Assembly (NCBI GenBank): GCA_018883425.1
Contig: VFQY01000008.1
Location: 1-50,784 of the forward strand
DNA from: Candidatus Omnitrophota bacterium
GTDB lineage: Bacteria > Omnitrophota > Omnitrophia > Omnitrophales > Aquincolibacteriaceae
Length of the DNA stretch: 50,784 bases
Direction of reading: 5' to 3'
Below, one piece after another: positions 1 through 50,784 of the stretch. The notes under the pieces were generated by a model. That model did no database searches. It was given only the letters and a program-made list of their open reading frames with translations, and was not told where the DNA came from. Every line of letters starts with the position of its first letter. The first letter of the stretch is position 1. The position numbers and the translations under genes were made by a program.

Positions 1-159
1 GTCCAGAGCTTCGAATGTTTTCAGGTAGGTCAGATCAAAGGGGCGGCCGAACTCAAGAACCTCGGTATAGGCAGGCATCGACTGCTGTCTCATGGACGAA
101 CAGCCCGCCAGAGGGAGGGCCAGAAAACTCACCGCAAGGATTCCAAGAAGTTTCTTCAT
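1..159 (-). CDS. Lipoprotein, N-terminal part only (continues past left edge)
   Basis: Manual minus-strand translation from ATG at 159: MKKLLGILAVSFLALPLAGCSSMRQQSMPAYTEVLEFGRPFDLTYLKTFEALD...; signal peptide with LAGC lipobox; 20 bp downstream of the 1554-aa gene. Confidence 0.75.
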   Translation of the reverse strand, partial: MKKLLGILAVSFLALPLAGCSSMRQQSMPAYTEVLEFGRPFDLTYLKTFEALD

Positions 160-179
160 TTTAAAATTCTCCTCCGCCT

Positions 180-3100
180 TTAAAACTTGCCGCTCATCCT
201 GACAAAGGGACCGTGGCTGTCATAATCATTCGTGTTGCGGATGTCGTCGTCAAAATCGGTGAAATTATACCCCACTCCCAGGCGGACGTAATCATAAAAT
301 TCCCGGTCCAGCTCGATCAGCGCGCCTTGCTTCAGACTTTGGGCGACGTCAAACTGCCAGAGCATCCGGTACTCGAGCGCCAAATCCCATTTGCGGGTCA
401 CGTGCACGTTCACGCGGTGAACGGACAAAAAGGTGTGAAGGATCATCTCGTTACTGACCGAGGAATTGTAAACCGCATTCTTGTAGGCCAGTTTTTCAAC
501 AAGCCCAAAGTAGCGGTGAATGTCGTAGGCCAAGTCCACGGCCATGATATGTGCGGCTTCGTCGGTTTCAATCCCCTGAAATTGCGGGGAAAACTGAAAG
601 TCGTTGGACGAGTCCCGCAGGTAGGTGTAGCGCGTCAGGGCGTTGAACTTGTCATGCTCGACAGGCCGGAAGGCGAAACCTGACGTGAATTCCATAAAAT
701 CAGCGGGAGAGTCGCCCGGATCCAAAAAACGGCTCTTTCCGAAATCCAACTTTCCGAGAAAACGAAGGTCCTGGCTGATCCGGTATTCGAGATCGTTGCG
801 GGTGACCCACTGAAGCATTTTGGGGATATCCTGATCCCGCCGTCCCTCCAAGTAGGTTCGCACACGGAATTTTTCACCGCTTTTATAACCCAGAGCGCCT
901 GAGACCGTGTTGAACGTGTTGGTGCGGCGAAGAGTGCTGGCGGCCTCCTGATCGAGAAGACGCGACCCCGAGCCGTCGAGATGGCGTCTTTCATACCGCA
1001 GGTCATAATCCCAATTTTCATTGAGCTGACCCTCATAGCCGGTCACATCCGCCAAGCCGTCGATGGCCTCGTACGTCGACCTTTCTCTTTCCGAGTAAAT
1101 GCGCGACTGCTCGGTGAGCGAATACGAGCTTCCGACCGCACTCGAAAGCGTTTTGGTTCCGATCCCCTGATCACGCATCCGGATATTCGCGTAAGAACGC
1201 ATTTTTTCGTCGTGCTGTTTTTCCAGACCAAACAAGGTCGAATCCCCGATGGTTCCGAACATCTGCTCAACATAGGCAAACGTATTTTTCACCAGCTCGT
1301 AGCGCACGCCTCCGCCGACCTGAACGTTCCGCTCGTCGTGAATCGCCGTCTGAGCTTTGAGGTAGGGCAGAAAACCTTCGGTGACGTGATAGCCCAATTT
1401 CGCACCGATAATATGATCATAAGGATATTCCGAAAAAAGACTCGCGATCCGGGCCTCAGGAGTGTTGGGCAAATCGACCATCTGGCGCTGGTATTCAGCC
1501 TGCGCAAGCCATCGTCCGTTATCGTAAACAAGCTGCGCTGTGTGGCTGACTTTATTCTCGTACTCTGCACGGATGGCGGCAGACGTCAAGGGAAGCAGCT
1601 GTCCGATCACCTCCGCGTGATCGAAACGGTAACGGGCATAAAAGTTGTCTGTTATCTTGTAGCGGCTGGCGAGACCGTATTTTTTGGTTCCCTCCTGCGA
1701 TCGAAGATGGGTGTTGGAGAAACTCGGCTCGAGACCTTGAACATATCCGGAAATGTCCATGCTCTGGAACGGTTTGGTTTCACCCTTTACGAGATACGCA
1801 TTCTCACGAGGCCGTGTGTTTTCACCGCGCAGCAGATTGAGATCAGCAAAGGACATGCCGCCGTCAAAAGAAACGCCCTGCTCCCGCTGTTCCTGCTTCG
1901 TCTCGGCATATTCAGCTGTGACCTTGGTGCTGCGGCCTGCTTTGAACTGCAGGTCAAGACCCCGCATGTCGTAATTCCGGCCGTGGCCCAAATGACGTTC
2001 TTCCTGGACCGCGGTCCCCCCGATACGCAGGTGGTCGCCGAAATGCGTGTAGCCCCTCAGGCCCCGGTTCTTGCGTTCAAAAGCGCTGGCTCCCGGATCA
2101 AATTCGTAATCGACAGTGAGGTAGACTGGACTTCCGTCGAGAATGTCGGCTGAGATCAGCGTGTCGGAAGCCGCGACCGACGAGAGGGGCCTGGAGAGCA
2201 TAATGCGTCCCTGATCGTAATCGATCTCATAATCCGCGCCCTCCTTGAGGTCATAGCTGGCGATGGTCATGTTCTGGATCTTATCGCGGACTTCGACGCG
2301 GATCTGTTCGCTGCCCTGAATGACGTTGCGGTACCGCAGGTAATAGAGGGATCCCCCGGTCGCGGCGAATTCATTGTGATCAGCCTGATGACGAGCCTCC
2401 GCGCTGAAAAGTTTAAAGCCGCGCTTCGGGTCGCCGTAGGGCGTGCTTTGAAGGGATTCATAATTGACTTGGAGACCCGAAAGAGTGCGGTCATAGCTGG
2501 AAAGTTCGGTGTCGGTAAACCCCGTTTGAAAACTCCCCCACCGGGCAAAGGACCTGTCCATTTCAACGACCATGTAGAAACGCTGTCTCGTGTTCAGCCC
2601 CTCATAGTCCACGGTTGAATCGTCGCCGTAGACGGGATAATAATTTTCGGGATCAAGGTTCGTAAAGAGCGCCGTCCGTTTGTCCGAAGTGTCGTATTTG
2701 GACTTGAAAAGAAATTTCCCTTTGAGTTTTCCTTTCAAAAAATAGGAAAGACGCCCATCTTCGTAGAAGCTGTTCTTGTACTGCGGATCATTGGCGGCCG
2801 TCTCGAGATTTCCATCCGCGAAATTCATGCCCAGCTCTTCTTCGCCAAGCGCCACCATGAAGAAAGTGCTGTCCTTAATTTTCATGGATTTGCTGTAGGA
2901 CGTGACCTCGCCTTCCGGACTGACGGCTTCTACGTGGAAATCCTTGTCGCCCGGCCGGACATAAAATTCATGGTTGAATCGGCCGCTGTCCGCCTGCACA
3001 TCGATGGGCTGGCCGTTGACCGTCACCTTGTAACCCGGCTGAGTTTTCCCTTGGACACGCACCGTAGGTTTCGCGACGAGGGGGATACTGCTTTTCCCGT

Positions 3101-4844
3101 CTTTGAAAATATTAAAATCACCGATCGAAGGAATTTCGGCCAGTTTATGCTCCTGGGCCGCGGCATCCGCCTTGGCGATGACCCGAAAAAAACTAAGGGG
3201 AGTCCAATCCTGATGGCCTTGATGATCCTCCACTTTAAGCTGATAGGAGTAAACGCCGGGTTTGACGAGAAGCCCCCCCTCGGTCTGTCCGGCCCAACTG
3301 ACTTCGGAAGGCGGCGCCGAGGCTCCGAACCCCGTCCAGACTTCAAAGCCCAGTTCATCGCGCACTTCGAGATACCAAATCTTCACAAAGTCAGGGTAAT
3401 TGATTTTGAATTTGAAAACCGCATCTTTCTCAAGAAAACCCAAAGCCGTCTTCAGCACATGGGGCTCCATGGAAACCTGCAGCGTGGGCCGAGCCGCATC
3501 CAATCCCTGCGTAAAATTCACGGAGAGCGCGTCAGAAAACTCCTGCGGGATTTCCGATGGCGGAAGAAGGACTGCGAAATTAGCCTTGCTCATGACCCCG
3601 GGTGTGGTTTTAACAAGAAAAGTTTCTTCCGTAATAAACTTTGTTCCTTCCGGAAGAGAATGTCCGTCAATCTTCACCAAGTGACGTCCGGGACGCACCG
3701 CAGGAATGTGAAATCGGCCGTGCTCATCGGTCAAGACCGAAATACCTTCCTCTGTGACAAGCTTCACCCAAGGAACTCCTTTTTCACCGTCACGGCACTC
3801 TCCCTCGAGGCCCTTCTCCGGACACGGGTCCTGCACCCCGTTTTGGTTCGTGTCATGAAAGACCTTACCGATGATCGTTCCCTCATCGAAGACGGGGTCA
3901 AGTTCCGCGCGGATCTGTATTTTGAGTGTTTCCGACAGAGTGCCGCCCGAAGCAGAACGCGCCGTCACCGAAATCTCATAGGTTTTTCCGGGAACAACAC
4001 CGGAACTTAAAAGAATTGGGAACGTGAGAATCGTCTCAGCCGTCGCAGGCAGAGTTCCTATCGAAAAAATAACCGAACCTTCCCGGGAATTGACTTTCTG
4101 ACCCTGAAAGGAGGCATCCTCAGGGCGTATATTCAGACCTGCCTGAGGAACTGCCACAATTTCCACGCCGGTCAAAGGAGAACTGGTCGAGTTGTCTACC
4201 CGCACAATGGCAGTCGTCAAATCGCCGGGTGTGGCCGTGTCGGTGTTAACACCGCTGGAAAGAAAAATGGGGAAAGAAGAAAACGTCGCGATCAGATCAT
4301 CATAGTCGACCGTCGTTGTCCCCGCTCCGCCGGCTTCGGTATTTTGGACACGCAGGGTGAACGTGACCTGCGCCGTGCCCGAAGGCGCTATGCCGCTCAC
4401 AAAATGGCGGGTGAACGACGTCGTCGTAATCGATGATTCAACCGACGAGATGAAGGCGCCCGCCGAATTTTGAAATTCGATCCGGATCTCGCCGTCGTCG
4501 TCATCGGCGGGCTGGAGAGTTTCACGCGCCAAAGCACTCAAGGAAACACGGTCGCCGGGCCGCACGCCCGTAACCGTCTGAAACGTAAAGGAGAACTGCC
4601 CCAACGCGATTTGGCTTTCATCGAGGCGGAGGAATCGGCTGCCTTGAGGCGCTCCCGTGCTGATGACGGTAATGCCGCGGCCCGGGTCATTATTCCAATT
4701 GTTGGATCCACCGAGCGCAAGCTCAAAACCGGGATTGCTGAGCACGTTATCGAAGGATGCCGCAGCCTGCGGGGTGAGCCCCGAGAACACCAGAATCGCT
4801 GACGCTGTAAAGATTGTCAAACGCTTGAAGAGCATCAAATCCAA
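180..4844 (-). CDS. Large exported protein: signal peptide, DUF11-like repeat, SdrD B-like/carboxypeptidase-regulatory-like domain, long C-terminal beta-barrel-like region ending in Phe
   Basis: 1554-aa ORF; GTIIGKVFHDTNQNGVQDP...GRFHIPAVRPGRHLVKIDG segment; YYPVYGDDSTVDYEGLNTRQRFYMVVEMDRSFARWGSFQTG motif seen in large surface proteins; alternating aromatic strands; C-terminus ...GPFVRMSGKF. ATG at 4835 is an alternative start. Confidence 0.8.
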   Translation of the reverse strand: MDLMLFKRLTIFTASAILVFSGLTPQAAASFDNVLSNPGFELALGGSNNWNNDPGRGITVISTGAPQGSRFLRLDESQIALGQFSFTFQTVTGVRPGDRVSLSALARETLQPADDDDGEIRIEFQNSAGAFISSVESSITTTSFTRHFVSGIAPSGTAQVTFTLRVQNTEAGGAGTTTVDYDDLIATFSSFPIFLSSGVNTDTATPGDLTTAIVRVDNSTSSPLTGVEIVAVPQAGLNIRPEDASFQGQKVNSREGSVIFSIGTLPATAETILTFPILLSSGVVPGKTYEISVTARSASGGTLSETLKIQIRAELDPVFDEGTIIGKVFHDTNQNGVQDPCPEKGLEGECRDGEKGVPWVKLVTEEGISVLTDEHGRFHIPAVRPGRHLVKIDGHSLPEGTKFITEETFLVKTTPGVMSKANFAVLLPPSEIPQEFSDALSVNFTQGLDAARPTLQVSMEPHVLKTALGFLEKDAVFKFKINYPDFVKIWYLEVRDELGFEVWTGFGASAPPSEVSWAGQTEGGLLVKPGVYSYQLKVEDHQGHQDWTPLSFFRVIAKADAAAQEHKLAEIPSIGDFNIFKDGKSSIPLVAKPTVRVQGKTQPGYKVTVNGQPIDVQADSGRFNHEFYVRPGDKDFHVEAVSPEGEVTSYSKSMKIKDSTFFMVALGEEELGMNFADGNLETAANDPQYKNSFYEDGRLSYFLKGKLKGKFLFKSKYDTSDKRTALFTNLDPENYYPVYGDDSTVDYEGLNTRQRFYMVVEMDRSFARWGSFQTGFTDTELSSYDRTLSGLQVNYESLQSTPYGDPKRGFKLFSAEARHQADHNEFAATGGSLYYLRYRNVIQGSEQIRVEVRDKIQNMTIASYDLKEGADYEIDYDQGRIMLSRPLSSVAASDTLISADILDGSPVYLTVDYEFDPGASAFERKNRGLRGYTHFGDHLRIGGTAVQEERHLGHGRNYDMRGLDLQFKAGRSTKVTAEYAETKQEQREQGVSFDGGMSFADLNLLRGENTRPRENAYLVKGETKPFQSMDISGYVQGLEPSFSNTHLRSQEGTKKYGLASRYKITDNFYARYRFDHAEVIGQLLPLTSAAIRAEYENKVSHTAQLVYDNGRWLAQAEYQRQMVDLPNTPEARIASLFSEYPYDHIIGAKLGYHVTEGFLPYLKAQTAIHDERNVQVGGGVRYELVKNTFAYVEQMFGTIGDSTLFGLEKQHDEKMRSYANIRMRDQGIGTKTLSSAVGSSYSLTEQSRIYSERERSTYEAIDGLADVTGYEGQLNENWDYDLRYERRHLDGSGSRLLDQEAASTLRRTNTFNTVSGALGYKSGEKFRVRTYLEGRRDQDIPKMLQWVTRNDLEYRISQDLRFLGKLDFGKSRFLDPGDSPADFMEFTSGFAFRPVEHDKFNALTRYTYLRDSSNDFQFSPQFQGIETDEAAHIMAVDLAYDIHRYFGLVEKLAYKNAVYNSSVSNEMILHTFLSVHRVNVHVTRKWDLALEYRMLWQFDVAQSLKQGALIELDREFYDYVRLGVGYNFTDFDDDIRNTNDYDSHGPFVRMSGKF

Positions 4845-4860
4845 TAACTCCCGGAAGATT

Positions 4861-6807
4861 TTAAAAACGCCTGCTCGACATACTTACGCCGATCCGCCAA
4901 TCGTAACGCACGGCATTGGGAGCCTCGCCGTCCTGCTTGGCATGCTGAACATCGCCGACCCCCACATATTCACCGAAAACCTTGACCTTCGAGAGCCACT
5001 CGTTTTCCTTAAAACGGTAGGTCCTAAACGGCATCCACCGCATCCCGGCACCGACGAAGTACTGATTTTGAAAAGGAAAAGAAAAGCGGGTGTTGTTGAC
5101 ATGCTCAAAATGCATGTACGGCATCAGCACCAGTTCGTCGTTGATGGGATTGTGGGGAAGCGGAATTCCGGGCAGACGGAATCCCAGAATCAACGAAGAA
5201 TTGAGGATCCAGGCGTTGAAATCATCCTGCGTACCAAAATTCGTCTTTTCAACACGGTAGTTGCCGAAATATTCACCCCAGATGTATTCGCGCAGGTAAT
5301 CGGGGACGCCGGAGGGACCGGATTCTCCGGCCGGCGGAAGATCAGCTCCCCATTCGTAAAAAATCTGGGCTCCCCAAACCAAATCGGTGTCCGCGGGTCC
5401 GCCCTGAATCTCATCCTTGAGATTGATGTTTTCGCCGTACATGACGTAGAGACGGTAGTTACGGACCCACTCCAGAAGCGGCAAACCCCAGGGACGAAAA
5501 TTTAAAAGCGCGTAATTCTGAGAGAAGGGCCTCCACTCCAACCCTGCCCACAATTTCATGTTATCTTTGAAATCCTCGCCATTGGATTCCATCGCGACGG
5601 TAGACTCCACAAAGGGATCAATCGTACTCAGGGGCGCGCGGATGCCTTTGAAAAGAATTCGATTCGTCCAAAAACCGACCTGGGAATCGTAGCCTTCCGA
5701 GGCAAGATTAGTCATTCGCCAGGAAGTCTCGCCAAAAGATTGCCAAACAATCGATTCACCGGAAGCCTCGCCTTGAAAAGGGCCGAACAGCTCATTGCCG
5801 ATATCCAGAGAGTCCATCATTTTGAGAACGATCCGTTCCTGCTTTTCGAACTCCGCCGGAGTCAGCTGGACGGGGGGCTTCTCTTCGGGGAGCAGCGGAA
5901 CCGTCTGCGCCTCGGCCACCATGGCCGTGAAGCTGCCGCCTTGGGTTTCCACCGCTGTCTTTGCCATCGCAATCTCCGAAAAAGCTTTGTCCGAAGTCGC
6001 ATAGCTTCGGTTACCCACCCAGAAGATTTCCTTAGGCTGAGCTCCCGGATCGGCAGGCAATTTGAGTTTGCGGACTTCCACCCCTTCAAAGTTCTGCGAC
6101 TCGAGATTTTCCTTCAGCCATTTGCGCGCAGCTTCCAGATCTTCGTGAGGTCCTAACTTTTGCTTCCGAATCACATTCCCGCCGAACGCCGTGACCAGGG
6201 CATATTCAGGCCGGCCTCCGCGGCCCGGGCTTTCCGCAAAAAGAAAACCATCGACCTCCGTGATTTGGTGACGCAGCTTCAAATCGGGATTCATGTAAAA
6301 CTGCTCCGCGAAGAGATTCTTGTAGCGGGCGTTTAGGGCGGGACTCGGCGCCGAAGCAGGCGGTTCTTGCGGCTCGCTGACACTGGCCTGACCCGCCCCT
6401 GCCAGGGAGACACGTGAAGGCATGGCCATTGCGGAGGATGCCGCTGCTCCTCTTGACCCCGAGGGGCCTGCAGCGGCGGGCACAACAGGAATTGCGGCTC
6501 TTACGACTTTCGGGATCAGAACAGGCTCGAGCAGCGCGGGAGGCTTGTTCTCGAAAACCGGCGCTTTCTCCAGGCTCGATGAAGCATCCCCAGAGTCAGA
6601 CGCAACAGGTTCGGCAGCAGCCGGGGATTGGGTGCCGGCTGATCCAGCTGAAGGAACCGCGCCGGGCATTTGCTGCCCTGAAGATGAAGATTCTTCAGCC
6701 GCCCAGTTTTCGAGTTCGTCCCATCCCGGATCATCCGCCCGCAGGGATTGAAGAGGGAAAGCCGCGCAAAACAAAGTTAGACAAAACGCTAAACGTGAGG
6801 GAGTCAT
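4861..6807 (-). CDS. Exported protein with likely C-terminal outer-membrane barrel (possibly NfrA C-terminal-like)
   Basis: 648-aa ORF with N-terminal signal peptide, Ala/Pro-rich linker and aromatic C-terminal region ending ...YDWRIGVSMSSRRF; GGAGG SD just before ATG. NfrA_C resemblance is weak. Confidence 0.65.
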   Translation of the reverse strand: MTPSRLAFCLTLFCAAFPLQSLRADDPGWDELENWAAEESSSSGQQMPGAVPSAGSAGTQSPAAAEPVASDSGDASSSLEKAPVFENKPPALLEPVLIPKVVRAAIPVVPAAAGPSGSRGAAASSAMAMPSRVSLAGAGQASVSEPQEPPASAPSPALNARYKNLFAEQFYMNPDLKLRHQITEVDGFLFAESPGRGGRPEYALVTAFGGNVIRKQKLGPHEDLEAARKWLKENLESQNFEGVEVRKLKLPADPGAQPKEIFWVGNRSYATSDKAFSEIAMAKTAVETQGGSFTAMVAEAQTVPLLPEEKPPVQLTPAEFEKQERIVLKMMDSLDIGNELFGPFQGEASGESIVWQSFGETSWRMTNLASEGYDSQVGFWTNRILFKGIRAPLSTIDPFVESTVAMESNGEDFKDNMKLWAGLEWRPFSQNYALLNFRPWGLPLLEWVRNYRLYVMYGENINLKDEIQGGPADTDLVWGAQIFYEWGADLPPAGESGPSGVPDYLREYIWGEYFGNYRVEKTNFGTQDDFNAWILNSSLILGFRLPGIPLPHNPINDELVLMPYMHFEHVNNTRFSFPFQNQYFVGAGMRWMPFRTYRFKENEWLSKVKVFGEYVGVGDVQHAKQDGEAPNAVRYDWRIGVSMSSRRF

Positions 6808-6872
6808 GCCTCCGCCGTCAGGGTTTCTAAATTATGAAAAAAAGTATTCACACTTTTCTCCCAGAAAAGCAT
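6804..6872 (-). CDS. Candidate 22-aa upstream ORF (MLFWEKSVNTFFHNLETLTAEA), TGA overlapping the ATG of the 648-aa gene
   Basis: Manual translation; ATGA overlap with the next start codon. No conservation evidence available. Confidence 0.3.
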   Translation of the reverse strand: MLFWEKSVNTFFHNLETLTAEA

Positions 6873-6896
6873 CTCTGCAACCGCCTAAGGAGATGC
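6865..6896 (-). terminator. Candidate terminator downstream of dapB
   Basis: Inverted repeat GCATCTC...GAGATGC (6869-6875/6890-6896) followed on the minus strand by TTTTC. Confidence 0.35.
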
Positions 6897-6916
6897 ACCC
6901 GCGGGATGATTTTGGA

Positions 6917-7729
6917 TTATTTTAGACCGGAAATTCCAAGCACCTGCTGCATATCGTAAAGCCCTGATTTTCGGCCCACGATAAATTTTGCGGCGCGCAG
7001 AGCCCCTTGAGCAAAAGCATCTCGCGAGCTGGCCCGGTGCGTAAGTTCCAGACGCTCTCCGTCACCGAAGTAAAACACCGTGTGATCGCCGACCACATCG
7101 CCGCCCCGCATCGCCAGAACACCGATCTGACCGCGGGGACGGGCCCCGACTTCGCCGACACGTCCGTAAACCGTATCCTTGGCTATATTTTTTTTCCGGG
7201 CGTCAGCCAGAACTTCCAGAAGCTTCACGGCCGTTCCGCTCGGGGCGTCTTTCTTCATACGGTGGTGAGTTTCCGAGATTTCCAGATCATAACCTTCGTC
7301 GAGCGTCTTGGCCGCCAGCTCGGCGAGTTTGAAAAGCAGATTGACCCCCACGCTCATATTCGGAGACTGCACTACGGCAATCGACCTGGATGCCGCTCGA
7401 ATCGCTTTCAAGTGCTGATCATCCAACCCTGTCGTCCCCACAACGTAGCGCTTCTTTTTTTTGACGGCCTGACGCAGGTGGTCCTGCAAGGTCGAGTGAT
7501 GGGAAAAATCGATCACGACATCAGCCTTGGAAAACACCTTTTCGTCATCCGCCTCAATGCGCACGCCGAGAGGCTTGAGACCGAGGCATTGACCGATGTC
7601 TTGTCCCAGATGAGGATGCTCCGCGTGCTCAAGAGCACCCGTAATAATAAAATCCGGGTCCGCGGTGGCCAGCGTCAGGATCCGCCCGCCCATTCTTCCG
7701 GCCGCGCCTGCGACCGCTAACTTAATCAT
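6917..7729 (-). CDS. dapB: 4-hydroxy-tetrahydrodipicolinate reductase
   Basis: 270 aa; VAGAAGRMGGRI nucleotide-binding motif, ETHHRMKKDAPSGTA. Confidence 0.95.
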   Translation of the reverse strand: MIKLAVAGAAGRMGGRILTLATADPDFIITGALEHAEHPHLGQDIGQCLGLKPLGVRIEADDEKVFSKADVVIDFSHHSTLQDHLRQAVKKKKRYVVGTTGLDDQHLKAIRAASRSIAVVQSPNMSVGVNLLFKLAELAAKTLDEGYDLEISETHHRMKKDAPSGTAVKLLEVLADARKKNIAKDTVYGRVGEVGARPRGQIGVLAMRGGDVVGDHTVFYFGDGERLELTHRASSRDAFAQGALRAAKFIVGRKSGLYDMQQVLGISGLK

Positions 7730-8613
7730 GACAGAACTCCCAGTTTTTTTAGAACCTGTTTCAGCCGGGCGGTATTTTCCGGCTTCATTTCACATAGCGG
7801 AAGACGCACTTCCGGGGTGATCATCTTCATCAATCCGAGAGCCGTTTTGACCGGTATGGGATTGGTTTCGATAAAAAGAACTTTGTTCAGCTCGTAAAGC
7901 TCGCGGTGAATCCTTCGGCCCTCATCAAACTGTCCGCGCAAGCCGGCCTCGACGAGACTTTTCACTTTGTCAGGAACCACATTGGCCGCAACCGAGATCA
8001 CACCCCTTGCGCCGATGGCGATCATGGGAAGCGTCAAAGCGTCATCCCCGGAAATAATCGTCAGGTCGCAAAGCTCGCGGATCTGATCGACCTGATCCAG
8101 GCTCCCGGAAGCTTCCTTGATCGCGACAACCTCGGGGAGTTTCGCCAGCCGGGCCGCCGTTTGAGGCGACATCGAAACACCTGTGCGGCCGGGAACGTTG
8201 TACAGAATGATCGGGATTTCCCCGTTGGCGGCAAGGTATTCGTAATGGCGGTAAAGCCCTTCCTGCGTAGGCTTGTTGTAATACGGAGTAACGACCAAAA
8301 CGCCGTCCGCCTTGATCTTTTTGGCATGCTTGATGAGTCCGAGAGCTTCGGCCGTATTGTTGGAACCCGCGCCGCAGACGACCGGCACGCGGCCCCTCGC
8401 ATAATCCACGACAAACGACATGACAGAGCGGTGTTCATCGTGCGAGAGCGTCGCTGATTCGCCCGTCGTCCCGCAAGGAATGAGAACATCCGTTCCGTTC
8501 TCAATCTGAAAATCAATCAGCTTCTGCAGGGTTTTGAAATCAACCTTACCTGCCTTAAAAGGCGTCACAAGTGCTGTCATCGAACCTTCGAAAGTAACTT
8601 TTTTAGTTTTCAT
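7726..8613 (-). CDS. dapA: 4-hydroxy-tetrahydrodipicolinate synthase
   Basis: 295 aa; GTTGESATLSHDEH, YYNKPTQEGLYRHY, KEASGSLDQ. Confidence 0.95.
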   Translation of the reverse strand: MKTKKVTFEGSMTALVTPFKAGKVDFKTLQKLIDFQIENGTDVLIPCGTTGESATLSHDEHRSVMSFVVDYARGRVPVVCGAGSNNTAEALGLIKHAKKIKADGVLVVTPYYNKPTQEGLYRHYEYLAANGEIPIILYNVPGRTGVSMSPQTAARLAKLPEVVAIKEASGSLDQVDQIRELCDLTIISGDDALTLPMIAIGARGVISVAANVVPDKVKSLVEAGLRGQFDEGRRIHRELYELNKVLFIETNPIPVKTALGLMKMITPEVRLPLCEMKPENTARLKQVLKKLGVLS

Positions 8614-8631
8614 GCTCTTTCCTCTGCCCGG

Positions 8632-9441
8632 TCAAACGCTGATTTTTCCCTCGAAGACGAAATGGGCTTCGCCCTCCAGGTCGACATCGGTAATGTCTTG
8701 GCCGTTGATTTTGAAGTCAATGTTAAGAATTTCTCCGCCCCGAGTGTGCACCTTGATCGGCGGCTTTGTATGCCCGCGCAAAGCACTCAGGATCGCAGAG
8801 GCCGTAGAACCCGTACCGCAAGCCTGGGTTTCCTGCTCGACGCCCCGCTCATAGGTCCTCACGCGGATCTCGCGGGAATTCTTGATTTCGACAAAATTCG
8901 CGTTGGTCCCCCTGGGTTTGAAGTCCTGATGCTCGCGGATAGCACGCCCAAGCGCGTTGACATCGATCCCGTCCAATCCCTGCGTAAAAACAACGGCATG
9001 CGGAACGCCTGTGTTGAGAAAGGAATACGGGAGCTTGCGTCCGCCGATGTTTAAATGCCCGCGTTCGCGCAGATCCTTGGGTTTGACCATGCGCACCCGG
9101 ACTCGCTTGCCCTTCACCGAGGCCTTCACGAGTCCCGCAAGCGTTTCAAACGTAAACGACGCCGGAAATCCCAGCTGGGCATGCGCGAAAAGTCCGATGC
9201 ATCGGAATCCGTTACCGCAGGCTTCCGCTTCGGAACCATCCGCATTGATAATTCTCATTTTAAAGTCCGCCTTACGGGACTTTTCGACGAGCAGGACTCC
9301 GTCCGCGCCGACGCCGGTATGAAGCGCGCAGACTTTGCGCGTAAACTCGGAGGATTTCTTAACGGCTTTTTTCCGGTTGTCGACGACAACGAAGTCGTTG
9401 CCGGATGCCTGCATCTTGAAAAAATTGAATGTCGAGGCCAT
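8632..9441 (-). CDS. dapF: Diaminopimelate epimerase
   Basis: MQASGNDFVVVDN, NADGSEAEACGNGFRCIG, QACGTGSTASA. The ORF extends to 9462 via TTG; ATG at 9441 preferred. Confidence 0.94.
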   Translation of the reverse strand: MASTFNFFKMQASGNDFVVVDNRKKAVKKSSEFTRKVCALHTGVGADGVLLVEKSRKADFKMRIINADGSEAEACGNGFRCIGLFAHAQLGFPASFTFETLAGLVKASVKGKRVRVRMVKPKDLRERGHLNIGGRKLPYSFLNTGVPHAVVFTQGLDGIDVNALGRAIREHQDFKPRGTNANFVEIKNSREIRVRTYERGVEQETQACGTGSTASAILSALRGHTKPPIKVHTRGGEILNIDFKINGQDITDVDLEGEAHFVFEGKISV

Positions 9442-9580
9442 GAGCTCCTTCACTTTCTTCAACTCTTTTCAGCAGAATGTTTTGAAGCTCGGTATCCTAC
9501 CATGAGCATGCGCCGTTGAAAACAAAGGTTTTCGAAATTCACCGGCAAAAAAACAGCGTCCGAAACGGCCAGTTTTTTAG

Positions 9581-9608
9581 TTGGCATTCGAAAAAATCCG
9601 GCTATACT
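9581..9608 (+). promoter_or_regulatory. Predicted sigma70-type promoter of leuC
   Basis: TTGGCA (9581-9586), 16-bp spacer, TATACT (9603-9608); ATG at 9618. Confidence 0.6.
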
Positions 9609-9617
9609 ACTCGGCCT

Positions 9618-11018
9618 ATGCCCAAAACCCTTTTCGAAAAAATCTGGGATTCCCACCAGGTCAAAACACTCAAAGACGGCACGGTCCTTCTGTACATCGA
9701 CCGCCATCTGATTCACGAGGTCACAAGCCCTCAAGCTTTCGAGGGGCTTCGCCTCACCGGGAGAAAAGTCCGCCGTCCCGATCTGACCTTCGCGACGATG
9801 GACCACAATGTGCCCACGGACGACCGGGAAAACATCAAAGACCCCATTTCTAAAGCCCAAATCGACACTCTCTCGGAGAACTGCCGGCAGTTTGGAGTCA
9901 AACTCTACGATCTGAAGAGCCGGGATCAGGGAATCGTGCACATCATCGGACCGGAACTGGGGCTGACGCTTCCGGGAACAACCATTGTTTGCGGAGATTC
10001 CCACACCTCGACGCACGGAGCCTTTGGCGCCCTCGCTTTCGGCATCGGGACTTCCGAGGTCGAGCACGTTCTGGCGACACAAACCCTGACCCAAACCAAA
10101 CCCAAGACTTTCCGCGTCGAGTTCAAGGGAAGCCCCGGCCCCGGTGTGACCGCTAAAGATCTGATTCTCAAGCTCATCGGCATCATCGGTACGGCCGGCG
10201 GGACGGGCTGTGTGTTCGAATACTGCGGCGAGGCCGTTCGGGCGCTCTCCATGGAAGGCCGCATGACCATGTGCAACATGAGCATCGAGGCAGGCGCCCG
10301 GGCCGGCCTGATCGCGCCGGATGAGGTGACCTTTGAATATCTTTCCAAGGGAGACCGCCCCTTCGCTCCGCGCGGGGAAGCCTTCGACAGGGCCGTCGCG
10401 GCTTGGAAAACCCTGCCTTCAGATCCGGGAGCAGTTTTTGACCGGGAACTCGTGATTGACGCCTCCTCGGTGGCGCCCCAGGTGACCTGGGGAACAAACC
10501 CCGGCATGGTGATGGATGTCAGCGGCAGGATACCCGCGCCGGGAGAGGTTCCGGGTTACAGCGCGAAAGACGTCGAGCAGGCGCTCGCGTACATGGGTCT
10601 CAAACCAGGGACCCCTTTGACCGAGGTCACAATCAACACCATCTTCATCGGCAGCTGCACCAACGGGCGCATCGAAGACCTGCGCGCAGCAGCCTCGATC
10701 TTGAAAGGCCGCAAAGTGGCCCCCGGAATTCGGACACTGATCGTGCCGGGTTCGCAGCGGGTCCGAAAGCAGGCCGAAGCCGAAGGCCTCGACATCATTT
10801 TCAAAGACTCCGGCTGTGACTGGCGCCAATCAGGATGCAGTATGTGCCTGGCCATGAATCCCGATCAGCTGAGCCCGGGAGAGCGCTGCGCCTCGACCTC
10901 AAACCGAAATTTTGAAGGCCGTCAAGGCAAGGGCGGCCGCACTCACCTTGTCAGTCCCCAGATGGCGGCAGCTGCGGCAATCGCGGGACATTTTGTCGAC
11001 ATCCGGACCTGGAGATAG
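9618..11018 (+). CDS. leuC: 3-isopropylmalate dehydratase large subunit
   Basis: [55 protein letters not shown]. Start trimmed from 9516 to the ATG that matches LeuC N-termini. Confidence 0.95.
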
Positions 11019-11024
11019 CACACG

Positions 11025-11672
11025 ATGCAGGCTTTCACCCATCACCGAGGTGTTCTAGCTTTGCTTGATACAGCAAACGTGGACACCGACCAGATTATCG
11101 CAAAACAATTTCTGAAATCCATCAAGCGCACGGGGTTCGGCGAGCATCTTTTTCATGACTGGCGCTATCATGCCGACGGCCGCTTGAACGAAACTTTCGC
11201 ACTTAACTCGAAAGAATTTCAAGGCGCGACGGTTCTAGTCACGCGGAACAATTTCGGCTGCGGGTCAAGCCGCGAACATGCGGTATGGGCAGTTCAGCAA
11301 TATGGATTCCGTGCGGTGATTGCTCCCTTCAAAGGCGAGGGGGACTCGCGCATCCCGGGATTCGCGGACATTTTCCGTAACAACTGCTCCAAAAACGGGC
11401 TTCTGACCATTGAGTTCTCGGAGAAGGAAGTCGATTCCATTTTCGAATCTGTATCGGCGCGGCCGGGGATCGAAGCCTCGATCGACCTTGAGAAGCAAAC
11501 CGTTGAGGTTCACGGCTCTCCTGCGCTTTCGCTGCATTTTGACATCAGTCCCGCCGTCAAGGCCCGTCTTCTGAGCGGCCTGGATGACATCGGAACAACG
11601 CTTCAGGAAGTCCAAGCAATCAGCGATTTTGAAAAGCGGCACAACGATCAGCTGTCAGCCTCGCCGCGCTGA
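11025..11672 (+). CDS. leuD: 3-isopropylmalate dehydratase small subunit
   Basis: DTDQIIAKQFLKSIKRTGFG, NNFGCGSSREHAVWA. Confidence 0.95.
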   Translation: MQAFTHHRGVLALLDTANVDTDQIIAKQFLKSIKRTGFGEHLFHDWRYHADGRLNETFALNSKEFQGATVLVTRNNFGCGSSREHAVWAVQQYGFRAVIAPFKGEGDSRIPGFADIFRNNCSKNGLLTIEFSEKEVDSIFESVSARPGIEASIDLEKQTVEVHGSPALSLHFDISPAVKARLLSGLDDIGTTLQEVQAISDFEKRHNDQLSASPR

Positions 11673-11703
11673 TCTCGCTTGCTCGGCTCTGCGCTTCGAG
11701 CCG
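11646..11703. terminator. Candidate bidirectional stem-loops between convergent leuD and lysA
   Basis: GATCAGC/GCTGATC (11646-11652/11668-11674) and CGGCTC/GAGCCG (11684-11689/11698-11703); no clear U tract. Confidence 0.3.
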
Positions 11704-11714
11704 GCATTCATCCT

Positions 11715-12971
11715 TCAAAAATTCGGGATCGTTTCCCCGGCGATGATCTGCGGGTAAGTTTCCCGTTTCCGGACAACTTCAAAACGGCTGCCCTTGACGA
11801 GAACTTCACAGGGTTTCAGGCGGGAATTATAGTTCGAGGCCATCACAAAGCCGTACGCTCCGGCGGTCATGAACGCGACATAATCACCGGCGTTCAGTTC
11901 CTGAAGATGGCGGTCCCGGGCCAGCACGTCCCCGCTCTCGCACACCGGCCCTACCACATCGTAAATCCACTTGCGGGCTTTGGGATTTTCCGTGAGCGGC
12001 AGAACCTCATGGTGCGCTTCATAAAGCGTCGGGCGGATGAGATCGTTCATGGCCGTGTCGGTGATGGCAAAATTCTTCACATTCGTCTGTTTGACGTAAA
12101 GCACCTTACCCGCCAAAATGCCTCCGTTAGCCGAGACAAAGCGCCCGGGCTCAAAAACCAGACGGAACTTGCGACCCTTGAAAAGCGGCAGGATTTTGCG
12201 CGCATAATCTTCCGCGGTCTGGGGTTTTTCGTTCTTGTAAACCGCAGCAAGCCCTCCGCCTAAATTGAGATATTCGATCTTTAGACGGTAGGTCTTTTCA
12301 ATGTCGTCGATGAACTTCAAAACCTTCTTGAAGGCCTTCACAAAAGGATCGCCGCTCACGATCTGGCTTCCGATGTGCACGTGGATCGCGCAGAAATCAA
12401 TGGCGGAATACTGCTTTTGACGGGAGAAAATTCCCTTGGCTGTCGCCAAATCAATTCCGAATTTACTTTCGGCTTTTCCGGTGGTGATGTGGTCATGGGT
12501 ATGCGCATCCACGTCCGGGTTAATGCGCAGGGAGACGCGTGCGCGCTTTTTCATGCTTTCGGCAATCTGGTGAATTAATTTCAGCTCAGGCTCGGACTCG
12601 ACATTGAAGAACAGAATTCCGTAGCGCAGCGCCGCCTCAATTTCTTCGGCGCTCTTGCCGACTCCGGCAAAAACAATTTTTTGGGGATGGCATCCCACGC
12701 GCTGCGCACGGTAGAGCTCTCCTCCGGAAACAATGTCCAGTCCCGCGCCTTTTTTAACCACAGCGTCCAAAATGGCCAGACTGGAATTAGCTTTCATCGA
12801 ATAGCAGATGAGCGGGTTAACGCTTTGAAACGCCTTTTGAATTTTTGCGATATGATCCGTGAAAGTCTTGTAGCTGTAAATATACGCGGGCGAGCCTACC
12901 TTTTCGACAATGTCCCGAACGCGCACTTTTTCACAGTAAAGCTCATGGCCGATGTATTTAAAGTCGTGCAT
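11715..12971 (-). CDS. lysA: Diaminopimelate decarboxylase
   Basis: PLICYSMKANSSLAIL, HVHIGSQI, EPGRFVSANGG, GPVCESGDVLARDR. Confidence 0.95.
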   Translation of the reverse strand: MHDFKYIGHELYCEKVRVRDIVEKVGSPAYIYSYKTFTDHIAKIQKAFQSVNPLICYSMKANSSLAILDAVVKKGAGLDIVSGGELYRAQRVGCHPQKIVFAGVGKSAEEIEAALRYGILFFNVESEPELKLIHQIAESMKKRARVSLRINPDVDAHTHDHITTGKAESKFGIDLATAKGIFSRQKQYSAIDFCAIHVHIGSQIVSGDPFVKAFKKVLKFIDDIEKTYRLKIEYLNLGGGLAAVYKNEKPQTAEDYARKILPLFKGRKFRLVFEPGRFVSANGGILAGKVLYVKQTNVKNFAITDTAMNDLIRPTLYEAHHEVLPLTENPKARKWIYDVVGPVCESGDVLARDRHLQELNAGDYVAFMTAGAYGFVMASNYNSRLKPCEVLVKGSRFEVVRKRETYPQIIAGETIPNF

Positions 12972-12996
12972 AGATTCCTCTTCTGACGGCGGTCAA

Positions 12997-14424
12997 TTAA
13001 CGGCGTTTAGACGCCTTGCGGGCCGTAAGGCCGAGCGCTGTTTCCCATTTTTCAATTTCAAACGCGACATTTCCGGGGTGCGTACTGCCCCGGGTTTTTT
13101 TGGCCCGAACGGACGTTTCCGGATCAAAAATCAAATAAACATCCTCCTCAAAAAGATCTGAAAATCCCCGGAATTCACCCAGTGACAGCTCCCGCATCGG
13201 TTTGGAGTGCTCAAGCGCGTAATGAACAATCCTGCCCGAAATCACGTGGGCGTCGCTGAAAGCGACTTTTTTCCTCACGAGATAGTCCAGGATATCCGTC
13301 GCATAAAGAGTGTCCTCTTCAACCGACGCGCGCATCTTTTCAGGAACAAATTTCGCCGTCTGAACCGTCAGCGCCAGGAGATCGAGCGTGAGCTGGGTTT
13401 TATAGACCGCATCGAAAAGCTGCGGCTTATCCTCCTGAAGATCCCGGTTGTAGCTGAGCGGGAGACCTTTTTGAATCACGAGCATGGCCTGGAGATATCC
13501 AAAAATGACGCCGCTTCGGCCTCGAGTCAATTCGAAGACATCCGGATTCTTTTTTTGCGGCATCAGGCTGGATCCCGTAGAAAAAGAATCGTCGAGTTCG
13601 ACATAGCCGAAAGGTTCTGAATTCCAAAGAATGAAGTCCTCCGCGAGACGCGACAAATGCATCCAGAGGATGGCAAGCACCCCGAGGAACTCCGTCAGAA
13701 AGGCCCGGTCGCTTACGGCGGCCAGGCTGTTGGAGGTCACGCGGGAAAAACCCAGTTCGCGGGCGAGAAAATCCTGATCGATCGGCAGGCCGGATCCGGC
13801 GAGAGCCGCCGCACCCAGCGGCAGAACATCGAGGCGCTTCATGGAGTCCAGCAAACGGGCGTGATCTTCCTCGATCATCTCAACGTAAGCCAGAAGATGA
13901 TGCGCGAGAAGCACCGGCTGCGCCTTGCGCAAATGCGTGTAGCCGCTGATCATCGCGCCGCCTGCCGCTCTCGCCGCCGAGACAAGAGCGCTCTGGAGCC
14001 CTGTGATCGCCTCTGAGACAGCTACGGCTTTATGGCTGAGGTACAGCCGTGTGGAGGCAACAACAAGATCATTTCGGCTGCGGCCCGTGTGAATCTTCTT
14101 CCCGAGAACGCCTGTTTTCTTTTCAAGCAGAGTCTGAATCAGCGTGTGGATGTCCTCGTATTCGGTCATCCAGCCGTAGATCAATTCCGGCTTGGACATC
14201 CCGGCGCGGATCTCCGCTCCAGCCTCCTTGAGAGCGCGGACAAGCCGGGCCGACTCGTCCGCCGTGATCAGCCGAGCCCGCCCCAGCATCTTGGCCCATG
14301 CGATATCAATCGCAATCTCGGAATCGAGCAGTTCGATGTCCGTCGCAAGCGAATAACTGAACGTCTTAAGAAGCGGGTGCATGCCTTTTTTGAAGCGGCC
14401 GCCCCAGAGTCCTTTTTCAGCCAT
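12997..14424 (-). CDS. argH: Argininosuccinate lyase
   Basis: LWGGRFKKG, TGRSRNDLVVASTRLY, GSSLMPQKKNPDVFEL. Confidence 0.95.
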   Translation of the reverse strand: MAEKGLWGGRFKKGMHPLLKTFSYSLATDIELLDSEIAIDIAWAKMLGRARLITADESARLVRALKEAGAEIRAGMSKPELIYGWMTEYEDIHTLIQTLLEKKTGVLGKKIHTGRSRNDLVVASTRLYLSHKAVAVSEAITGLQSALVSAARAAGGAMISGYTHLRKAQPVLLAHHLLAYVEMIEEDHARLLDSMKRLDVLPLGAAALAGSGLPIDQDFLARELGFSRVTSNSLAAVSDRAFLTEFLGVLAILWMHLSRLAEDFILWNSEPFGYVELDDSFSTGSSLMPQKKNPDVFELTRGRSGVIFGYLQAMLVIQKGLPLSYNRDLQEDKPQLFDAVYKTQLTLDLLALTVQTAKFVPEKMRASVEEDTLYATDILDYLVRKKVAFSDAHVISGRIVHYALEHSKPMRELSLGEFRGFSDLFEEDVYLIFDPETSVRAKKTRGSTHPGNVAFEIEKWETALGLTARKASKRR

Positions 14425-14425
14425 G

Positions 14426-15616
14426 TTATTCCTTGTCCTTGAGCCCCTCGTAAGGAAGGCCCCACATTTTCAGAAAACCTTGGGCGGATTTATGGTCGAA
14501 GGCGTCCGCCGCAGAGTACGTGGCGAGTTTCTCGGAGTACAGAGAATACTTCGACTCGCGGCCCACGCAGACAGCGTGACCTTTTTCCAGCTTCATACGG
14601 ATCTTGCCTGTCACGCGCTTCTGATTTGATTGAAAGAACGCGTCCAGCGATTCCTTGAGCGGTGTGAACCAGTAGCCGAAATAAGTCAGCTGCGCGTACT
14701 TTTCCGATAGCAGCCGCTTGTAATGCAGGAACTCACGGTCCATCACCATTCCCTCCAGCTCCGTGTGAGCGCGCAAGAGAATCTCCGCCGCAGGGGCTTC
14801 GTACACCTCGCGGCTCTTGATGCCGACGAGACGGTTTTCGATCATGTCGAAACGGCCGACACCGTAAGTGCCCCCGATTTCGTTCAGCGATTCGATCATA
14901 TCGACAAGATTTTTCTTCACGCCGTTGAGCTTGACGGGAACCCCGTCAACAAAATCGATGACGATGTAGCGGGGCTGATCGGGTACTTTGTCCAAACTGC
15001 GCGTCATAACGTAAGCATCCTGAGGCGGCTCGGTCCAGGGATTTTCGAGAATTCCCGCTTCGATCGCGATGCCCCAAATATTCATGTCGATTGAATACGG
15101 GCTTGCCTTGGTCGCATCGACCGGAATTTTATGTTTTTTCGCATAATCGATTTCTTCTTCGCGCGACTTGAAATTCCACTCACGCAGAGGAGCAATGATC
15201 TTGATGTTGGGAGCCCATGTCCGCACGCCGACTTCGATGCGGACCTGATCGTTGCCTTTGCCCGTGCAGCCGTGCGCGACATAATCGGCTTTCTCAAGCT
15301 TGGCAACGCGGGCCAAATGCTTGGCAATCAGAGGACGGCCAAGCGCCGTGGCGAGTGGGTACTGGCCCTCGTAACGGGCATGCGCCCAAAGGGACGGAAG
15401 GATGTACTCGCGGGCGAATTCCTCTTTGAGATCCAGGATGTAGGCTTTTTTAGCTCCCGAGACCAGCGCCTTTTTTTCCAGTTTTTTCCGGTCTTTGACC
15501 TCGCCTATGAACGCCGAAAAACAGATCACATCGACATCGTACTGGTCCTGGAGCCAGCGGATCGCGCAGGATGTATCCAAACCGCCGGAGTATGCGAGCA
15601 CAACTTTCTTCTTCAT
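14426..15616 (-). CDS. argG: Argininosuccinate synthase
   Basis: VLAYSGGLDTSCAIRWL, HGCTGKGNDQVRIEVG, GRFDMIENRLVGIKSREVYE. Confidence 0.96.
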   Translation of the reverse strand: MKKKVVLAYSGGLDTSCAIRWLQDQYDVDVICFSAFIGEVKDRKKLEKKALVSGAKKAYILDLKEEFAREYILPSLWAHARYEGQYPLATALGRPLIAKHLARVAKLEKADYVAHGCTGKGNDQVRIEVGVRTWAPNIKIIAPLREWNFKSREEEIDYAKKHKIPVDATKASPYSIDMNIWGIAIEAGILENPWTEPPQDAYVMTRSLDKVPDQPRYIVIDFVDGVPVKLNGVKKNLVDMIESLNEIGGTYGVGRFDMIENRLVGIKSREVYEAPAAEILLRAHTELEGMVMDREFLHYKRLLSEKYAQLTYFGYWFTPLKESLDAFFQSNQKRVTGKIRMKLEKGHAVCVGRESKYSLYSEKLATYSAADAFDHKSAQGFLKMWGLPYEGLKDKE

Positions 15617-15648
15617 CTTCTAATCCCCTTTATTGGTTAAAGGCCCTT

Positions 15649-16566
15649 TCAGGACCCCATCAAAAAAAGCATGACTGCCTTTTGAACATGCAAACGGTTT
15701 TCAGCCTGATCGAAAACAACAGAGTTTTTACCTTCCATGATCTCCTCCGTGATTTCCTCACCTCGATGCGCGGGCAGACAGTGCATCACCAGCGCTTTCT
15801 TCTTGGCTCCGGCCATGAGCCGGGCATTGAGCTGAAACCCTTTAAACTGCTTGAGCTTTTGGTCGCGGATTTTTTCTTCCCCCATACTGACCCAGACATC
15901 CGTGTAAACAGCATCCGCTCCGTTAACCGCGTCGGCGGGCTTGTGAGAACCTTCGATCCTGGCGCCTGTCGATAACGCCGTCTTGCGGGCAGACGCGAGA
16001 ACGGACGGATGGGGTTCAAGACCTTTGGGCGTGGCATAGCGGAGAACAGCTCCAAGCCGCGCAGCAAGATAGACGAGAGAAGTTAAAACATTGTTGCCGT
16101 CGCCGACATACGCGAGAACGGGCTTGGACGCAGAGCCGCAATGTTCCTGAATTGTAAAATAATCGGCAAGCGCCTGACAGGGATGCTCGCGGTCGCTCAG
16201 CCCGTTGATCACGGGCTTGGTGAAGTATTGCTGAAACTCCGTGATGGTTTCATGGGCGAACGTCCGCATGACGACACCCGACAGATACCTGTCAAGAACG
16301 CGCGCGACATCACGCGTTTCTTCGCGCTCACCCAGCTTGATGTCCCCCGGACCAAGGTAGACGGAACTGCCGCCAAGCTGGAAAATTCCAGTCTCAAAAG
16401 AGACCCAGGTGCGGGTCGAAGGTTTCTCGAAGATCAAGGCGAATTTATGTCCGCGCAGGGCATTCTGAAAGCTTTCGGGCGAGCGCTTGAGCTCCTCGGT
16501 CAAAGAAAAAATCTTTTTAATGTCGCGAAGACTCAGATCTTCGATGGAAATCAGATGCCGGCCCAT
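15649..16566 (-). CDS. argF: Ornithine carbamoyltransferase
   Basis: STRTWVSFE, HPCQALADYFTI, MHCLPAHRGEEITEEI. Confidence 0.93.
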   Translation of the reverse strand: MGRHLISIEDLSLRDIKKIFSLTEELKRSPESFQNALRGHKFALIFEKPSTRTWVSFETGIFQLGGSSVYLGPGDIKLGEREETRDVARVLDRYLSGVVMRTFAHETITEFQQYFTKPVINGLSDREHPCQALADYFTIQEHCGSASKPVLAYVGDGNNVLTSLVYLAARLGAVLRYATPKGLEPHPSVLASARKTALSTGARIEGSHKPADAVNGADAVYTDVWVSMGEEKIRDQKLKQFKGFQLNARLMAGAKKKALVMHCLPAHRGEEITEEIMEGKNSVVFDQAENRLHVQKAVMLFLMGS

Positions 16567-17768
16567 CAGACGTTTCCCTCAGGCTTCCACTCAGCAAAAA
16601 CACTATCCAGGATGTTCAGAGCTCTATCCAAAATGCGTTTCGACACCGTCATGGCCGGCATGATGCGCAGCGTTTTTTCCTGCGTGCAGTTGATCAAAAG
16701 TCCCCGCGAGCGCGCAGCTTCCACGACAAAGGCTCCGGGCGCGCTTAGCTCGAGAGCGCACATCAGTCCCACACCGCGCGCCTCCGTGATCACAGGATAC
16801 CTATCCTTCAGGGCCTTGAGCTTTTCAAGCAGATAGCCCCCCATTTCGCAGGTGGCGCTGAGCAGTTTCTTTTTCCGGATCACTTTGAAGACGGCAAGGG
16901 CCGCAGCACAAACCAGCGGGTTACCGCCGTAGGTCGAGCCGTGACTTCCCGGCCCAAGAACGCCCGGTTCAACTCTCCGGTGAACAGCAAGCGCTCCTAT
17001 CGGAACTCCTGCGCCCAAAGACTTGGCAAGCGTCATAATGTCCGGCTCAATGCCGTAGTGCTGATAGGCGAACATCTTGCCGGTTCTTCCCATGCCCGAC
17101 TGAACTTCATCGACCATGAGGAGCAAACCGCGCTCATCACAAATTTTTCTCAGCCCCGTCATAAACTCCTGGGTCGCGATACGCACGCCGCCCTCACCCT
17201 GGACAGGCTCCAGGAAAATAGCGGCTGTTTTGTCGCGGATCAGAGCTTTGACGGAATCCAGATCATTGAATTCGGCATACTGAAATCCTTGGGGAAGCGG
17301 ATCAAAACCCTGATGGATCCTTTCCTGGCCCGTTGCGGTCAGTGCCCCCAGAGTTCTTCCGTGAAAAGATTTGCGGAAGGTGATGATCTCGAAGCGGCCG
17401 TCTTTCTGTCCGAAGCGGCGGGCAAACTTGATCGCTCCCTCACTGGCTTCAGCGCCGCTGTTGCAGAAAAAAACTTTACAAGGAAAGCTGTTTTGGCTGA
17501 TTTCGCGGGCAAGCTCTCCCTGCTTCAAGTTCAAAAAGTTGTTGGAAACATGAAGGATCTTGCGGGCCTGATGCCGAAGCGCGCTGACCACATCCGGATG
17601 ACAATGCCCGATGCCGGAAACGGCCCACCCGGGGAAAAAATCAATGTATTCGCGTCCCTCAATATCCCAAACCTTGGACCCCTTGCCCTTCACGAGGCAA
17701 ATGGGAATCTGCGTGTACGTTGGGAGAACAAATTCGCTGTAAAGCTTTTGGACTTCCTGGGTTTTCAT
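16566..17768 (-). CDS. argD: Acetylornithine aminotransferase
   Basis: FCNSGAEASEGAIKFAR, EPVQGEGGV, DEVQSGMGRTGKMFAYQHYGIEPDIMTLAKSLG; directly between argB and argF. Confidence 0.93.
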   Translation of the reverse strand: MKTQEVQKLYSEFVLPTYTQIPICLVKGKGSKVWDIEGREYIDFFPGWAVSGIGHCHPDVVSALRHQARKILHVSNNFLNLKQGELAREISQNSFPCKVFFCNSGAEASEGAIKFARRFGQKDGRFEIITFRKSFHGRTLGALTATGQERIHQGFDPLPQGFQYAEFNDLDSVKALIRDKTAAIFLEPVQGEGGVRIATQEFMTGLRKICDERGLLLMVDEVQSGMGRTGKMFAYQHYGIEPDIMTLAKSLGAGVPIGALAVHRRVEPGVLGPGSHGSTYGGNPLVCAAALAVFKVIRKKKLLSATCEMGGYLLEKLKALKDRYPVITEARGVGLMCALELSAPGAFVVEAARSRGLLINCTQEKTLRIMPAMTVSKRILDRALNILDSVFAEWKPEGNV

Positions 17769-17806
17769 ATACGGGTCCGGTTCCGCAAACCGTTCGGGGG
17801 ATACGG

Positions 17807-18661
17807 CTAGATGCTGATCTCGGTTCCAATTCCTTTGTCGGTAAAAATCTCGAGGAGGAGCGAATGCTTGATTCTGCCGTCAATGATGTGGGCCTTTTTG
17901 ACTCCGCCTTCAAGCGCGGCCATGCAGGCTTTCACTTTGGGAATCATGCCGCCGGTGATGACCTTCTTCTGAATGAGATCCTGAACATCCCGGGCGTGCA
18001 GCGATGAGATGAGGGATTCTTCATCCTCAGGGTTTCTCATGATACCCTGGACATTGGTCAGGACAACGAGTTTTTGGACCCCCATCGCGGCAGCAACCTT
18101 TGCGGCAGCCTCGTCGGCGTTGACGTTGTAGGACTCTCCGGATTCATCGATCCCAATCGGGTAAATCACAGGGATGATGTTGAACTCCGTCAGTTCTTTT
18201 AACGGGAAGACGTTGACATGGTGAACATCGCCGACATAACCGACATCCCCGCCCTCCGTGTGTTTTGTCACGTGCAGAATGTCGGCATCGTGTCCCGAAA
18301 GACCGATTGCGCGGGCTCCGAAGCGGTTGATGTCATGCACGATTCCTTTGTTGATATCGGCAAGCGTATCGATCACGACATCAATAGTCGCTTTGTCAGT
18401 CACGCGGAGTCCGTTGACGAAGCGGCTCTGGACACCCTTCTTTTTCAAGTTCTCGGTGATGTACTGCCCCCCGCCGTGAATCAAAATCGGGTTGATGCCC
18501 ACATAGTTCATGAACACGAGATCATGCAGAACATTATCCCGAATGCTGTCGTAGGTCAGCGCGGCGCCGCCGTATTTGATCAAAACTTCCTTACCCCGAA
18601 AGCGTTTAATGTAGGGAAGAGCTTCAATGAGGATATCTGCTTTTTCGACCAGATCTTGCAT
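17807..18661 (-). CDS. argB: Acetylglutamate kinase
   Basis: VLIKYGGAALTYD, ILIHGGGQYI, NVNADEAAAKVAAAMG, GMIPKVKACMAALEGGV. Confidence 0.95.
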   Translation of the reverse strand: MQDLVEKADILIEALPYIKRFRGKEVLIKYGGAALTYDSIRDNVLHDLVFMNYVGINPILIHGGGQYITENLKKKGVQSRFVNGLRVTDKATIDVVIDTLADINKGIVHDINRFGARAIGLSGHDADILHVTKHTEGGDVGYVGDVHHVNVFPLKELTEFNIIPVIYPIGIDESGESYNVNADEAAAKVAAAMGVQKLVVLTNVQGIMRNPEDEESLISSLHARDVQDLIQKKVITGGMIPKVKACMAALEGGVKKAHIIDGRIKHSLLLEIFTDKGIGTEISI

Positions 18662-18677
18662 GGATCTCCCGTTAAAG

Positions 18678-18694
18678 AACCCGGAAACCGGGCT
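18678..18694 (-). other. Short hairpin in the argJ-argB intergenic region
   Basis: Minus strand AGCCCGG-TTT-CCGGGTT; about 7 bp stem with one G-U pair and a 3-nt loop. Confidence 0.4.
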
Positions 18695-18761
18695 GTTTAG
18701 TGACCTGTTGGGCTGGAAAAATTCAAGAAAAGAGTGTCTTTACCAAAGTGCGGGGATGTTG

Positions 18762-19988
18762 TCAAGAATAGGATCCATTTATCATCACATACTTGGTCGT
18801 CAGGTCGGATGTGATGAATTCCGCCTTGCCTCGTCCTTTGCCGACGGTGACGTCAATCGTGTATTCGCGCTTCTGAAGGACGCGGCGGGCCTTGGGGAGA
18901 TTCAGGGCCCGTATTTTACCGTGATGGACCACCACGACGTCTCCAAAAGAGATATTCAAGTGATCGGGATTGAGGTTGAGGCCGCTGGCGCCGATGGCGG
19001 CCGCGATGCGTCCCCAGTTGGGATCGGAACCCGCCAGCATGGTCTTGAAGAGCATGGAGTTGGCGATCTGACGTGCGGCTCTCTCCGCTTCGCTGGGACT
19101 TTTGGCGCCGCTGAGGCGCAAAGTACAGACATGGGTCACCCCCTCACCGTCGCGGATCATCTCGTAAGCCATGATGCGGCAAACCTCTTCGAGAGCTTCC
19201 CGGAACAGGTGATAGTGACTGTCTACTTTCTGGAGAAGCGGGTTAGCGGCTTCTCCGTTGGCAAGGACAAACGCCATATCGTTGGTGCTCATGTCGTTGT
19301 CGATGGCAATCTGATTGAAGGTATCATCCACCGCATGCCTCAGGGCCCTTTTGAGCAGAGGCTTGGTGATGGCGCAATCGGTCGTGATGAAGGCCAGCAT
19401 GGTCGCCATGTTGGGATGTACCATTCCGGCTCCCTTGCTGATGGCGCCGATCGTCACCTTCTTGCCCTGGAGCATAAAAGAAAGGGCGACTTGTTTGAGC
19501 GTCTTGTCCGTCGTCACAATCCCCTTGGCCGCTGAGCGTCCCCCGCTGTCCTCTTCAGAAAGACGTTTAACCAGGCTGGGAAGCGAGCGCTTCAGCCGCT
19601 GGGTCGGAAACTCAATACCGATGAGGCCTGTCTGGGCCACCAGGATAGAGTCCCTTTCGATATTGAGAATCGAGCCGAGTTCCGCGACACATTCTTCAAT
19701 GGCCGTCTTGCCCTGAGGACCATTGATGCAGTTGGCGTTGCCGCTTGAGGCCAGGATGGCATGATGTTTCTGCGCTTCCACCGATTTCATCGAGTGAAGG
19801 ACGCACCAGGCCTTGACCTTGTTGGTCGTGAACGTGCCTGCCGCCGTGCAGGGTTTTTTTGAGTAGATCAGGGAAGCATCATACTTGCGCTTGTTGCGCT
19901 TGATGCCGCAGTAAAGACCGCTGGCAGAAAATCCCAGGGGAGTCGTCACGGTGCCTTTTTTCCTGCGTTCCCAGAAAGGTTTTACCAT
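18762..19988 (-). CDS. argJ: Glutamate N-acetyltransferase / amino-acid acetyltransferase
   Basis: GAISKGAGMVHPNMATMLAFITTD autocleavage region, DNDMSTNDMA, DPNWGRIAAAIG. Start trimmed to MVKPFWERR. Confidence 0.94.
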   Translation of the reverse strand: MVKPFWERRKKGTVTTPLGFSASGLYCGIKRNKRKYDASLIYSKKPCTAAGTFTTNKVKAWCVLHSMKSVEAQKHHAILASSGNANCINGPQGKTAIEECVAELGSILNIERDSILVAQTGLIGIEFPTQRLKRSLPSLVKRLSEEDSGGRSAAKGIVTTDKTLKQVALSFMLQGKKVTIGAISKGAGMVHPNMATMLAFITTDCAITKPLLKRALRHAVDDTFNQIAIDNDMSTNDMAFVLANGEAANPLLQKVDSHYHLFREALEEVCRIMAYEMIRDGEGVTHVCTLRLSGAKSPSEAERAARQIANSMLFKTMLAGSDPNWGRIAAAIGASGLNLNPDHLNISFGDVVVVHHGKIRALNLPKARRVLQKREYTIDVTVGKGRGKAEFITSDLTTKYVMINGSYS

Positions 19989-21010
19989 AGTCCCAATCCT
20001 TCTTGCTCGGGAAAACCGAGGCAAACGTTCATGTTCTGGACCGCCTGGCCGGAGGCCCCTTTTAAGAGATTGTCAATCGCCGTAACGACGATCAGTTGAT
20101 CCGTGCGCGCATCGAAATGAAAACCGATATCGCAGTAGTTCGTCTGCTGCACATCTTTCAGAGCCGGAAACTGCTTGGCTCCCTTGAAACGGACGAAAGG
20201 CTCTTTATCATAAGCTTTGCGGAACGATTGTTCAATGCGTTCCTGGGTTACCCCTTTTTTCCTTCTAAGATAGATCGTCGAAAGAATCCCGCGCTTGAGC
20301 GGTAAAAGATGCGGGGTGAAAGAAACTGCGGTTTTCCTGCCCGAGGCCCAGGAGAGCGTCTGCTCGATTTCAGGCGTATGCTGATGCTGTCCCACTTTGT
20401 AGGCATAGAAATTCTCATCGAGCTCAGCAAAGTGACTTGAGAGACTCAGCTTCTTGCCGGCTCCGCTCACGCCGGACTTTGAATCAATAATAATCCCCTC
20501 CTTTTCGACTAACCCGTCACGGAGAAGCGGCACAATCCCGAGAGCCGCGCCCGTCGGATAGCATCCGGGATTGGCGATGAGTTTGGCGCCTCGAATCGAG
20601 TCTCGAAAAAATTCGGTCAGTCCGTAAACAGCTTCCTGAATTCTCGCGGTGTTGCGGTGTTTCACACCGTACCAGAACTCATAGGCCGAGGCATCTTTTA
20701 AACGGAAGTCGGCGGACAAATCGATCACGATTTTGCCGGCACCGCGGAGTTTTTCAACGGTCTCCATAGCCTCCGTATGGGGTAGACACAGAAAAAAAAG
20801 ATCTGACGATTTTTTTAATTCGACAAAAGAATGCGGCCTGATCACCAGATCAATATCTTTCGGGAGACTTGGGATCAGCGTTTGAACGGGTAGGGCTTCT
20901 TTTTGGCGGGTCGTCAGCGCACTGATGCGCACATAGGAGTGTTTCAGCAGTATCTTGATCAGTTCCATTCCGGTGTAGCCGGTGGCCCCGATCACGGCGC
21001 AATTGAGCAT
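19982..21010 (-). CDS. argC: N-acetyl-gamma-glutamyl-phosphate reductase
   Basis: AVIGATGYTGMELIKILLKH, ANPGCYPTGAALGIVPLLRDGL; overlaps argJ start by 7 nt (ATGGTAA). Confidence 0.95.
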   Translation of the reverse strand: MLNCAVIGATGYTGMELIKILLKHSYVRISALTTRQKEALPVQTLIPSLPKDIDLVIRPHSFVELKKSSDLFFLCLPHTEAMETVEKLRGAGKIVIDLSADFRLKDASAYEFWYGVKHRNTARIQEAVYGLTEFFRDSIRGAKLIANPGCYPTGAALGIVPLLRDGLVEKEGIIIDSKSGVSGAGKKLSLSSHFAELDENFYAYKVGQHQHTPEIEQTLSWASGRKTAVSFTPHLLPLKRGILSTIYLRRKKGVTQERIEQSFRKAYDKEPFVRFKGAKQFPALKDVQQTNYCDIGFHFDARTDQLIVVTAIDNLLKGASGQAVQNMNVCLGFPEQEGLGLW

Positions 21011-21040
21011 TTAGTAGTCATTCTCCAGATAAGCGCTCAT
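21011..21040 (-). CDS. Candidate 9-aa leader ORF MSAYLENDY directly abutting the argC ATG
   Basis: ATG at 21040 preceded by AGAAGGA with about 7-nt spacing; TAA immediately followed by argC ATG. Confidence 0.4.
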   Translation of the reverse strand: MSAYLENDY

Positions 21041-21068
21041 CAAAACGTCCTTCTAATTTAGAGCGCGG

Positions 21069-21097
21069 ATTATAGGAAAACCCCCGGGGGTTGTCAA
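21069..21097 (-). promoter_or_regulatory. Perfect consensus sigma70-type promoter of the arg operon
   Basis: Minus strand TTGACA (21092-21097), 17-bp spacer ACCCCCGGGGGTTTTCC, TATAAT (21069-21074); 14-bp palindrome AACCCCCGGGGGTT at 21079-21092. Confidence 0.85.
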
Positions 21098-21144
21098 TTT
21101 TCTCCGCGCCGGCAGAGCCAGGGTTCAGCCGAGGCAATCCTGGC

Positions 21145-23679
21145 CTAGTTTGAAGCTGAAGCTTTGAAAAAATCTTCTGATAGAAAATTATCGAGCGCCC
21201 GGTAGCGTTTGCTTGCCAGAAGCTGCTTAAAAATCTGGGGTATTTGCGCCGGATCCAACTTGACATCAGGCTTTGAAAACTCCCCGGAGACAAGAAGCGC
21301 TACGGGACCGATCATGCCCTCTTCTTTGAGAGACTCCGACAATGCCGTCGGATCCAGCGCCATTTGTCTGGGATCCAGGTACACCTGAAGCCGGCCGTTG
21401 ACGGCGCCGTCGAAGGTCAATGAGCCCCCGCCGTCGGCCTGAAAGCCCTCTCCTAAAAGCATCATCTTATCGGCAGTGATCCGTCTGCCGGAAATTCTGT
21501 ATTCCGCCTGCAGATCGTTGAAAAGAGTCGAATCTCCGCTGGGCGCTTTAAAGACCTCCGAAAAATCCGGGACCGCCGTCAGGGCACCCATGAGACTCAG
21601 GGTTCTCAGATCGCCGTTCGTGATCAGAAAAAGCCCTTCGCCTTCAAGCCTGTCGAGCCAAGGCTCCGTGCCTCCGGCAGGGATGCGCAGATGAGATTCC
21701 AGAAAAAGGTTGCCCTCCACAGGTCCCTCCTTGCGGCCCCCGCGCTTGCCGTAGAGCGCCAGACTCAGCCGGTCCGCCTTGATATCCCAACGGCCCCCTT
21801 GGTCTTCACCGAAAGAAACTCCCTCGCCTTGGGCATTCACACTGCCCTGATAGGCGTCAAAATTGAGAACAGGCACCTGCCAGGCTCCGCTCTCACGGGT
21901 CCACTCCAAGGTCATTTTTTTCCAGTTCTCGCCGGAAGGGAACAGATACGCCAAAGAGGCTCGCCCCTCATCCCAGGCAGCTCGCAGAGACTCGGCCAGC
22001 CAGGGCCGGGCAAGATCGTCCAGCGTTTCAGCAAGGCGTGAGACATCCACCTGATCGGCCTTCAGCGAAAGCTGGGTGACGGGATTGACCAGGAGATTGT
22101 AAGCCCGAAAACTGCCCGTGACACTGTCTTCGCCCGACTTGAACGACGTCCCACGGACTTCAAGGCCCAGAGGGCTGAGGTCCAGCGACGTCGTAATCTC
22201 GGTGAGCTCCCGGCCTCGAGGGCCGGCGACGCGGCCTTTTTCGAGCGTGATGTTGAACATCGGTTTCGTTTCATAAAGCTTCTGGAGGTTCCCCTTAAAA
22301 TTCGCAAGCGCTTTCATCTGTCCATCGAGTTTATAACCTTCGAAGACGGGGATGAACTTTTCCCAGTCCTTGATCTGAAACTTATTGGTGATGACATTGA
22401 GCTGTCCCGCCCCGCTCATCAGATCAAGATCGGTCAAAGATCCCTTCATCGTCATATCCTTGAAGCGGATCGAAAAATCTCCGTTAAGAATTTTTCCATG
22501 CTGAAACTCGTAATCAAAAACAACGTCAAAAGGCAGGTCCTTGGGCTTGGAAAAATAACGGGCATAGGTCAGAAGGGCCTGCGTTAAATCAAGCTTGGCA
22601 TTGACGCTTAAAAGATCCCGGCTGCCGGAGATGGACATCTCCAGGCGGCTGAGTCCCGAGAATCCGATGTTGTAGGGGATTGCATCTTTGAGCGCAGAGA
22701 AGTATTGGGGAATACTCTCCAAAACAATTTCGGAGGCTGTTACCCGGACATCCTGAAGGCCCTCTTCGGCACCCAGGAGATTTCCGCTGACCTCAACCCG
22801 GCCAATCGGGGTCGTCAGCGTGGCCGACTGGACGTTCATCGTGTTGGTCACGGGATTCCAATGAATCTGATACCGGAACCCGAGATCCACAGCGGGGGGC
22901 AGATTCTCAACCGGGTTCTGCCGGAACCGGTAGGAGAATCCGCGGGCGTTGCCTTCAGCATGGGCCTTCACGACATCCCCGCCCGGCTCTTTACGGAACG
23001 TCCACTGACCGCCGAAAGTTCCCTGGATAATTTCCGAGCGGAGGTAGCGGTCCAAGCTCTTTTCCAAAAGTTTGATGGGAATATCCTGAAGATTGACGGC
23101 GGCATCCAGCGAGGTTCCCGTCCACTCCAGCTTCTCGAGAGACTTGACCCGCAGAACAGCCCGGGCTGAAAGCACTCCTGGAATTCCGTTGATGGAACCC
23201 GCAAAAAAAGCCTTGATAGGCTTCTCGGCTTTTAACGGACCCGTGCGGAAAGCGGCATCATGAACTCTCACCGTTTCCAAGACGGAACCGTCCTTGTCCG
23301 GGATAGGAATACCGCAAGCCACGCGGCTTAAATGGATGCCCGCGATTTCAAGTTTTCCGATGAGAAAAGGGATTCTTGCCAGACGAATCCTGAGTTCGGC
23401 AGCTTCGAAAACCCATGGCCGCGGGCCTTCAATGCGGATTCTCACGTCTTTGAAGCGGGCTGTCAGAAAGGGGAAATAGGAGAACTGCGCCTGACCGGAT
23501 TCGATCACAGCACCCGTCATTTTGCGGATTTCCTGCGTGATAAGCTGATCTGCAGGAGAAGACCGCAAAAGGATGGGCGGTGCAGCGAAAGCCGCAACAA
23601 GACCTAGGACCGACGCAATCAGGAATAATTTCAGGATATTTCTCATGCCCGGGGAAGAACCTTTATGGTTAGCAGACAT
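21145..23679 (-). CDS. AsmA/YhdP-like (DUF3971-type) envelope protein
   Basis: 844 aa; single N-terminal TM segment (NILKLFLIASVLGLVAAFAAP), repeated beta-rich segments, C-terminal LTFDGAVNGRLQVYLDPRQM as in AsmA-like proteins. Confidence 0.7.
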   Translation of the reverse strand: MSANHKGSSPGMRNILKLFLIASVLGLVAAFAAPPILLRSSPADQLITQEIRKMTGAVIESGQAQFSYFPFLTARFKDVRIRIEGPRPWVFEAAELRIRLARIPFLIGKLEIAGIHLSRVACGIPIPDKDGSVLETVRVHDAAFRTGPLKAEKPIKAFFAGSINGIPGVLSARAVLRVKSLEKLEWTGTSLDAAVNLQDIPIKLLEKSLDRYLRSEIIQGTFGGQWTFRKEPGGDVVKAHAEGNARGFSYRFRQNPVENLPPAVDLGFRYQIHWNPVTNTMNVQSATLTTPIGRVEVSGNLLGAEEGLQDVRVTASEIVLESIPQYFSALKDAIPYNIGFSGLSRLEMSISGSRDLLSVNAKLDLTQALLTYARYFSKPKDLPFDVVFDYEFQHGKILNGDFSIRFKDMTMKGSLTDLDLMSGAGQLNVITNKFQIKDWEKFIPVFEGYKLDGQMKALANFKGNLQKLYETKPMFNITLEKGRVAGPRGRELTEITTSLDLSPLGLEVRGTSFKSGEDSVTGSFRAYNLLVNPVTQLSLKADQVDVSRLAETLDDLARPWLAESLRAAWDEGRASLAYLFPSGENWKKMTLEWTRESGAWQVPVLNFDAYQGSVNAQGEGVSFGEDQGGRWDIKADRLSLALYGKRGGRKEGPVEGNLFLESHLRIPAGGTEPWLDRLEGEGLFLITNGDLRTLSLMGALTAVPDFSEVFKAPSGDSTLFNDLQAEYRISGRRITADKMMLLGEGFQADGGGSLTFDGAVNGRLQVYLDPRQMALDPTALSESLKEEGMIGPVALLVSGEFSKPDVKLDPAQIPQIFKQLLASKRYRALDNFLSEDFFKASASN

Positions 23680-23737
23680 CTTCTTCGGCTGAACAGCTTA
23701 CTGCGCGCCGCAGAATCCGCCTAAAGGCAGGGCGGGG

Positions 23738-23854
23738 TCACGAGGCCGTCGAAGACAGGGGTGCGTAACTGTAATCTTCCAGAAAGGCCTGACAACCCGA
23801 CAAGGTCAAAGCCCCTGCCAAAATAAGGAGGGAACAAAAAAGAGAGCGCACCAT
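23738..23854 (-). CDS. 38-aa small lipoprotein, not in the supplied ORF track
   Basis: Manual translation: MVRSLFCSLLILAGALTLSGCQAFLEDYSYAPLSSTAS*; hydrophobic signal and LSGC lipobox; ATG 3 nt after the rpsI stop codon. Confidence 0.6.
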   Translation of the reverse strand: MVRSLFCSLLILAGALTLSGCQAFLEDYSYAPLSSTAS

Positions 23855-23857
23855 TTT

Positions 23858-24256
23858 TTAACGTTTGGTGAACTGGAACTTTCTGCGGGCGCCCTTGCGG
23901 CCGTACTTCTTACGTTCCTTCTCTCTGGGATCACGCGTCATAAAGCCGCCTTGACGGAGAGGTGAGCGGAACTTTTCATCGCAGCTGACGAGAGCCCGGG
24001 CTATTCCCAAACTGATGGCATCGGCCTGACCGGAAAGACCTCCCCCGACGACGTTAACTCGGACCCGGAACTGATCATCAAGACGAAGATTTTTCAGAGG
24101 CATTTCGGCGAGCATCTGCAGGCTCTTGCGCTGCAAGTAATCCGCCGTCGAACGGCCATTGATGCTGAAGCCTTTTTGTCCGGGGAAAATCCAAACCCGG
24201 GCAATCGCCGATTTTCTTCTTCCGGTACCGTAATAAGAGGATGCTTTCGTCGTCAT
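23858..24256 (-). CDS. rpsI: 30S ribosomal protein S9
   Basis: YYGTGRRKSAIARVW...KKYGRKGARRKFQFTKR. Confidence 0.97.
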   Translation of the reverse strand: MTTKASSYYGTGRRKSAIARVWIFPGQKGFSINGRSTADYLQRKSLQMLAEMPLKNLRLDDQFRVRVNVVGGGLSGQADAISLGIARALVSCDEKFRSPLRQGGFMTRDPREKERKKYGRKGARRKFQFTKR

Positions 24257-24276
24257 AGTCCTTCTATCTCGCTTCG

Positions 24277-24705
24277 TTAAAAATTGGCCGGCTCGGGCTT
24301 TTGAGCCTGCTGCTCGTGCTTGTCTCCGGCATAGACCCGGAGTCTGCGCAGCATTTCAGTGCCGAGCTTGTTCTTAGGGAGCATCCTCGAAACCGCCCGG
24401 GTGATAATCTCTTCGGGTTTTCTTTCGATGAGCTTTTCAAAGGTAAAAGACCGAAGACCGCCCGGATATCCGGTGTAGTGGGTGTACACCTTGTCCTGGG
24501 CCTTGCGGCCGCTGATGTGGACTTTAGCAGCATTGATCACAACCACCTGATCACCGCAAATCATGTCATGCGTGTAAAAGGTTTTGCCCTTGCCGTTGAG
24601 CACTTGGGCAATTTCGGTCGCGAGCCGGCCGAGAGTTTTTCCGGCGGCATCATAGAGATAGGTTTTTCTTTCGTAACTGTCAGGCTTGGGTCTGTATGTT
24701 TTCAT
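24277..24705 (-). CDS. rplM: 50S ribosomal protein L13
   Basis: DAAGKTLGRLATEIAQVLNGKGKTFYTHDMICGDQVVVINA; upstream of rpsI as is canonical. Confidence 0.97.
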   Translation of the reverse strand: MKTYRPKPDSYERKTYLYDAAGKTLGRLATEIAQVLNGKGKTFYTHDMICGDQVVVINAAKVHISGRKAQDKVYTHYTGYPGGLRSFTFEKLIERKPEEIITRAVSRMLPKNKLGTEMLRRLRVYAGDKHEQQAQKPEPANF

Positions 24706-24739
24706 GGATCTTCTTTCCTCAGGGGTATAAAGAGCCGGG

Positions 24740-24769
24740 ATTGTAACAACGTTTCCCGGTCAGTGTCAA
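24740..24769 (-). promoter_or_regulatory. Predicted promoter of rplM-rpsI
   Basis: Minus strand TTGACA (24764-24769), 18-bp spacer, TACAAT (24740-24745). Confidence 0.65.
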
Positions 24770-24781
24770 AGCCTTTTCTTG

Positions 24782-25567
24782 TTATCTTTTCAGCCGGACC
24801 GCAGGATACTTGACAGAAATCAGCATAAGTCCTTGCGCCGGCATAGTTTTAGGAGCTAGCCTTCGATCTTTTGCCTGCAAAATTTCACGTGTGCGGGCTG
24901 GCGAAATCCGCCCCAATCCCGCCTCAACGAGCATCCCCGCGATATTACGCACCATGCGGTAAAGAAACCCGTCGGCCTCCACCCGGATGAGCACCATCGA
25001 ACCTTCACGGCGCACGCTCAGCTTGCGAATCGTACGCACGCTGTTGCGTTCCCCTTTGCGGGAGGCATCCTGCGCCGATAGAGATCGAAAATCATGGCGC
25101 CCCTTCAGGACCTTGGCGGATCTTCTCATTGCCGCGATGTCGAGCTTTCGCATGACGTGACAGCTCTGAGCCGCTCTCAGAGGCGAACGCACCGGAGAGT
25201 TCCAAATGCGGTACTCGTAGGTTTTTCCGGCCGCCCCGAACCGCGCGTGAAAATCCTGTGCAGCCTCGCGCACTTCTTTTACCGCAATGGCTGGCGGAAG
25301 AATACCGTTCAGCGCTTTGCGGATCGCGCCGCACGCCATCGGACTCGACGTCCTGAAATTCACTGTCTGCGCGCGCGCGTGAACGCCCGTGTCTGTCCGC
25401 CCGCTCGCAGATTCGATTTTGAGCGGCTGATCGAAAAGCCGGCTGAGTGCGTTTTCAAGAGTTTCCTGGACCGTAGCGTGCCGAGGCTGTCTCTGAAAAC
25501 CAAAAAAAGCGGCGCCGTCATATTCGAGAACCAGCTTGATATTGCGCCGCAATTCCGGCCCCCGCAT
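24782..25567 (-). CDS. truA: tRNA pseudouridine(38-40) synthase
   Basis: LEYDGAAFFGFQRQP, ASGRTDTGVHARAQTVNF. Confidence 0.95.
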   Translation of the reverse strand: MRGPELRRNIKLVLEYDGAAFFGFQRQPRHATVQETLENALSRLFDQPLKIESASGRTDTGVHARAQTVNFRTSSPMACGAIRKALNGILPPAIAVKEVREAAQDFHARFGAAGKTYEYRIWNSPVRSPLRAAQSCHVMRKLDIAAMRRSAKVLKGRHDFRSLSAQDASRKGERNSVRTIRKLSVRREGSMVLIRVEADGFLYRMVRNIAGMLVEAGLGRISPARTREILQAKDRRLAPKTMPAQGLMLISVKYPAVRLKR

Positions 25568-25573
25568 TCGAAC

Positions 25574-26608
25574 CTAAACGTTCACGGACGATGCCGTGCG
25601 CGCCCAAATCTCAGCGATCTGAACGGCATTGAGCGCCGCCCCCTTGCGGATTTGATCGCCGCTGACGAAGAGGCAGACTTCCTGGGGCCGCTTGTCGTTC
25701 ACGCGAATCCGGCCCGCGAGAATTTCGTCCTTGCCGCTCGCTTCGATCGGCATAGGAAAATAGTTGTTCTTGCGGTCATCAATCAGCTTCACACCCTCCG
25801 CGCCGGCAAGCGCACGGCGGACCTCGTCGACCGACAGCGGCTTTTCAAATTCAGCGTAAATCGACTCCGAGTGAGCTCGGTAAACCGGCACGCGCACGGT
25901 CGTCGGAAGAACTTCGATCGAGGGATCGTGAAAAATTTTCCTTGTTTCCTGGACCATCTTTTTTTCTTCGTCGCAAAAACCGGTGGCCTCATCCATCTCG
26001 CTGTTATGCGAGAAAAGGTTAAAGGCGATCTGGTGAGGGAAAACCTGCTTGGTCGGCTCCTTGCCTTCGAGAACTTCGCGCGCCTGATTTTCGAGCTCAA
26101 GCATCGCTTTCGCGCCTGCCCCGCTCGCGGACTGATATGTAGAAACGATCACGCGCTTCAATCGGGCAATTTTGTGCAGCGGAAAAAGAGGCACGAGCAT
26201 GATAATTGTCGAGCAGTTGGGGTTGGCGATCACACCCTTGTGACGGCGGATGTCCTCGGGGTTGATCTCCGGAACAACCAGCGGCACATCCGGTTCCATG
26301 CGGAAAGCGCTGGTGTTATCCACGACGAGCGCGCCGGCCTTGACGGCATGGGGCACAAGTTTCTTGGAAATCGATCCCCCGGCGCTGGACAGCACCAGGT
26401 CAATTCCTTCAAAGGAGTCTTCGCGAGCCTCTTCGATCGTGATCGGCTGACCTCGAAATTTGATTTTGCTTCCGGCCGATTTTGCCGAGGCAAGCGCTTT
26501 GAGCGAGGCGATAGGAAATCGGCGTTCTTCGAGAAGCTCAAGAAGCTCCTGCCCTACGGCTCCGGTAACACCCAAAATAGCGACATTCAGAGGTTTCATC
26601 GTTTGCAC
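25574..26608 (-). CDS. asd: Aspartate-semialdehyde dehydrogenase
   Basis: AILGVTGAVGQELLELLEER, NPNCSTIIMLVPLFPLH, VSTYQSASGAG. Confidence 0.95.
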   Translation of the reverse strand: MQTMKPLNVAILGVTGAVGQELLELLEERRFPIASLKALASAKSAGSKIKFRGQPITIEEAREDSFEGIDLVLSSAGGSISKKLVPHAVKAGALVVDNTSAFRMEPDVPLVVPEINPEDIRRHKGVIANPNCSTIIMLVPLFPLHKIARLKRVIVSTYQSASGAGAKAMLELENQAREVLEGKEPTKQVFPHQIAFNLFSHNSEMDEATGFCDEEKKMVQETRKIFHDPSIEVLPTTVRVPVYRAHSESIYAEFEKPLSVDEVRRALAGAEGVKLIDDRKNNYFPMPIEASGKDEILAGRIRVNDKRPQEVCLFVSGDQIRKGAALNAVQIAEIWARTASSVNV

Positions 26609-26638
26609 CTTTCCCCGGTGTGGCCGGGCCCTTTCAGA

Positions 26639-27715
26639 CTACGCGCTCAGATTGTGAAGAACCCGTGATCCCATGTCAGAGCAGGAAACGCGGTTCATGC
26701 CTTGCTCGAAAATGTCCGCCGTGCGGAACCCCTCTGCGAGCGTTTTGACGACAGCCTTCTCAACCGCATGCGCGACCTCATGCAGATTGAAGCTGTATTC
26801 AAGCATCATGGCCACCGAAAGAATGGCCGCCAAAGGATTGGCGATATTTTTTCCGGCGATATCCGGGGCCGAACCATGAACAGGTTCATAGAGGGCGGCT
26901 CCTGCACCCACCGAAGCCGAAGGCAGCATGCCGATGGATCCGGTCAGCATCGCGGCCTCATCGCTCAAGATGTCGCCGAACATGTTGGTCGTCACCATCA
27001 CGTCGAACTGCCGGGGATTGCGGATCAGCTGCATGGCGCAGTCGTCCACGTAGCGGTGATCCAGAGTCACGTCCGGATAATCTTTGTGCACCTCCACGAC
27101 AACCTTGCGCCAGAGACGGCTCGACTCAAGCACATTCGCTTTGTCGACCGAGGTCACTTTGCGGCCTCTGCGGCGGGCAAGCTCAAAAGCCTTGCGGGCA
27201 ATGCGCTCGATCTCGGGCGTTGTATAAACTTCCGTATTGATGCCTTTTTCACCGCGGCCGTCCGCGAGCGTCGAGATCCCGCGGGGTTCCCCGAAATAAA
27301 TTCCTCCGGTGAGCTCACGCACGATGACAAAATCAAGCCCCCGAACGACCTCTTCTTTGAGCGTGGAAATCCGGGCAAGATCCCCGAGCACCTTCACCGG
27401 CCTGAGATTGGCAAAAGCTCCCAGCCCTTTCCGGAGGGCCAGCAATCCTTTTTCGGGGCGAAGCGACGGGTCCACATCATCCCACTTCGGCCCTCCGACC
27501 GCGCCCAGATAAACCGCATCCGCGTTCTGCGCACGTTTGAGCGCCTCGGGTGTCAGCGGAGCACCGTGACGGTCGATGGAGCAGCCGCCCAAAAGGTCCT
27601 CTTCGATTTCAAAAACGAGGTGGAAACTCTCTCCGATCTTGCGGATGAGGCGCAGCGCCTGTTCAGTCACTTCAGGACCAATCCCGTCTCCGGGGAAAAG
27701 CAGAATCTTGTACAT
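26639..27715 (-). CDS. leuB: 3-isopropylmalate dehydrogenase
   Basis: [57 protein letters not shown]. Start trimmed to the ATG at 27715. Confidence 0.95.
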
Positions 27716-27737
27716 AGCCGAATACCCTTTGTTCAGT

Positions 27738-28520
27738 TTAAGATTTGAGAGCGAGCCCTTCCTGAGGACTCGAGGCCGACGCGTAATCACGAACCGGCAT
27801 GCGCCCGGCAAGGTAAGCCTTGCGGCCCGCGCTGACGGCTTCGCGCATCGCGTGAGCCATTAAGACAGGATCTTGAGCTTGAGCAATCGCCGTGTTCATG
27901 AGCACGCCGGCCGCTCCGAGCTCCATACAGACTGCCGCATCCGAGGCCGTACCGACCCCCGCATCGACAATCACGGGACACTTGACCGCCTCCAGGATAA
28001 ACTGAAGATTCAGACGGTTCTGAATGCCCCGTCCCGATCCGATCGGGCCAGCCAGAGGCATGACGCATGCCGCCCCCGCTTCCTCAAGCCGCTTGGCCAT
28101 CACCGGATCGTCATTGGTGTAGGGCATAACCGTGAAACCTTCCCGAACCAAAATTTCTGTCGCCTCAAGCAGCCCGATCACATCAGGCATCAGGGTCTTC
28201 TTATCCCCGATCACTTCCACTTTCACCAGATCACCGCATCCGGCCGAGCGCCCCATTCGGGCGATCCGCACAGCATCCTTGGCGGTGTAGGCCCCCGCCG
28301 TGTTGGGCAGAAGCACCATGCGGCTGCGGTCAATGTAATCCAGAATATTTTTTCCGCTTTTATTTTCTAAGTCGACACGGCCGATCGCGACCGTAATCAT
28401 CTCTGCTCCCGATGCCGCAACCGCCTCGGCCATCTGTTCGAGAGTCGCGTATTTTCCCGTGCCGACGATCAGACGCGAGGCAATTTCGAATGAACCTATC
28501 TTGAGTTTTGCGTCCTGCAT
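27738..28520 (-). CDS. thiG: Thiazole synthase
   Basis: [85 protein letters not shown]. Confidence 0.95.
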
Positions 28521-28559
28521 AGAATCCTGCCTTTTTAGAGATTTCCAGATCAGGGGAGG

Positions 28560-30032
28560 TTACTTTTCGGAACCTTTGAGCTTGCCGCGGGAAACACCCT
28601 GGTAAATTTCGATGTATTTCTTGGCGGAGGATGTCCAGGAAAAATCAGCGGCCATCGCATTCCGGACCAAAATCTGCCAGCTGTCCTGATTCTGATAAAC
28701 TTTCAGTGCCCGCGTCAGGGTCTGAAGGAGCGCCTCGGTCGTGTATTCTTCGAAGACAAAACCCGTCCCCTTACCCGTCTTGACGCTGAATTCCTGAATG
28801 GTGTCTGCCAGCCCCCCCGTCGCGCGCACGAGCGGCACCCCGCCGTAGCGCAGAGCAATCATCTGCCCCAAACCGCAGGGCTCGTAGAACGAGGGCATCA
28901 AAAAAAGGTCGCACCCTGCATAGATGCGCTTGGCCATCCGGCCGTCGAAGACAATGTGAATCCCGAACCGGTCTTTATGTTTCTTGGCAATGTCGCGGAG
29001 GATTTTATGATATTTTTCTTCGCCGGTTCCAAGCAAAACCAGCTGGAGATCGCGCTCAGCCATGGCTTCAAGAGCGGGGATCAGAATGTCTAATCCCTTT
29101 TGATCGACCAGTCTTGTGATCATCCCGATGACCGGCACTTCGGGACGGGGCTTGAAAGCGTTCTCTTTCTGAAGGGCCGCCTTGCAGACTTTTTTTCCTT
29201 CCAGCGAAGCGGCCGAATAGTGCTGAACGATGTCGGCATCAGTCTCGGGGTTCCACTCACGGTAGTCGATCCCGTTAAGGACGCCGTAAAGGGTCTCTTT
29301 GCGGCCGCCTAAAACATTCTCCATCCCGCAGCCGAACTGCTTGGTTTGGATCTCGCGGGCATACCGCTCGCTGACGGTCGTTACCGCATCAGAGTACACG
29401 AGACCGCCCTTCATGAAGCTGACTTTGCCGTAGAACTCCAGCTTTTCGAGTCTGAACTCATCCCAGGAAAGACCCGTCAGAGGCAGTGAGTCCGGCGGAA
29501 AGTTTCCCTGATAGGCCAGGTTATGAATCGTAAAAACAGAGCGCGTTTTTTTGAATAGCGGATCACGTGCGTAGAGGGTTTTCAGGTAAGCGGAAATCAG
29601 GCCGGTCTGCCAATCGTGGCCGTGAAGAATATCCGGCGAAATTTCGAGGGCGCGGAGCGTCTCGAAGACAGCGCGCTGAAAAAAGATGAATCGCCGGTCA
29701 TTATCGGGGTAATCGGACATCGGCGTTCCGTAAAGATGTTCTCTTTGAAAGAAGGCGGGATGATCAATCCAATAGACCTGAACGCCCTTCTCGTCGATCC
29801 CGTGGTAGACGCGTCCATATTCTTTTTCGCTGCCCAGGTCAACGGTGAGCCGTTCCACAGCGGTCTTGAAACCGCTTTTCTGAACGTCCATGCCTCGGTA
29901 GCGAGGCAAAAAGGCCAGCACCTCATGACCGAGCGCCCGGAGTTCGTGGTTCAGAGTGCCGACCACGTCTGCCAGTCCGCCGGTCTTAGCATACGGAATC
30001 ATCTCCGATGCCGCCGAAACGATTTTCATCAT
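28560..30032 (-). CDS. glgA: Glycogen/starch synthase
   Basis: ASEMIPYAKTGGLADVVG, MPSFYEPCGLGQMIALRYGGVPLVRATGGLADTI. ATG at 30032; upstream TTG at 30044. Confidence 0.94.
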   Translation of the reverse strand: MMKIVSAASEMIPYAKTGGLADVVGTLNHELRALGHEVLAFLPRYRGMDVQKSGFKTAVERLTVDLGSEKEYGRVYHGIDEKGVQVYWIDHPAFFQREHLYGTPMSDYPDNDRRFIFFQRAVFETLRALEISPDILHGHDWQTGLISAYLKTLYARDPLFKKTRSVFTIHNLAYQGNFPPDSLPLTGLSWDEFRLEKLEFYGKVSFMKGGLVYSDAVTTVSERYAREIQTKQFGCGMENVLGGRKETLYGVLNGIDYREWNPETDADIVQHYSAASLEGKKVCKAALQKENAFKPRPEVPVIGMITRLVDQKGLDILIPALEAMAERDLQLVLLGTGEEKYHKILRDIAKKHKDRFGIHIVFDGRMAKRIYAGCDLFLMPSFYEPCGLGQMIALRYGGVPLVRATGGLADTIQEFSVKTGKGTGFVFEEYTTEALLQTLTRALKVYQNQDSWQILVRNAMAADFSWTSSAKKYIEIYQGVSRGKLKGSEK

Positions 30033-30065
30033 TTTTTTTCTCAAGGCTGTTTTTTTTCGATGAGG

Positions 30066-30350
30066 TCAGGAAACTGTGATGACGCAGTTCCAGGTTCCGA
30101 AGGCATTCGGGACGCACTCGACCGGATTTTGATCGTTATGCCAAGCGCCGTCGGCCCAAAACCGGTATTCGTAACGTCCGGGAGCCAGTTTGAGACTCAC
30201 GCTCCAACGGCCTCCCTTGGATTCCTTCATGGGCGTAAGAGCCGGGTTCCAGCCATTAAACGACCCGGCCAAAAAAACACCCTCGGATACAGGAGCAAAG
30301 TATTCAAACGAAACTTCACGCTCGGAATTCCGGGAATTTTGGGACGCCAT
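30066..30350 (-). CDS. Stand-alone glycogen-binding (CBM48/AMPK-type) domain protein, 94 aa
   Basis: FEYFAPVSEGVFLAGSFNGWNPALTPMKESKGGRWSVSLKLAPGRYEYRFWADGAWHNDQNPVECVPNAFGTWNCVI, a typical CBM48 fold signature. Confidence 0.85.
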   Translation of the reverse strand: MASQNSRNSEREVSFEYFAPVSEGVFLAGSFNGWNPALTPMKESKGGRWSVSLKLAPGRYEYRFWADGAWHNDQNPVECVPNAFGTWNCVITVS

Positions 30351-30384
30351 CAGGTCCGCCTTCGTTCATGAATCAGGGTCGGCG

Positions 30385-30413
30385 AGTATAGCCCAGAAAA
30401 AAGGGCTTGCCAA
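30385..30413 (-). promoter_or_regulatory. Predicted promoter of CBM48-glgA-thiG-leuB-asd
   Basis: Minus strand TTGGCA (30408-30413), 17-bp spacer AGCCCTTTTTTCTGGGC, TATACT (30385-30390). Confidence 0.65.
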
Positions 30414-30435
30414 GGGACATCTTATTGCCTATTAT
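30407..30435 (+). promoter_or_regulatory. Predicted promoter of rpmB
   Basis: TTGCCA (30407-30412), 17-bp spacer, TATTAT (30430-30435); ATG at 30444. Confidence 0.65.
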
Positions 30436-30443
30436 CCACGGCC

Positions 30444-30725
30444 ATGAACCGCTGTGCTATCTCTGGTAAAAAACCTATCGTCGGCAATTCGATCGCTCGC
30501 CGCGGTCTAGCCAAGAAATCCGGCGGAGTCGGTAAGAAAACTACGGGCATTACGCGCCGCCGTTTCTATCCGAATCTCCAGCGCGTCAAGGTCGTTCTCC
30601 CGAACGGCACTGTCAAACGGATCTGGGTAGCCGCGTCGATGATTCAGGCGGGCAAAGTCAAGAAGGCAGTGAATCACCGCAAAGCTTATCTGGCAAAAGC
30701 TAAAGCGGCTAAAACTGCGGCTTGA
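30444..30725 (+). CDS. rpmB: 50S ribosomal protein L28
   Basis: [21 protein letters not shown]...[13 protein letters not shown]. Confidence 0.92.
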
Positions 30726-32376
30726 TCTCCTTCGCTTCAAGAACCACGCGCTCTCTTCCTTCCCAAGATTTAATCTTCAAGGAATAAGAGAGGTCGAATG
30801 TCTTCCCCTGCTGAAGGGTTCTGAGAGTGCTTTCACTTTCGGGGCTTTCATGAGGGGATTTCTCTGTCCACAAAGCCTCGTAGACAAAGACTCCGTCCGT
30901 GACATAGAACTGATGCGTCATCGGACTTAACCGCACCGGCTTCGTCTTCAGCTGAAGGGCCTCGGTTCGGAAAACAGGTCTGGGGTTGCCCATGCCGTGC
31001 GGTTCCATCATTTTCAATTCCTGCACAAACGGCGAGGTCAAGTCTTCGAGCTGAAGTTGCAGATCGACGGGAACCGTTTTGATCAGATCCGCCGGATTCA
31101 TTTTCTCGCGAGCATAATCATTGATGCGGGCTCGGAAGGCGCCCAGGTTGCTGTCCATCATGGAAAGCCCCGCAGCCTGAGCATGTCCGCCGAATTCGAG
31201 AAATAAGTCCTGAGAATGACTCAAAGCTTCGTATAAGTTAAAGCCTTTGATCGATCGGCCCGAGCCTTTGCCCTTGCCGTTCTCGAAAGCAATCACGATG
31301 GCGGGACGGTGAAAACGATCCACCAGACGCGACGCGACAATTCCTATGACACCCTGATGCCAGCCTTCGGAACCCACGACAATCACGCGGTCACGGCTGA
31401 AATTCATCGTGCGTTCGACTTCCCGCACAGCGTCCTTCACGGTCTGCCTCTCTTCGCGTTGGCGCGCCTTATTCTCCTCATCCAGAACCTTGGCAAGGCT
31501 TTCAGCTTCGCGGGGGCTTTCGCTCATCAGAAGTCTTAGGGCAATTTCGGGACTGCTCATGCGTCCGGCTGCATTGATGCGGGGGCCGAACGCAAATCCG
31601 ATATGTCCGACGTTCATTTCGGGACCGTTGATCTTGGCCACTTCACAGAGCGCTTTAAAACCCAAGCTCGTTCGCTGAGCAAGAAGCTTGAGACCTTTAC
31701 GGACGATCACCCGGTTTTCATCCTGAAGGGGCGCAACATCGCACACCGTCGAAACTGCGGCAAGATCCAGAAACTGATAGGCCCGGACCCCTAGCAGAGC
31801 TTGGCTGAACTTAAAGGCCAACCCCCCAGCCGAAAGCTCCTTAAACGGATAGCTGCAGTCTGAGCGCAGAGGATTCAGAATGGCGTCGGCCTCAGGAAGT
31901 CCTTCGGCCGGAATTCTGTGGTGATCGATGATGATCACGCTCATGCCGAGCCGCCGCGCCAGCGCGATTTTACTGCCGGCTGCCACGCCGCAATCCACGG
32001 TGATCAGCAGTTTCTCTCCCGCCGCTGCTCCTTCGCGGATCGCGCGTTCGCTCACACCGTATCCATCCTCGGACCGGTTCGGCAGAAAAACACGGTGTTC
32101 CACGCCTAAAAGCCTAAGAGTTTTTGCCGTTATGCTGGCGCCTGTGACTCCGTCCACGTCATAGTCACCGTGAATCATCACGCGGCCTCCCTGAGCGGCC
32201 GTTTTTTGGACGAGTGCGCAGGCTTCGGCCATGTCTTTCATGCGGAACGGATCGGTCAAATCCGGGAGATCGGCTTTGAGAAAAGCTTCGACAGCCTTAG
32301 GTTCTTCCAGCCCCCGCAATTTCAGGAGCTGGAGGAACCGCGGCGTGTAAGAGTTGTTCTGGAGAATTGAGTTCAA
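30709..32376 (-). CDS. recJ: Single-stranded-DNA-specific exonuclease
   Basis: [45 protein letters not shown]. Confidence 0.95.
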
Positions 32377-34541
32377 CGCGCCTTCATGTCCACAATGATG
32401 GAATTTGCGACGAAGATCGTGGAATAAATACCGACAAAGAATCCGATCAGCATCGTAAAAGCAAAATCATTGATCGCCGCGCCGCCGAAGAGAAACAGGG
32501 CCAGCGTGGTCAAGATCACGGTCAGACTGGTCAGAATAGTCCGGCTGAGGGTTTGGTTGATACTGAGATTCACCACATCCTCGAATTTGGCGCGGCGCAT
32601 CAGTTTCATGTTGTCGCGTACACGGTCGAACGTCACGATCGTGTCATTGACCGAATAACCCATGATCGTCAGAATGGCCGCGATTGTAGGCAGATTGATC
32701 TCACGGCCGCTGAGAGAATAAACGCCGAAGGTGAAGACCGTGTCGTGGATAAGAGCCACAACAGCAGCAAAGGCAAACTTCCACTCGAAACGCCAGCCCA
32801 CGTAAATCAAAATCCCGAGCGAGGAGAGCGCAACGGCCACGAGCGCCTTCTTGGTCAAATCATCACTCACCGAAGCGCCGATTCGATCCACTCTTTGCAG
32901 CTGATACTTTCCTGACGCAAGCTGGCCTGCGACCGCTTCAATTTTTTCTGTGTCCGGCTCAGCGACCTTGATGATGAATTGATTATCCGAACGGTCGCCG
33001 TAATGCTGAATAACCGCGCCGCGCAAACCGGCTTTTTCAAGACCGCCGCGAAGATCCGCGATATCCACACTCTCCGCGAATTGAATCTGGGCGAGAGTTC
33101 CGCCCGTAAATTCAACGCCGAGATTCTCGTTCCCGCGGTAGAGAATCGTCACAACGCCCAAGGCCAGAACGACGAAAGAAAAACCATAGGCAAGCACGCG
33201 GCCTTTAAGAAACGCAAAATGAGTCACACCGATAATCTTCATCATCTTGAGATTGAGATTAGCGTTGTGATGACTCAGAAAATCAAAAAGAACGCGCGTG
33301 ATGAAAATTGCCGAAAACATGCTGGCGATAATACCCAGCGTCAGCGTCACAGCGAATCCCTTGATGGGCCCCGTTCCAAAGATGAACAGAATCACGGAGG
33401 TCAAAATCGTCGTTAGATTGGAATCGAGAATCGCCGAGAAGGCCTTGTGATAACCCGCAGCAATTGCGCCGCGCGAGGTCTTACCCGCCTCCTTCTCTTC
33501 CCGAATTCTTTCAAAAATCAGCACGTTGGCGTCAACGGCCATACCGATCGAGAGCACAAAACCCGCGATACCGGGCAGCGTCAAGGATGCCCCGAAAGCC
33601 GCAAGAGATCCCAGGAGGAAGAGACCGTAGAGAAACAAACCGACCACGGCCACGACACCCGGGAGAAGGTAGTAAATGGGCATGAAGACGAACACAAGCA
33701 GAGTGCCTATCAATCCCGCATAAACGCCCTTCTGAACGGAATCTTGACCCAGGCTTGAACCGACGGTTCGCTCCTCGATGATTTTCACAGGGGCCGGAAG
33801 CGCACCGGCCCGCAGGATGAGAGACAGGTCGCTGGCCTCTTCCGGAGTGAAATTTCCGGAAATCACGCCCTGCCCGTTCGGAATGCGGTCGCGGATCACG
33901 GGTGCGGAATGCACCTTACCGTCCAAAACGATGGCGAGCTGACGCCCGATGTTCTGAAATGTAATCTGATCAAAAAGCTTTGCGCCGTCATGATCAAATT
34001 GGAGCTGAACCGTCGCTTCGCCCATCTGACCGAATCCCACCCAGGCCTTGGTCAAATGCTCACCGGTGAGAAGAGCTTTGGAATCCAGCAGCAGCTTGCT
34101 GGATCCGAAGGCGTCTTGAACCTCCTTGTACTCATAGCCTTCGGGAATCTTGCCCTGTTCGGCCTGCGTCGCAAGACTGGTGTCATTGGAGACTAATTTA
34201 AATTCCAAATGCGCCGTCTTACCGACGATTTCCTTGGCCCGTTCGCGGTCTGTCACGCCGGGAAGCTGAACCACGACGTTCAAACTGCCCTGTTTGGTGA
34301 TGACCGGCTCGCGGACGCCGAATTCATCGATACGGTTGCGGATAATTTCAACCACCCGGTCCGTCGCATCTTCGCGCGCGTCCTCAGAGAGGTTAGCCGC
34401 ATCGACCTCCAGGACGAGCTGCATGCCTCCCTGAAGATCCAATCCCATATTGATTTTTTGGCTCGGCGGATAGAAGCTCCAGAGGGAATAGGCGACGGCA
34501 GCTATGATCAGGAGAACTTTCCACTTGTAGTATTTACCCAT
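32373..34541 (-). CDS. secDF: SecD-SecF fusion protein translocase subunit
   Basis: SecD: GLDLQGGMQLVLEVD, IGMAVDANVLIFERIREE; SecF: LGVEFTGGTLAQI, MGYSVNDTIVTFDRVRDN. Confidence 0.95.
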   Translation of the reverse strand: MGKYYKWKVLLIIAAVAYSLWSFYPPSQKINMGLDLQGGMQLVLEVDAANLSEDAREDATDRVVEIIRNRIDEFGVREPVITKQGSLNVVVQLPGVTDRERAKEIVGKTAHLEFKLVSNDTSLATQAEQGKIPEGYEYKEVQDAFGSSKLLLDSKALLTGEHLTKAWVGFGQMGEATVQLQFDHDGAKLFDQITFQNIGRQLAIVLDGKVHSAPVIRDRIPNGQGVISGNFTPEEASDLSLILRAGALPAPVKIIEERTVGSSLGQDSVQKGVYAGLIGTLLVFVFMPIYYLLPGVVAVVGLFLYGLFLLGSLAAFGASLTLPGIAGFVLSIGMAVDANVLIFERIREEKEAGKTSRGAIAAGYHKAFSAILDSNLTTILTSVILFIFGTGPIKGFAVTLTLGIIASMFSAIFITRVLFDFLSHHNANLNLKMMKIIGVTHFAFLKGRVLAYGFSFVVLALGVVTILYRGNENLGVEFTGGTLAQIQFAESVDIADLRGGLEKAGLRGAVIQHYGDRSDNQFIIKVAEPDTEKIEAVAGQLASGKYQLQRVDRIGASVSDDLTKKALVAVALSSLGILIYVGWRFEWKFAFAAVVALIHDTVFTFGVYSLSGREINLPTIAAILTIMGYSVNDTIVTFDRVRDNMKLMRRAKFEDVVNLSINQTLSRTILTSLTVILTTLALFLFGGAAINDFAFTMLIGFFVGIYSTIFVANSIIVDMKAR

Positions 34542-34550
34542 ATCCTCTCC

Positions 34551-34868
34551 TTACTCTTTTCTCAAGGCGCTGATGGCCGTTTTGAGAACTTCCATCTTGG
34601 TGTTGTCACTGTCTCCGGTTTTGAGAACCACATAATCCTTCTGAATCCCCGCAATGGTGCCGATGATGCCGCCGATCGTTTCAACGCGGTCTCCTTTTTT
34701 CAGAGCCTCGACCATCTGCTGAAGTTCCCGCCTTTGTTTTTGCTGCGGGCGGAGAATGAAAAAATACATCACGGCGAACACCAGGATGAAGGGGAAGAAG
34801 AGACTGAGCGGATTCGCTTCGGGACCCGCCGCCTGAACCGCAAAAACTGAAAATAAGGCGTCTGACAT
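34551..34868 (-). CDS. yajC: Preprotein translocase subunit YajC
   Basis: FFILRPQQKQRRELQQMVEALKKGDRVETIGGIIGTI; GGAGG SD. Confidence 0.94.
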   Translation of the reverse strand: MSDALFSVFAVQAAGPEANPLSLFFPFILVFAVMYFFILRPQQKQRRELQQMVEALKKGDRVETIGGIIGTIAGIQKDYVVLKTGDSDNTKMEVLKTAISALRKE

Positions 34869-34901
34869 AACTTAAAACCTCCGATTAAATGTTGACCTAG
34901 A

Positions 34902-36041
34902 TTATCGGCAGCCTGGATCAAAGCTGTCGGTAAATTTTCTCTTAAATTCCAGAAAGCCTCCAGCCTCAATGGCTGTCCGCATGGCTTTGAGAAAGTGCAC
35001 AAAAAAATAAACGTTATGCAGCGACACCAGCTGAAGCCCGAGCATCTCGTCGGTATTAAACAGATGCCGCAGGTAGCTTCGCGAAAAATTTCGACAAGTA
35101 TAACAGCCGCACGTCTCGTCCAGAGGTAAAAAATCAGCGTGGTACTTCCCGTTACGGACCACAATCAGCCCCCGCGACGTAAAGGCCGTGCCGTTTCGGC
35201 CGTAGCGCGTAGGGGTCACGCAGTCAAACATATCCGCTCCCTGCTCGACGGCCTCGAGAAAATCGATCGGTGTCCCGATTCCCATCATGTAACGGGGCTT
35301 ATTTTCGGGCATCGCGGGAATCACTTCCCGGAAGATCCTGAACGTATCGTCCTTGTTTTCACCGACACAGAGCCCGCCGAGAGCATAGCCGTCGAAATCA
35401 AGATCGGTGATCCGCTGAAGGTGCTCGAGCCTCAACTCGGGAAAAACGCCTCCCTGAATAATGCCGAAAAGCGCCTGTGACTTCAGCCGATGATGCTTCT
35501 TCGCCCGCTCGGCCCAGCGCGTTGTCAGCTCGCAGGCCTGGCGTATACGGGCCTGATCCAGCGTGGGCGGAGGACATTCGTCAAAGATCATGGCGATGTC
35601 GCTTCCAATAGCCTCCTGGATATCCATGACCACCTCCGGCCCCAGAAAAATCTCCTTCCCATCGACATGCGAACGGAAGGTCACGCCCTTCTCCGTAATC
35701 TCCCGCAAGCGGCTGAGCGAAAAAACTTGGTACCCTCCGCTGTCGGTCAAAATGGGCGCGGACCACCCCATGAAGCGGTGCAGCCCCTGCGCCTTGAGCA
35801 GAATGTCTACGCCTGGACGGATGAAAAGGTGGTAGGTGTTCGACAGGATAATTTCCGCCTGAAGGTCGTGCAGATCCCGCGGCAGAAGACCTTTGACGGT
35901 TCCTTGAGTACCGACCGGCATAAAAACCGGAGTCAAGAAGTCTCCATGGGCCGTCCGGACACGCCCGGTCCTAGCGCCGCAGGACGGATCTTTGGCTAAA
36001 ACCTCGAAGCCGAACTGTTTTTTTTCTGTCGCCGTATTCAA
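34902..36041 (-). CDS. tgt: tRNA-guanine transglycosylase
   Basis: FMPVGTQGTVKGL, SNTYHLFIRPG, LTDSGGYQVFSL, CGCYTC zinc motif. Start placed at TTG 36041 (NTATEKKQFGFEVL). Confidence 0.95.
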   Translation of the reverse strand: MNTATEKKQFGFEVLAKDPSCGARTGRVRTAHGDFLTPVFMPVGTQGTVKGLLPRDLHDLQAEIILSNTYHLFIRPGVDILLKAQGLHRFMGWSAPILTDSGGYQVFSLSRLREITEKGVTFRSHVDGKEIFLGPEVVMDIQEAIGSDIAMIFDECPPPTLDQARIRQACELTTRWAERAKKHHRLKSQALFGIIQGGVFPELRLEHLQRITDLDFDGYALGGLCVGENKDDTFRIFREVIPAMPENKPRYMMGIGTPIDFLEAVEQGADMFDCVTPTRYGRNGTAFTSRGLIVVRNGKYHADFLPLDETCGCYTCRNFSRSYLRHLFNTDEMLGLQLVSLHNVYFFVHFLKAMRTAIEAGGFLEFKRKFTDSFDPGCR

Positions 36042-36052
36042 GGGCAGTCCTT

Positions 36053-37108
36053 TCAAAGAATGATCATGGCATCGCCATAACTGTAAAAACGATAACGCAG
36101 GCGCACGGCCTCGGCATAAGCTTGTCGCATTAAGCCGGCTCCGCAAAAGGCATCGACAAGCATCAAGAGCGTGCTCTTGGGAAGATGAAAATTTGTAATC
36201 AATCCGTCCGTCACCTTGAAGCTGTAGGGCGGGTGTATGAAAAGTGACGTTCTTGCCGAGCCTGCGCGGACTCCGCCTGCCGGCTCGGCCGCGGACTCAA
36301 GCGCTCTCACCGAGGTCGTGCCGCAGGCAATCACCCGCCGGCCCGACGATTTCGCCGCGGTGAGCGCCGCCGCCGCCTCGGGCGAGATGATAAAAAACTC
36401 CTCCAGCATGCGGTGCTCCAGAATATTCTCGGCCGTCACCGGCTGAAAAGTCCCGTAGCCCGTGTGAAGGGTAATCGTCACAATCTCGACACCCTCACTT
36501 TTTAAGGCATCCAGAAGCGGCTGATCAAAATGCAGGCCCGCGGTCGGCGCGGCTATGGCTCCCTCGTGACGGGCATAAACCGTTTGGTAATCCTCGCGGT
36601 CTGAGGGAACATCGCCGCGGCGTATGTACGGGGGCAGAGGGATATGTCCGATCTGGCGGATCGCATCTTTGGGATCCGGTGTCAGAAAACGGATCCGCCG
36701 CGTTCCGCTGCCCTCACGGGGGCCGTCAAGGATCTCGGCCTCAAGAGATTTTTCTCCCGATGAGAAACTCAGTTTTTCTCCGGCGGCCATGCGCCCTGCA
36801 GGTTTCAGCAGAGCATCCCAAGTCCCATCCTCAAACTCTGTGAGGAGAAGCGCTTCAGCCTTGGCACCCGATTTTCTCTTACCGAAAAGGCGTGCCGGCA
36901 GGACCTTCGTGTCGTTCAGAACAAGAACATCCCCTTTCTTGAGAATCTTCTGAACCTCATGAAAGTACCCGTGTTCCATCTCCCGCCCGGAGCGGAAAAG
37001 CTTCAGGAGTCTCGCCTCCGGCCTTTTCGCAAGCGGGAATTCGGCAATCAGCTCCTGCGGGAGATCGTAGTCGTAATCAGAGAGTGTCCTGGGGAATTCA
37101 GTCATCAT
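36053..37108 (-). CDS. queA: S-adenosylmethionine:tRNA ribosyltransferase-isomerase
   Basis: YDYDLPQELIAEFPL, APTAGLHFDQPLLDAL, NFHLPKSTLLMLVDAFCG. Confidence 0.95.
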   Translation of the reverse strand: MMTEFPRTLSDYDYDLPQELIAEFPLAKRPEARLLKLFRSGREMEHGYFHEVQKILKKGDVLVLNDTKVLPARLFGKRKSGAKAEALLLTEFEDGTWDALLKPAGRMAAGEKLSFSSGEKSLEAEILDGPREGSGTRRIRFLTPDPKDAIRQIGHIPLPPYIRRGDVPSDREDYQTVYARHEGAIAAPTAGLHFDQPLLDALKSEGVEIVTITLHTGYGTFQPVTAENILEHRMLEEFFIISPEAAAALTAAKSSGRRVIACGTTSVRALESAAEPAGGVRAGSARTSLFIHPPYSFKVTDGLITNFHLPKSTLLMLVDAFCGAGLMRQAYAEAVRLRYRFYSYGDAMIIL

Positions 37109-37132
37109 TCAAGAGGATCTCCTGCCAGAGAT

Positions 37133-37807
37133 CTAAACCCTTTCGCCTTTGAGAATTTCGGGAATGGGTCTTGTGTCGATTCTCAGGCCGCCGTCGTGTT
37201 CGATCGAAAGCGTGTAAATCGTTCCCGGAACAAAGATGGATCCCGGCGCTTCGATCTGAGCGCTTTTGATTCCCATGGATTCCCTGCGCGACGGATCCAG
37301 CGCATAATCCCAAAACGACTCCCACAGCCGCGCCTCGAACTCCGAGCGGACCTCATCCGTCTTGTACCCTTGCGGAACCTGACGCATCTTGGTGATTTCA
37401 AACTCCTGGGTCTTTGCCCCGTCCAGCACAAACGCCTTCATAAAAAGATAGGCGCTCTTTCCCTTGAGTTTATCGCCGCCCTTGACGAAGCGGTCATCAA
37501 ACCGGATGACGAGGGACTGAAACTGGAGGATATTTCCGTAAAAGGTAAAGTATTTCGGCGCGAGACTGACGCCCTTGGCGTCATATTCAAGGAACTTGAG
37601 CGTGGTCTGGATTTTCTGGGTTTGCTCATTGAATTCGCTTTTGGTCACGAGTACTTCGGCTGCCCGCGAATCCGCAGAAAGTCTTTCGACGACCTTGCGC
37701 AGAACCCGCGCCTCTTCCAGCCAGCGGTTCACCCAGAAAGCCCCCATCAGGAGGGATACCGCCGTGACCGCGCAGAGGAGGAAATTTACAACAGCAGAGG
37801 TTTTCAT
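37133..37807 (-). CDS. Hypothetical membrane-anchored protein
   Basis: MKTSAVVNFLLCAVTAVSLLMGAFWV...; N-terminal TM segment. The supplied ORF starts at 37858, touching the tRNA; ATG at 37807 gives a more natural start. Confidence 0.6.
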   Translation of the reverse strand: MKTSAVVNFLLCAVTAVSLLMGAFWVNRWLEEARVLRKVVERLSADSRAAEVLVTKSEFNEQTQKIQTTLKFLEYDAKGVSLAPKYFTFYGNILQFQSLVIRFDDRFVKGGDKLKGKSAYLFMKAFVLDGAKTQEFEITKMRQVPQGYKTDEVRSEFEARLWESFWDYALDPSRRESMGIKSAQIEAPGSIFVPGTIYTLSIEHDGGLRIDTRPIPEILKGERV

Positions 37808-37857
37808 AGCGAAGACAAATTCCAGGAAGATTTTTTTGAATTTTTTTGGCGCCTTCA

Positions 37858-37934
37858 TGGTGCGCCCGACTGGGGTCGAACCAGTAACCTTCGCCTCCGG
37901 AGGGCGACGCTCTATCCAATTGAGCTACGGGCGC
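37858..37934 (-). tRNA. tRNA-Arg (anticodon CCG), CCA encoded
   Basis: GCGCCCG TA GCTC AATTGGATA GAGC G TCGCC CTCCGGA GGCGA AGGTT ACTGG TTCGACC CCAGT CGGGCGC A CCA; full cloverleaf by eye. Confidence 0.95.
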
Positions 37935-38153
37935 CTAAAAGCTTCATGCGTCATCACGGTGCCCAGAGTTTCAAGGGCTTCCAGCAGACTGCCGGCATCA
38001 AGTTCTTTTGAAGGAGCCTAATATCGTAAGCAGCGGGGTATTCCGACTCGAAACTCCCAGCGCCTCGGCGGGCCGCCCCGCGTCTGCCTCAAAACTTTGT
38101 GTTCCGCAGATAAGTAGCCAGTATGACAAATTCTTCCCGGGGATTCAACCGCT

Positions 38154-39377
38154 TTAAAGACCTCTTTCGGCCTTTCTGCCGGGATAGAGCCGGGTAATGC
38201 CCGCGTTGGGATAATAGAAATCCAGAATCTGCCGATGGCTGTAGCCGAGCTCGGCCAGCTTTTTCGCACCGTACTGGCAGAACCCCACGCCGTGGCCCCA
38301 CCCCTTGCCCCGGAAGCGGTAGCCCCCGTCGGTTTTCTGGATCTCCGTGATCAGCGTGCTTTTAAAATGAGAGGGCCCCAGGAACATGCGGAGTCCGTTG
38401 GAAGAAATCTTTTTTTCTCCCCGAGCCGTATCGATCCCAAAACTCAGCACCCGGCCGCTTGCATCACGCCCCTGCGCCGACAAGCCCTTGACCCCGACAG
38501 CATTAAATCCGTTTTTCTTGAGCCTGGCCTCGATCTGTTTTAGGGTAAAAACTCCGTCCCATCGGTAATGTCGAGACCCTTTACAGAAATCGCACTTCAC
38601 GCCCATCAAGCAAGGGTGCTTTTCAAGGGTCCATACCTGATCAGCTCTTGTGGTAGCGCCGCCGCAGGTCGAGTGAAAATAGGCCGGGAAAATCTTCTTC
38701 TGATACGTCAGCACCTGACCGGCCGTGTCGTCAACAGCCGCATCCGTCCTAGGGTCATGCGTGCCCAAACCTCCGTAGACCTGACTGGAAACATCCGCCG
38801 CAACGTCATAAGGGAGCCCCTCTTTTTCGAGAATGTTGAAAAGCGCATAGGTCCTGGAGACGATGGCATGGGCCCGCAGCGACTCCATCGGCCAAGAGGG
38901 GCTGGCCTCAACCGGAAGAACGCCTTTGAGATATTCCTCCATCGACAGTTCGCTGACTGCCTTCAGGAGTCCTTGATCGTTCTTCAGGATGTCGAGGACA
39001 TGGTAATACTTTCTTCTGCCGACCACGATCTCGCCCTCCTGAATCGAAAGCCGCAGACTCCGCGTTTTGAAAGTCTGGCGGCCGAAGCGAATTCCTTCAG
39101 GCGCAGGCGTCACCCGGGTCGAAACAATCCGGTCGCCTCGGAAGAGCAGCTGGTCATTCTGATCTAAAAGTTCATAGGGAGAATTTGTTCCCACCTCAAG
39201 AGACGGACTGGGTTTCTGCACCATCACCCGGATGAGCTCGTATTTTTCGGGTTCGGCAGGAAGCTCTATCTGGGATTTTTTAATTTCATTTTTTTTGGGA
39301 GACGGAACCTGGGCGGCCGTCAGGGGCTGAGCCGCCAGCATCAAGCAGAAAAGGAGAGAAGAAACTCGGAAATTCAT
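38154..39377 (-). CDS. SpoIID/LytB-domain protein
   Basis: EEYLKGVLPVEASPSWPMESLRAHAIVSRTYAL, STCGGATTRADQVW, GKGWGHGVGFCQYGAKKLAELGYSHRQILDFYYPNAGI; signal peptide. Confidence 0.92.
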   Translation of the reverse strand: MNFRVSSLLFCLMLAAQPLTAAQVPSPKKNEIKKSQIELPAEPEKYELIRVMVQKPSPSLEVGTNSPYELLDQNDQLLFRGDRIVSTRVTPAPEGIRFGRQTFKTRSLRLSIQEGEIVVGRRKYYHVLDILKNDQGLLKAVSELSMEEYLKGVLPVEASPSWPMESLRAHAIVSRTYALFNILEKEGLPYDVAADVSSQVYGGLGTHDPRTDAAVDDTAGQVLTYQKKIFPAYFHSTCGGATTRADQVWTLEKHPCLMGVKCDFCKGSRHYRWDGVFTLKQIEARLKKNGFNAVGVKGLSAQGRDASGRVLSFGIDTARGEKKISSNGLRMFLGPSHFKSTLITEIQKTDGGYRFRGKGWGHGVGFCQYGAKKLAELGYSHRQILDFYYPNAGITRLYPGRKAERGL

Positions 39378-39423
39378 GACGCATTGTAACAGCGTCCCGC
39401 ACGGAACCGCAAGCGGACGGTTT

Positions 39424-40008
39424 TTAATCGAGACGTCCGATCAGGACACCGTCATGATTTCGAAGGACCGTGCGGGTATCCGCGATCGAGCAATCCAGGA
39501 TGGGATAGGCGCAAAGCAGAATACAGGGTATAGAGCGAAGCGCGTGAGGAATTTTCTCTTCGTAGGCGTGAAGCTCTGCCCATTGTTCGTGAGGAATAGC
39601 CGCCGCGTCACCCGCGCCCCGCAGGCGCTCACAACCCAACCGATGGATTCCTGACGCAGCTTCGGCGGCGAGCCGGAGGGCTTGATCCTCATCAAAACGT
39701 CCATCGCGCAAGTACCATTTTTCCGCAGAGAGAAGCTGCATGCGGCCGCTCGCCGCATAGTTCTCAAACCCAGGAATGTTTTCGAGAAGATGCTGGCGGA
39801 CGCGGGAGATACCCATTTTTTCAGAGATGAGCCAGATGCAGGCGTCGCCTTTTTCCAAGCCCGAAGAGAAAAAATCTGTCAGGATGTTTAAATAATCTTT
39901 CGGGCTCTTATAGAACTGGTACAGATGACGTCCCGTTTCGACACCATGCAAAAAGTCAAAGTCGGCTTTTTTCAAATTCGCCCTCCCGCGAGCAATCACC
40001 ATAACCAT
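39424..40008 (-). CDS. MEDS (DcmR-type sensory) domain protein
   Basis: HLYQFYKSPKDYLNILTDFFSSGLEKGDACIWLISE...; 194 aa covering only the sensory domain. Confidence 0.8.
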   Translation of the reverse strand: MVMVIARGRANLKKADFDFLHGVETGRHLYQFYKSPKDYLNILTDFFSSGLEKGDACIWLISEKMGISRVRQHLLENIPGFENYAASGRMQLLSAEKWYLRDGRFDEDQALRLAAEAASGIHRLGCERLRGAGDAAAIPHEQWAELHAYEEKIPHALRSIPCILLCAYPILDCSIADTRTVLRNHDGVLIGRLD

Positions 40009-40073
40009 GAAGACTTTTGAATCAGCGACTCTTTTAGTCTAACACGCTTTGTGTGACGGAACCAACAACGGAA

Positions 40074-40109
40074 TCAAAAAAAACCCCCGGGCTTTTAGGC
40101 CCGGGGGTT
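40074..40109 (-). terminator. Rho-independent terminator of the peptidoglycan-binding lipoprotein gene
   Basis: Perfect 11-bp stem AACCCCCGGGC (40082-40092)/GCCCGGGGGTT (40099-40109), 6-nt loop, followed on the minus strand by a T run. Confidence 0.9.
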
Positions 40110-40131
40110 ATATTCTAACCTTCCGATTTTC

Positions 40132-40626
40132 TTAAGCGCCAGCCGTGAACGACTTGAGCTTGCTCCACGTCTTGCGTCCGACCACGCCGTCCGCAGAAAG
40201 ACCATTATCCCGCTGGAAAGCTTCGATCGCCTTGCGTGTTCCCGGGCCGATCTTTCCGTCCACAGCACCCTGATAGTAACCTGCATTCTTGAGTGCCTTC
40301 TGAATGCTGGCTGAGGGAAGCTCGAAGCCCGAAGGCGTGCGGTAGATGCCGCGGATCACGGATTCTTCTTCGCGAAGAGAGCCGATACGCGCACTGGATT
40401 GGGAAAGCTGGCTGTTCAATTCAGAGCGGCGGTTTTCTTCTTCCTGAAGCGCCGTGCGGGTGGACTGCAGGGCGTCATCAAGGCGGATGACCTCATCCGT
40501 CAGAACTCCAACCTGCGCCTGGAGGGCGTTGATCTGCTTGGTCGTGCCTTTCTTCGACGCGCAGCCTGTAAGGGTCATCATGACCAGGACGAGACCCATG
40601 AAACTCATCATCACGCTTCTTGCCAT
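40132..40626 (-). CDS. Lipoprotein with coiled coil and PG_binding_1 domain
   Basis: LTGCASKKG lipobox; heptad-rich middle; IQKALKNAGYYQGAVDGKIGPGTRKAIEAFQRDNGLSADGVVGRKTWSKL. Confidence 0.88.
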   Translation of the reverse strand: MARSVMMSFMGLVLVMMTLTGCASKKGTTKQINALQAQVGVLTDEVIRLDDALQSTRTALQEEENRRSELNSQLSQSSARIGSLREEESVIRGIYRTPSGFELPSASIQKALKNAGYYQGAVDGKIGPGTRKAIEAFQRDNGLSADGVVGRKTWSKLKSFTAGA

Positions 40627-40698
40627 TGTTATTCTCCTTGATTTTACTCTTTGGTGTCAGGTTGAAGAGATTGTCTCGGGATCAGTGCGAGTGGGCGG

Positions 40699-40727
40699 AG
40701 TTTAACAAAAGACAGCTTTAAAATCAA
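40699..40727 (-). promoter_or_regulatory. Candidate promoter of the peptidoglycan-binding lipoprotein gene
   Basis: Minus strand TTGATT, 17-bp spacer, TAAACT. Confidence 0.4.
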
Positions 40728-40765
40728 CCCCTTCGCGGTTAAAAAATGAAGGTCTGACAAGCTTT

Positions 40766-41590
40766 TCAAGCCGGCTTGACGGCAAAAACGAGAAACTCGG
40801 TGTGGGAGACCATCCTCTGCACAGGCCTGGTTTTTCCCTCGCGTGCAAGAATTTCGCGTTCCAGAAGCTCGAGACTTTCGACCAGTAGAAAACCCTCACG
40901 CCGCAGAGCCTCCGCCATACGCTCGATCTGATTGAATGTCGGGTTGAGGCTCACCAGTCTTCCGCTTCCTTTCAGCGCCTTCTTCACCACGGCAACTTCC
41001 TCCCAGGGCGTGGGAATATCCAAGATGACCGCGTCAAAACCTTCTTCAGGAAGCGGCTCTCCGGAAACCCTCTGAGAAAAGACCACATAAGGCCCGAGAC
41101 CCGCACGGGTCACGTTTTTATGCGCATTCTGCGGAAGATCCAGCCTGCGGTCAAAGGTCCAGACACAGCCGTGAGGCCGGACGGCGCTCGCCAAAGCCGT
41201 CGTCAGAGATCCTGAACCTGTTCCGATCTCGAGGACTTTCGACCCGGGGCCGATACCCGCTTTCATCATCAAAAAAGCCGCATCCTTGGGGTAGATGATG
41301 CCGCTCTCCCGGGAAGCCTTCATCATCAGGTCTTCGACGGTCGGTTTGAGAAGGTACCCCTCCGCGTGTTCGCAAATAATTTTAGTTCCGAATTCCTTGC
41401 CGAGCCATTCATCCACCGCGAGGGGTTTACCGCAGTGAATACCCACTTTTCTTCCCGGAATGACCTCGACCAAATAACTGACCTTCTCGAACCAAAGCAG
41501 AACGAGATCCCGTTCGCAAATCAGGGCGTTTCTTCCCGACCCTGCCCGGCCCGCAGCCGCATCCATCAGTCCTCGATCAACAGATTCCAT
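40766..41590 (-). CDS. trmI: tRNA (adenine-58-N1)-methyltransferase TrmI family
   Basis: PKDAAFLMMKAGIGPGSKVLEIGTGSGSLTTALA, DAVILDIPTPWEEV. Confidence 0.88.
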   Translation of the reverse strand: MESVDRGLMDAAAGRAGSGRNALICERDLVLLWFEKVSYLVEVIPGRKVGIHCGKPLAVDEWLGKEFGTKIICEHAEGYLLKPTVEDLMMKASRESGIIYPKDAAFLMMKAGIGPGSKVLEIGTGSGSLTTALASAVRPHGCVWTFDRRLDLPQNAHKNVTRAGLGPYVVFSQRVSGEPLPEEGFDAVILDIPTPWEEVAVVKKALKGSGRLVSLNPTFNQIERMAEALRREGFLLVESLELLEREILAREGKTRPVQRMVSHTEFLVFAVKPA

Positions 41591-41605
41591 TTCAGACTTT
41601 CCTTT

Positions 41606-42256
41606 CTACCACGATTGTTTGAGGGCGAGCTGCAAAAGTTCTTCGAAATTGTCAACCAGCCACTTCGGGGACAGGGATTCTAACTTATCCCGGGAAACAA
41701 ATCCATGAGCGATCAGGACAGCATCGATTCCGGCCGAGCAGGCTGTCTGAAAGTCCACCTCGCTATCGCCGACAAAAAGCGCCTCCTCCGGCAGGATTTT
41801 TTCCTTCTCCAAGACTTCCAGAATCGCGGAAGGATCCGGCTTGGGGGGATGTTTGGAACTGCCGGTGACGATGCCGCAGAGAAAATCAGCAGCGCCCAAA
41901 CTTTCAAGCATCTGTTCCGAAAAGGGGCTTGGCTTATTGGTCACGACCGCCTGCTTCCGGTCCTTAAAGTGATGGAGAACTTTCATAGCTCCGGGGTAAA
42001 GCAGGGTATGATCCATCATGTGTTCACTGTAATAGCGGCGGTAGATCCGCGCGCCGCGTCCGATTTCTTTCTCGTCACGCGTTCCCAGGCAGCTTTGAAT
42101 CAAATCAAAGAGACCTCGGCCCACATAACTGTGAATCGTCTCGGCCGCAAGCAGCGGACGCCCCATCGCGCTCAGCATGTGATTGGCCGAAAGGACGATG
42201 TCTTGCCGGGTGTCCACGAGGGTTCCGTCCAGATCATAGGCTATCAGCTTTTTCAA
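41606..42256 (-). CDS. HAD-superfamily phosphatase, phosphoglycolate phosphatase-like
   Basis: LIAYDLDGTLVDTRQDI, VVTNKPSPFSEQML, LFVGDSEVDFQTACSAGI. TTG at 42256 preferred; the ORF extends to 42316. Confidence 0.88.
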   Translation of the reverse strand: MKKLIAYDLDGTLVDTRQDIVLSANHMLSAMGRPLLAAETIHSYVGRGLFDLIQSCLGTRDEKEIGRGARIYRRYYSEHMMDHTLLYPGAMKVLHHFKDRKQAVVTNKPSPFSEQMLESLGAADFLCGIVTGSSKHPPKPDPSAILEVLEKEKILPEEALFVGDSEVDFQTACSAGIDAVLIAHGFVSRDKLESLSPKWLVDNFEELLQLALKQSW

Positions 42257-42312
42257 GGGATCCCTCTCGAGGTGTCCGGGGAAACTATCCGGCGGGACAG
42301 GGGCCGGGATGT

Positions 42313-42672
42313 TCAAGCACCGATCAGCTTGACCAGCTCTGTCTCCAGGTAAGCAAGACTGAAGGGCTTCAGGATGTAGTGACGGGCTCCGAGCTGCTTT
42401 GATTTTTCAACGCTAACGTCATCATTAAGCGCCGTCAGCATGATGACTTTCGCCGAGGGATTTTTTTTCAGAAGTTTCTCGAGGCATTCAAGACCGTTCA
42501 TTCCCGGCATCATGAGGTCCAGCAGAACAATGTCGGGAGGATTCTTTTCGGCGATTTCAAGCGCTTCCTCGCCGGAAGCTGCCGAGGAAACGTCCAGGCG
42601 TCTCTCCTCAAGAAAATCCTGAAGGAAGAGCCGCACATCATCCTCATCGTCGACGATCAGCACTTTTTTCAC
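42313..42672 (-). CDS. Stand-alone response-regulator receiver (CheY-like)
   Basis: KVLIVDDEDDVRLFL, IVLLDLMMPGMNGLE, KPFSLAYLE; 119 aa; GTG start with AAGGA SD. Confidence 0.93.
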   Translation of the reverse strand: MKKVLIVDDEDDVRLFLQDFLEERRLDVSSAASGEEALEIAEKNPPDIVLLDLMMPGMNGLECLEKLLKKNPSAKVIMLTALNDDVSVEKSKQLGARHYILKPFSLAYLETELVKLIGA

Positions 42673-42735
42673 AGGGTCCTTAGCTCGTTTTACCGGGTGA
42701 ACACTCTGTTTTTTAACACAGACGCCGTGCGCATG

Positions 42736-45700
42736 TCACTTGAAAATTTCCCGCGATGAACAGGCCATCATCTGATCCTGCAGAAGCCCGACCTCGTTTT
42801 CCAAAAGGAACTTGTCCTCGGCACTGAAAAGCGTCCGATGCTCCCAGGCATTCTTGAGAAAATAAAGGATTCCGCTCGCAGGAGCACGGCCCAACAGCTG
42901 AAAAACCGCGTGCGCATAAATACGAATCTGCGTGACATAGCCGCTTTGAGCAAGTTTTTCGGGAGATCCTTCCGCGGTTTTATAGTCCAGCACGTGCCAG
43001 TCGCCGCGGGCATCCTGGAAAAGAACGTCGATCACGCCGTGGATCATCCCGTGTTTCTCACGGAGCACAAAGGGGATTTCGCGGTGAACCCGCTTAGCCT
43101 GGGCGAGACGCTTGAAAACATCGCTGGCCCTAAAAAAATCAAGCAGTCCTCGCCCCTGACTCTGCACCTCCGGTGAAAAAGCCCGAAAAGCCTCTCTCGC
43201 AGCGCGGTCGAGCTCCTCGGCATCAGCCTTGCGGAAGTCTAAAACCTCAAGCGCGCGGTGCATCGCCGTGCCGAAGTCCGCAGGACTGGGCGAATCTTCC
43301 GGCAAGAGCAGCGCGGTTTCCGCGGGTTTTTCCTCCAGATCCTCAGAAAGTCCGACCTCATAGGCCCGCCAATACTCATGAGGGTCTTTGGCATAGGCGG
43401 CATAAGCAGAGACGGGCAAATGAAGCATGCGCTCGGAGCGCTGTTCCAGAGGTTTGATCCTTTCAAGGATTTCGGAGGCCTCGGCATCCATTTGCCGGCG
43501 GATTGACCCTGGGATTCTTTCGCGCAAAACTGCGGCGTCAAAACCCCCGAAAGCTTTCTGTAATTCGAGTTTTTCGGCAAGCGGTTTCTCCGCTTCCGCC
43601 CTCCCGGAACGTACCCCCTCGATCACTTCAAGGCCATCCCACGCCCTGCCGAGCAGGACCTGCATCCAGCTCTGGGCGTGATCCTTGTCTTTTTCTTTCT
43701 TGCCGTTCCGTGCGGGCTCTTTGAAAAACCCGCTCAAAATCAGCCTCTTTTTGGCCCGGGTCATCGCCACATAAAGGAGCCGCTCGCGCTCCTGGCTGTC
43801 CTTGGCTTCAAGACGCGAATCAGCCAAAAGCCAGCCCGCCGGAGATTCGAGTTCGCCTGTGAGAGGGTTGAGAATTTTCATTTCATAGCCGCGCCGAGAC
43901 TCCGACAAAAAAGTTTTGCTCTCCGGAGCATGCTTCTCCCGGCCGATATCGGCGGCAAATACGGTTTCAAACTCAAGTCCCTTGGCGCGGTGAATCGTCA
44001 AAATCCTTACCGCGTCGCCGCCGGACTCGGTTTCTATCTGCGCCTCCGACTCCCGGACTCCTTGAGTTTCCAGACGCCTCACGGACGCCAGGAAAGCTCC
44101 CAGAGGCAGCGGCTCAAAAGCCTCGGATTGGCGCGCAAGACTCATCAGTTTGCGGAGATTGGCATAGCGGCGCGCGCCGCGCGGATCGCTCAGCAAAGTC
44201 AATTCATAAGAGGTTCTCTCCAGAATTCTATCGAAAAGCTCCGTCAGTTTCAGACGGTCTTTAAGCCCCAGCAGTTCTCCGGTGACGCTTTGAAAAAAAC
44301 GGATCTTGGCAGCTTCCTCCGTCCGGAGCCGGCCTGACTCGAGCGCCTTGGACACACCTCCATAAAGAGGACTGGATGACGTTTTTCCAGAGTCTGAGGA
44401 CTTGGCCGACTCGGCGATCCAGAACAAGCTGTCATCGCTGACCTGAAAGAGGGGCGATCTCAAAGCGGCAGCCAGAGGAATGTCCGCCAGAGGATTTTCA
44501 AGAAACGCCAGGTAACTCATCATGTCCTTAATTTCAGGCTGGTGGTAAAAACCGCCGCCGGCCATGACATACGAGGGAATTCCACGGTGTTTGAGGGCCT
44601 GTTCGTAAAGAGCTACATGCGTCATGGATTGGAGCAAAATAGCCATGTGCCCGAAAGGCTGGCCGCTGCCCCGCAGTTCGAGAATCTTCAGAGCCAACTG
44701 ATCGGCTTCACGCATTCTTGCCGAAGCGGCGGATTCTTTATCTCCCTGACGGATCACGAGCAGTTCGGCCTTGCCCGGATCGGGATGATCCCCCGAGGCC
44801 GCGAGAGGTTCAAAAGCTTTTTGGGCATCCTCCCCCCAAAGAGAAGAGAAGAATTGGTTCACAAAATCCAGGATGCGGTACGAGGTTCTGAAATTCTCAT
44901 TGAGAGGGATAAAAACGCCTTCGCCGCCTTCCGCTTTGTGCTCGAGTTCTTTATTCCGGAACAGCTCCGGCTCGGCTCCGCGGAAAGCGTAGATCGACTG
45001 TTTGTAGTCCCCGACAAAAAAAAGATTGCCTCCTGCGGAGAGACAATGAATGAGCTTCATCTGCAACGCATTCGTATCCTGGAATTCGTCGATCAAAATG
45101 TGCTTGAATTTGCGCCGGTAACGGTCAAGAAGCTTGGCGTGAACCGGCGTAGGCCTCGAAAAAAGACGCACGGCACCGATCTCCAGGTCATCAAAATCAA
45201 GCAGTCCGCGCTCCCGTTTTTTGGCTTCGTAAGCCGCCTCAAAAAAGACAGCAAGTTCTTCGAAGCACGCCCGTAAGGGCGCTGCTGCTTCCTCCAGCCG
45301 AAGGGCATACCAATGATCCGATGCCTCCTTGATGCCGCTCCAATAATTCTCGCCTTTCTTGCCTTTCTTTCTGGAGAAACCGCTTCTCCAGGACTTGAAG
45401 TCCTGCGCGGCCTGCCAATTCCAGGACGGCGCGCACGCCCTGATCTTTTCCCAGATTTCGAGCCGCTGGGTTTCACCAAGATGAAGAAGATTTTGAGCGA
45501 TCAGGCGGGCTGCCTCTTCCGACTCCTCGAGGGCGGGGCGAGCGGCCCGCTGGACGAAAAACTCGGACATCTTTAAACCTGCCTGGCGGGCGGCCTCATC
45601 AACGCTGAGAATTCCTGAGCGCAGGCCGGCATCGCCAAAATTACGGAGAAGGTCAAAAAAACGGCTTCCCTGGCGGCAGTGCTCCTCAAAGAGGCTGTCG

Positions 45701-46083
45701 AGAATTTGCTCCTTGAGACTCTCGGATTCCTCAGCCTCAATAACGCGGAAATCCGGATCGATCCCGGCCTCGACCGGGTGCTCGCGGAGTACTCGGGCGG
45801 CAAAAGCATGCAGCGTCGAAATGTAGGCCGACTCGAGACTTCTCCGCTCGCTCTCCATCCCCAGTTCTGAACAGCGGTCCAAAATTCTCTGCTTCATCTC
45901 GTTGGCAGCTTTTTCCGTGAACGTCAGCGCGAGGATTTCCGTGACACTCGCCTCGCCTTGTTCAACGAAGTGCAGGAAGCGCTCGACCAGAACGCGGGTT
46001 TTCCCCGTTCCGGCTCCCGCTGAGACCAGGATATTCTTTCCCTTGGCGCGCACCGCCAACTCCTGAAAACGATTGAGCTTCAT
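42736..46083 (-). CDS. addA: UvrD-type helicase with C-terminal PD-(D/E)XK nuclease, AddA-like
   Basis: VSAGAGTGKTRVLVERF Walker A; LIDEFQDTNALQ; VAMTRAKKRL; HGVIDVLFQDARGDWHVLDYKT nuclease motif. Confidence 0.9.
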   Translation of the reverse strand: MKLNRFQELAVRAKGKNILVSAGAGTGKTRVLVERFLHFVEQGEASVTEILALTFTEKAANEMKQRILDRCSELGMESERRSLESAYISTLHAFAARVLREHPVEAGIDPDFRVIEAEESESLKEQILDSLFEEHCRQGSRFFDLLRNFGDAGLRSGILSVDEAARQAGLKMSEFFVQRAARPALEESEEAARLIAQNLLHLGETQRLEIWEKIRACAPSWNWQAAQDFKSWRSGFSRKKGKKGENYWSGIKEASDHWYALRLEEAAAPLRACFEELAVFFEAAYEAKKRERGLLDFDDLEIGAVRLFSRPTPVHAKLLDRYRRKFKHILIDEFQDTNALQMKLIHCLSAGGNLFFVGDYKQSIYAFRGAEPELFRNKELEHKAEGGEGVFIPLNENFRTSYRILDFVNQFFSSLWGEDAQKAFEPLAASGDHPDPGKAELLVIRQGDKESAASARMREADQLALKILELRGSGQPFGHMAILLQSMTHVALYEQALKHRGIPSYVMAGGGFYHQPEIKDMMSYLAFLENPLADIPLAAALRSPLFQVSDDSLFWIAESAKSSDSGKTSSSPLYGGVSKALESGRLRTEEAAKIRFFQSVTGELLGLKDRLKLTELFDRILERTSYELTLLSDPRGARRYANLRKLMSLARQSEAFEPLPLGAFLASVRRLETQGVRESEAQIETESGGDAVRILTIHRAKGLEFETVFAADIGREKHAPESKTFLSESRRGYEMKILNPLTGELESPAGWLLADSRLEAKDSQERERLLYVAMTRAKKRLILSGFFKEPARNGKKEKDKDHAQSWMQVLLGRAWDGLEVIEGVRSGRAEAEKPLAEKLELQKAFGGFDAAVLRERIPGSIRRQMDAEASEILERIKPLEQRSERMLHLPVSAYAAYAKDPHEYWRAYEVGLSEDLEEKPAETALLLPEDSPSPADFGTAMHRALEVLDFRKADAEELDRAAREAFRAFSPEVQSQGRGLLDFFRASDVFKRLAQAKRVHREIPFVLREKHGMIHGVIDVLFQDARGDWHVLDYKTAEGSPEKLAQSGYVTQIRIYAHAVFQLLGRAPASGILYFLKNAWEHRTLFSAEDKFLLENEVGLLQDQMMACSSREIFK

Positions 46084-49000
46084 AGCGCGCTCCCGGAATC
46101 TTCGCCGGCTTCATTTTTTTTCTCAGGCATGCGGGATTTTCCGTTCTCATCGAAGAAACGCGGCATAGCGGCGGCGTCAGAGGCCTTAATTTCACCTTCG
46201 ATGGTTTCAAGCTTCCATTTCTGAACCCGGCAGACGCTGTCGTAAGCGCAGAAACGCCTGCAGGTCATAAGATCCCGCGGGCGCGGTTCAAAACGCATCG
46301 CTTCGCGCTGCTGCGTGAAGCGCTCAATAAAGGCTTCGGCCCGGTCAAGGACAAACGCATAGCCGTCTTCCTCCAGCGTTTTCTTCCTCGAGAAGAATCC
46401 CTCGGGAAACAGATCTTTTGCGGATTCCCGGTAAAAACCGCTCCTTTTCCCTTCGGTGAGACTGTAGAGTTCCGCTCCCTCGGAGCGGATTTTGAGCACC
46501 CTCTCCAGGACCAGCGAATAGATCGGCAGCTGAAGGAGCGTCCCCGCTTCAAGCGTCTTGTCTGAAAATTTCGCCGTTCTTTTATAATCCAAAACCGTCC
46601 CTCGCCGCCTCCCGCTATCCAAGTCGATCCTGTCGATCTTGCCTCCGATCTCGACAGACTTTCCCCCTCGGACTGCAATAGCGAGCGGCGGAAATTCGCT
46701 GCCCGGAAGACCGAAAGCCAGCTCAAAAAATGCCGGCTTGAGCCAAGAGTCCCGCATCCGGGGGATCTCAAGGTTCAGAAAAAAAGCGAGCGTATCTTTA
46801 AGTTCAGAAATTTCGAGCTCATACTGGTAGCGGCGGAAGCAGAGCAGCGGAAACTCACGAAGCGCTTTTTCGAGAAGCTGATACGCCTCCTGGAGAGCCC
46901 TTTCAGGATGAAGAAAAATCTCGGGGCGGCCCGTCCAGCTTCGCAACGCGTGCTCCAAAACATAATGGAGAATATTTCCGCGGGCTTTGACGTTGCGGTC
47001 CTCCTCGGGGTCCTCCAGGCGGAGAACTCGGCCGGCATAATATTTGAACGAGCATTTGGCGTAATCCTCCAGAGCACTTGAACTGGTGCGCCAGGGACGG
47101 AACGGTTCTTTTTTGCGGATCTCAGGATCTGTCAGCTCATCGCGGACTTCAAAAAAGGCCTTACGGATCTTTTCGCGGGAAACAGGGCTCTCCAGAAGCT
47201 TTGCGGCTGTCTCCAGAAGAAGCGGTGCGGCTTGGCCTGAACTCTTCAGCGGGTCCCAAAATCCGCCCATCAAGGACATTTCCGCTTCCCGCAGATTCAC
47301 GGCTTCATCGAGCTCCGGAAAAGGTCTTGAAAGGCGCTGGCGCGTTTCGGGCAGCGCCTCTTGAAAAAGAGCGCGAACCTCCGCGACATAAAAAGATGCG
47401 AGCGCCGACTTCCCCTCCAGATCCAGCTTGGGATAGCTCAGAAACAACCGCCGGCGGGCGCGCGTCACGGCCATATAAAAAAGATAGCGTTCGAGGGACT
47501 GACTGGGGAGACGCTCTTTAAGACACGCCTCTGTCCCAAGACCGTTGAAGAGTTTCCTCTCCCAGTCCGACAAGAGCGGATCTTCTTTGATCTGAACGGG
47601 GAATTTTTTTTCGAGCAGTCCCGCGGCAAAAACCACTTCATACTCTTTCTGCCTGGCTAGCGAGACATTGTAAACCTGGACGCGGTTGCGGTCATGATCA
47701 TGCAGGGAATAAAGATCCAGCTCGAGGAGCCTGAAGAAACGCTCCGCCAGAGCCTCGATCTCCAGGGCCTCTCCCCTCGCCGAATTCTCAATTTCGTCGA
47801 GCAGGGAAATAAAGCGCCGATGGCTTGCGGCATCGCGCCGCACATGCTCTTGGGAAGTATCCGGCGTTTGAAAGATCCTGAAAGTTCTTTCCGCAGCCTC
47901 GCGCAGAATACCCTTCTGCTCCGCGAAAGAACGCGATGACCGCAACCGGTCTTCGACGGAGGCCAGCAGCGAAAGTTTTCCAAGCCGCTCCTGTTCGAAC
48001 GCTCCGCTCTGCCAATCCTGAAGCCAGCCCTCGCGGCCCTCCAGGATTTTCCGCCGCAGAGCTTCGTTCTCAAGCGCGGAGGCCCACTCCAGGCTGTCCG
48101 AGCTATCTGTCTCGGTCCGCACATAACCCGATTTAAAGAAGGTCATAAGGTCCTGGATCTTCCAGCCTTCGCTGAAGATCCTCAAGAGGGCAGCGACGGG
48201 CCTCATCGCAGGAGCAAAAGACAGCTTTTCACGCTCATGAATTTCAAACGGGATGCCGTAGCGGGGAAACGTCGAACGGATCACGGTTTCATATTCGCCG
48301 ATATTGCGCAGCAGGACCGCAAAATCACTGAAACGCAGGTCCTGGCTCCGCCGGAGCTGTTCGATCTTGCGGGCGATCATCTCGACTTCGCCTTCGACGC
48401 CGACAGCCTCTAAAATCTGCAGATCCTGCGAGGGAATTCCCGGCCGCTTAGCGGGTGCCGGGCTTTCAAAAAGATGCCTTTCGACGACCGACAGCGCCTG
48501 AGGAAATCCGTCGCGCTCCCGGGCGGGAAGGACCTGTTTTTCAAAACCTCGCTGCATCAGGAGAGTTTGAGTTCTCAGGGCCGTTTCAAAAAGTTCGGCG
48601 CGCTCAGGCCGGTCATCCAGGGTCAGCGTGACCGTCACTTCCTCGCTGAGCTCGCAAAGCTCATCAATATAGGCCGCCTGCAATTCCGAAAAATCGAAGA
48701 ATCCGTCGATCCAGAGTTTCCGGATTTTTCGCGGCCTTGGATTTTTTTGATTTTTAATCCGCTCGCGGTAAACCGCCAAGGCATCCTGAGGATCGCGCAG
48801 GCCGCGCCGTTTGAGTTCATTTTCATAATACTCGAACAATCCCGCCAAGGCCTCGTACTTCGAGGCCAAGTCGGGCTCAAGCCTTTTGAGGGCATTCATG
48901 CGCGTTCGAAAAAGCTCTGCAGGCACCAGAGACTCTTTCAGTTCGGTCACAAAACCCAGCAGAAGATTGAGGAACCCCGGTGTATCCTGAACTTCTCTGA

Positions 49001-49322
49001 AATAGTCCTGAGGAGATGCCGCAAGATGTTCTTTAAGAAAAAGATAGCGCGTTACATGGGTCGCCGTTCCTTCATCCCCGACGCCGAAAAGCATCTGGAT
49101 CAGTCTTGAGAGCGTCGTCACTCTTCGGTAAAAAAAACCTTTAAGCTGATCCTGCAGAACGAGCGTCATGACGCGTTCGGTATGCTCCGCCGACGGCAGA
49201 ACCAGGAAAACATCCTCACTGAGAGGATCGTGAGATTCTCGAAGAGTCCGCTGAAACTCCCTGAGAATGGAATAGGTCTTTCCCGAACCTGCGGGACCTG
49301 TCAGAAGAATTTTTCGGGTCAT
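46080..49322 (-). CDS. AddB-like helicase-nuclease subunit with PD-(D/E)XK domain and Fe-S cysteines
   Basis: GPAGSGKTYSILREFQ; AVTRARRRLFLSYP; GGKIDRIDLDSGRRRGTVLDYK; YAKCSFKYY ... CRRFCAYDSVC; 4-nt overlap with addA. Confidence 0.87.
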   Translation of the reverse strand: MTRKILLTGPAGSGKTYSILREFQRTLRESHDPLSEDVFLVLPSAEHTERVMTLVLQDQLKGFFYRRVTTLSRLIQMLFGVGDEGTATHVTRYLFLKEHLAASPQDYFREVQDTPGFLNLLLGFVTELKESLVPAELFRTRMNALKRLEPDLASKYEALAGLFEYYENELKRRGLRDPQDALAVYRERIKNQKNPRPRKIRKLWIDGFFDFSELQAAYIDELCELSEEVTVTLTLDDRPERAELFETALRTQTLLMQRGFEKQVLPARERDGFPQALSVVERHLFESPAPAKRPGIPSQDLQILEAVGVEGEVEMIARKIEQLRRSQDLRFSDFAVLLRNIGEYETVIRSTFPRYGIPFEIHEREKLSFAPAMRPVAALLRIFSEGWKIQDLMTFFKSGYVRTETDSSDSLEWASALENEALRRKILEGREGWLQDWQSGAFEQERLGKLSLLASVEDRLRSSRSFAEQKGILREAAERTFRIFQTPDTSQEHVRRDAASHRRFISLLDEIENSARGEALEIEALAERFFRLLELDLYSLHDHDRNRVQVYNVSLARQKEYEVVFAAGLLEKKFPVQIKEDPLLSDWERKLFNGLGTEACLKERLPSQSLERYLFYMAVTRARRRLFLSYPKLDLEGKSALASFYVAEVRALFQEALPETRQRLSRPFPELDEAVNLREAEMSLMGGFWDPLKSSGQAAPLLLETAAKLLESPVSREKIRKAFFEVRDELTDPEIRKKEPFRPWRTSSSALEDYAKCSFKYYAGRVLRLEDPEEDRNVKARGNILHYVLEHALRSWTGRPEIFLHPERALQEAYQLLEKALREFPLLCFRRYQYELEISELKDTLAFFLNLEIPRMRDSWLKPAFFELAFGLPGSEFPPLAIAVRGGKSVEIGGKIDRIDLDSGRRRGTVLDYKRTAKFSDKTLEAGTLLQLPIYSLVLERVLKIRSEGAELYSLTEGKRSGFYRESAKDLFPEGFFSRKKTLEEDGYAFVLDRAEAFIERFTQQREAMRFEPRPRDLMTCRRFCAYDSVCRVQKWKLETIEGEIKASDAAAMPRFFDENGKSRMPEKKNEAGEDSGSAL

Positions 49323-49340
49323 GGCTGAAGATCCGGAATT

Positions 49341-49754
49341 TCAGCGCGGCTGAAGTTCTTCGTAAACGGCGAAGGAATTTTCAGTTTCCCAGAGCGTCAC
49401 TTTCACGACAGGAAGCCCCATCGCCTTAGCCTCGCGGAAGATCCAGCGCGCAAGGGCTTCCGCTGTAGGGTTTTCGTCCATCAGCGCGACCGGCTCCCCG
49501 TTCTGAATCAAGAGTTCCGCCAGCGGATCTTTTCTGGAGAGAATCATGCGGTGATCAAGTTTTGAATTAATCCAGGCGCCCAGGGTCGATTTGATCTCGA
49601 AAAAATCCATCACCATGCCTTTTGCATCGAGGGTCGGACTGGCCAGTTCAACGACCGCCCGGCCGTTGTGGCCGTGCAAATGGGCGCATTTACCCACATA
49701 ATCTCTCAGGCGGTGTCCGTAACTAAAGTGAATCTCTCGGCCCACGGTGTACAT
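49341..49754 (-). CDS. queD: 6-carboxytetrahydropterin synthase (QueD/PTPS family)
   Basis: FSYGHRL...KCAHLHGHNG (CxxxHGH), KLDHRMIL, NPTAEALARWIF. Confidence 0.85.
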   Translation of the reverse strand: MYTVGREIHFSYGHRLRDYVGKCAHLHGHNGRAVVELASPTLDAKGMVMDFFEIKSTLGAWINSKLDHRMILSRKDPLAELLIQNGEPVALMDENPTAEALARWIFREAKAMGLPVVKVTLWETENSFAVYEELQPR

Positions 49755-49763
49755 AAGAACGCG

Positions 49764-50513
49764 CTAAGCGGCGCTGCATCCCCCGTCCACCGGCAGACAA
49801 ACACCCGTCACAAAGTCTGCGGATTCGCAAAAATAACGCACGGCTTCGCTGATATCAGAGGCCGATCCGAACCGTCCCAGAAGGGTTTTGGCCGCAGCGG
49901 CTTTCTCCCCGGCCGCAGTCATTCCTTTGGCTTTCAGAATGGGCCCGGGAGCGATACCGTTCACTTGAACGTGAGGCGCGAGTGCTTTCGCGAGACCCTG
50001 AGTCATCGAGACCAGCCCCGCTTTGGAGATCGCATAGGGCAGGTAGCGCGGATCCGGCCGCCAGGCCGTCCAATCCGCGAGATTGATGATTTTCCCCGCG
50101 CGCCGGCGGCACATGCGGAGTCCGAATTCGCGCGCCAAAAAAAAGGGTACCTTGAGATTTACCGTCTGAAAATCGTCCCAGTCTTTCTCGGTCAAGGATT
50201 CCAACGGGGTGGGATAAAAAATCGAGGCGTTATTGACCAGAATATCCACGGGAGGACACTTGCGGTCGAGATCACGGGCAAGATCCCGAATCTTTTTTTC
50301 AACACGTCCCTGGCGGAGATTAAACTCTGCGCGCACGGTCCAAGCGCTTCCGCCGGTCTTTTTAATTTTGACTTTCAAATTTTCGGCATCCTGCCAGGAT
50401 TGATTGGCATGAAGGATAACGCCGGCCCCTCGCGAGGCAAACATCAGCGCCGTCTCGCGTCCAAGACGTTTCGCCGCACCCGTGATAAAAACAGTTTTTC
50501 CTAGGAGGTTCAT
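49764..50513 (-). CDS. Short-chain dehydrogenase/reductase, pteridine-reductase-like
   Basis: VFITGAAKRLGRETALMFASRGAGVILHANQS, ILVNNASIFYPTPL, YAISKAGLVSMTQGLAKALAPHVQVNGIAPGPI. Confidence 0.88.
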   Translation of the reverse strand: MNLLGKTVFITGAAKRLGRETALMFASRGAGVILHANQSWQDAENLKVKIKKTGGSAWTVRAEFNLRQGRVEKKIRDLARDLDRKCPPVDILVNNASIFYPTPLESLTEKDWDDFQTVNLKVPFFLAREFGLRMCRRRAGKIINLADWTAWRPDPRYLPYAISKAGLVSMTQGLAKALAPHVQVNGIAPGPILKAKGMTAAGEKAAAAKTLLGRFGSASDISEAVRYFCESADFVTGVCLPVDGGCSAA

Positions 50514-50519
50514 TCCCGC

Positions 50520-50548
50520 ATGCTAGGGATTTCACACCCAAGAGTCAA
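50520..50548 (-). promoter_or_regulatory. Candidate promoter of the SDR gene
   Basis: Minus strand TTGACT (50543-50548), 17-bp spacer, TAGCAT (50520-50525); ATG at 50513. Confidence 0.5.
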
Positions 50549-50587
50549 GCACCGAGGAGACCTTTGTAAAGATCGTGGAAAAACGCA

Positions 50588-50784
50588 TTAGCCTCCCATG
50601 ACTGTGTGATCTTCCCACCAGGAAAGGACCTTGGCTTCGGGAGTGCCGGAACCTGCGATCTGCGTCATCGCCTTGTCAAAGTGGAGATTCCCTGAGCCGG
50701 TTTGCGAATAATTATTGGCGACTACGGCCCCATAAAAACTTCCCGAGCCAGAAACCGAAACATTCGAAAGCGGCGCGTAAACCC
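50588..50784 (-). CDS. C-terminal fragment of a PilX-like/DUF7305-type pilus protein (continues past right edge)
   Basis: Manual translation ...VYAPLSNVSVSGSGSFYGAVVANNYSQTGSGNLHFDKAMTQIAGSGTPEAKVLSWWEDHTVMGG*. Confidence 0.65.
   Translation of the reverse strand, partial: VYAPLSNVSVSGSGSFYGAVVANNYSQTGSGNLHFDKAMTQIAGSGTPEAKVLSWWEDHTVMGG

Follow-up and report, generated by a model that had tools for sequence, protein, structure and literature searches.

A full-consensus sigma-70-type promoter conserved upstream of argC in Omnitrophota, with a spacer palindrome found in no relative checked

The arginine operon of the window, by which we mean the whole analysed stretch of 50,784 nucleotides from a Candidatus Omnitrophota bacterium, is preceded by a promoter that is real, strong and under selection, and the palindrome in its spacer occurs in none of the related genomes checked. 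We consider it probable that the operon is transcribed mainly from this promoter, which is of the sigma-70 type, that the promoter hexamers were conserved while a sequence element known from the argC promoters of relatives and the divergent rnc gene were lost, and that the palindrome arose in a spacer which was free to vary.

The minus strand reads TTGACA-ACCCCCGGGGGTTTTCC-TATAAT from position 21097 to 21069, and direct reading of the sequence and a promoter scan (score 12/12, spacing of 17 bp) both bore out the original prediction of two full-consensus hexamers upstream of the arg operon (Table 1). The end of the -10 hexamer lies 58 bp from the start codon of argC at 21010. The same strand then carries the run argC, argJ, argB, argD, argF, argG, argH and lysA; every one of these genes scores above the curated NCBIfam cut-off of a matching model. 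Transcription would be expected to start near 21062 and to continue through argCJBDFGH-lysA. With both hexamers exact and the spacing optimal, within the 16 to 18 bp of housekeeping promoters, the site resembles the consensus promoter of sigma-70 (RpoD/SigA); what sets it apart is that full consensus is held at argC across the order, although the window genome contains only nine perfect sites.

Table 1. Features of the arg promoter region in the window (positions count from the first letter of the window)
Feature	Position	Strand	Basis or remark
-35 hexamer TTGACA	21092..21097	-	exact match to consensus
-10 hexamer TATAAT	21069..21074	-	exact match; 17 bp from -35
Perfect 14-bp palindrome AACCCCCGGGGGTT	21079..21092		inside spacer, one base shared with -35; single copy in genome
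Extended imperfect 20-bp palindrome GACAACCCCCGGGGGTTTTC	21076..21095		9 of 10 pairs; sequence reading, fold
Outer inverted repeat, arm GCGCGGA (+ strand)	21063..21069		fold (z -2.2); 7-bp run
Outer inverted repeat, other arm TCCGCGC (+ strand)	21103..21109		fold and shuffle comparison
argC, first gene of argC-J-B-D-F-G-H-lysA	19982..21010	-	NCBIfam TIGR01850
9-codon upstream ORF (MSAYLENDY)	21011..21040	-	stop abuts argC ATG
AsmA-like gene, directly upstream	21145..23679	-	Pfam AsmA weak, below curated cut-off

These nine matches to TTGACA-N16-18-TATAAT were found in a draft genome of 2,175,265 bases (156 contigs, 95% complete), against none for a reversed control pattern, and the 25 relatives searched behaved in the same way. 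Perfect promoters are therefore enriched over chance and real, but not unique. Their retention at this gene was followed in argC upstream regions taken from 50 genomes of the phylum. A perfect TTGACA-N16-19-TATAAT was present in 32 of them, including 31 of the 41 genomes from the order of the window, which supports a strong argC promoter maintained by selection. In the window genome and its near relatives G001, G005, G006 and G013, the hexamers and a TTTCC immediately 5' of the -10 stayed constant, and the spacers varied freely. These data do not demand that a full-consensus promoter be strongly repressed, because relatives retain the strong promoter whether or not they carry an operator-like element.

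The perfect 14-bp palindrome in the spacer and its one-base overlap with the -35 hexamer were confirmed by reading the sequence. As the window holds six perfect palindromes with a length of 14 bp or more, where 3.3 are expected, the palindrome as such is ordinary. Its occurrence within the spacer has a shuffle p of 0.0005, and none of the 135 other perfect promoters of the window genome and 25 relatives contains a spacer palindrome of at least 10 bp. The perfect promoters of these genomes were also examined for a general excess of palindromes, and none emerged. In addition, a 7-bp inverted repeat (GCGCGGA/TCCGCGC), spotted post hoc, lies approximately concentric with the palindrome and was equalled by 0.3–0.5% of shuffles or random window positions. 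Counting against the explanation we prefer, the improbability of such a palindrome in a random spacer and the nearly concentric outer repeat hint at a lineage-specific operator.

The corresponding alternative is that the palindrome serves a local repressor other than ArgR, which would bind between -35 and -10, block RNA polymerase and have taken the place of the relatives' element. Besides the combination of perfect and extended dyads, unmatched in the 135 other promoters, and the outer repeat, it is favoured by the absence of ArgR from the genome and by the argC spacers without the relatives' element, in which inverted repeats are somewhat enriched (p ~0.001 with plain shuffles, loops allowed). 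However, this excess weakened to p values of 0.02–0.12 when the purine/pyrimidine pattern was held, with loops again allowed, no regulator gene adjoins argC within the window, and AACCCCCGGGGGTT occurs once in the window genome with no copy at one mismatch and no visible regulon. The 13 sites with two mismatches fall mostly within ORFs, and one of them is an intrinsic terminator. The palindrome is also absent from every relative checked, including the nearest, sister genome G005 (71% ArgC identity), which belongs to a different genus and whose argC promoter reads TTGACA-AGGCGGGAGGCCTTTCC-TATAAT; the spacers of G001, G006 and G013 differ again. On this evidence, we regard the local-repressor explanation as rather unlikely.

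The motif searches that the original prediction had proposed, genome-wide and upstream of argC, thus speak against its conserved repressor operator, and the lack of conservation it had named as refuting is what we found, with the nearest genome compared being one of another genus. The palindrome shares with known repressor operators in promoter spacers the dyad symmetry between -35 and -10, but it differs from them in having no known cognate regulator, no second site and no conservation in orthologous promoters; a regulator with a single site would also fit the lack of further copies at co-regulated genes. We infer that no conserved arginine regulator uses it as an operator. It is peculiar to the lineage of the window among the genomes compared and, being unusual for a spacer, may represent a lineage-specific operator; it gains interest only if some protein is shown to bind it. 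A different arrangement was seen in the argC promoter of G001 (locus L005), where a perfect odd palindrome of 17 bp, GTCCATTGACAATGGAC, has its centre on the -35 and the spacer holds a second palindrome of 10 bp, AAAGGCCTTT, distinct from the first.

A dyad between -35 and -10 would also suit an activator of the MerR type, which twists the spacer palindrome so that the hexamers become aligned. The spacers of MerR-type promoters are lengthened to 19–20 bp, whereas that of the window is already optimal at 17 bp, and this role is hardly credible here. It is likewise improbable that the hairpin serves the AsmA-like gene upstream as an intrinsic terminator and overlaps the arg promoter by chance. 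That gene runs in the same direction, with its end 47 bp short of the -35, the GC-rich stem is followed by TTTTCC, and other Omnitrophota families do have a terminator directly 5' of argC; however, the stem energy of -6.4 kcal/mol is no better than that of shuffles (z +0.44), the tail contains four T only, and a pattern scan lists the site on the other strand only.

The regulator of the operon would have to be sought outside the ArgR family. Both ArgR/AhrC domains, PF01316 and PF02863, are absent from the window genome, while control genomes were positive, and among 58 relatives of the phylum no match exceeded the cut-off, with one sub-threshold match only. No AT-rich palindrome of 18 bp was seen near the promoter when the sequence was read by eye. 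Because no ArgR/AhrC is encoded, any regulator must be different from it; to this extent the suggestion of a different regulator stands, but not the assignment of the palindrome as its site. An operator overlapping the argC promoter would block the polymerase just as in the control by ArgR/AhrC at ARG boxes, with the differences that no ArgR is encoded and that the element of the relatives has another sequence and a single site in each genome. Hardly any Omnitrophota have been cultured, and a limited literature search found nothing on the regulation of arginine synthesis in this phylum.

A better lead to a new arginine regulator than the palindrome is the element present in the relatives. Of 47 genomes from the order, 21 (loci L160–L180) have this element of 25 bp, TAACYTMTKMAWTTGACAAWRGATA, over the -35 of argC, usually between argC and a divergent rnc gene. 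The degenerate pattern TAACNTNTNNANTTGACAAWRGATA occurs once in each of these 21 genomes and always 5' of argC, as judged by comparing argC coordinates. Forms overlapping the -35 are CGTAACTTCTTAAATTGACAAAGGATAGAG in many argC promoters of the order and CMTAACCTATTCATTTGACAAAGGATAAG in family f8. With up to two mismatches, 16 genomes had one match each to the core of family f1; 15 of the matches lay 5' of argC, and the remaining one, a two-mismatch site in G041, lay elsewhere. A scan of 84,980 GTDB species genomes with a similar pattern placed all matches in Omnitrophota 5' of argC on the same strand, and those outside the phylum were not upstream of argC. A role as the rnc promoter was considered and rejected: several genomes have a separate TTGAC...TATTTT-like sequence for rnc, on the other strand and further to the left, and in G012 the element occurs with no rnc nearby. 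The element is a candidate operator of a non-ArgR regulator, and because it is specific to argC in an order lacking ArgR, it could serve as bait in the search for a new arginine regulator.

The element is absent from the window genome and from the near relatives G001, G003, G005, G006 and G013. On the ArgC tree it is clustered, with about four changes, a pattern that an old origin followed by several losses may explain. The order has kept the full-consensus promoter, often together with TAACYTMTKMAWTTGACAAWRGATA, which would position a regulator on the -35. Under the preferred explanation, the lineage of the window, which has the hexamers and TTTCC, would have lost the element, loss appearing more plausible than independent gains in the relatives, and the palindrome would have arisen in its freely varying spacer. 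A bolder proposal is that Omnitrophota without ArgR control arginine synthesis by a regulator which binds the 25-bp element over the -35 of the full-consensus argC promoter, and that the lineage of the window swapped the lost element for an operator in the form of the spacer palindrome; this we think unlikely.

The surroundings of the promoter have changed as well. Most relatives carry rnc, coding for RNase III, in divergent orientation between the AsmA-like gene and argC, namely 16 of the 17 genomes with the full element, all three with a partial element and five of the ten without it. The gene is missing at 21098–21144 of the window, and searches with PF14622 and with the RNase III of G005 as a query found none elsewhere in the 95% complete genome. 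Because the assembly is a draft and the protein query, in contrast to the family search, had no positive control, the absence of rnc is likely rather than proven. With rnc missing at this position, the AsmA-like gene now abuts the promoter.

On the other side of the promoter, the 9-codon ORF in front of argC is preceded by a Shine-Dalgarno sequence, AGAAGGA, at 21048–21054. In G005 (locus L003), a leader ORF with a Shine-Dalgarno sequence overlaps the argC start; its sequence, MSEGAWIWGLGRRKC, includes two Arg codons in a row. Because the stop codon of the one ORF abuts the argC ATG and the other overlaps the start, the leader sequences suggest translational coupling to argC in this pair of genomes. 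Within the window, Rfam models matched nothing but a tRNA, and 20 argC upstream regions gave no credible match. Terminator-like hairpins with T-runs were observed 5' of argC in other families (L023, L025, L030 and L069 in f8, L061 in f2, L059 and L068 in f6), downstream of the promoter wherever one was found. Their sequences suggest attenuation of the arg operon in some members of f2, f6 and f8, but not in the window. TTGACA-like sites 5' of argC in the more distant families f11, f12 and f14 had the look of an inverted repeat with covariation (CCTATCTTG...CAAGATAGG and similar), and were dismissed as a terminator of rpsI, because T-runs follow them and the apparent 3' end of rpsI, read by eye, lies just before.
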